Below are positions 1 to 37,254 of a DNA stretch of 37,254 nt, one piece after another. Each line of letters begins with the position of its first letter. Positions within the stretch are counted from its first letter, which is position 1. Source of the stretch: Holophagaceae bacterium (GTDB lineage Bacteria > Acidobacteriota > Holophagae > Holophagales > Holophagaceae). The notes beneath the pieces are model-generated. The model saw only the letters and a list, made by a program, of their open reading frames with translations, was not told the DNA's origin and ran no database searches. The stretch is from NCBI GenBank assembly GCA_025357545.1, contig JANXPB010000003.1:1-37254 (forward strand). The letters are read 5' to 3'. Made by a program: the position numbers and the translations under genes.

Positions 1-419
1 ATCATGGCGAAGGTGGTGTAGTTCGTGTAGAAGGGCTCGAAGCAAAGCACCTCGTCGCCGGGCTCCGCCACGATCTGCAACGCGAACAGCAGGGCTTCGC
101 TGCCGCCCACCGTCACTACCAGGTCGCTCTCGTCCAGCTCAATGCCCGCGGCGCGGTAGTAGCCGGCGAGGGCCGTGCGGTATCCGGGCTCGCCTTCGGA
201 GCGGCCGTACGCGACCACTCGGCGGTCGTAATGGTGCAGCGCATCCAGGAAGGGCTGGGGGGTGGGAATGTCCGGCTGGCCGATATTGAGGGCATGCACG
301 TGGATGCCCCGCGCCGAGGCTGCGTCCGCCAGGGGCGCAAGTTTCCGGATGGGGGAATCGGGGAATTCGGCGGCGCGTGTCGACACCTTCATCGCGCGCG
401 TCAGGAGGCTCGGATCCAT
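1..419 (-). CDS. Class I/II PLP-dependent aminotransferase, N-terminal part (runs off the window)
   Basis: The minus strand reads open from an ATG at 419 to the window edge, giving about 139 residues of a fold-type I aminotransferase. The N-terminal block contains ALNIGQPDIPTP, which binds substrate in this family, then VAYGRSEGEPGYR and TVGGSEALLFAL, the usual start of the cofactor-binding large domain. The PLP lysine would lie beyond the edge. The start at 419 is chosen because GAGG sits 5 bases upstream; the next in-frame ATG has no such site. It lies 45 bp downstream of alanine dehydrogenase on the same strand, so the two are probably co-transcribed and act in amino-acid nitrogen metabolism. 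Substrate cannot be told; aspartate or aromatic amino acids are typical. Confidence 0.85.
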   Translation of the reverse strand, partial: MDPSLLTRAMKVSTRAAEFPDSPIRKLAPLADAASARGIHVHALNIGQPDIPTPQPFLDALHHYDRRVVAYGRSEGEPGYRTALAGYYRAAGIELDESDLVVTVGGSEALLFALQIVAEPGDEVLCFEPFYTNYTTFAM

Positions 420-464
420 AGTGCCCTCGGGGAAGTTGGCGCGTGCTTCAACGGGCTTCCTGCC

Positions 465-1577
<1,113 letters not shown>

Positions 1578-1693
1578 CCGAAGCTCCTGAAACGCAAGAG
1601 GTCCATTCTACCTGAGGTCAGGGGAAACCCATCGTGCCGGTCTTCACAACCACCGATAGTAGACTGGAAGATTGACGCCCTTTTGGAGGTTCA

Positions 1694-2839
1694 ATGCTCA
1701 ACTTCGGTCTCGGTCCTGAACTCCAGGCCCTTCGCGAGAAGGCCCATGACTTCGCGGTGAACGTGATCCGCCCCGTGGCGCGCTACTACGACGACACCTG
1801 CGAATGGGCCACACCCGTCTACCAGAAGGCCTGGGACGAGGGCTACCTGCAGGCCCTGGTGCCCAAGGAATTCGGCGGCCCGGGCAAGAACCAGATCGAG
1901 GAGGCCCTGGTCTGCGAGGAGATGGCCTGGGGTTGCGGCGGGCTCTACACCTCCATCATGGCGAACGGCCTGGCCATCACCCCCATCCTCGTCGCGGGCA
2001 ATGACGCGCAAAAGAAAAAATGGCTCGGCATGCTCGCGGAGGCGCCGCTCTTCGCGGCCTTCTCGCTGTCCGAACCCAACGCGGGTTCCGACGCCGGCGG
2101 CATGACCTGCCGGGCGGAATTGAAGGGCGACAAGTACATCATCAATGGCACCAAGTGCTACTGCACCAATGGCGGCTACGCTGACTTCTACACGCTGTTC
2201 GTCTCCACCAATCCCGACAAGGGGGCCCGGGGCACCAGCTGCATCATCGTCCCCCGGAACACGCCGGGCCTGCGGGTGGGCAAGGCCATGGACAAGATGG
2301 GCCAGCGTGCCAGCAACCAGGTGGAGGTCCACTATGAGAACGCCGAGGTGCCCGCCGAAAACCTGCTGGGCAAGGAGGGAATGGGCTTCATCATCGCCAT
2401 GAAGACCCTGGACCAGACCCGCGCGGCGGTGGCCGCCGGAGGCGTGGGCGTCGCCCGCGCCGCCTATGAGATCGCCCTGGACTATGCGAAAACCCGCATC
2501 CAGTTCGGCCAGCCCATCTTCGCCAACCAGGCCATCAGCTTCTTGCTGGCGGACATGGCCAAGAAGATCGAAGCCAGCCGCCTGCTCACCTGGCAGGCCG
2601 CCTGGATGACCGACAACGGCATCAAGAACTCCAAGCAGAGCGCCATCGCCAAGACCTTCGCCACCGACAGCGCCATGGAAATCACCACCGACGCCGTGCA
2701 GATCCTCGGCGGCAATGGCTACTCGAAAGACTACCTCGTGGAAAAGTGCATGCGCGACGCCAAGCTCCTGCAAATTTATGAGGGAACCAACCAGATCCAG
2801 CGGCTTGTGATCGCGAAGGAAATCCAACAGGGAAACTGA
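1694..2839 (+). CDS. Acyl-CoA dehydrogenase (short/medium-chain type)
   Basis: 381 residues, the normal length of the single-domain acyl-CoA dehydrogenase family, which introduces a trans-2 double bond into acyl-CoA using FAD and passes electrons to ETF. Landmarks are FSLSEPNAGSDAGG (flavin/substrate-binding signature), YIINGTKCYCTNGGYAD, the GNGYSKDY motif, and IYEGTNQIQR near the C terminus, where E363 is the catalytic base position as in medium-chain enzymes. GGAGG lies just upstream of the ATG. It stands alone, divergent from ald, and no ETF or thiolase is next to it. Chain-length or branched-chain preference cannot be decided from the sequence. Confidence 0.93.
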   Translation: MLNFGLGPELQALREKAHDFAVNVIRPVARYYDDTCEWATPVYQKAWDEGYLQALVPKEFGGPGKNQIEEALVCEEMAWGCGGLYTSIMANGLAITPILVAGNDAQKKKWLGMLAEAPLFAAFSLSEPNAGSDAGGMTCRAELKGDKYIINGTKCYCTNGGYADFYTLFVSTNPDKGARGTSCIIVPRNTPGLRVGKAMDKMGQRASNQVEVHYENAEVPAENLLGKEGMGFIIAMKTLDQTRAAVAAGGVGVARAAYEIALDYAKTRIQFGQPIFANQAISFLLADMAKKIEASRLLTWQAAWMTDNGIKNSKQSAIAKTFATDSAMEITTDAVQILGGNGYSKDYLVEKCMRDAKLLQIYEGTNQIQRLVIAKEIQQGN

Positions 2840-2877
2840 GAAAAACGGCCGGGACCTCTCACCCTCACGGATCGCCT

Positions 2878-2983
2878 CTGGATAGCGGGTCACTCGGGGC
2901 AGGCCTGGATGGCCTGTCCCGAGCGGGGCCCCCGCTTGGTTGGTTCCAACCACCCGATCGTGAGTAGCTGGTGACACCGAAAG
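2878..2983. repeat. Intergenic palindromic repeat, copy 1 (short-loop form)
   Basis: This unit begins CTGGATAGCGGGTCACTCGG and recurs at 3041. Its core is a hairpin with 13-base arms at 2893-2905 and 2911-2923 (one G-T wobble) and a 5-base loop, followed by a conserved tail with GGGGCCCCCGCTTGGTTGG and ending near ACACCGAAG. No T-run follows, so it is not a standard intrinsic terminator. It resembles REP or small mobile palindromes in design, but I do not recognise the family. Confidence 0.8.
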
Positions 2984-3040
2984 AAATCCAGTGGCGGAAT
3001 TGATCTACAAATCGCCCCCTTTCACTTGCTCCCACCGCCG

Positions 3041-3203
3041 CTGGATAGCGGGTCACTCGGGGCAGGCCTCCCGGGTATCAGACGCGTTGCGTCCTCCCGG
3101 TCGCCTTCGCCTTGCGGACCCGGAAATCCTTGGCCTGTCCCGAGTGGGGCCCCCGCTTGGTTGGTTTAAATCACCAGTCCGTGAGCACTAGGTCACACCG
3201 AAG
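3041..3203. repeat. Intergenic palindromic repeat, copy 2 (loop enlarged by about 60 bp)
   Basis: Same orientation and ends as the copy at 2878. The arms lie at 3056-3068 and 3132-3144, but the loop is 63 bases instead of 5. The extra segment (about 3070-3131) has its own small inverted repeat, GACGC-GTT-GCGTC. The conserved tail (GGGGCCCCCGCTTGGTTGGTT, then ACACCGAAG) follows with scattered substitutions. This implies either an insertion into the hairpin tip or a deletion in copy 1. Confidence 0.8.
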
Positions 3204-3220
3204 GCGATTCCGCAGGGCAA

Positions 3221-3248
3221 CTGAAAAATAGGGCGAACCGTTTATATT
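3221..3248 (+). promoter_or_regulatory. Putative sigma-70 promoter for the cold-shock gene
   Basis: CTGAAA at 3221-3226 and TATATT at 3243-3248, 16 bases apart, match -35 and -10 hexamers moderately well and sit in a locally AT-rich patch. Transcription would begin near 3255 and give a leader of about 180 bases, a length typical of cold-shock mRNAs. Confidence 0.45.
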
Positions 3249-3254
3249 TTCCGA

Positions 3255-3436
3255 ATTCCCCCTCCCTGATACGCTTCCTGCATCAACCCAACTTTTCGGC
3301 ATTGGCCCCAAAGCTGGAAGGGCTCCATCCGGAGTTTTGATAGAACGGTCATCTGTTCCCCGGAATCCGATGCCTGGACGGCATTCCGGCGATCCACCCC
3401 CAGGCGCTGGGGCTTGGGCCCCGAAGAAAGTGTTCT
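3255..3436 (+). promoter_or_regulatory. Long structured 5' leader of the cold-shock mRNA
   Basis: Between the putative start of transcription and the ATG at 3437 there is no gene but several inverted repeats: a CCGGA...TCCGG hairpin around 3359-3388 with an inner ATGCC/GGCAT stem, and CCCCAG-GCG-CTGGGG at 3398-3412, about 25 bases before the start codon. The Shine-Dalgarno is weak (GAAAG). By analogy with cspA leaders this could refold on cooling to expose the start; that is inference. Confidence 0.4.
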
Positions 3437-3640
3437 ATGGCTGAAGGCATCGTGAAGTGGTTCAACGCCGAAAAGGGTTTCGGCTTCATCACCCCCGACG
3501 GAGGCGGCACGGACCTCTTCGTCCACCACACGGCCATCCAGACCCAAGGGTTCCGCACCCTGGATGAAAAGCAGCGGGTGAGCTTCGATGTGGTCGATGG
3601 GCCCAAGGGCCCCCAGGCCTCCAACGTCACCAAGGTCTAA
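3437..3640 (+). CDS. Cold-shock domain protein (CspA family)
   Basis: 67 residues, a complete single cold-shock (OB-fold) domain that binds single-stranded RNA/DNA and acts as an RNA chaperone. RNP1 is visible as KGFGFI (residues 13-18) and RNP2 as LFVHH (27-31), with the usual [18 protein letters not shown] opening. The long leader suggests post-transcriptional control. It is a free-standing gene, with a possible terminator right after the stop codon. Confidence 0.96.
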
Positions 3641-3666
3641 TCCGGAAGTCCCTGAGCGGAAGCCCC

Positions 3667-3688
3667 GACCCTGCCGGGTTTTTTTCGT
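3667..3688 (+). terminator. Possible intrinsic terminator after the cold-shock gene
   Basis: A short GC stem (CCCG...CGGG, loop ACCCTGC) runs straight into seven T residues. The stem is only 4-5 pairs, so this is a modest terminator call. Position just after the stop codon supports it. Confidence 0.5.
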
Positions 3689-3705
3689 GGCGGCATACTG
3701 GAGGC

Positions 3706-5367
3706 ATGAGGAATGACGCCTTCATGTTGCTCGCAGCCCTTGTGGCCCTGATTCTGCTCCTGGCCCTGGTCGGCGAGAGCGCGGGCCTGGAAATGACGGC
3801 CTTGGTATTGGCCACGGGTCTGCTGGTCGGGAAATGGATTCAATCCCGTTGGTACTTTCCCGGGGTTTTGCGCCAGGCGGAAGTCCTTTGGGATGAAGGC
3901 GCGGCGCCTTCGGCAGTGGCGGCCCGCCTCGCCGGCGCTCGGCAGGCTCATGGGGAACTGGGCTACCGCGTCCACCTGCTGCTGGCGCGGGCGCACCTGG
4001 CCCAAGGCTTCCGCAACCAGGCCTGGGCGGACCTCCTGAATGCCCAGTTGGCGCGCCTTCCGGTGGTCAAGCGCGGCCTCGTGGTGCCGTGTTTCCGCGC
4101 CTTGCCGGAGAGCCCCGGGCCCTGGCGCATCCGGTACGCCGAGTGGATGGTGGGCTTCGCCCCCCGGCTGCCCCATCTCCGCCATCGCTTGGGCATCCTC
4201 TATATGAAGCGCAATGGAGAAGGCGATGGGGGACGGGCCTGGGAGCAGTTCAAGCGCGCCGTCCCGCTGGCCGCCGAAGACCCGCTCATCCTTGAAGACC
4301 TGATGCTCGCGGCCCTGAGCCGTGGGGAGCTGCCTATAGCTGAGCAGGCCCTGGCGCTGCTCATGAGCCACCACAACGACCCGCGCCTGCCCTGGGACCG
4401 CTCGGCCCCCTCCGCCCACCTGCTCCAGCAGGGCCGCTCGGCCGATGCCCTCGCGCTGTTCCGCAGCCTGCCCACGGCCTTCCGGTCGGAACCCTGGCAT
4501 TGGGCCGGGGAGGCGCGCGCCCTTCGGCGGTTGGGGGACGGTGATGGCGCATGGACCGCCCTGGAGGATGGGCTTACCCAGTTCCCGGAATCCTTCCGGC
4601 TCTGGCTGGAGCGCTATCAAATGGCCATGGATCGGCTGGTCTACGCGGAAGCCCGCCATTGCATCGAAAAGGCCGAAGCAGTGCTGCCCTTGCAAGAATC
4701 CCCGGAACTCCGATGGGAGTGGCAAGTGCGCCGGGCGGAGTTCGCGTATTGGATCGACGATGACCCGAGGGGAGCCTGGAACTTGCTCCGCACCGTTCCC
4801 GTGGAGCGCCGCGGCCAGCTGCACCCCCCCTTGGATCTCGAGCTGCAAGTGGCCCTCGGCGATTTTGAAAACGCCCTGGCGCGGTGCAAGGACCTGCTCG
4901 GCGAACATCCCGGCGATCCAACCCTGCTGCTGATGCAAGGGGACTGCCTAGCGGGCCTGGAAGCCTGGGAGGCCCTACTGCCCTTCCTGGACGGCCTAAG
5001 CGAAGAGCCCCGCCAGCGCGCGGAATTCTGGCACCTGCATGGCCTCGCCCTGGCCCGCGCGGGAGATGCCTTGGGCTCCCGCATGGACCTGGAACGGGCC
5101 GCGTTGATGGGGCCGAACGATTTGCGCATGGTGCTGGACGCGGGTCATGCGTGTGCGGACCTCAGTGAATGGGAGCGGTCCGAAAACCACTGGCGGCAGG
5201 CCCTGCATTTGGACGAGTCCTGCGAAGAGGCTTTGGTCCAGCTATCCGAGAGCCGCACGGCCTTGCACGATCCCGAAGGGGCCCGCCGCTTCCTGAGGGA
5301 ATGCCTGGTCCACCATCCAGAGAGCCAGGAGGCCCAGGAGCGACTGTCCGAATTGGAATCAAATTAG
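3706..5367 (+). CDS. Membrane-anchored TPR-repeat protein
   Basis: 553 residues. Two hydrophobic segments at about 7-23 and 30-46 anchor the N terminus. The rest is helical with repeated A/L/W/E patterns typical of degenerate tetratricopeptide repeats (for example around 330-550: LGDFENALARCKDLL, LALARAGDALGSRMDLERAA, and the final HHPESQEAQERLSEL). Such proteins serve as scaffolds in envelope assembly; the partner is unknown. The start is uncertain: GGAGG ends only one base before the ATG at 3706, too close for normal use. An in-frame ATG at 3724 follows GAGGA by 11 bases. A CATACT hexamer 6 bases before 3706 would also fit a leaderless start. It sits between the cold-shock gene and a porin without obvious linkage. 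Confidence 0.8.
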   Translation: MRNDAFMLLAALVALILLLALVGESAGLEMTALVLATGLLVGKWIQSRWYFPGVLRQAEVLWDEGAAPSAVAARLAGARQAHGELGYRVHLLLARAHLAQGFRNQAWADLLNAQLARLPVVKRGLVVPCFRALPESPGPWRIRYAEWMVGFAPRLPHLRHRLGILYMKRNGEGDGGRAWEQFKRAVPLAAEDPLILEDLMLAALSRGELPIAEQALALLMSHHNDPRLPWDRSAPSAHLLQQGRSADALALFRSLPTAFRSEPWHWAGEARALRRLGDGDGAWTALEDGLTQFPESFRLWLERYQMAMDRLVYAEARHCIEKAEAVLPLQESPELRWEWQVRRAEFAYWIDDDPRGAWNLLRTVPVERRGQLHPPLDLELQVALGDFENALARCKDLLGEHPGDPTLLLMQGDCLAGLEAWEALLPFLDGLSEEPRQRAEFWHLHGLALARAGDALGSRMDLERAALMGPNDLRMVLDAGHACADLSEWERSENHWRQALHLDESCEEALVQLSESRTALHDPEGARRFLRECLVHHPESQEAQERLSELESN

Positions 5368-5470
5368 GGCCCAGCCCTCGATCCATAAAATCAAACGCCC
5401 TTCACAGAGGTGTTACAGCAGGACGGGAACCTCTTCTTCGAGACCGAACCGATCGGTGAACGGAGACACC

Positions 5471-6712
5471 ATGAAGCGAACGACCCTCTTAGGCCTCGGC
5501 ACCCTGCTGCTCGCGGCTGGAGCCACCCCGGCCATGGCCCAGGCGCCCAAGATCAGCGGCCTCGTGCAGGTGTGGTACTCGCAGATGCTCGACAGCAACC
5601 TGCGGTTGAACACCCCCTACGCCGCGAAGTATTTCAACCTCCGTGGCGAGTTCACCGAGAACACCTTCGCAATCCGCCGCTCGGAAATCAAGCTCTCGGG
5701 CACCATCACGGACGACGTGGACTACGAAGTGATGCTGGATCCCTCCATCAACACCTCGGCCACCAATCCCTCCATCCTCCAGGACGCAGCCATCATCTAC
5801 AAGATCGGCGGCGGCTTCGAGGCGAAGCTGGGCCAGTTCAAGAATCTGCAGACCTACGAAGGGTTGACCTCCTCCGGTGAGATCTTCTTCGCCGAGCGCG
5901 CCCAACTCGCCCGCCAATTTGGCGACAAGCGGGACCGCGGCGCGGCGCTGAGCTTCGCCTTCGGCGAACCCAAGGAATTCGGTGGCAAGGCAACGGTGGC
6001 CTTCTTCAACGGCCTGAACGACTCCCTTTCCGGCAAGGGCAACGACACCAACGGCCAGAAGGATTTCGTCGCGCGCCTGGACCTGAACATCGGCAAAACC
6101 ATGAAGTTCGGCGTCTACACGCTGCAGGGTTCCACCGACCAGGCCGACAAGGGCGGGCTGCTGGCCAAGACCTTCGTCGGGGCGGCCGCGGCGCTGCCCG
6201 CCGCCGCCCAGATCCTCGACAACAAGGACAAGACCACCAACATGGGCGCCTTCTATGTCTACCAGGACGATACATGGCTGCTGTCCGCCGAAGCCATGAC
6301 CGGCCTCCTTGGCCGCCGCTTCGCGTCGGTGGGCACCGCCGGGGCCGCCGCGCGCCAGCACCTGGACCAGAAATACCTGGGCTACTGGGTGACGGGCGGC
6401 TACACCGTCGGCCACCACACCTTCCTGGTGCGCTACGACACCGCCAACTACAACTCGGGCAATGACTGGTACACCGCCTTCAACCCCTACAAGGAAAGCG
6501 CGCCGGGAGTTTCCCTGGGCACCGACTATTCGCCGAAGTATACGGAGATCAGCGCCGGCTACCTCTACGCCTTCAAGCCTGAAAAACTCAAGGCCGCCAA
6601 CATCAAGATCAACTACATCAACCGCTCGAAGAACTACCTCCAGCCCCGCGCGGGGCAGACGGGCGAGCAGGGCGGTGACACGCTGCTGGTCGCCTTCCAG
6701 GTGGCGTTCTGA
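5471..6712 (+). CDS. Outer-membrane porin, OprO/OprP (phosphate-selective porin) type
   Basis: 413 residues. A classic signal peptide (MKRTTLLGLGTLLLAAG, cleavage after AMA near residue 23) precedes a beta-barrel sequence with alternating polar and hydrophobic strands and a terminal phenylalanine (VAFQVAF), the outer-membrane insertion signal. Features of the OprO/P family include the N-terminal KISGLVQVWYSQ strand, FAIRRSEIKLSGTI, and the AKLGQFKN...ERAQLARQFGDKRDRG region. The ATG at 5471 has GGAG 5 bases upstream; an in-frame GTG 15 bases earlier would add residues before the signal peptide and is unlikely. Family members form trimeric channels for anions such as phosphate, but specificity cannot be read here. 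A strong terminator follows, so it is a single-gene unit or the end of one. Confidence 0.88.
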   Translation: MKRTTLLGLGTLLLAAGATPAMAQAPKISGLVQVWYSQMLDSNLRLNTPYAAKYFNLRGEFTENTFAIRRSEIKLSGTITDDVDYEVMLDPSINTSATNPSILQDAAIIYKIGGGFEAKLGQFKNLQTYEGLTSSGEIFFAERAQLARQFGDKRDRGAALSFAFGEPKEFGGKATVAFFNGLNDSLSGKGNDTNGQKDFVARLDLNIGKTMKFGVYTLQGSTDQADKGGLLAKTFVGAAAALPAAAQILDNKDKTTNMGAFYVYQDDTWLLSAEAMTGLLGRRFASVGTAGAAARQHLDQKYLGYWVTGGYTVGHHTFLVRYDTANYNSGNDWYTAFNPYKESAPGVSLGTDYSPKYTEISAGYLYAFKPEKLKAANIKINYINRSKNYLQPRAGQTGEQGGDTLLVAFQVAF

Positions 6713-6751
6713 CCGCTGGTTGAAGCCCATCTGGCAAACTGGATGCAGCCA

Positions 6752-6780
6752 GGGCGGCCCTTCGGGGCCGCCCTTTTCTT
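6752..6780 (+). terminator. Strong intrinsic terminator after the porin gene
   Basis: Perfect 9-bp stem GGGCGGCCC/GGGCCGCCC closed by a TTCG tetraloop (6752-6773), followed by TTTTCTT. It separates the porin from the purS-purQ unit. Confidence 0.95.
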
Positions 6781-6832
6781 GGGACTGAACCACGGGGCTG
6801 TTCCCGGATAAAATACAGGTTTGGGAGCCGGA

Positions 6833-7069
6833 ATGAAAGTGCGCGTGCTGGTGTCGCTGAAAACCGGGATCCTGGATCCCCAGGGCAAGGCCGTGGAACA
6901 GGGTCTCCATGGTTTCGGGTTCGAAGTGGAGCACCTGCGCATCGGCCGCCTCATCGAAATGGACGTGCCCACCCAGAATCCTGATGAAGCCCGCGGCCGC
7001 GCCCAGGCCATGTGCGACAAATTGCTGGTGAACCCGGTCATGGAAAAAGCCACCATCGAGGTGCTCTGA
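6833..7069 (+). CDS. purS: Phosphoribosylformylglycinamidine synthase, PurS subunit
   Basis: 78 residues, the normal size of PurS. It bridges PurQ (glutaminase) and the small form of PurL in the three-protein FGAM synthetase of purine synthesis. The sequence shows the family opening MKVRVLVSLKTGILDPQGKA, then GFEVEHLRIGRLIEM and a C-terminal KLLVNPVMEKATIEVL strand. The ATG at 6833 has GGGAG 5 bases upstream; an earlier in-frame TTG has no support. Its TGA overlaps the purQ ATG by one base (TGATG), so the two are translationally coupled. The catalytic partner purL is not here but about 8 kb away on the minus strand. Confidence 0.95.
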   Translation: MKVRVLVSLKTGILDPQGKAVEQGLHGFGFEVEHLRIGRLIEMDVPTQNPDEARGRAQAMCDKLLVNPVMEKATIEVL

Positions 7070-7779
7070 TGCGGGTCGCCATTCCCGTCTTCCCGGGCTC
7101 CAACTGCGACCATGACGCCCTGCATGCCTGCGGCACGGTGATGGGCTGGGAGGCCATCCCCGTCTGGCACCAGGAGCCCCGCCTGCCAGAGGGCACAGAC
7201 CTGGTGTTCATCCCGGGCGGCTTCAGCTACGGCGACTACTTGCGCTGCGGGGCCATCGCGGCCCTCGCGCCCATCATGGCGGACATCAAGCGCCATGCGG
7301 ACAACGGCGGCTTGGTGCTGGGCCTCTGCAACGGGTTCCAGATCCTGTGCGAGGCCCAGTTGCTGCCCGGCGCCCTGCTACGCAACGAAAGCCTGCGCTT
7401 CATCCATAAAAGGGTTCATCTAAGGGTGGAGCGGGCCGACTTGGCTTTCACCGCCGCCATGCAGCCCGGGCAGGTCATCGGGATCCCCATCGCCCACGCC
7501 GAAGGCAACTTCACCCTGGACCCTGCGGAACTCGTGGACCTGGAGGCCCGGGGCGGCGTGGCCTTCCGCTACTGCGACGCCTCCGGCAACATTGGCGTCA
7601 AGGAAACCCCCAATGGGGCGGTGAACGGCATCGCAGGAATTGTGAACGTGCGAGGGAATGTGCTGGGCATGATGCCTCACCCCGAAAGGGCGGTAGAACC
7701 AGAAATGGGTTCCGTGGACGGGATGGGCATCTTCAAGAGTTTGGCCCAGGCCTATTCGAAAGCCTTGGCGAAGGCATGA
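7069..7779 (+). CDS. purQ: Phosphoribosylformylglycinamidine synthase, PurQ glutaminase subunit
   Basis: 236 residues. Class I glutamine amidotransferase that supplies ammonia to PurL for conversion of FGAR to FGAM. The nucleophile elbow GLCNGFQ places the catalytic cysteine at C87; PHPERA near the C terminus carries the His and Glu of the triad; FIPGGFSYGDYLRCG is the family oxyanion-hole region. The start is the ATG overlapping the purS stop; an upstream extension in the same frame lies within purS and is not needed. Free-standing PurQ of this size goes with PurS and small PurL, as in Bacillus, rather than with the single long PurL of enterobacteria. Confidence 0.96.
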   Translation: MRVAIPVFPGSNCDHDALHACGTVMGWEAIPVWHQEPRLPEGTDLVFIPGGFSYGDYLRCGAIAALAPIMADIKRHADNGGLVLGLCNGFQILCEAQLLPGALLRNESLRFIHKRVHLRVERADLAFTAAMQPGQVIGIPIAHAEGNFTLDPAELVDLEARGGVAFRYCDASGNIGVKETPNGAVNGIAGIVNVRGNVLGMMPHPERAVEPEMGSVDGMGIFKSLAQAYSKALAKA

Positions 7780-7873
7780 AAACCCGTCTCTTGGGCAGTA
7801 AAAAAAACCAATTGACCCCGGCGAATTCTGCCATCCTGCCAAGGATCATTCAACTTCCTTAGCGGTTTTTGCC

Positions 7874-8743
7874 ATGGACACCTTCCCCCCTGATCCCAAC
7901 GACTGCCAGGTCTACACGAGCGGCTCCTTGCGCTTGATCGTATTGAAGCGCGATCCCATTCCCGCCAAGGCCGCGCCCAGCAAGGAAGCCTGGACGTTGA
8001 TCCTGCCCACCTCCGCCGTGCGGGTCTGCACCGGCGATGGGGATCGGGAGGAAGGCATCATCCGGCGCGGGGACTTGGCGCTGCTGCTGCCGGGCTTCGG
8101 GCATACGCTGAAACGCCACCTGCCCCAGCAGAGCTTCGGTTACACCGCGCTGGAACTGGAAGGCCCCTTTCCCGAGCCCCTGCTCTCCACCTTGCAAAGC
8201 CCGCCGAAGAAATGGCAGGAGCATACCTTCGCCGTGCTGCGTAGCCAGAGCTTGAAACAGCTCTTTCATATTTTCATGAGCGAGTTGATGAACCCCGACG
8301 GCGTGCAGCTAATGACCCGGGAGCTGTTCCAGATCCTGCTGGGAGCCGAGCTGGGCCGCCTGTCCGAGAAGGAGGACCGCAGCCGCTTCCCCTACCGTCT
8401 GAACCGCTCCACCCTCCAGGTCGTGCTGGACCACATGGAAGCCCACATCGGCCAGCAGAACAGCGTGCCGGAGCTGGCCTCCATGGCGAAATGCACACCG
8501 GACCACTTCATCCGCCTCTTCCGGGAGGCTACGGGCACCACACCCCATCAATACCTCATCGAACGCCGCCTGCAGCGCGCCGTGACCCTGCTGGCCAATG
8601 GCGAACGGCCCTCGGACGTGGCCAAGATTCTCGGCTTCTATGATGCCTCCGCCTTCACCCGCGCCTTCAAGCGCCGCTTCGAAGTGCCCCCCTCCGAATA
8701 CGCCCAGGAAGCCTACGATCGACAGTTCCCGAAGAAGGATTAG
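7874..8743 (+). CDS. AraC-family transcriptional regulator
   Basis: 289 residues. The C-terminal third (about 183-280) is a double helix-turn-helix of the AraC/XylS class: SVPELASMAKCTPDHFIRLF, then GTTPHQYLIERRLQRA and PSDVAKILGFYDASAFTRAF, with the conserved arginines and glycine. The N-terminal 150 residues have beta-rich, cupin-like character (RRGDLALLLPGFGHTLKR), the usual ligand or dimer domain, but do not name a ligand. No good Shine-Dalgarno precedes the ATG at 7874. It lies 94 bp after purQ and is probably separate from it. The target genes are unknown; neighbouring genes downstream are on the opposite strand. Confidence 0.9.
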   Translation: MDTFPPDPNDCQVYTSGSLRLIVLKRDPIPAKAAPSKEAWTLILPTSAVRVCTGDGDREEGIIRRGDLALLLPGFGHTLKRHLPQQSFGYTALELEGPFPEPLLSTLQSPPKKWQEHTFAVLRSQSLKQLFHIFMSELMNPDGVQLMTRELFQILLGAELGRLSEKEDRSRFPYRLNRSTLQVVLDHMEAHIGQQNSVPELASMAKCTPDHFIRLFREATGTTPHQYLIERRLQRAVTLLANGERPSDVAKILGFYDASAFTRAFKRRFEVPPSEYAQEAYDRQFPKKD

Positions 8744-8864
8744 CGTCCATTAAGAGGTCGCCCGCGCTTTCGGGTGCCTAGTTAACGACCGCTTAAGCCG
8801 GAGTAAGGACAGCCTGAGCCGGGCGGTGGGCGAATTCTGAGGCGCCCAGAGACCACCACCCATT

Positions 8865-8887
8865 AAAAACGGCGCCCGAAGGCGCCG
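8865..8887 (-). terminator. Intrinsic terminator for the minus-strand secreted operon
   Basis: On the minus strand, CGGCGCC-TTCG-GGCGCCG forms a 7-bp stem with a TTCG loop and is followed by TTTTTA. It lies 33 bp beyond the stop codon of the gene at 8920 and ends the five-gene minus-strand run. Confidence 0.9.
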
Positions 8888-8919
8888 CTCAACTAGGCCC
8901 ATCGCCTCTAGCCAGCAGC

Positions 8920-9201
8920 CTAGAACGGCTTGCATACCTTGCAGGCCTTGTAGCCGGCCTTCTGGGCGTCGGCGGCGTTGGCGAACGCCATCTTGTTCGC
9001 ATCCTTCATCTTCGCAGCCATTTTGCAGTCCACCTTGTGGCAGACCTTGGAGCCCTTGTTGCCAACCAACCCGGTGGCAACAGGAGCAGCCGCAGCCGGT
9101 GCGGGTTTGGCCGCAGGCGCCGCCGCTTTGGCGGAGGCCGGCTTGGTGCCCTGGGCGAAGATGGGCGCGACCATCAGGACCGCAAGCATCAGTATTTTCA
9201 T
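8920..9201 (-). CDS. Small secreted protein with Ada-like HxxxC...CxxC metal-binding domain
   Basis: 93 residues. A signal peptide (MKILMLAVLMVAPIFAQ) is followed by an Ala/Lys/Pro linker to about residue 43 and a compact domain ending at the C terminus. The domain reads VGNKGSKVCHKVDCKMA...MAFANAADAQKAGYKACKVCKPF. H55, C59, C87 and C90 form an HxxxC...CxxC set laid out like the zinc-binding N-terminal module of Ada, with C54 next to the histidine. GAGGAG lies 5 bases before the ATG. It is last in a minus-strand run. A paralogue with the same ligand spacing sits at the other end of that run (12885-13148). Function is unknown; envelope metal or redox sensing would be guesswork. Confidence 0.8.
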   Translation of the reverse strand: MKILMLAVLMVAPIFAQGTKPASAKAAAPAAKPAPAAAAPVATGLVGNKGSKVCHKVDCKMAAKMKDANKMAFANAADAQKAGYKACKVCKPF

Positions 9202-9255
9202 GGAATCTCCTCTGACGAAATGTGGTTCGAGCTTGAACTCCGGGAGGCAGGTCCG

Positions 9256-9774
9256 TCAACCCTTCGTTTCCTCGGATTCGGCCCCTGGCCCGGGCAACAG
9301 CCAGATCACCGCCAGCGGCAGGAACACTAGCGTGGCGAAGAAGGCCGGTTCCCATTTCAGGTGGTAGTCGAAAGGATCGCCCTTGTACCGCTGCTGGTAG
9401 CGCCAGGAACCCAACGCGAAGGTGATGCAACTGGCAATCCAGAGCACTTGCAGGAGCCCACGGAAATTCGCCGAGCGTTTAGGTCGCACCCATGCAGTGG
9501 CCAGCAATCCCATGGAGAACAGCAGTATCAGCAGGTAAGTGGGATGGGGGGCGTCGAGCACAAACTTGCCGCTCGGCGGCGTGGGGTCGTGGGTGTCCGG
9601 CGCGTGGGGAATGGGCAGGTCGCCATCGGCGAACGCCAGATTGAAACCGCTCGCCGAGGCCTGGTTCTCGTTCGGACGCCGTCCTCGGGGCCCGGGACAG
9701 CTCACCGTCATCCACGGCAGAAAAAAAAGGACGCCCAGCAGAAGACCATGGATGGGACCAAGCCAGCGTTTCAT
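9256..9774 (-). CDS. Membrane protein of unknown function
   Basis: About 172 residues from the ATG at 9774 (MKRWLGPIHGLLLGVLFFL). Four hydrophobic segments are visible at about 8-26, 79-97, 107-126 and 141-160. Between the first and second lies a polar, Pro/His/Asp-rich stretch (HAPDTHDPTPPSG), probably exposed outside the membrane. I do not recognise the family. An in-frame GTG at 9861 directly after the previous gene would add 29 residues; neither start has a strong Shine-Dalgarno, and the ATG places a membrane helix at the N terminus. It lies 90 bp downstream of the 729-aa secreted protein and 54 bp upstream of the small metal-binding protein, so it is probably in their operon. Confidence 0.65.
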   Translation of the reverse strand: MKRWLGPIHGLLLGVLFFLPWMTVSCPGPRGRRPNENQASASGFNLAFADGDLPIPHAPDTHDPTPPSGKFVLDAPHPTYLLILLFSMGLLATAWVRPKRSANFRGLLQVLWIASCITFALGSWRYQQRYKGDPFDYHLKWEPAFFATLVFLPLAVIWLLPGPGAESEETKG

Positions 9775-9864
9775 GGGAACCCCGGGAAAGGATTGGGACT
9801 GATGCAGATAGGGTATGGTCAGCGCGAAGCATAGCGCGGTCCGCCTTGGAGGCCAATTCACGGC

Positions 9865-12054
9865 TCAGAAGTAGTACTTGGTCTTCGCAGTCCATTCGCT
9901 CTTGGCATAGCGCTTGTGCAGAAGGTTGAAGCAGCGCTTGGAGAGGGCGGTCATCTCGGCGCTGCCGCACATGGGCGCGCGGGTGGTGGCCACCACCCGG
10001 TGGAGGGCCTCGGGCACCCGGGCATCGTCGGGGTGGGCCTCCGCGAAGGCCAGGGCCGCTTGGGCGAAGTAGATCTGCGCAGCCGGCACTTTCGCCAGGG
10101 CCTGGCGATCCAGCAGGGCCTGCTGGAGATCCGCGGACTTCAGGAAGCCGGGATTCGGCCCGGCCTCCAGCGGCTTCGCCTTCTCCGGATCCGGACCGCA
10201 CCACCAGTTGTCCCGCAGGGAATCGAACTCCTTCGGGTCGGTGCTGTTCACCCGGGTGGTGTAGTCCGTGCCGATATCGAAGCGCAGGCCTGGGAAGCCC
10301 ATCATCAAGCGCACTGCTTCGAAACGCCGTTCCACTGGGTCGACGAGGTTCTCGATCCCGGAGGCCCGCTCCTGCAGGGCGCTTTCAAGCAACGGCGTGA
10401 GGGTGTGGACCCGGTCCATGCGCTCCAGGACCATGGCCCGCATCCACGCGCAGCGCGCCACTTCGGCGGCCACGGGCTTGGCAAGGCCTGGCTGCTTCGC
10501 CACCACCAGAAGCTGGTCCAGGGTCAGGGACTGGTTGATGACGGTGCCTTCGACGCCTGCGAACAGCTGGGGCCGCAGGCCCGTGGTCTTGTCGGGGAGG
10601 GCTGGCTCCACCTCGTTCTCCACCTCGGTGGCCACCACGAAACTGGGGGCGAAGGGGGTCCATTCCTCCAGGGTGACCGCGAGGCCACGCCGCCCGTTCC
10701 GCAGTCGATTGAGCGCCCAGACCGGAAGGTCCTTGCGTTGCAGGGCAGACTCCAGCCTGGCCTTCTGCGCCGCGGGGGCGAGGAAGCCCAGCTCCCGCCA
10801 GAGCAACTGCCATTGCAGGCTGGGGTAGGCGGGGGAAGCCGCGGGCACCTTGGCCGCGAGGGCCACCAGCGCCTTTTCGTCCGCATGCCCTGGTGGCAGC
10901 CGGTCCAGGGCCGCCACGAGCATGGCGGGGGAACGCTTTGCTTCGGACAGCAGGGAAGTCCCCGGGGCAGTGATGGCCTTCACATCAAAGACTTCGAGCC
11001 AGATCCGTAGGCCCTCGGCGCGGCTGTCCAGACGCGCCGACGGGGAGGCCAGTGCGCTTTTCAGGCACTTTTCGGCACTCAGCAACCGCGCCATGGCCGG
11101 GCGGAAATCCGCTCCGGGCTTGGGGGCGGCGAGCTGCGCCAGCGCCTCGTCCCGCAATCGGCCGGGCTCGGTTTGGTGGCGCACCAGGTCACGGTAGGCC
11201 GCGGCAGCTTCTTGCAGGTCGCCCGGCAGGTCAACGGTTTTCAACAGGCCTTCCAGCAGGGTTTGGGCTTGCCGGTAGGATCTCAGCGGCGCTTTGTCCG
11301 CCGGGTCGCCATGCAGAGGCCTCAGCGTGGCTTCCCGCACCCAGCACCTGGCCTGGAGATAGGCACCCCAGGGTTGCCATGGTGAATTTTTATCTAAGGA
11401 AATGGCGTAGAACGCCTTCCGCGCATCGTCAAATTTCTCCGCGTAGAAAAGAGCGGCCGCGATCTGATATTGCCGCTCGACCCGCAGCCAGTCGGGACCC
11501 TTCAAGGCCGCCGGAATGGCCGGTGCGGCGGCGATGGAGGCGAACACCTGATCCTGCCCTCTGACCCACTCCAGCACCTCCGCACTCTTCAGGCCGTGGG
11601 TCTTTGACAGCTCATCCACCTTTGACACGGCGTGCGTGAAGGCTCCGGCGGGAATGCGCACGTAGCTGTTGAATTCCTTCAGCTGGGTGAAGGGGTCGAG
11701 CTTCGGCGCTTCGCCGCCCACCACCGCAGCCCGAGCCTTCAGCCACCGGTCCGGTTCGGGGCCGGGCCCGCCGTTGTCCACTTCCGGCGCCGTGGCCACG
11801 GCCACCTGGGCCTCATCATCCAGTCCCCAACCTTCCAAATGACGATAGGCGATGACCAGGTTCTCCTTGGAAAAGGTGGGGCGCACGATGCCCAGCTGCC
11901 CCGCCGCGAAGGCCTTGGGCTCCGTATCTGGTGTGCCGATGTCGGTGAACAGCGCCGTGGTGGCGTAGGGCCCGCAGGCGACCGCTTCTCGAACGGCCAT
12001 CAAGCCCATCGCGGTAGCCGCCGCCAGGAGAGTCCATCGTTGCATCCGTCTCAT
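9865..12054 (-). CDS. Large secreted helical protein of unknown function (mature start Cys-Gly-Pro)
   Basis: 729 residues. A signal peptide of about 25 residues (LLAAATAMGLMAVREAVA) leads to CGPYATTALFTD, so the mature protein begins at or near a Cys-Gly-Pro. This could be a lipidated cysteine, though the lipobox is poor (AVA-C). The rest is mostly helical with TPR-like pieces (YQIAAALFYAEKFDDARKAF; LQQALLDRQALAKVP) and a Trp/Cys spot (NWWCGPDPEKA). The ATG overlaps the stop of the upstream DUF3142 gene by four bases, so they are translationally coupled and probably work together in the envelope. I cannot name a catalytic function. Confidence 0.7.
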   Translation of the reverse strand: MRRMQRWTLLAAATAMGLMAVREAVACGPYATTALFTDIGTPDTEPKAFAAGQLGIVRPTFSKENLVIAYRHLEGWGLDDEAQVAVATAPEVDNGGPGPEPDRWLKARAAVVGGEAPKLDPFTQLKEFNSYVRIPAGAFTHAVSKVDELSKTHGLKSAEVLEWVRGQDQVFASIAAAPAIPAALKGPDWLRVERQYQIAAALFYAEKFDDARKAFYAISLDKNSPWQPWGAYLQARCWVREATLRPLHGDPADKAPLRSYRQAQTLLEGLLKTVDLPGDLQEAAAAYRDLVRHQTEPGRLRDEALAQLAAPKPGADFRPAMARLLSAEKCLKSALASPSARLDSRAEGLRIWLEVFDVKAITAPGTSLLSEAKRSPAMLVAALDRLPPGHADEKALVALAAKVPAASPAYPSLQWQLLWRELGFLAPAAQKARLESALQRKDLPVWALNRLRNGRRGLAVTLEEWTPFAPSFVVATEVENEVEPALPDKTTGLRPQLFAGVEGTVINQSLTLDQLLVVAKQPGLAKPVAAEVARCAWMRAMVLERMDRVHTLTPLLESALQERASGIENLVDPVERRFEAVRLMMGFPGLRFDIGTDYTTRVNSTDPKEFDSLRDNWWCGPDPEKAKPLEAGPNPGFLKSADLQQALLDRQALAKVPAAQIYFAQAALAFAEAHPDDARVPEALHRVVATTRAPMCGSAEMTALSKRCFNLLHKRYAKSEWTAKTKYYF

Positions 12055-12857
12055 CCGTACCTCTGAAGGGCGTCGTGGAGGGTTTTGGGAGTCCAGGGCT
12101 CGTGACTGAAAACATACACCCGGCGCTGTTCGAAAAGGCGGCCGGGCATCCAGGGCAGAGGCTGCTGGAGCCCAACCCCGGTGGAGCGCCGGGCCAGCGG
12201 GGATCGGAAATCATGATGGGCGCCCAGGCGCTTCAGGATGAACGGCGTGTCCGCCCCCATGTCGAAGCACATGGGCACGGCCTCATCCACAGGCAGATCC
12301 TTGATCCAGTCATCCGAAAAGGACCAGCTGGCGAGGGCGGTCATGGAGAGGGGCATCTTCGGCTCCATGCGCCGCCGGAGCTCCCGCAGAAGTTCCGCGT
12401 AGAAGGGCCGCTCCGAAAGCTTGGCATCGAAGTCGATCTGGACGCCCAGCACCCCGGAGCGCAGTTCGTGGAGCACCGCGTCCACGACGGCATCCCGCAG
12501 CGCGGGTGAAGCCGCCAGGGGGGTTGCGCGCCCCACTTCGATGCGCGTGACCGCCATGAGTTTCGCCGAGGGCGGGACCCGCAGGGGTTGCAGGCGCGGC
12601 GCCCGGATCAGGCGATCCCCCTGCACCGTCAAAGTCTGGCAGAGGTAGGCCACGCCTACCTTCGCAGGGTCGAGGCCGCGGAGGTCCTCGGGCCGCTCCC
12701 AGGCCCAGAGCATGAGCTTCGGAAAGGAATTCATGCGGGCCGATTCGCCTGGGCCGCAGGCCAAGGCCAGCCCCAAACCCAGTGAAAGGCCCAGCGACAG
12801 GCCAGCGCAGCGCACCGCCGCCTGGCGCACATGATTCTGGATCCTCGGGAAGGGCAT
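12051..12857 (-). CDS. DUF3142-family secreted protein
   Basis: 268 residues. After an N-terminal hydrophobic stretch (GLSLGLSLGLGLALA, then CGPGES) comes a domain that matches DUF3142 by eye: LGVQIDFDAKLSERPFYAEL, SMTALASWSFSDDWIKDLP and VDEAVPMCFDMG. The family has TIM-barrel/glycosidase-like character but no proven activity. Start choice: the ATG at 12857 lacks a proper Shine-Dalgarno and is preceded by TAGACT at 5 bases, consistent with a leaderless start; an in-frame GTG at residue 10 is possible. It lies 27 bp after the small HxxxC...CxxC protein and overlaps the next gene by 4 bp. Confidence 0.8.
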   Translation of the reverse strand: MPFPRIQNHVRQAAVRCAGLSLGLSLGLGLALACGPGESARMNSFPKLMLWAWERPEDLRGLDPAKVGVAYLCQTLTVQGDRLIRAPRLQPLRVPPSAKLMAVTRIEVGRATPLAASPALRDAVVDAVLHELRSGVLGVQIDFDAKLSERPFYAELLRELRRRMEPKMPLSMTALASWSFSDDWIKDLPVDEAVPMCFDMGADTPFILKRLGAHHDFRSPLARRSTGVGLQQPLPWMPGRLFEQRRVYVFSHEPWTPKTLHDALQRYG

Positions 12858-12884
12858 TCCCCAGTCTAGCGGTTCGCCCGGGGC

Positions 12885-13148
12885 CTACTTCTTGTTCATG
12901 CAGTCGGCGCAGGGCTTCATGTGGGCTTTCTTCGCGGCGGAGATGGACGGGAAGTCCACCCGGGTGCCCGCCTTTTCAATCTCCTTCACCCATTTGCAAT
13001 CGGGCTCGTGGTACATCTTCGTGTCCTTGCATCCCACCACGGGATGGGCCTTGGGGATGGAAGCCTTGGGCTTGTCATCAAGCCGCGGCGCGGCCATCAG
13101 AAATCCTGGAAGCAGCAGGCCGAAGGCCAGCGCACGAATTGATGTCAT
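12885..13148 (-). CDS. Small secreted protein with Ada-like HxxxC...CxxC domain (paralogue of 8920-9201)
   Basis: 87 residues from the ATG at 13148, chosen because GAGG lies about 6 bases upstream and a clean signal peptide (MTSIRALAFGLLLPGFLMA) follows; an earlier in-frame start at 13181 would spoil it. The domain reads VVGCKDTKMYHEPDCKWV...DFPSISAAKKAHMKPCADCMNKK. Candidate ligands are H47, C51, C80 and C83, with the same spacing logic as the paralogue near 8920. It is first in the minus-strand run that goes on to DUF3142, the 729-aa protein and the membrane protein. The intact enzyme Ada is absent, so this is only the metal-binding module, exported. Confidence 0.8.
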   Translation of the reverse strand: MTSIRALAFGLLLPGFLMAAPRLDDKPKASIPKAHPVVGCKDTKMYHEPDCKWVKEIEKAGTRVDFPSISAAKKAHMKPCADCMNKK

Positions 13149-13250
13149 GGCACACCTCGCTGGGGGAACAATCGGATTCAAATTAGGCCGTGCGCTGGTT
13201 TGGTCAAGGCGTTAAAAATCGATTCCCCACCCGCTTTCCCAAACCAATAT

Positions 13251-14870
13251 TCAGAGTTTCACGGTGGACAGGAATTGGGGTGGGCGCCGGGCTTTGGTGG
13301 CCTGCTCGAAGGCGAAGCCCAGTTTGAGCAAGGTGGGTTCACTCCAGGCGCGACCGAAAAAGGAGAGGCCGACCGGCAGCCCGAAGACTGTTCCCATGGG
13401 CACCGTGAGGTGGGGATAGCCCGCCACCGCCGCCGGGGAAGAACAGCTGCCCCCGCCCCCCCCGCCATTCACCAGGTCGGTAATGTCCGCCGGATTCCCC
13501 GTGGGCGCCACCAGCGCGTCCAGCTTGTGCTTGTCCATCACCGCATCGATGCCTTCGGCGCGGGACAGGCGGCGGCAGGTCTCCAGGGCTTTCAGGTAGG
13601 CGGGTTCCGAGAGCGGGCCTTTCCCTTGGGCCTGCTGGAGGATCTGCTGGCCGAAGTAGGCGAGCTCGCGTCCGGCGTGGGCCTCGTTGAAGGCTTGCAG
13701 CGCGGCGAGATCCTTCACCGTACCGCCGCGAGCGGCCAGATAGGCGTTGAGGTCCGCCTTGAATTCGTAGAGCAGCACTTCGAATTCAGAGTCGTCGTAG
13801 CCGCTGGTGGCCAGTTCCACCGGGTCCACCAGGTCAGCGCCCACGGCCTTGAGCGCGTCGAGGGCCTGGGTGAATACTGTTGCGAGGTGGGGGCTCGGGC
13901 CCATGAAACTGCGCACCACACCCAACCGCAAGCCCTTCGCGCCCCCGGCATCCAGAAAGCGGGTGTAATCCGCTTCGATCCTGCCGCGGGAGGCTTCGGT
14001 GGCGCTGTCCCGGGCGTCGGGCCCGGCCAGGGCGCCCAGGAGCAGGGCCACGTCGCGCACCGTGCGGGCCATGGGCCCGGCCGTGTCCTGGTTGTGGGCG
14101 ATGGGGATGATGCCGCTGCGGCTCACCAGCCCGAGGGTCGGTTTCAGGCCGACGATGCCGCAGGCGTTGGCGGGGCTGACGATGGAGCCATCGGTTTCCG
14201 TGCCCACCGCCGCCGCGCAGAAGCTCGCCGCCACCGCGGCCGCGGAACCCGAGCTGGAGCCGGAGGGATTGCGGTCCAGGGCGTAAGGATTGAGGGTCAG
14301 GCCGCCCCGTCCGCTCCAGCCGCTGGTGGAGCTCTTGCCTCGGAAATTCGCCCACTCGCTGAGATTCGTCTTGCCCAGGATCACCGCCCCCGCTTCGCGG
14401 AGCCGCACCGCCACGTGGGCATCCCCCTGGGGCGCCGGTGCGTCCAGCAATGCCAGGGATCCCGCGGTGGTGTGCATCCTGTCCGCGGTGTCGATGTTGT
14501 CCTTGATGAGCACGGGGATGCCGTGGAGCGGGCCCCGCGGGCCCTTCTCGCGGCGCTCCCGGTCCAGCTCCGCGGCGATGGCCATGGCATCAGGATTCAC
14601 TTCAATCACGGAACGCAACTTGGGCCCGGCCTGGTCCAGCGACTGGATCCGGGCGAGGTAGCCCGCCACCAGCGTCTTCGAGGTGAAGCGCCCCGCGGTC
14701 AAGCCCGCTTGCAGCTCCGCGAGGCTCAGCTCCGCCACCTGGAGGCCGCCCTTGGTGGACTTGGCAGCTGTCCCGCTGTTCAGGGGAGCGGCCACGGCGA
14801 AGGCACCGGCAGCCAGACCGAGGTTGAGGAAATCGCGGCGGTCAAGACTCCGCTTGGAGGAGGTGGCCAT
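13251..14870 (-). CDS. Tat-exported amidase (amidase signature family)
   Basis: 539 residues. The N terminus carries a twin-arginine signal ([20 protein letters not shown]), so the enzyme is exported folded. The amidase-signature triad is complete: K123 in [12 protein letters not shown], the cis-serine S205 in [15 protein letters not shown] and the nucleophile S229 in [12 protein letters not shown]. The family hydrolyses amide bonds; the likely substrate is a small amide or peptide amide, not tRNA-bound glutamate, because GatA is cytoplasmic and has no Tat signal. It appears monocistronic: the gap to the small HxxxC...CxxC gene is about 100 bp and the upstream neighbour is divergent. Confidence 0.92.
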
Positions 14871-15010
14871 GGCAGGCTCCGGGATGTTCCAGGAGCATAC
14901 CGCCGCTCCTATAGCCGTTCACCGATCCAGGGGGATCCTCTGCCGATATTTCCTCGCCAGGGCTTCCTGGGATTCCCAGGCTGAATTGTGTCGATCCTGC
15001 GGAGGCGCCC

Positions 15011-15205
15011 ATGCTCAAGTTCCTGCTCTGGTGCATCCTGTTGGTGCTCTGCTGGCCTCTGGCGCTGCTGGCCTTGGTGCTCTACCCCATCATTTGGCTG
15101 CTGCTCCTGCCCTTCCGCATCGTGGGCTTGACGGTGCATGGACTGCTGGCCTTTCTGCGCGCCCTGTTCCTACTGCCGGCGCGGATGTTGGGCGCGAGGA
15201 CCTGA
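15011..15205 (+). CDS. Small 64-residue membrane protein
   Basis: An ATG at 15011 with GGAGG 5 bases upstream opens a 64-residue frame that is almost entirely hydrophobic: two membrane segments at about 3-33 (LLWCILLVLCWPLALLALVL, then YPIIWLLLLPF) and 38-58, with a short basic end (ARMLGART). No family is recognised. Its stop ends one base before the purL stop on the other strand, so the two genes converge tail to tail with no gap and no visible terminator. The strong ribosome-binding site argues that it is real. Confidence 0.7.
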   Translation: MLKFLLWCILLVLCWPLALLALVLYPIIWLLLLPFRIVGLTVHGLLAFLRALFLLPARMLGART

Positions 15206-17491
<2,286 letters not shown>

Positions 17492-17588
17492 GGAGCGCTC
17501 CGTGTCCTTCGATTCTAGCGGCATCGCAAGGCCCGAAGATCCCTGTAATTCCAAGGCTTTTGAACGTACACTGGAGAGCTGGACGCCC

Positions 17589-19256
17589 ATGACGCGCACG
17601 CTTCCCACCACGCTGCTGCTCTACTCCGCCCCCCGCAGCGGCTTCGGGGACGAATGGATGACTTTCCTGCCCATTGGCCTTGGCTTTCTGCAGGCGATGT
17701 TGAAGTCGAACGGATTTCCGTGCCGCCTGGCGAACCTGAGCGGCAAATCCCGCAAGGAGATCCTCGCCTATTTGAAGGCGCAGAACGCCGACGTGGTGGG
17801 TGTGTCCATGTTCACCTTCAACCGCAAACGCAGCTACGAGCTGTTGCAGATGGCAAAGGAAGTGAACCCCTTCTGCATCACCTTGGCGGGCGGTCCCCAT
17901 CCCACTCATTTGGCCACCGAGGTCTTCGAGGATTGCCCCGCCCTGGACGCCATTGTGAAGGGCGAAGGCGAGCCCATCCTGCTCGGCATCCTGGAACGGT
18001 TGAAAGCCGCGCCGGGATCTGGACTCTGGAAACGCAGTCCGGGCCTCATTCTCAGAGAGGGCGAAACCTCAACGCAACCAGTGATGGAAGACCTGGACGT
18101 GATGGGCGCGCCGGTGCAGCACTTCGAAGCGGACTTCCTGGATGACATCGGGCAGCTGGCCTACATCTCCACATCCAGGGGCTGTCCAGCCACCTGCAAC
18201 TTCTGCAACACGCCGGAATTCTGGGGCACCTCCATCCGCTTCCGCGGCCCAGCGGCAGTGGTTGACGAGATGCGGCTCTTGCGGGAGAAGCACGGCATCA
18301 CGTATTACTCGTTCCGGGATGACACCTTCACCGGCAACCGCGGCCGCATCCTTGCCATGATGGAACTGATCCAGGGTAGTGGCCTGCATCCCCTGTGGAA
18401 TTGCCAGTCCCGGGTGAACCTCGTGGACGAAGACCGGCTGGTGGCCATGAAGCGAGCCGGCTGCGAGTTCATGCAGTTCGGAGTGGAACATGGCTCCGAA
18501 AAAGTGTTGCTGCTCCTGGACAAGGGCACCAGCATGAAGCACGTTCGGCAGGCCCTCACCCTGGTGCGCAAGGTCGGGATGAACCTTGGTATCTACCTCA
18601 TCACGGGCATTCCCGGCGAGACCTGGGAGGACATCGAACTCACGGCCCAGCTCATCCGCGATGCGAAGCCTCACGATTGCCAGCTTTCGCCCCTGGCTCT
18701 CTACCCCGGCACGCGGATGTACGACCAGTACCGGGCCGAAGGCCGCATCTCCAAGGAGTTCTTCCGGGCCAGTGGCGACGCGGAAATCTTCGCCAGGCAG
18801 GATGCCCATACGGAAAAGGCGCTGAAATTCCTTCACGCCGAGATCGAGGCCGTGAAACCCAGGGCCCGCTATTCGCCAAAGGAATTCGCCGAGCAGAAGA
18901 AATGGCTGGGCTTCTGCGCGGTCACCAACATCCTCTGCGGCGAAGCGGCCGAGGACCAGGGGCGCTTTGTGGAAGCCGAGGCCGAGTACGCTGAAGTCAT
19001 CGCAAGGGAACCACAGAACCCCTGGGGTTTTATGAAGCGCGCGCTGCTCTTTGAGAAACAGGAAAGGATGAAGCCGGCCCAAGCGGATCTCGAAGAAGTG
19101 CTGAATCTCGCCCCCGGCAATCCCGAAGCCACTGAGCTGGAGGGGCTTTGGGGGCTGCGCATGAAGAAACAGCGCAAGGCCGGCCCCAGCCACGGGCCTG
19201 CCGTGGAGATGAAGGGCGCCGAAGGCTACCTGGCCCGACCGAAGATGGGAGAGTAG
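17589..19256 (+). CDS. Cobalamin-binding-type radical SAM protein with C-terminal TPR
   Basis: 555 residues. The N-terminal part (to about 150) looks like a B12-binding Rossmann domain ([47 protein letters not shown]). The radical SAM core follows, with the iron-sulfur motif [10 protein letters not shown] (C199, C203, C206) and [28 protein letters not shown] and [13 protein letters not shown]. The last 120 residues contain a TPR-like pair ([38 protein letters not shown]). The substrate is unknown; this architecture covers BchE-like cyclases, hopanoid methylases and many uncharacterised enzymes. The start at 17589 is 98 bp from the divergent purL start. Confidence 0.88.
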
Positions 19257-19348
19257 GCCGGGGACGCCTTGGCCGCCTCCATCCCGGCCCCCAAGAACGG
19301 CGGCGGCATCGGTACACTGGGAGGGTCCCCCAGGACGCCGGAGGTGCC

Positions 19349-19894
19349 ATGCCCGCTGCCCCAGGACAGTGCCAACTGGATGCTGCCCAGATGGCTGAGG
19401 CCATCGAGCGCCTGGCCCTGGACATTCTCCGCGGACTGCGCCCCGACGAAACCTTCGTGCTGGTGGGCATCCGCAGCCGGGGACTCCCCCTGGCGGAACG
19501 GCTGGCCCTGGCACTGCGCGAAACCTCGGGCCGCCCCGCGCCGGTGGGCGCCCTGGACATCACGCTCTACCGGGACGACCTCACCGAGAAGGCCGGCACG
19601 CCCATCGTCCGGCCGACGGAAATCCCCTTCACCCTGAGGGACCGCACCGTGATCCTGGTGGACGACGTGCTCTTCACCGGCCGGACCATCCGCGCGGCCC
19701 TGGATGCCCTGCTGGACCACGGTCGCCCCAATCGCGTGGCGCTGGCGGTGCTCATCGACCGGGGCGGACGGGAGCTGCCTATCCAGGCGGATTTCACGGG
19801 CCGGCTGCTGGAGGTCGGCGACGACCAGCGCGTCTCGGTGAGGATCCAGGAAGTCGATGGCGAGGACGGCGTCTTCATCGAGGGAAGGGCCTGA
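19349..19894 (+). CDS. pyrR: Bifunctional pyr operon regulator / uracil phosphoribosyltransferase PyrR
   Basis: 181 residues. PyrR senses UMP/UTP and controls pyrimidine genes by binding their mRNA leader; it also has weak uracil phosphoribosyltransferase activity. The PRPP-binding motif is visible as VILVDDVLFTGRTIRAAL (about 100-117), with GIRSRGLPLAERL near 40 and LDITLYRDDL in the middle. The ATG at 19349 has GGAGG 4 bases upstream; translation further upstream in this frame overlaps the radical SAM gene and is not plausible. pyrB follows one base after the stop. A small hairpin (CTGGG-AGGGTCC-CCCAG, about 19318-19334) lies just ahead of its Shine-Dalgarno, but no classic PyrR attenuator is recognisable. 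Confidence 0.94.
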   Translation: MPAAPGQCQLDAAQMAEAIERLALDILRGLRPDETFVLVGIRSRGLPLAERLALALRETSGRPAPVGALDITLYRDDLTEKAGTPIVRPTEIPFTLRDRTVILVDDVLFTGRTIRAALDALLDHGRPNRVALAVLIDRGGRELPIQADFTGRLLEVGDDQRVSVRIQEVDGEDGVFIEGRA

Positions 19895-19895
19895 C

Positions 19896-20855
19896 ATGGT
19901 CGCCGAGCGGTACACCTTCCCCCACAAGCACCTGCTGGGCATCGAGCCCTTGAGCCCCCGGGACATCACGGCGATCCTCGACCAGGCCCGCTCCTTCGAG
20001 GAAGTCTGCGAACGACCCGAGATCAAGATCGTGCCGGCGCTGCGCAAGCGGCTCATCGTGAACCTCTTCTTCGAGAATTCCACCCGCACCCGCAACAGCT
20101 TCGAGATCGCGCAGAAGCGCCTCAGCGCCGAGATCATCAACTTCGACGCGGACACCAGCTCCCTGAGCAAGGGCGAGACATTAGTTGACACGGCCATGAA
20201 CCTGCAGGCCATGCACCCGGACCTCATCGTGATGCGCCACAGCGCGCCGGGCGCCCACGCTCTGCTGGCCCGCCACATGCAAGCCAGCATCGTGAACGCC
20301 GGGGATGGCGCCCACGAACACCCCACCCAGGCCCTGCTGGACGCCTACACTCTGCGCAAGAAATTCGGCCGCCTGGATGGCCTTAAGATCGCCATCGTGG
20401 GGGACATCCGCCATTCCCGTGTGGTGCGCTCGAACCTGTGGCTGCTCACCAAGATGGGTGCCAAGGTCACCCTGGTTGGACCGCCGACGCTGCTGCCCCA
20501 GGACATGAAGGCCACCTGGCCCGGCGTGGATTTCACCAGCGACTTCGACGCGGTGATCCCGGAACAGGACGCCATCATGATCCTGCGCATCCAGTTCGAA
20601 CGCGGCACGGGTTCCTTCATCCCCGGCCAGGGCGAGTACGTGCGTTTCTTCCAGCTCAACGCCGGACGCATGAAACTGGCGAAAAAGGACGTGGCGGTGC
20701 TGCACCCTGGCCCCATCAACCGAGGGGTGGAAATCACTTCCGACGTGGTGGACGGCCCCAACAACCTGATCCTGGACCAGGTCACCAATGGCGTGCCCGT
20801 CCGGATGGCGGTCATGTACCTGCTGAGCAACCCACACGGAGAGGCGGTGCCCTGA
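19896..20855 (+). CDS. pyrB: Aspartate carbamoyltransferase catalytic subunit
   Basis: 319 residues. Joins carbamoyl phosphate and aspartate in the second step of pyrimidine synthesis. The carbamoyl-phosphate loop FFENSTRTRNSFE (about 58-70) and the S91-K92 loop are intact, as are HEHPTQALLDAYTL, IVGDIRHSRVVRSN and LHPGPINRGVE. It starts at 19896, one base beyond the pyrR stop; an in-frame start inside pyrR is less likely. Its TGA overlaps the next start (TGATG). In many relatives pyrC follows pyrB; here an ORF6N-domain gene follows instead, and no pyrC or pyrI is in the window. Confidence 0.96.
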   Translation: MVAERYTFPHKHLLGIEPLSPRDITAILDQARSFEEVCERPEIKIVPALRKRLIVNLFFENSTRTRNSFEIAQKRLSAEIINFDADTSSLSKGETLVDTAMNLQAMHPDLIVMRHSAPGAHALLARHMQASIVNAGDGAHEHPTQALLDAYTLRKKFGRLDGLKIAIVGDIRHSRVVRSNLWLLTKMGAKVTLVGPPTLLPQDMKATWPGVDFTSDFDAVIPEQDAIMILRIQFERGTGSFIPGQGEYVRFFQLNAGRMKLAKKDVAVLHPGPINRGVEITSDVVDGPNNLILDQVTNGVPVRMAVMYLLSNPHGEAVP

Positions 20856-21367
20856 TGGCGCTGCCAATTGAACGCATCCTGCCATCTATCTTGGTGCTTC
20901 GGGGAGAGAAAATCATTCTGGATGCAGATTTTACGGGGCTCTACGGCGTGGAAACGAGGGTATTGCTCCAGTCGGTCCGCCGCAACATCGAGCGCTATCT
21001 CGATGACTTCATGTTCCAGTTGTCAGAAGCGGAATGGCTCGACTTGAGATCACAATCTATGATCCCAAGTTCCTGGGGTGGCCGTCGGACTGCGCCGTTT
21101 GCCTTCACGGAACAAGGCGTAGCCATGCTTTCCAGTGTGCTCCGCAGTGACCGGGCCATCGCCGTGAATATCGAGATAATGAGGGCCTTCGTCCAGCTGA
21201 AACGCATGTTGGCCACCCATGCGGACCTCGCCCGCAAGATCGAGTCACTCGAACGGAAATACGATGCCCAGTTCCGAGGCGTATTTGATGCAATCCGGGA
21301 GCTGATGACGCCCCAGGTCAAAGCCAAGAAACAGCCCATCGGGTTCAAAGTGAAGCAGCATCTATGA
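20855..21367 (+). CDS. ORF6N-domain (KilA-N-related) protein
   Basis: 170 residues. The N-terminal half has the ORF6N pattern: PSILVLRGEKIILDADFTGL, YGVETRVLLQSVRRNIERY, DDFMFQLSEAE, then APFAFTEQGVAMLSSVLRS and AVNIEIMRAFVQL. A coiled-coil tail follows (ARKIESLERKYDAQF). ORF6N proteins are DNA-binding and typical of phages and mobile islands; bacterial copies have no agreed role. It starts inside the pyrB stop (TGATG) and its own stop overlaps the gpmI ATG by four bases (ATGA), so it is translationally wedged between two core enzymes. Its first part is visibly less GC-rich than its neighbours. This points to capture of an accessory gene in a housekeeping operon. Confidence 0.88.
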   Translation: MALPIERILPSILVLRGEKIILDADFTGLYGVETRVLLQSVRRNIERYLDDFMFQLSEAEWLDLRSQSMIPSSWGGRRTAPFAFTEQGVAMLSSVLRSDRAIAVNIEIMRAFVQLKRMLATHADLARKIESLERKYDAQFRGVFDAIRELMTPQVKAKKQPIGFKVKQHL

Positions 21368-22887
21368 TCTCCGGCCCCTTCACCCTGCTCATCCTTGACG
21401 GCTTCGGCGACGGGCCGCGCAACGCGTTCGATGCGACCTTCACGGCGGGAATGCCGCATTTCACTGAACTTCGCAAGCGTTATGCCTGCACTCAGCTGCA
21501 AACTTACGGCGAAGCGGTGGGGCTGCCCGAAGGCCAGTTCGGCAATTCTGAAGTGGGCCACACCAACCTGGGCGCGGGGCGGGTGGTCTGGCAGGAATTG
21601 ACACGCATCGACGCGGCCATCCGGCGCGGCACCTTCCGCGAAAATGCGCCCATCGCCAAGCTGCTGGCGGATCTGAAGGCCACGGGCAAGCGCCTGCACC
21701 TGCTGGGCCTCGTGTCCGACGGCGGCGTCCACAGCCACCAGAACCACCTGGTGGCCCTCGCGAAATGGGCCCAGGACGAGGGTCTCCCCACTACCCTCCA
21801 CGCCTTCCTGGACGGCCGCGACACCGCCCAGAAGAGCGCCGATGGCTACCTGCAGTGGCTCAGCTTCCAGCTCCGTGACTGCCCCCTCGTTGCCATTGGC
21901 TCTCTGTGCGGCCGCTACACCGCCATGGACCGCGACCAGCGCTGGGACCGCACCGAGCGGGCCTGGAGGCTGCTGGTGGACGGCGTCGGCGAATTCGAAT
22001 CCATCGATGCGGCCTCCGGCATTGGTGAAGCCTACGCCCGGGGCGAGACCGATGAATTCGTGTCGCCCACCCGACTGACGGCCTTCCATCCCATCGCCGA
22101 TGGGGATGGCGTCCTCTATTTCAATTTCCGCGCGGATCGGGGCCGGCAGCTCTGCCACGCCCTGGTGTCGCCGGACTTCAAGGGCTTCGTTCCCGCCCAT
22201 CGGCCCCAGATTTCGCTGCTGACCTTCACGCAATACGACATCCTGCTGGACCCCTACCTCTGCGTGGCCTATCCCCCCCAGAACCTCACGCGCATCCTGG
22301 GCGAGCTCATCTCGGAACAAGGCTGGCAGCAGTTCCGTACCGCGGAAACCGAGAAGTACGCCCACGTCACCTACTTCTTCAACGGTGGCCGCGAAGCGCC
22401 CTTCACCGGCGAGGACCGCCGACTGGTGCCCTCCCCCAAGGTGGCCACCTACGACCTGCAGCCGGAGATGAGCTGCCTGGACGTGACCCGGGGCCTGACC
22501 CAGGCCATCCGCAGCGGCGCCTACCGACTGCTCGTCTGCAACCTCGCCAACGGCGACATGGTGGGGCATACCGGCGACCTCAGCGCGGCCACCACGGCCT
22601 GTGAAGTGCTGGATGACGCCATCCGCGCCATCGCCGAAGCGTCCTTGGAAATGGGCGGAGCCCTCTTCATCACCGCCGACCACGGCAACTGCGAATGCAT
22701 GCGCGACGAAGCCGGGAACCCCCACACGGCCCACACCCTCAATCCCGTGCCCGCAGTGTTGGTGGCCAAAGGCTTCGAGGCCCTTCAACTCCACGCAGGG
22801 GGCGCGCTGAGCGATGTGGCGCCCACACTGTTGAAGCTGATGGACCTGGCGCAGCCACCTGAGATGGACGGCAGGCCACTATTCTGA
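21364..22887 (+). CDS. gpmI: 2,3-bisphosphoglycerate-independent phosphoglycerate mutase
   Basis: 507 residues, full length. Interconverts 3- and 2-phosphoglycerate in glycolysis with two manganese ions. The metal/phospho-serine site is S62 in LPEGQFGNSEVGHTNLGAGR; metal ligands appear as LDGFGDG (D12), NGDMVGHTGDL and ITADHGNCE. The phosphotransferase region shows FLDGRDTAQKSA and LYFNFRADRGRQ. The ATG at 21364 overlaps the ORF6N stop, so it depends at least partly on that gene's translation. There is no obvious terminator after it before the convergent small gene at 22907. Confidence 0.96.
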   Translation: MISGPFTLLILDGFGDGPRNAFDATFTAGMPHFTELRKRYACTQLQTYGEAVGLPEGQFGNSEVGHTNLGAGRVVWQELTRIDAAIRRGTFRENAPIAKLLADLKATGKRLHLLGLVSDGGVHSHQNHLVALAKWAQDEGLPTTLHAFLDGRDTAQKSADGYLQWLSFQLRDCPLVAIGSLCGRYTAMDRDQRWDRTERAWRLLVDGVGEFESIDAASGIGEAYARGETDEFVSPTRLTAFHPIADGDGVLYFNFRADRGRQLCHALVSPDFKGFVPAHRPQISLLTFTQYDILLDPYLCVAYPPQNLTRILGELISEQGWQQFRTAETEKYAHVTYFFNGGREAPFTGEDRRLVPSPKVATYDLQPEMSCLDVTRGLTQAIRSGAYRLLVCNLANGDMVGHTGDLSAATTACEVLDDAIRAIAEASLEMGGALFITADHGNCECMRDEAGNPHTAHTLNPVPAVLVAKGFEALQLHAGGALSDVAPTLLKLMDLAQPPEMDGRPLF

Positions 22888-22906
22888 AATAAGGCCAGTT
22901 TCTCGT

Positions 22907-23104
22907 TCACTTGCCCCGGTTGCTGCTGCGGGTGTGCGCCGCGCCACCGGCTTTGCCGGCCGGCTTGGTGCTGGCCTTGACCTTGGGCATGGGACTCTTG
23001 GCCCCCTGCGGGGCGGGCTTGGAGTCCGCAGCGATCTCGGTTTTCTTGGGCGTGAGGTTCTTCATGATGTCGGCAGCTTTGGACAGGTCGGGCTTCACGG
23101 TCAT
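22907..23104 (-). CDS. Small basic Lys/Ala/Pro-rich protein
   Basis: 65 residues, starting MTVKPDLSKAADIMKNLTPK and ending in a basic tail (AAHTRSSNRGK). No membrane segment or signal peptide is seen. About one residue in five is lysine, and Ala, Pro and Ser are frequent, so it is probably disordered and may bind nucleic acid. GGGAG lies 6 bases upstream of the ATG, and TAGACT lies about 30 bases upstream as a possible -10. No family is recognised. Confidence 0.6.
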   Translation of the reverse strand: MTVKPDLSKAADIMKNLTPKKTEIAADSKPAPQGAKSPMPKVKASTKPAGKAGGAAHTRSSNRGK

Positions 23105-23217
23105 GGGGGGCTCCCTCGCAAATGGCTCCTCACAGTCTAGTGCGCTCCACCAAAAGCACGTGCATCAATCGGGTGGGACGGAGCCCACTTCCATGGGCCT
23201 TCGCCCTTATGGCGGCC

Positions 23218-23270
23218 AGTGGTGCCCGCAAGGGTTGTGAATGGTGCATACATTTCGGACGGGCACCACT
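23218..23270. repeat. 53-bp palindrome A
   Basis: Arms AGTGGTGCCCG (23218-23228) and CGGGCACCACT (23260-23270) are perfect inverted repeats around a 31-base loop, with CACTAG at the right end. Two relatives of exactly the same length lie at 23954-24006 and 24102-24154. Confidence 0.8.
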
Positions 23271-23328
23271 AGCCTCTTTGCAAAAAGCGGCGTATGCTCC
23301 CAGCCGCCATTCAACCCAAGGAGGAACT

Positions 23329-23949
23329 ATGCGCAAGACTTTCACCCTGGCCCTCGGCCTGAGCCTGGCCCTTTCGCCCCTGGTCGCCCAGGACAAGGCG
23401 GATGACAAGAAGAAGGCCCCATCAATGGCGGACATGATGCCCAAGCCTGGGCCGGAAATGGCCAAAATCAAAAGCCTGATGGGAACTTGGGAGATCCAGG
23501 AAACCATGGAGACCGGCCCCATGGGACCCGGCGGCAAGGGCCGCGGCATCAGCCACGTTTCTTCAGGCCCTGGCGGCCTGTCGATCATCATCGACTATCG
23601 CTCCACCAGCGGCCACATGAAGGGGTTCAAGGGGCACAGCGTGGTGGCCTGGGATGCGGAGGCCAAGGCCTACAAGCAGATCTGGACCGACAACATGATG
23701 CCCATGATCATGGTGTCCACCGGGGCCTGGGACGGGGACAAGCTCGTCATGACCTCCGAAGGCACCATGATGGGCAAGCCCTACAAGAGCCAGGACACCC
23801 TGACCGGCATCGGCACCGACACCTTCACGGTCACCTCTGAAATGTCCATGGGTGGCTCGCCCATGGCCAAAGCCATGACCCTGGTGCACCATCGCGCCAA
23901 GGCGGGTGAAGCGAAGCCCGCCGAGAAGAAGGAGGACGCCAAGAAGTGA
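23329..23949 (+). CDS. Secreted DUF1579-family protein
   Basis: 206 residues. A signal peptide (MRKTFTLALGLSLALSPLVA) is followed by a charged stretch and a domain beginning KIKSLMGTWEIQETM. Family-like strands follow: GRGISHVSSGPGG, FKGHSVVAWDAEAKAYKQIW, WDGDKLVMTSEG and DTFTVTSEMSMGG. The DUF1579 group has a lipocalin-like fold of unknown function; members often lie in the periplasm. The C-terminal tail is rich in Lys, Glu and Ala. AGGAGG lies 5 bases upstream of the ATG. The gene is flanked by two copies of a 53-bp palindrome. Confidence 0.8.
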   Translation: MRKTFTLALGLSLALSPLVAQDKADDKKKAPSMADMMPKPGPEMAKIKSLMGTWEIQETMETGPMGPGGKGRGISHVSSGPGGLSIIIDYRSTSGHMKGFKGHSVVAWDAEAKAYKQIWTDNMMPMIMVSTGAWDGDKLVMTSEGTMMGKPYKSQDTLTGIGTDTFTVTSEMSMGGSPMAKAMTLVHHRAKAGEAKPAEKKEDAKK

Positions 23950-23953
23950 TCCT

Positions 23954-24006
23954 AGTGGTGCCCGCGCGAAATAATCGGATCATTCCACTCGCTCATGGGC
24001 ACCACG
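23954..24006. repeat. 53-bp palindrome B (inverted relative to A and C)
   Basis: Left arm AGTGGTGCCCG (23954-23964) is identical to that of palindrome A; right arm GGGCACCAC (23997-24005) pairs with it over nine bases. Here CTAGTG is at the left end, so this copy has the opposite orientation. It begins just past the DUF1579 stop codon. Confidence 0.75.
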
Positions 24007-24021
24007 TGGCGGGGGTCTGGG

Positions 24022-24095
24022 GGCACGGCAGTGCCACCAGAGGGGTGATAGCCCCGGCGCGTCTGCGCGCCGGGGCGCCTGAGGGGCCATGCCCC
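24022..24095. repeat. Cluster of three hairpins in a convergent gap
   Basis: Between palindromes B and C lie GGCAC-GGCA-GTGCC (about 24022-24035), a perfect 11-bp stem GCCCCGGCGCG-TCTG-CGCGCCGGGGC (24051-24076) and GGGGC-CAT-GCCCC (24083-24095). None is followed by a T-run on either strand. The strong middle hairpin could block transcription from both sides of this convergent gap. Confidence 0.6.
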
Positions 24096-24101
24096 GATGC
24101 A

Positions 24102-24154
24102 AGTGCACCCCGCCGGCTCCATCCTTGATCCTGGTATTTCAGGCGGGGTGCACT
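24102..24154. repeat. 53-bp palindrome C
   Basis: Perfect 13-bp arms AGTGCACCCCGCC (24102-24114) and GGCGGGGTGCACT (24142-24154) around a 27-base loop, with CACTAG at the right end. The right arm overlaps the menG stop codon by two bases. Arm sequence differs from A and B after AGTG, but length and end are the same. Confidence 0.75.
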
Positions 24155-24848
24155 AGGGCTTGAGGCCCACGTGCAGCGCCACGATGCCGCCGGTGAGGTT
24201 GGTCCAGCGGACCTGCTTGAATCCGGCGGCCACCAGTTCCCTGGCCAGCTCCCGCTGATTCGGAAAATTACGGATGCTTTCGGGCAGGTAGGTGTAGGCG
24301 GATTTATCGCCGGAAAGGACGGCGCCGACACGGGGCAACACGTTGCTTGAATACCAGGAGTAAAGGCCGCGGAAGCCTGGCACCACGGGCGTGGAGAACT
24401 CCAGGATGGTGAGCTGACCGCCGGGTTTCAGCACCCTTAGAAACTCACCATAGGCCTTGCCTCGCTGTTCCACGTTGCGGATGCCGTAGCAGATGGTGAG
24501 GCCATCGAAAGCCGCGTCCTTGAAGGGCAAAGCCTGGGCATCCGCATCGCTGCTGGCCCAGATGAGGTTGGCCAGCTCCTTCTTTCGGAATTTCATGGGG
24601 CCTAAGCGCAACATGGCGTGGGTGAAATCCGTGCTGATGACCTCGGCGCCGCGCTTGGCCAGGGCGATGCTGGAATCGCCGGTGCCCGCGGCGACGTCGA
24701 GCAGGCGCTTGCCAGGCGCGGCGCCACTGATGCGGGCCATGCGCCTCCACCAGTAGAAATCAATGCCCCCGGAAAGCACGTGGTTCAGCAGGTCGTATTT
24801 TCCGGCGATACCCGAGAACATGGCCTGGACTTGTTTCCCCTCGGGCAC
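24153..24848 (-). CDS. menG: Demethylmenaquinone methyltransferase (MenG/UbiE family)
   Basis: About 231 residues. C-methylates demethylmenaquinone with S-adenosylmethionine, the last step of menaquinone synthesis. Family motifs include MFSGIAGKYDLLNHVLSGG near the N terminus, the SAM loop LLDVAAGTGDSSIAL, ICYGIRNVEQRGKAYGEF, LKPGGQLTILEFS and YTYLPESIRNFPNQ. UbiE in ubiquinone producers is the same family; menaquinone is assumed because the rest of the window fits an Acidobacteriota-like host. The start is uncertain: GTG at 24848 has a close GGAG, while a TTG at 24866 would add six residues. Palindrome C overlaps its stop codon. Confidence 0.88.
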   Translation of the reverse strand: MPEGKQVQAMFSGIAGKYDLLNHVLSGGIDFYWWRRMARISGAAPGKRLLDVAAGTGDSSIALAKRGAEVISTDFTHAMLRLGPMKFRKKELANLIWASSDADAQALPFKDAAFDGLTICYGIRNVEQRGKAYGEFLRVLKPGGQLTILEFSTPVVPGFRGLYSWYSSNVLPRVGAVLSGDKSAYTYLPESIRNFPNQRELARELVAAGFKQVRWTNLTGGIVALHVGLKP

Positions 24849-24957
24849 ACCGCCTCCAAGCTCCAATCATCGCAAGTTCCGCCCCATTACCCAAGGTATG
24901 GCTGGCACTGGGAGCCACTCGGCGCGATGATCCTTGCGTTTCCCCAAAGGAGTCCCC

Positions 24958-26742
24958 ATGGCCACCGTCGCTGTCGAACGCATCAAGGGCGGGTCATTCC
25001 TGTTGACACCCATCGGCCAGCTGCCCCAGTTCACCCCCGAGGAACTCTCCGAGGACTCCAAGGAGTTCGCCCGGGCCGCGCGGGAATTCATCGAAGGTGA
25101 GGTGCTGCCCAAGGATGCCCAGATCGACACGCTGGACTTGCCGCTCACGATCCAACTGCTCAAGAAGGCCGGTGAAATCGGCCTGCTGAGCATCGAAATC
25201 CCCGAGGCTTACGAAGGTCTGGAACTGGACAAGAAGAGCGGCCTGCTGGTGCTGGAGGAAATGAGCAAGCAGGCCAGCTTCTCCGTGAGCTTCGGCGCCC
25301 ACACCGGCATCGGCACCCTGCCCATCGTGTACTTCGGGACCGAGGCCCAGAAAAAGCATTACCTCCCGAAATTGGCCACCGCCGAACTGTTGGCGGCCTA
25401 CGCTTTGACCGAAGCCGGCAGCGGCTCGGACGCCATGGCGGCCAAGACCACCGCGGTGTTGGACGGCGACATGTGGGTGCTCAACGGCACCAAGATGTGG
25501 ATCACCAACGCGGGCTTCGCGGATGTATTCTGCACCTTCGCCAAGATCGACGGCCAGCACTTCAGCTGCTTCATCATCGAGAAGACCGACCCCGGCGTGA
25601 GCACCGGCGCTGAAGAGCACAAGCTCGGCATCAAGGGCAGCTCCACGCGCACCCTCATCCTGGAGAACTGCCGCATCCCCAAGGACCGGCTGCTTGGCGA
25701 GTTGGGCAAGGGTCACAAGATCGCTTTCGGCATTCTCAACATCGGGCGCTTCAAGCTTGGGGCGGGCTGCATCGGCGGCGCCAAGCGCGTGATCGAATAC
25801 ACCTTGAAGTACACCGGCGAGCGCCAGCAGTTCAACAAGCCCCTGCACAGCTTCGGGCTCATCCAGCAGAAGCTGGCGGACATGGCCACCAAGATCTTCG
25901 TGGGCGAGGCCATGAACTGGCGCACCATCGGCTACATCGACGACGCCCTCGCCGAGATCAGCTGGAGCGATGCCGACGCCAGCGCCGAAAAGATGAAGGC
26001 CATCGACGAGTACAGCATCGAAGCCAGCATCGCCAAGGTCTGGGGCAGCGAAGCCCTGTTCTGGATCGCCGACGAGGCTGTGCAGTGCTTCGGCGGCTAC
26101 GGCTACAGCGCTGAATATCCGGCGGAGAAGATCTACCGGGACTGCCGCATCAACCGCATCTTCGAAGGCACCAACGAGATCAACCGCCTGATCATCGCCG
26201 GGACGCTCCTGAAGCGCGCCATGAAGGGCGATCTGCCGTTGATGCAGTTCGGCCAGCAGGTGGCCAAGGAGATCTCGAATCCGCCCAAGGCAGCGGCCTT
26301 CACCGGCCCCGTGGCACGCCTCAAGCATGGCGTGGAACTGAGCAAGCGCCAGTGCATGCTGGCCTCAGGGCTGGCGGTGCAGGTGCTCGGCCAGAAGCTC
26401 GTGGACAACCAGGAGGTCATGGCCCGCATGAGCAACATGATGATGGAGATCTATGCCATGGAAAGCGCCATCGTGCGCGCCGAGCGAATGCTGGAATCCG
26501 GCCACCGCTGGGCGGAAATCGCCCGGGATTTCACCGAGCTCTATGTCAACGAAGCCTGGCACCGGGTCCACGGCGATGCGCGGATGCTCTGCGCCGACAT
26601 CACCGACGGCGAGGGTCTCCGCCACGCCTTGGCGGGCATCAAGGCCTTCGCGGAATTCCACCCCACCAGCTGCGCACGGCTACGCGGCCGCATCGCCAGC
26701 CAGCTCATCCAGAAGGGGGGGTATCCCATCGAACTCGCCTGA
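24958..26742 (+). CDS. Acyl-CoA dehydrogenase, long VLCAD/ACAD9-like type
   Basis: 594 residues: a standard acyl-CoA dehydrogenase core (to about 430) plus a C-terminal helical extension typical of very-long-chain enzymes. Motifs are YALTEAGSGSDAMA, WVLNGTKMWITNAGFAD, CFGGYGYSAEYP and RIFEGTNEINRL, where E403 is the catalytic base position. It oxidises acyl-CoA with FAD and ETF, probably at the membrane. The ATG at 24958 has AGGAG 5 bases upstream; an in-frame ATG 24 bases earlier is not needed. Its last codons and stop are repeated 109 bp downstream (26832-26852). A perfect terminator follows at 26890. Confidence 0.94.
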   Translation: MATVAVERIKGGSFLLTPIGQLPQFTPEELSEDSKEFARAAREFIEGEVLPKDAQIDTLDLPLTIQLLKKAGEIGLLSIEIPEAYEGLELDKKSGLLVLEEMSKQASFSVSFGAHTGIGTLPIVYFGTEAQKKHYLPKLATAELLAAYALTEAGSGSDAMAAKTTAVLDGDMWVLNGTKMWITNAGFADVFCTFAKIDGQHFSCFIIEKTDPGVSTGAEEHKLGIKGSSTRTLILENCRIPKDRLLGELGKGHKIAFGILNIGRFKLGAGCIGGAKRVIEYTLKYTGERQQFNKPLHSFGLIQQKLADMATKIFVGEAMNWRTIGYIDDALAEISWSDADASAEKMKAIDEYSIEASIAKVWGSEALFWIADEAVQCFGGYGYSAEYPAEKIYRDCRINRIFEGTNEINRLIIAGTLLKRAMKGDLPLMQFGQQVAKEISNPPKAAAFTGPVARLKHGVELSKRQCMLASGLAVQVLGQKLVDNQEVMARMSNMMMEIYAMESAIVRAERMLESGHRWAEIARDFTELYVNEAWHRVHGDARMLCADITDGEGLRHALAGIKAFAEFHPTSCARLRGRIASQLIQKGGYPIELA

Positions 26743-26743
26743 A
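26723..26743. repeat. 21-bp direct repeat, copy 1 (3' end of the acyl-CoA dehydrogenase gene)
   Basis: The 21 bases beginning ATCCCATCGAACTCGCCTGA encode the last residues (PIELA) and stop codon, plus one base. They recur exactly at 26832-26852. Confidence 0.85.
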
Positions 26744-26831
26744 CAACGGCTCGCTTGGGGGATAACTGGACTACCCCTCGATCACACGCATCGTGTGCTT
26801 CCACTCGACTCTGGCTCGCGGAAAGGGGCCC

Positions 26832-26852
26832 ATCCCATCGAACTCGCCTGAA
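26832..26852. repeat. 21-bp direct repeat, copy 2 (downstream of the gene)
   Basis: Exact copy of 26723-26743, 109 bp away. The bases before it (GGAAAGGGGCC) also resemble those before copy 1 (AGAAGGGGGGGT). The intervening DNA carries a CACACG-CAT-CGTGTG hairpin and no gene. Confidence 0.85.
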
Positions 26853-26889
26853 ATTCGACCGCCCTTCAGGGCCTCTCTATGATCTTTTT

Positions 26890-26915
26890 AAAAAGCCCCC
26901 GATGGGGGGCTTTTT
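26890..26915. terminator. Bidirectional intrinsic terminator
   Basis: AAAAAGCCCCC-GATG-GGGGGCTTTTT is a perfect palindromic stem, with T-runs on both strands. It separates the plus-strand acyl-CoA dehydrogenase from the minus-strand FecR-domain gene whose stop is at 26934. Confidence 0.95.
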
Positions 26916-26933
26916 ACATTGGGTCGGAGTACC

Positions 26934-28937
26934 TCAGCGGTGACGACCTTCGCCGCCGCGCTCATTGGAGGAGGATCGGGATTCCTGGCGGGAGGCCGAG
27001 TGGCTCTCCTGCCGTGGCGCGGAGCGTTCTTCACGCTGGATGGGAGCGGGACGGCTCTCCTGCCGAGGGGCCGGGCGCTCTTCACGCTGGGCGGGCCGTG
27101 ATTCTTCCCGCGGACGGTCGCGGGGGGGCGCTGGGCGCTCGTCCCGATAGATCTCCCGGGGGCGGTCGTGGGGGCGGTCATGGGGCGATTCAGAAGGACG
27201 ATCCTGGGTGCGCTCCCGGGGGCGATCGACGGGGCGTTCGACTGGGCGATCATTTGACTGGTCCACCGGCCGCGATGGCCGTCCGCCGCCCGTGTCCCCA
27301 AGCCGGTCCGTGCGGCCATTGTTCAGGTCGCGAGGGCGGTCCACCGGACGATCCACGGGCCGATCAACTGGTCGATCGGCAGGACGGTGCGCCTCCGTGG
27401 CGCCACGACCCTGGTCCCCGGTTGGATTGGGGCGGTCCACAAAATGGGTGGGGCCCCGATCCGTAGCGATGACTCCGCGGCTCGCAGAGGCTCCGGGAGT
27501 GCGGTTCTCAAAGGGTGTTGGGGTGGCTCGACCGCGGTCCACCGGTGACATGTTGACCGTACGGCCTGTGGTGGTCTGGGCGGACCGCGCATAGGCGTTC
27601 ATGCGGTCCTGGCCCACGCCTCGATTGAAGGCATTCGCCAATTGCCCGGGGTTCTGGAATTCAGTCCGGGTAGCGATGACCGGCGTGGTGCGCCAGGGAG
27701 GCGCAAGGCTGCGGCCATTGGCGGCCCAGGTGGTGGCGCCAGTGCCGCCGGACAGGTTGGCTATCACCTGGTGATCGGAGATCAGCCGGCTATGGATATT
27801 CACATTGTTGATGTAGTTCACGTTCACCACGTTCCAGGCGTGGTAGCCATTCCAGGCGCCGTAGCCCCAGGCGCAGGGCTGGTTGTAATAGCCCAAGGGC
27901 GCCCAACCGTAGTAGCTTCCGATGTGGTTCCAGGCCACCCACGCGGGGCTGTAATAGCTGCCGGGGATCCAGTACCAGCCGTAACCCGCACCCCAGCCCC
28001 AGCGGCCGAAATGGTAGGTCAGATAGCCCCAGGGTTCATCGCTCACCCAGGTCATGCCCGCGGAATAGGCGCCCCACCGGCCCTGGGAATAGGGACGCCA
28101 ATCGCCCGATGAAACGCGTGGGCGCCAAACACGGCCCACTTCCGCGACATCCACCCAGGAACCGTTGTCGTCCAGTTCGTCGCTGTAGTAGCGGACATCC
28201 GAAGGCACGTTGTCCCAGGAGGCGCCGCGTCGGGCCAGCATGTAGGAATCGCTCCAGGAATCGAAGTCATCCTGGTCGTAGGTGTTGTAGCTGCGCACAC
28301 GGTCCAGGCGGTCCTGCCCGCTGTACACCGTGAGCCGCTCGCCGGCCAGGATCCTGGCCTGGTCGCGCTCATTGGCGAAGGTGACCCGCCCGGTGGCGAC
28401 GCGCACCCGGACGCTGCGGTCCGAATCTACCTCGAGCGTGACGTTGGCCTTCCCATCCAGGTTCGCTGTGCCCGAAGGGGTATCGATGCGGATGCGGCCA
28501 GCGCTGTCAGCGCCATAGTTCACCCGAAGGCTGCCCCGGTCCAGACGAAGGAGCACCTGGCGGGAACCATCCTTGTCGGTGAAGAGCGCGGCCACCGTGA
28601 AGTGCGTGTTGCGGCCGAACGCCACGCGGCTGCCATCCCCGAGTTGCAGGACGCCACGGCCCCGGCTGTCGATGACATCGCCTTCGGCTATGGGCGTGCC
28701 CCGGGAAAGCGTCTCGTCCAGGTCGCCCTTGCGAATCCGCACATCGCCTTCGAGGACTTTGACGGCCGCATAGCGGTAGGGCGCCTCACCCTGGTAGTCC
28801 CCATCCTCTGAATCCCTCTGCACCACCGGCGCTGCCTGGGCATAGGTCGAGACAAGAAAGGGAGCGGCCACCGCGAGCAGGGCCGTTAAGAGCGGGAGCC
28901 GGAGAATCCAGGATTGGGAAGGGGTTCGGATGGACAT
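26934..28937 (-). CDS. Secreted FecR-domain protein with Trp/Tyr-rich domain and DRPV-repeat tail
   Basis: 667 residues in three parts. A signal peptide (to about 36, ending TYAQAA) leads to a FecR-like beta domain (about 58-210: VKVLEGDVRIRKGD, GDVIDSRGRGVLQLGDGS, IRIDTPSGTANLDG). Then comes a Trp/Tyr/Gly-rich domain (about 250-385: WVDVAEVGRVWRPRVSSGDW, WGYLTYHFGRWGWGAGYGWY, WAPLGYYN), which resembles the DUF6600 region found with FecR. The last 190 residues are low-complexity, with DRPV tetrapeptide repeats and then ERPAPRQESRPAP-like repeats, strongly charged and probably disordered. AGGAGG precedes the ATG. No sigma factor or TonB receptor is adjacent, so the classical FecIR role is unlikely; a cell-surface or structural role is inferred. 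Confidence 0.85.
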   Translation of the reverse strand: MSIRTPSQSWILRLPLLTALLAVAAPFLVSTYAQAAPVVQRDSEDGDYQGEAPYRYAAVKVLEGDVRIRKGDLDETLSRGTPIAEGDVIDSRGRGVLQLGDGSRVAFGRNTHFTVAALFTDKDGSRQVLLRLDRGSLRVNYGADSAGRIRIDTPSGTANLDGKANVTLEVDSDRSVRVRVATGRVTFANERDQARILAGERLTVYSGQDRLDRVRSYNTYDQDDFDSWSDSYMLARRGASWDNVPSDVRYYSDELDDNGSWVDVAEVGRVWRPRVSSGDWRPYSQGRWGAYSAGMTWVSDEPWGYLTYHFGRWGWGAGYGWYWIPGSYYSPAWVAWNHIGSYYGWAPLGYYNQPCAWGYGAWNGYHAWNVVNVNYINNVNIHSRLISDHQVIANLSGGTGATTWAANGRSLAPPWRTTPVIATRTEFQNPGQLANAFNRGVGQDRMNAYARSAQTTTGRTVNMSPVDRGRATPTPFENRTPGASASRGVIATDRGPTHFVDRPNPTGDQGRGATEAHRPADRPVDRPVDRPVDRPRDLNNGRTDRLGDTGGGRPSRPVDQSNDRPVERPVDRPRERTQDRPSESPHDRPHDRPREIYRDERPAPPRDRPREESRPAQREERPAPRQESRPAPIQREERSAPRQESHSASRQESRSSSNERGGEGRHR

Positions 28938-29059
28938 GGCTCAACCTCCTGAGATAGGGATGCCGGAATCTTTGGGAAGGCTTCCGGAGACCGTAAAGAC
29001 ATAGCCAAGGCCGTGCCAGTCGATTGGACCCACCCGACGCCCTCCGGGTTGCAAGGCCA

Positions 29060-29734
29060 TCAATTCTTGGGGAAAGGCTGCAGGGCAGTGCCCGGAGCGG
29101 CAATTTCCTCAGGCTTAGCAAGCCGGGCGAATTGAGGCAACAAGGCCAACCAGGGCAGGGACCACCGGCGGGGGGCCCCACCTTCCCCCGGGAGTTCCAC
29201 CAGTTCCAAGTAGGCTGGGGTCATGCGCAAGGAGAAGTCCTGTCCTGTGGGCAGGGGCAAATACACCACACGGGCAGTGGCGGGGTGCACCATCGTGAGG
29301 TACCGCTCGCCATCATCGAGGATCCACATCACACCTTGCAGAGCGGGCCGGAAATCCTCAGCGCCCCACGGCAGGGCCTGGAAGCCTGCGGCCAGTGGCG
29401 TATCAGCGAGGAAATGCCAGACTCCGTCGGCGAGATTCAAAGGGATGCCGGCGTCGCGCCAAGCCCGCATCGGCCTTCCGGGCAGCCCCAGGCGCAAGTG
29501 TCGCAGGCCCTTGGGCCCCAGGAGGCGCAGTGTGCCATCCAAGCTGATTTTTATCGTGAAGGGGCCGCCACGGGCGGCGGGCGGCGGGTCCAAAGGTTCG
29601 TCCCCGGTGCCCAGCCCCACGCGCCAGGCCAAGGCTGGCGCCGTCCCCCAAGGCATCGGCTGGCGAGCCTGCGCGGCCAATGGCAGGGCCGAATTCACGG
29701 CCAACAGGCTTAAGAAGAGGGCGCCCAGCCGCAT
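29060..29734 (-). CDS. Secreted protein of unknown function
   Basis: 224 residues with a signal peptide (MRLGALFLSLLAVNSALPLAAQA) and a beta-rich remainder (GPFTIKISLDGTLRLLGPKG; GVMWILDDGERYLTMVHPAT). No conserved motif is recognised. Its ATG has GGAGG 4 bases upstream and lies 25 bp inside the end of tatD on the same strand, so it is translated with tatD. The FecR-domain gene follows 122 bp later. Both downstream genes are exported. Confidence 0.7.
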   Translation of the reverse strand: MRLGALFLSLLAVNSALPLAAQARQPMPWGTAPALAWRVGLGTGDEPLDPPPAARGGPFTIKISLDGTLRLLGPKGLRHLRLGLPGRPMRAWRDAGIPLNLADGVWHFLADTPLAAGFQALPWGAEDFRPALQGVMWILDDGERYLTMVHPATARVVYLPLPTGQDFSLRMTPAYLELVELPGEGGAPRRWSLPWLALLPQFARLAKPEEIAAPGTALQPFPKN

Positions 29735-30489
29735 AGGGCCTCCAAATTCCGGGTACTCAGTTCGGCCACGCGGAGGCTGCTGATCCCGCGCAACTCAGCC
29801 ACCTGGTCCGCGGTATAGCGCACGAACGCGGGTTCGTTGGGTTTGCCCCGGTGGGGTGTGGGCGCGAGAAAGGGCGCGTCCGTTTCAACGAGAATGCGAT
29901 TCTCCGGCGCCCAGGCCGCCACTTCGCGGATGGCGCGGGCGTTCTTGAAGGTGACGATGCCGGAGAAACTGAGGTAGAAGCCCAAGTCCAGTGCCTCTTG
30001 CGCAAAGGCTTTGTCTTCGGAGAAGCAGTGGATGATGCCGCGGACCTCCTGGGCGTCCTCTTCACGCAATATGCGAAGGGTCTCACCAGGCGCCGATCGG
30101 GTGTGGATCATCAAGGGCTTGCGGACTTTTTTGGCGAGCCGAATCTGGGCGCGGAAGACCTCCTCCTGCTGGTCTCTGGGGCTCAGGTCGTAATGCCAGT
30201 CCAGGCCGGTCTCTCCGACAAAACGTACATTTGAATCCTGGACCAAGGCGTCGAGTTCTCGCGCTACCGTGTCATTCCAGGATTTGGCTTCGTGGGGATG
30301 GACGCCGAGACTGGCTTGGATGCCGGGTGAGCTGCGGGCCAGCTCCAGCACCGCCTGGCAGTCCTCCAGGTCAGTGCCCACGGCGATGAAGCCCGTGACG
30401 CCTTCCGCCCGGGCCCGCTCCAGCGTGGCCGCGACCTGGTCGTGGGCCAGGTAGCTTCCGGTCAAATGGCAGTGGGCATCCACGAGCAT
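29710..30489 (-). CDS. tatD: TatD-family metal-dependent deoxyribonuclease
   Basis: 259 residues, full length for TatD. It is a cytoplasmic TIM-barrel hydrolase with 3'-5' exonuclease activity in DNA repair and turnover. Metal-site motifs are MLVDAHCHLTG (first two histidines), VGETGLDWHYD, PLMIHTRSA, GIIHCFSED and ILVETDAPFLAP. The ATG at 30489 is used because the protein then begins at the HxH motif as in relatives, with GGGAGG 10 bases upstream; 33 more in-frame residues upstream would run into the divergent regulator's start. It overlaps the following secreted-protein gene by 25 bp. Confidence 0.93.
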   Translation of the reverse strand: MLVDAHCHLTGSYLAHDQVAATLERARAEGVTGFIAVGTDLEDCQAVLELARSSPGIQASLGVHPHEAKSWNDTVARELDALVQDSNVRFVGETGLDWHYDLSPRDQQEEVFRAQIRLAKKVRKPLMIHTRSAPGETLRILREEDAQEVRGIIHCFSEDKAFAQEALDLGFYLSFSGIVTFKNARAIREVAAWAPENRILVETDAPFLAPTPHRGKPNEPAFVRYTADQVAELRGISSLRVAELSTRNLEALCGWAPSS

Positions 30490-30541
30490 GAAAGCAGTGC
30501 CTCCCGTGACCATTGTCCCACGGGCTCCGCTAATCTGAAGC

Positions 30542-31921
30542 ATGGCCCAACCCCAGACGATCCTCATCGTGGACGACGAGCCCGGCATCCGTCGGAGCCT
30601 GGGCGAGTCGCTGACCGACGAGCACTACGCGGTGCTGAAGGCAGAGCGCGGCGAACAGGCCCTGGAACTCCTCCAGAACCCTGACAGCGAGGGCATCCAC
30701 CTGATGCTGCTGGACGTCTGGCTGCCGGGCATCGATGGCCTGGAGACGCTGAAACAGGCCAAGGCCTTGCGCCCCGATCTTCCGGTGGTGATGATCAGCG
30801 GCCACGGCAACATCGACACCGCGCTGCAGGCCACCAAGCTCGGCGCCTTCGATTTCATCGAGAAGCCCATCGACCTGGACCGTCTGCTGCTCGTGGTGGG
30901 CAATGCCATGAAGCAGTCGCGACTGGTGCAGGAGAACCAGCGGCTCATCCAGGAAGTGGAGGGCAAACGGTTCTTCCAGGCCGACAGCGCAGCCATGCGA
31001 AGGCTCATGGCGGACCTCAAGCTGGTGGCTCCCACCGAAGGACGGGTGCTCATCACGGGTGAGAATGGCAGCGGCAAGGAGGAGATCGCGCGGCTCATCC
31101 ATGCGGGCAGCGGCCGCAAAGATGGCCCCTTCATCGAGGTGAACTGCGCCGCCATCCCCGAGGAACTCATCGAAAGCGAGCTGTTCGGACACATGAAGGG
31201 CGCCTTCACCGGCGCGGTGCGGGACCAGCGGGGCAAGTTCCGTGAAGCCGATGGCGGCACCCTGTTCCTGGACGAAGTGGGCGACATGTCCTTGAAGACC
31301 CAGGCCAAAGTGCTGCGGGCCCTGCAGGAAGGACGCATCGAACCCGTGGGCGGAGGCGGAGCCCTGACGGTGGATGTCCGGGTCATCGCCGCCACGAACA
31401 AGGAACTGGCGGAGGAAATCAAAGCTGGCCGATTCCGGGAGGATCTCTATTTCCGCTTGGCGGTGGTGCCCCTCCGCGTCCCCCCCCTGCGGGAACGGGA
31501 GGAGGAACTGATCTCGTTGGCGGAGGCCTTCCAATCGCGCATCGCCCGTAGCTACGGACGCCCGCCCAAGCGTCTGGCCCCGGACACCAAGGACGCCCTG
31601 CTCCGCCACGACTGGCCAGGGAACGTGCGGGAGCTGAAGAACCTGATGGAACGCGCGGTAATCCTGAGCCGTGGCGCCGATATCACCCTCCGGGACCTCG
31701 GGCCCCTGGTGGCCCGGCATATGGCGGAGCCTGACCCCTTCACATTCCCATCGTTCACGAGCCTCCGGGACGCGCGGGATTGGTTCGAGGGTGTCTACAT
31801 CCAGCGTGAGATCCGCACCCAGAACGGGAACATGACGCGGGTGGCGGACGTGCTGGGCCTGGACCGCTCCAACCTCTACAAGCGGCTCAAGGCCCTTGGC
31901 ATCGAGGCGCGGGAATCGTGA
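30542..31921 (+). CDS. NtrC-type sigma-54-dependent response regulator
   Basis: 459 residues with three domains. A receiver (about 5-120) has the acidic pair D11-D12, the phospho-acceptor D58 (LMLLDVWLPG) and K108 (EKP). The AAA+ domain (about 145-370) has Walker A GENGSGKE (173-180), the sigma-54 contact loop GAFTGA (220-225), Walker B GGTLFLDEVGD, and FREDLYFRL. A Fis-type helix-turn-helix closes it (TRVADVLGLDRSNLYKRLKA). It should activate sigma-54 promoters after phosphorylation by a histidine kinase, which is not in the window. The ATG at 30542 lacks a clear Shine-Dalgarno; TAATCT five bases upstream may mean a leaderless start. It diverges from tatD with a 52-bp gap. Confidence 0.94.
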   Translation: MAQPQTILIVDDEPGIRRSLGESLTDEHYAVLKAERGEQALELLQNPDSEGIHLMLLDVWLPGIDGLETLKQAKALRPDLPVVMISGHGNIDTALQATKLGAFDFIEKPIDLDRLLLVVGNAMKQSRLVQENQRLIQEVEGKRFFQADSAAMRRLMADLKLVAPTEGRVLITGENGSGKEEIARLIHAGSGRKDGPFIEVNCAAIPEELIESELFGHMKGAFTGAVRDQRGKFREADGGTLFLDEVGDMSLKTQAKVLRALQEGRIEPVGGGGALTVDVRVIAATNKELAEEIKAGRFREDLYFRLAVVPLRVPPLREREEELISLAEAFQSRIARSYGRPPKRLAPDTKDALLRHDWPGNVRELKNLMERAVILSRGADITLRDLGPLVARHMAEPDPFTFPSFTSLRDARDWFEGVYIQREIRTQNGNMTRVADVLGLDRSNLYKRLKALGIEARES

Positions 31922-31937
31922 TGCGGAACCCCGCCCC

Positions 31938-32372
31938 ATGAACCGCAAATGGTTCAAGATCGGCCAAGCGGCCGCCCTTATCGGCGTAGGGCCGAAAGAG
32001 CTCCGCTACTGGGAATCCCAGATCCCCGAAATCAAGCCCCGCCGATCCAAAGGCAACCTGCGCTACTACCACGTGGACGAACTACCCCGGTTGCAGCGCA
32101 TCCGCGCCTGGCAGGCGGAAGGCCTCTCCATCGGCGACTGCCGTGAATTGCTGCTGACGGGCCACCTGGCCCGGGGCCTCCACGAGGCACTTGGCCTAGA
32201 GACGCCTAAAGCGCCTGCGCCACTCCTTACGCCCGTAGCACGTAAACCCCCACGCGAAGGAATCGTCGCTGCACCTGCTCCCGATAGGCTCAATTTGGAT
32301 CAGTTGGCGGTGATCGCCGGCGCCCTGAAGCAATTGCACCAGCGCCTTACGGCGCCCTGGCCGCCAGAGTGA
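31938..32372 (+). CDS. MerR-family transcriptional regulator
   Basis: 144 residues. The first 70 form a MerR-type winged helix: MNRKWFKIGQAAALIGVGPK, ELRYWESQIPEIKPRRSKGN and LRYYHVDELPRLQRIRAW. The rest is a Pro/Ala linker and a short helix (LDQLAVIAGALKQLHQRL), without metal-binding cysteines, so it is more like the RacA/HspR-like or MlrA branch than a metal sensor. It starts 16 bp after the response-regulator stop and probably shares its mRNA. The Shine-Dalgarno is weak. A strong terminator follows. Confidence 0.88.
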   Translation: MNRKWFKIGQAAALIGVGPKELRYWESQIPEIKPRRSKGNLRYYHVDELPRLQRIRAWQAEGLSIGDCRELLLTGHLARGLHEALGLETPKAPAPLLTPVARKPPREGIVAAPAPDRLNLDQLAVIAGALKQLHQRLTAPWPPE

Positions 32373-32378
32373 CCAGAA

Positions 32379-32413
32379 GGGCCAGGTCCCGAAAGACCTG
32401 GCCCTCCTTTCCT
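32379..32413. terminator. Intrinsic terminator between the MerR gene and the small secreted gene
   Basis: Perfect 10-bp stem GGGCCAGGTC/GACCTGGCCC with a CCGAAA loop (32379-32404), followed by TCCTTTCCT. On the other strand it follows the stop codon of the gene at 32449, so it probably serves both. Confidence 0.85.
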
Positions 32414-32448
32414 CAATCAAGACCTTGGCATCCAGCGGATAGCCAGTA

Positions 32449-32754
32449 TCAGGCCTTGGCAACCTTCGCCGGGGCCGCGGGAGCCTGCAGCGTTTTCGTA
32501 GTCTTCAGACTCTTACCATGGCGATGACGGCGATGTTTGATCGTCATGGTCTTCGCAGCACTGCGCTTCGAAGTCTTGGTGGCAGTGACGGAATTCGCAG
32601 CCTGGGGCGCCTTCTGCGTGGCTGCAGCCTGGCTCTTGACTGCGACGGGCTTGGCAGTTTTAGCTGTCTTGACGGGGGTGCCGGCCACCAGAGCGGCGCC
32701 GCACAGAGCGGAGCCCGCTAGCAACAGGGCCAGGCGCTGGGTGAAGGTGGTCAT
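32449..32754 (-). CDS. Small secreted Lys/Ala/Thr-rich basic protein
   Basis: 101 residues from the ATG at 32754, which has AGGAG 7 bases upstream. A signal peptide (MTTFTQRLALLLAGSALCGA, then ALVAG) precedes a low-complexity basic tail of Lys, Ala and Thr, with a cluster TIKHRRHRHGKSLKTTKT. No fold is evident. It is similar in style to acid-shock or histone-like tails exported to the periplasm, but no family is recognised. A frame extending upstream to 32931 is not supported. Confidence 0.65.
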   Translation of the reverse strand: MTTFTQRLALLLAGSALCGAALVAGTPVKTAKTAKPVAVKSQAAATQKAPQAANSVTATKTSKRSAAKTMTIKHRRHRHGKSLKTTKTLQAPAAPAKVAKA

Positions 32755-32972
32755 TGGAATTCTCCTTGCCGCGTCGGCGGCGATGTGTGGTTTCAACCAC
32801 GCCATGACCATTTCACGCACCGTGCCAAACCCTGTTTCTTGAGTGGGGACGGGCCTCCACGAAAAAGTTGAAGGCCATTGAATGGGTGTTTTGCATCCAC
32901 CGCCCAGACGCCTGTCGCAGCTTCCATCCATCCGCCCTGCATCCGGCCATCGGTCCCACTCTGTTTCCGCCC

Positions 32973-33001
32973 TTGACCCCCCTGCCCCCAGCCCCTAAAG
33001 T
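32973..33001 (+). promoter_or_regulatory. Sigma-70 promoter of tRNA-Pro
   Basis: TTGACC (32973-32978) and TAAAGT (32996-33001) are separated by exactly 17 bases. Transcription would begin a few bases before the tRNA at 33012, as is usual for single tRNA genes. Confidence 0.75.
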
Positions 33002-33011
33002 AAAAGGTTCA

Positions 33012-33088
33012 CGGCGCGTGGCGCAGCCTGGTAGCGCACACCCTTGGGGTGGGTGGGGTCGGAGGTTCGAATCCTCTCGCGCCGACCA
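33012..33088 (+). tRNA. tRNA-Pro (anticodon GGG)
   Basis: 77 bases including the encoded CCA. The acceptor stem CGGCGCG/CGCGCCG is perfect; the D-arm is GCGC-AGCCTGGTA-GCGC; the anticodon stem CACCC/GGGTG closes the loop TTGGGGT, placing GGG at positions 34-36 with G37; the T-arm is GGAGG-TTCGAAT-CCTCT; the discriminator is A. It has its own promoter upstream and terminator downstream. Confidence 0.97.
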
Positions 33089-33099
33089 CACAGAAAGTT

Positions 33100-33132
33100 G
33101 GGGACGAGCCGAAAGGTGCGTCCCCTTCTTTC
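33100..33132 (+). terminator. Intrinsic terminator of tRNA-Pro
   Basis: GGGGACG (33100-33106) and CGTCCCC (33119-33125) form a 7-bp stem with a 12-base loop, followed by TTCTTTC. It lies 11 bases after the tRNA. Confidence 0.8.
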
Positions 33133-33144
33133 ATGGAGGAGGAT

Positions 33145-33255
33145 TCGGACGTCCGAGCGGCAATGGCTCCCGTCTGACGCGCGCATGCGCGCTCCCGCGC
33201 GGCCCAGGGCCTTGCGGAGCCGGGAACCCTGGTTAGGGAAAGCAAGGGCCGCGCG
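33145..33255. repeat. Palindrome-rich GC segment between tRNA-Pro and ychF
   Basis: The segment contains two perfect palindromes, TCGGACGTCCGA (33145-33156) and GCGCGCATGCGCGC (33179-33192), and an inverted repeat with 10-base arms CGCGCGGCCC (33196-33205) and GGGCCGCGCG (33246-33255) around 40 bases. No gene is seen here. Its role is unknown; it might be a structured RNA or simply local GC bias. Confidence 0.55.
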
Positions 33256-33290
33256 AGCGTTCCGCAGCGGTCGGCGCAGCCGATTCCCGC

Positions 33291-34397
33291 CTAGTTGCTG
33301 AACAGGAAGTGCATCACATCGCCATCCTGAACGATGTACTCCTTGCCTTCGGTGCGCATCTTCCCGGCCTCCTTGGCGCCAGCCTCGCCCTTGTAGACGA
33401 TGAAATCCTCATAGGCCATGACCTGTGCGCGGATGAAGCCCTTCTCGAAATCCGTGTGGATGACGCCCGCGGCCTGGGGGGCCGTGTCGCCCACGTGGAT
33501 GGTCCAGGCGCGGACCTCCTTCACGCCGGCAGTGAAGTAGGTCTGCAAGCCCAGCAACCGGAAGGAGGCGTGGATGAGCACGTCCAGGCCCGGTTCCTTC
33601 AGGCCGGCCTCTTCCAGGAACATGGACCGCTCTTCGGGGGGGAGTTCCTGGATTTCCGCTTCCAGCTTGGAGCAGATGGGAACCACGGGACAACCCCGTT
33701 CAGCCGCCAGCCGGAGGAGGGTCGCGTAGTGCTGGTTGCCGGCCGGATCGCGGATGTCCATTTCGGCGATGTTGCCCACCAGCAGCACGGGTTTCAACGT
33801 GATCAAGCCATAGCTCTTGATGGCGAAGCGGTCCTCGGCGTTCAAGCCCACGGTACTGGCCCATTTGCCATCGTTGAGCGATGCGTAGACCTTTTCCAGG
33901 ATGGTCACCAGGTGGGCGGCTTCCTTATTAGCGCTCGATGACTTGGCGAGTTTGCGGTTGCGATCCAGGCCCTTTTCCACACCTTCGAGATCCTTGAGCA
34001 TCAGTTCTGTGTCGATGATGGCCAGGTCCCGCTCAGGATCGACGCTCCCTTCCACATGGGTGATGTCCCCGTCCTCGAAACAGCGCACCACCTGCACGAT
34101 GGCGTCCGTATCCCGGATGTTCGTCAGGAAGGCATTGCCCAGGCCCTCCCCCTTGGAAGCGCCCCGCACCAGCCCCGCGATATCCACGAATTCCTGGGAG
34201 GCGGGGAGGACACGTTGGGGCTTCACAATGGCCGCCAAGTGGGCCAAGCGAGGGTCTGGCACATCCACCACGCCGGTGTTCGGCTCGATGGTGCAGAAAG
34301 GGTAGTTGGCCGAGGCCGCCCCGGCACTGGTGAGCGCATTGAAGAGGGTAGACTTGCCCACGTTGGGCAGACCGACGATGCCGCATTGAACTGCCAT
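33291..34397 (-). CDS. ychF: Redox-regulated ATPase / ribosome-binding Obg-family protein YchF
   Basis: 368 residues, full length. YchF is a P-loop protein of the Obg group that prefers ATP and binds ribosomes. The P-loop is GLPNVGKST, the switch region [18 protein letters not shown], and G3 [17 protein letters not shown]; a TGS domain closes the protein ([35 protein letters not shown]). The ATG at 34397 gives the canonical [16 protein letters not shown] start; an in-frame ATG 18 bases earlier is less likely. The gene stands alone on the minus strand. Confidence 0.96.
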
Positions 34398-34603
34398 GAG
34401 GACCTCAAGAATCAAATTGGGGGTGGAACCAGGCCAAAGCTCCAGTGTCCCAAAGGTTCCGTCCCCTGCAAAGCAAGGATTCCTCCGAGATGGTCCGAAA
34501 ATATATTTTCTTCGATACCTTGCATGACAGGCATGGACGCCCTACGCTCCCCGGCATACCCGAATCGACTTGGGCACCCCACGGCAATCTTCAGGAGGCA
34601 GGC

Positions 34604-34837
34604 ATGATCGTCAAGGCGGAATGGCCGGGGTATGTGATGGACATCCTGGTCAAGCCCGGCCAGGAAGTGGAAGAAGAAGAGCCGTTGATGCTGCTCGAGG
34701 GCACGGATTCCGGCCACACGACCTTTTTCATCAACTCCCCTGAGGCTGGAAAAGTCCGGGAACTCCTCATAGAAGAAGGTGATTACGCCGCTGAGGATGA
34801 TGACTTGGTGGTATTGGGAGAGGTCGAGGTCGATTAG
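34604..34837 (+). CDS. Biotinyl-domain-like protein that has lost the biotin lysine
   Basis: 77 residues with the fold pattern of a biotin/lipoyl carrier: MIVKAEWPGYVMDILVKPGQ, then strands INSPEAGKVRELLIEEGD and DDLVVLGEVEVD. At the hairpin that normally carries ESMKM it has EGTDS (32-36), so the modified lysine is replaced by D35 and the domain cannot be biotinylated. The ATG at 34604 follows GGAGGCAGGC, the same ten bases that precede the intact biotinyl gene at 34942. Sequence outside the hairpin is clearly related to that gene, so the two are paralogues. The acidic surface (EVEEEEP; EDDD) is unusual. An in-frame start upstream at 34445 has no support. Confidence 0.75.
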   Translation: MIVKAEWPGYVMDILVKPGQEVEEEEPLMLLEGTDSGHTTFFINSPEAGKVRELLIEEGDYAAEDDDLVVLGEVEVD

Positions 34838-34941
34838 GGCGCCAAGACTTCTACTGGGCACCAGCCTTCAGGCATTCTGCCCAGGCTGGGAAGGCGTTTA
34901 TCGCCAGCCAAGCTACAATCACCACTCCAATGGAGGCAGGC

Positions 34942-35154
34942 ATGGCGGTGGTGCGCGCGGAAATGGCCGGGAAGGTGCTGGAGGTCCTGGTGTCCGACGG
35001 AGACACCGTCACCGAGGACCAGGACCTCATCATCATCGAGTCGATGAAGATGCAGATTCCTGTGGGCTCCCCCGCAGAGGGGACGGTGGTCAAAGTTTTC
35101 GTCGTGGCTGACCAGTTCCTGAATGAAGGCGATGCCATCGTTGAGCTGGGCTAG
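34942..35154 (+). CDS. Biotin/lipoyl attachment-domain protein (BLAP, YngHB-like)
   Basis: 70 residues, essentially one biotinyl domain: MAVVRAEMAGKVLEVLVSDG, then IIESMKMQIPVGSPA with the biotin-accepting K36, and a C-terminal strand FLNEGDAIVELG. Small stand-alone carriers like this (YngHB in Bacillus) lie next to a 3-methylglutaconyl-CoA hydratase, as here, and work with a biotin carboxylase in leucine breakdown. GGAGG lies 5 bases upstream of the ATG; a start 12 bases earlier would disrupt that. Its last 97 bp are repeated 171 bp further on. The biotin carboxylase and carboxyltransferase are not in the window. Confidence 0.85.
   Translation: MAVVRAEMAGKVLEVLVSDGDTVTEDQDLIIIESMKMQIPVGSPAEGTVVKVFVVADQFLNEGDAIVELG
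35049..35145 (+). repeat. 97-bp direct repeat, copy 1 (3' half of the biotinyl gene)
   Basis: Covers the codons from ESMKM to the end strand of the biotinyl protein. It matches 35220-35316 with one difference (A at 35123, C at 35294). Confidence 0.95.
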
Positions 35155-35172
35155 GGGGTGCTCGTGGGCAGA

Positions 35173-35324
35173 ATGATCAGTTCGGCGGCCTTGCGTATGA
35201 GCGCAGCGAATACCAAGAGGATGCAGATTCCTGTGGGCTCCCCCGCAGAGGGGACGGTGGTCAAAGTTTTCGTCGTGGCTGACCAGTTCCTGACTGAAGG
35301 CGATGCCATCGTTGAGATTTCCTG
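35173..35324 (+). pseudogene. Truncated second copy of the biotinyl domain
   Basis: An open frame of 50 codons from ATG 35173 (MISSAALRMSAANTKR) runs into a copy of the biotinyl C-terminal half (MQIPVGSPAEGTVVKV through EGDAIVEIS) and stops at 35324, one base before the hydratase ATG. The shift of 171 bp is a multiple of three, so the copy stays in frame. The N-terminal half of the domain and the SMK part of the biotin motif are missing, so it cannot carry biotin as a complete domain. It is probably the original 3' end, displaced by a tandem duplication, now a fragment. Whether it is translated is unknown. Confidence 0.65.
35220..35316 (+). repeat. 97-bp direct repeat, copy 2
   Basis: Copy of 35049-35145 with 96 of 97 bases identical, lying directly upstream of the enoyl-CoA hydratase gene. 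Between the copies are 74 unrelated bases (35146-35219). Confidence 0.95.
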
Positions 35325-35325
35325 A

Positions 35326-36114
35326 ATGGCGGAATTGCTTCTTGAACACCTCGGTGGGGATGACAGCGGCATCGTGCTGCTGGGCCTGGAACGTCCCGCG
35401 GCGAAGAATGCGCTCGGGCGGCAGCTGGTTTGGGAATTGGACGAGGGCTTGGCAGCCTTGGCTCGTGACCCGACTATTCGCGTAGTGATCCTCCACAGCC
35501 TGGTGCCGGGCGTGTTTTGCGCCGGGGCCGACCTCAAAGAGCGTGCGGGCATGGACTCTGCCGAGGCCACTGCCTTTGTGCAGCAGTTGAGGTTGGCCTT
35601 CACCGCCCTCGAGCGATTGCCGATGCCGACCGTGGCTGCGCTGGAAGGCGCGGCCCTGGGGGGCGGGTTGGAATTGGCTCTGGCCTGCGACCTGCGCGTC
35701 GTAGGCGCCGCCGCCAAACTGGGCCTTCCCGAAACCAGCCTGGCCATCATTCCCGGTGCGGGTGGAACCCAGCGCCTGCCCCGGCTCATTGGGCGCTCCA
35801 GGGCCAAGGAACTGATCTACACGGGCCGGCGCTTTGGTGCGGTGGAGGCCCTGGAATATGGCATCGCCGATCGCACCGCTGAAGTGGGCATGGCGCTGGA
35901 GATCGCCCTGGCTCTCGCCCGGGAGATCCTGCCGAACGGGCCCATCGCACTGAGAGCCGCCAAGGAGGCCATCGATCTCGGACTGGACCTGGACCGGGCT
36001 GGCGGGTTGCTCGTCGAGGAAGCCTGTTACGCCAAGGTCATCCCCACCCAAGACCGACTGGAAGGGCTCGCCGCCTTCAGGGAAAAACGCAAACCTCGAT
36101 ACCAAGGCCTGTGA
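35326..36114 (+). CDS. Enoyl-CoA hydratase, methylglutaconyl-CoA hydratase (AUH/YngF)-like
   Basis: 262 residues, crotonase fold. The oxyanion and active-site segments FCAGADLKERAGM, ALEGAALGGGLELALACDLR (E116) and LGLPETSLAIIPGAGGTQRLPR (E136) are intact. The C-terminal part (EEACYAKVIPTQDRLEGL, then AFREKRKPRY) matches human AUH closely by eye, which points to 3-methylglutaconyl-CoA hydration in leucine degradation rather than general beta-oxidation. Its neighbour upstream is a biotinyl carrier, as in Bacillus yngHB-yngF. The ATG lies one base after the stop of the duplicated biotinyl fragment. Its TGA overlaps the transporter's start (TGATG). Confidence 0.88.
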   Translation: MAELLLEHLGGDDSGIVLLGLERPAAKNALGRQLVWELDEGLAALARDPTIRVVILHSLVPGVFCAGADLKERAGMDSAEATAFVQQLRLAFTALERLPMPTVAALEGAALGGGLELALACDLRVVGAAAKLGLPETSLAIIPGAGGTQRLPRLIGRSRAKELIYTGRRFGAVEALEYGIADRTAEVGMALEIALALAREILPNGPIALRAAKEAIDLGLDLDRAGGLLVEEACYAKVIPTQDRLEGLAAFREKRKPRYQGL

Positions 36115-37109
36115 TGGGCGCGGGGCATCACCATCCCGAGGATGGCCACACAACCGTGGCTCGGCTGGCCTTCAGCGTCGGGATCTTCGGCCTGAATTTT
36201 TTTGTGCAGGGGCTCGGAGGGCTCTGGACCGGCTCCTTGGGCCTCGTCAGCGATTCCTTGGAGAACCTCAATGATTCGGTGGTGAACCTGCTGGCCATGG
36301 GCGCCATCAGCGTGGCCAACAAGCGCGAGCCCTGCGACCGCTACGCCTATGGATGGCACCGGCTCGAGGTCTTCCATACGCTGCTGGGCGTGGGACTGCT
36401 GGTGGGACTGGCGATTGGGGTGCTCTGGGAAGCCTGGCAGCGAATCCACCATCCGGTCCCCATCCAGATCGGCTGGGCCATCGCCTTCTCGGCCCTGGGC
36501 CTGCTGTTGAACCTGGCCGCCACCTGGGTGCTGCTGCCCCCCAAGGGCGCGCGCCTGGAGGGCGACCTGAATCTGCGGGGCGCCTACCTCCACGCCCTGG
36601 GGGACAGCCTTGCCAATGTGGCGGTGATGCTGTCCATGGTGGCCATCCGCTTCACGGGCTGGCGCTGGATCGATCCGCTGCTTGCGGTGCTCATCGTTCT
36701 GGTCATCCTGCGGGGAGCATTCCTGTTGCTGCGGGACGCTTCGGCCATCCTCATGCACAGGGCGGCCTTTGATCACGAAGCGGCGAAGCGGGACCTGCTG
36801 AAATTGCCCGGCGTCCTAGGCGTCGAGGATCTGCGCAGCTGGAAGGTGTGCAGCCACCTCACCATCGCCACGGCCCACATCCTGGTTGATGCCGAGAGGC
36901 TGGATGAGACTGAACATTTTCTGGAGGACATCGAGCACGTGCTGTCGGACCACTACGGTGTCCGCCACCTGACGGTGCATTTCGAGACTCCGACCATGGC
37001 GGAACGCCACCACCACCGTTTCATCCACCAGCACGAAGCCGCCGGCCTCGAAGATCCCGTGCATCTCGGCGAGCACCGGCACGAGCACGGGCATACGCAT
37101 CCACATTAG
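36114..37109 (+). CDS. Cation diffusion facilitator (CDF) family metal transporter
   Basis: 331 residues with six membrane segments and a cytoplasmic C-terminal domain, plus His-rich ends (GHHHPEDGHTT at the start, HRHEHGHTHPH at the end). CDF proteins export Zn, Co, Fe or Mn by proton exchange. In TM2 the usual H-x3-D is E50-x3-D54 (SDSLENLNDS); in TM5 the H160-x3-D164 pair (LHALGDS) is kept. The changed TM2 residue makes the ion uncertain. The start codon overlaps the hydratase stop by one base; the pairing with leucine catabolism looks incidental. Confidence 0.9.
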   Translation: MGAGHHHPEDGHTTVARLAFSVGIFGLNFFVQGLGGLWTGSLGLVSDSLENLNDSVVNLLAMGAISVANKREPCDRYAYGWHRLEVFHTLLGVGLLVGLAIGVLWEAWQRIHHPVPIQIGWAIAFSALGLLLNLAATWVLLPPKGARLEGDLNLRGAYLHALGDSLANVAVMLSMVAIRFTGWRWIDPLLAVLIVLVILRGAFLLLRDASAILMHRAAFDHEAAKRDLLKLPGVLGVEDLRSWKVCSHLTIATAHILVDAERLDETEHFLEDIEHVLSDHYGVRHLTVHFETPTMAERHHHRFIHQHEAAGLEDPVHLGEHRHEHGHTHPH

Positions 37110-37190
37110 GGATGACCGTTCCTCCGAGTCAGCGGTCAAACCAACTTAGCGCCCGATTCATACCAAGGTGCATTCAATAAAATAGACCCA

Positions 37191-37231
37191 CCAAGACGCC
37201 AAGACACCGAGGGCACCAAGAGCACCAAGAG
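37191..37231 (+). repeat. Short imperfect tandem repeat (core CCAAGA)
   Basis: Five units of 8-9 bases, such as CCAAGACG, CCAAGACA, CCGAGGGCA, CCAAGAGCA, in the non-coding DNA after the transporter gene. The window ends shortly after, so the full extent is not seen. Confidence 0.7.
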
Positions 37232-37254
37232 CTACCTCATGTGCCAGCTTCGCG

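Follow-up and report, generated by a model that had tools for sequence, protein, structure and literature searches.

What does a row of three related biotinyl segments in one locus represent: a single recent series of duplications, or pieces with separate histories? The locus lies near the end of the stretch of DNA analysed here (the window, 37,254 nucleotides), which belongs to a draft assembly of 3.27 Mb in 239 contigs from a member of the family Holophagaceae. The first-pass annotation had described a domain without the biotin lysine, an intact biotinyl carrier, and a truncated copy of the carrier's second half, and all three are present (34604-34837, 34942-35154, and 35217-35316). The features of the locus are as follows.

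33291..34415, minus strand: YchF-family GTPase, the divergent neighbour upstream
34594..34603, plus strand: ribosome-binding site and leader of the lysine-less gene, GGAGGCAGGC, read from the sequence; relatives have GGAGGC-like leaders
34604..34837, plus strand: lysine-less protein with a predicted biotinyl/lipoyl fold, 77 aa, very acidic; tip LEGTDSGHTTFF where carriers have ESMKM
34932..34941, plus strand: ribosome-binding site and leader of the carrier gene, read from the sequence
34942..35154, plus strand: intact 70-aa biotin carboxyl carrier protein, with its biotin lysine at K36 (codon 35047-35049)
35046..35145, plus strand: direct repeat X1, the 3' half of the carrier gene, from repeat comparison
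35155..35216, plus strand: spacer containing the hairpin element, with counterparts in Geothrix species and congener G001
35191..35218, plus strand: hairpin element variant TTGCGTATGAGCGCAGCGAATACCAAGA; outer pairs CTTG/CAAG and GTAT/ATAC, inner arms GAGC/GCGA imperfect
35217..35316, plus strand: direct repeat X2, a truncated copy of the carrier's second half, without the biotin lysine
35326..36114, plus strand: enoyl-CoA hydratase family protein; nearest curated model PRK07657, 299 bits against a cut-off of 363
36111..37109, plus strand: CDF-family cation efflux protein

The window ends (37160-37254) in the first part of a dispersed repeat (ATACCAAG.TGCATTCAATAAAATAGA..CCACCAAGAC...) with many copies in its own genome. 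Complete copies of this repeat carry two inverted T-type hairpins about 221 bp apart, and the contig ends within the repeat.

The three segments are real, yet they are not a single series of duplications. The first and second share 31% protein identity over 71 aa (E 2e-9), while 98 of 100 bases are identical between the third (35217-35316) and the corresponding part of the carrier gene (35046-35145), which implies very different divergence times. The single visible series of duplication and divergence proposed in the first-pass annotation was not upheld: the first copy predates the split of 11 genera, and the third is a tandem duplication associated with a hairpin, of a type that has hit many unrelated genes. 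Between the first two segments only 35% of codon third positions are identical, and 21 of the 60 bases preceding the two starts match. The similarity of these segments thus appears real but old.

The common leader at both starts, on which the first-pass annotation had also remarked, was confirmed as an exact 13-mer, GGAGGCAGGCATG, with only two exact copies in the window. In relatives the leader consists of GGAGGC followed by a few variable bases, and it looks like a ribosome-binding-site context rather than a duplication footprint. We rejected the 13-mer as proof of a recent duplication, given the variable leaders of relatives and the 21/60 match upstream.

The 77-aa open reading frame matches PF00364 (Biotin_lipoyl) with 35 bits against a cut-off of 22.1. 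AlphaFold modelling from a 34-sequence alignment gave a pLDDT of 82.8, and from the single sequence a pLDDT of 51. The best Foldseek match was 5gu8, a BCCP (TM 0.85 by query and 0.92 by target); the search also found 2ejf_C, a carrier crystallised with biotin ligase. By profile match and model, segment 34604-34837 is predicted to adopt the biotinyl/lipoyl fold. The attachment lysine of the MKM-type hairpin is absent from all 20 aligned family members, and the tip is three residues longer. In ten genera the tip is conserved as approximately E-x-T-D-x-x-[HR]-T-x-F-[YF]; the motif is not universal, since the reduced-genome genus g2 differs, with ENKSMEGIPE.

Across 396 genomes of the phylum, lysine-less members were recovered at E 1e-32 or better and everything else at about 1e-14 or worse, the strongest non-member being the local carrier of one g2 genome (1e-15). 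We considered whether apparent relatives elsewhere also lack the lysine and rejected this: the 16 loci read, which were the best-matching ones outside or beside the family set, are all ordinary carriers, with an MKM- or MKL-type motif and a shorter tip. The lysine-less proteins form one clade (92/92) in a 52-domain tree, and the join of this clade with the local carrier is weak (63/94).

Protein searches found the lysine-less gene in 72 of 77 family genomes, including all 48 of high quality and all 11 genera. It is present at approximately one copy per genome, and no internal stops were seen in the family genomes. Its median dN/dS is 0.14 (window's genus, Geothrix, g5, and g6), similar to the 0.12 of the carrier, and the protein is 91-93% identical to those of congeners while synonymous divergence exceeds 1. 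The gene is an ancient single-copy paralogue of biotin carriers, distributed family-wide and kept by purifying selection, and its biotin lysine had already been lost before the 11 genera diverged. The suggestion of the first-pass annotation that this is a maintained paralogue with an open frame is supported by these data. The same annotation had reckoned with decay should relatives lack the gene or carry it broken; when we looked, all 48 high-quality genomes carried it intact. The loss of the catalytic residue is what a pseudogene-like leftover of duplication might show, but with universal presence, open frames, and a dN/dS near 0.14 we count decay as already refuted and give it practically no weight.

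The neighbouring carrier (34942-35154) scores 60 bits against PF00364 and has the ESMKM motif with the attachment lysine K36. Its best NCBIfam model is PRK08225 (YngHB type), at 77 bits under a cut-off of 95. From its sequence it is an ordinary YngHB-like BCCP adjoining a YngF-like hydratase: carrier and hydratase are each nearest to the corresponding models (YngHB/PRK08225 and YngF/PRK07657), although both score under the curated cut-offs. The pairing agrees with the leucine-degradation set of Bacillus.

At E 1e-12 the carrier was found in 32 of 48 high-quality genomes, in practice in genera g1, g2, g3 (Geothrix), g5, and g6. At least 16 of the 48, several of them Geothrix, are without it, and all of these keep the lysine-less gene. 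In Geothrix genomes G043, G048, and G050 the CDF exporter gene directly follows the lysine-less gene, carrier and hydratase being gone, and in G021, G044, G045, G046, G053, and G013 at most a degenerate carrier remains. The lysine-less gene also lies directly before CDF in some g7 and g9 genomes. In some genomes of g4, g7, g10, and g11 (L043, L049, L058, and L059) an amidohydrolase (dihydroorotase-like) gene adjoins it, as does polynucleotide phosphorylase in some of those genomes. The ancestral order was likely lysine-less gene, carrier, hydratase, and CDF, from which carrier and hydratase have dropped out repeatedly. The reduced genus g2 (L040-L042 in genomes G005-G007, ~1.2 Mb each) retains the whole cluster of lysine-less gene, carrier, hydratase, and CDF.

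What, then, might a carrier domain without its lysine do? Plant BADC proteins offer an analogue: they are 25-30% identical to BCCP, lack the biotinylation motif, and, as part of acetyl-CoA carboxylase, have been assigned the role of inhibitor as well as that of assembly 'glue' (PMC11926652). The lysine-less protein resembles them as a BCCP relative that has lost the biotinylation motif and is under selection. The plant proteins differ in being longer and plastid-located (the BADC3 construct spans residues 55-263) and part of acetyl-CoA carboxylase (PMC11926652), whereas the lysine-less protein is bacterial, a free-standing domain of 77 aa with a longer, altered tip, and known from sequence and model; it may work like BADC and is not classed as a member of that group, and we assume that the two are of independent origin. 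By this analogy, the lysine-less protein would keep the barrel-sandwich fold and, through its altered but conserved tip and acidic surface, bind to sites on proteins that are normally taken by a biotinyl domain. It could dock on biotin carboxylase, a carrier, or biotin ligase, aiding assembly or limiting activity, and so serve a biotin-dependent carboxylase as a non-catalytic subunit with a part in assembly or regulation. We tentatively favour such a non-biotinylated, BADC-like partnership, at somewhat less than an even chance; the protein may be a partner of a biotin enzyme other than the one served by the adjacent carrier, or of biotin ligase. Biotin carboxylase was present in all 16 genomes checked, which the idea needs and which does not prove it: universal conservation and a biotin carboxylase everywhere fit many other roles equally well.

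The first-pass annotation had proposed a competitor or partner of the adjacent carrier, and such a dedicated protein could occupy the carrier's carboxylase site or its ligase and thereby tune leucine catabolism. The genes do adjoin in g1, g2, g3, g5, and g6, and the folds are similar. However, the lysine-less gene persists in every one of the 16 high-quality genomes in which the carrier is missing at E 1e-12, and Geothrix species have lost carrier and hydratase at exactly this site or have only a degenerate carrier. A role that requires the neighbouring carrier is unlikely for this reason, and the partner carboxylase would not be the one that the neighbouring carrier serves; we disfavour the adjacent-carrier role and consider it quite improbable. 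Somewhat less improbable, and still doubtful, is a role outside biotin enzymes, for instance with the CDF cation exporter, in which the acidic surface would bind metal or protein. The CDF gene is the most persistent neighbour, being retained beside the lysine-less gene in g7 and g9 genomes and in Geothrix strains without carrier and hydratase, but in the g4, g7, g10, and g11 genomes described above its place is taken by the amidohydrolase-like gene and sometimes polynucleotide phosphorylase, and we know of no barrel-sandwich partner of CDF proteins. Lysine-less carriers are already known in plants; for a bacterial, family-wide one we found no description in the open-access papers searched.

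The third segment has a different history. Alone, it scores under the PF00364 cut-off, and inspection of its sequence showed that it lacks an evident ribosome-binding site and the biotin lysine and covers half a fold; it probably has no function of its own. The segment is a tandem duplicate of the carrier gene's 3' end, which was copied along with one member of a dispersed family of hairpins. The window's hairpin variant has no strong fold on its own, and a DNA BLAST of the spacer against its own genome returned only itself and chance matches; the family was found only by a structured pattern. None of 4227 Rfam models scored above its gathering score in 34400-35500, and PADLOC gave no match. 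Diverged forms of the spacer occupy the same position in Geothrix species and in congener G001, where the contig breaks off within the spacer. Two other candidates were dropped: a diversity-generating retroelement, which would call for more than the two base differences seen in the repeat, and translational bypassing, since skipping between the copies would merely restore the same protein.

The family hairpin is built from GYCTCG with a C or T bulge after it, then GTAT and four bases of any kind, a GNA loop, four more such bases, and finally ATAC and CGAGARG. The structured pattern matched in 66 of 77 family genomes, and a reversed-pattern control gave 0. In 119 of 149 copies the inner arms pair without a mismatch, and they do so in many different sequences, a pattern of strong covariation. 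Among the matches listed from a public genome set, all belonged to Holophagaceae or unnamed Acidobacteria save one Rhizobiales-labelled contig (L208), probably a misplaced contig in a metagenome bin. The reduced genomes G005-G007, which also have a different tip sequence, contain no hairpin match.

The hairpin recurrently accompanies duplication. Of 151 distinct hairpins, 60 directly precede a second copy of the sequence upstream of them, compared with 0 of 110 control positions reaching threshold; for the other 91 no duplication was detectable. By ungapped matching the duplicates are 18 to 138 bases long, and in 43 of the 60 the start-to-start period is 103-107 bp. Automatic grouping gave 15 target clusters, the largest of which merges several genes, so at least 14 unrelated targets are represented at 103-107 bp. 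The carrier gene lies off this ~105 rule, with a period of 170-171 bp (239 and 140 in two species). Geothrix-type genomes (L100, L122, L215, and L251) have a second biotinyl gene that also carries a hairpin-linked 3' duplication, with a period of 157 or 228, and the duplications at both genes begin at the MKMQ codons. Hairpins with a bulged C are duplicated in 56 of 104 cases and those with a bulged T in 4 of 47; the latter include a composite repeat in the window's genome. Where duplicates are coding, the copies differ mainly at third positions (e.g. 0,0,8 and 0,1,7), a bias which means that copies have been exchanged or converted, or come from separately selected gene ends.

Two further loci deserve description. 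In several genera an uppS-mglA-like intergenic region (L095, L101, L106, L117, L153, and L272; genes named by reading the sequence) contains the hairpin along with a gene start that has been duplicated; the hairpin arms vary between genomes yet stay complementary. At L105 one gene has its C-terminal end in three versions, arranged in a tandem row with hairpins between them, and recombination could swap the protein end.

At the carrier gene, the same architecture occurs in the isolates G. fermentans, G. fuzhouensis, and G. campi, which already makes an assembly error unlikely. Nine Geothrix species bearing the fragment are scattered on the locus tree, and their sisters are mostly without it. 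Because the spacer is common to different genera, repeated loss of an old duplication fits this pattern as well as repeated gain; the shared spacer argues for a common origin followed by repeated loss through recombination between the direct repeats, leaving an intact gene. The two copies in the window differ at 1 of 93 positions, while the congeners differ at 15-18, so the window's copies were duplicated or made alike recently. In mechanistic terms, the hairpin may drive duplication, either by insertion with a target duplication of roughly fixed length or by template switching, and the copies would afterwards be lost or homogenised by recombination between direct repeats.

Other origins of the fragment were weighed against this hairpin-linked duplication. 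Any recent tandem duplication would be expected to leave a direct repeat of 98% identity, and an ordinary one, unconnected with the hairpin, would explain that much; however, the copies are separated by a member of the hairpin family, shared with other genera, and 60 of 151 hairpins elsewhere show the same type of duplication at a regular period, which together make this explanation very unlikely. Rather more room, within what is still an unlikely reading, is left for a displaced native gene end, in which a diverged 3' end came in with the hairpin by recombination from another strain. For Geothrix fermentans (G011), comparison with two close relatives gives 1/93 differences in the downstream copy and 10/93 in the upstream copy, and the third-position bias between copies points the same way. 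The nearest-neighbour comparison of foreign and native gene ends is suggestive in this one species, but the asymmetry is inconsistent in others, where results are mixed, and the near-identity of the window's own copies (1/93) speaks against it. Returning to the hairpin-linked duplication of the carrier end, its combination with a carboxylase-partner paralogue is an explanation that we regard as evenly balanced; this stands above our view of the lysine-less part alone because the fragment part is firmer. A more specific version, in which the hairpin is a ~35-nt mobile element of a new kind that makes a near-constant ~70-bp target duplication (hence the 103-107 bp period) through an as yet undescribed mover enzyme and the lysine-less protein is a family-wide bacterial counterpart of plant BADC, is a speculative possibility that we consider rather doubtful. 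A target duplication of ~70 bp is far longer than those usual for transposons.

A search for a mover enzyme across the 77 genomes, in which a Y1 transposase was tested, found none: PF01797 occurs in 12 of 77, and the Y1 (RAYT) transposase is unsupported as mover. Like REP/REPIN sequences, the hairpin is a short dispersed palindrome in several copies, and REP palindromes are sometimes reiterated in tandem with flanking DNA (PMC3733652, PMC3116915). The hairpin differs from them in having few copies per genome, a Y1 transposase in only those 12 of 77 genomes, and no GTAG or CGTC tag at the foot of the stem, where GYCTCG / CGAGARG is conserved instead, as well as in its near-constant period of 103-107 bp, made up of the hairpin and ~70 bp of host sequence, at unrelated genes. 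It shares with a MITE flanked by target-site duplications (PMC10969869) the arrangement of a small non-coding repeat between direct repeats. In contrast to a MITE, its repeated flank measures from tens of bases to more than 100 bp and is mostly gene sequence, and it has neither terminal inverted repeats beyond itself nor a known parent transposon. In the open-access papers searched we found no description of a hairpin with a near-fixed duplication period.

These findings bear on the biology of the family in two ways. The hairpin family provides a concrete, countable case of short tandem duplications of gene ends whose period is near-fixed. It accounts for 3' gene fragments in these genomes that might otherwise be taken for gene families or regulators, and the fixed period suggests a mechanism that can be measured. 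If the proposed role of the lysine-less protein is true, bacteria and plants would have arrived at the same solution, in which a dead carrier assists biotin enzymes or holds them back, and the culturable Geothrix species would allow this to be tested.
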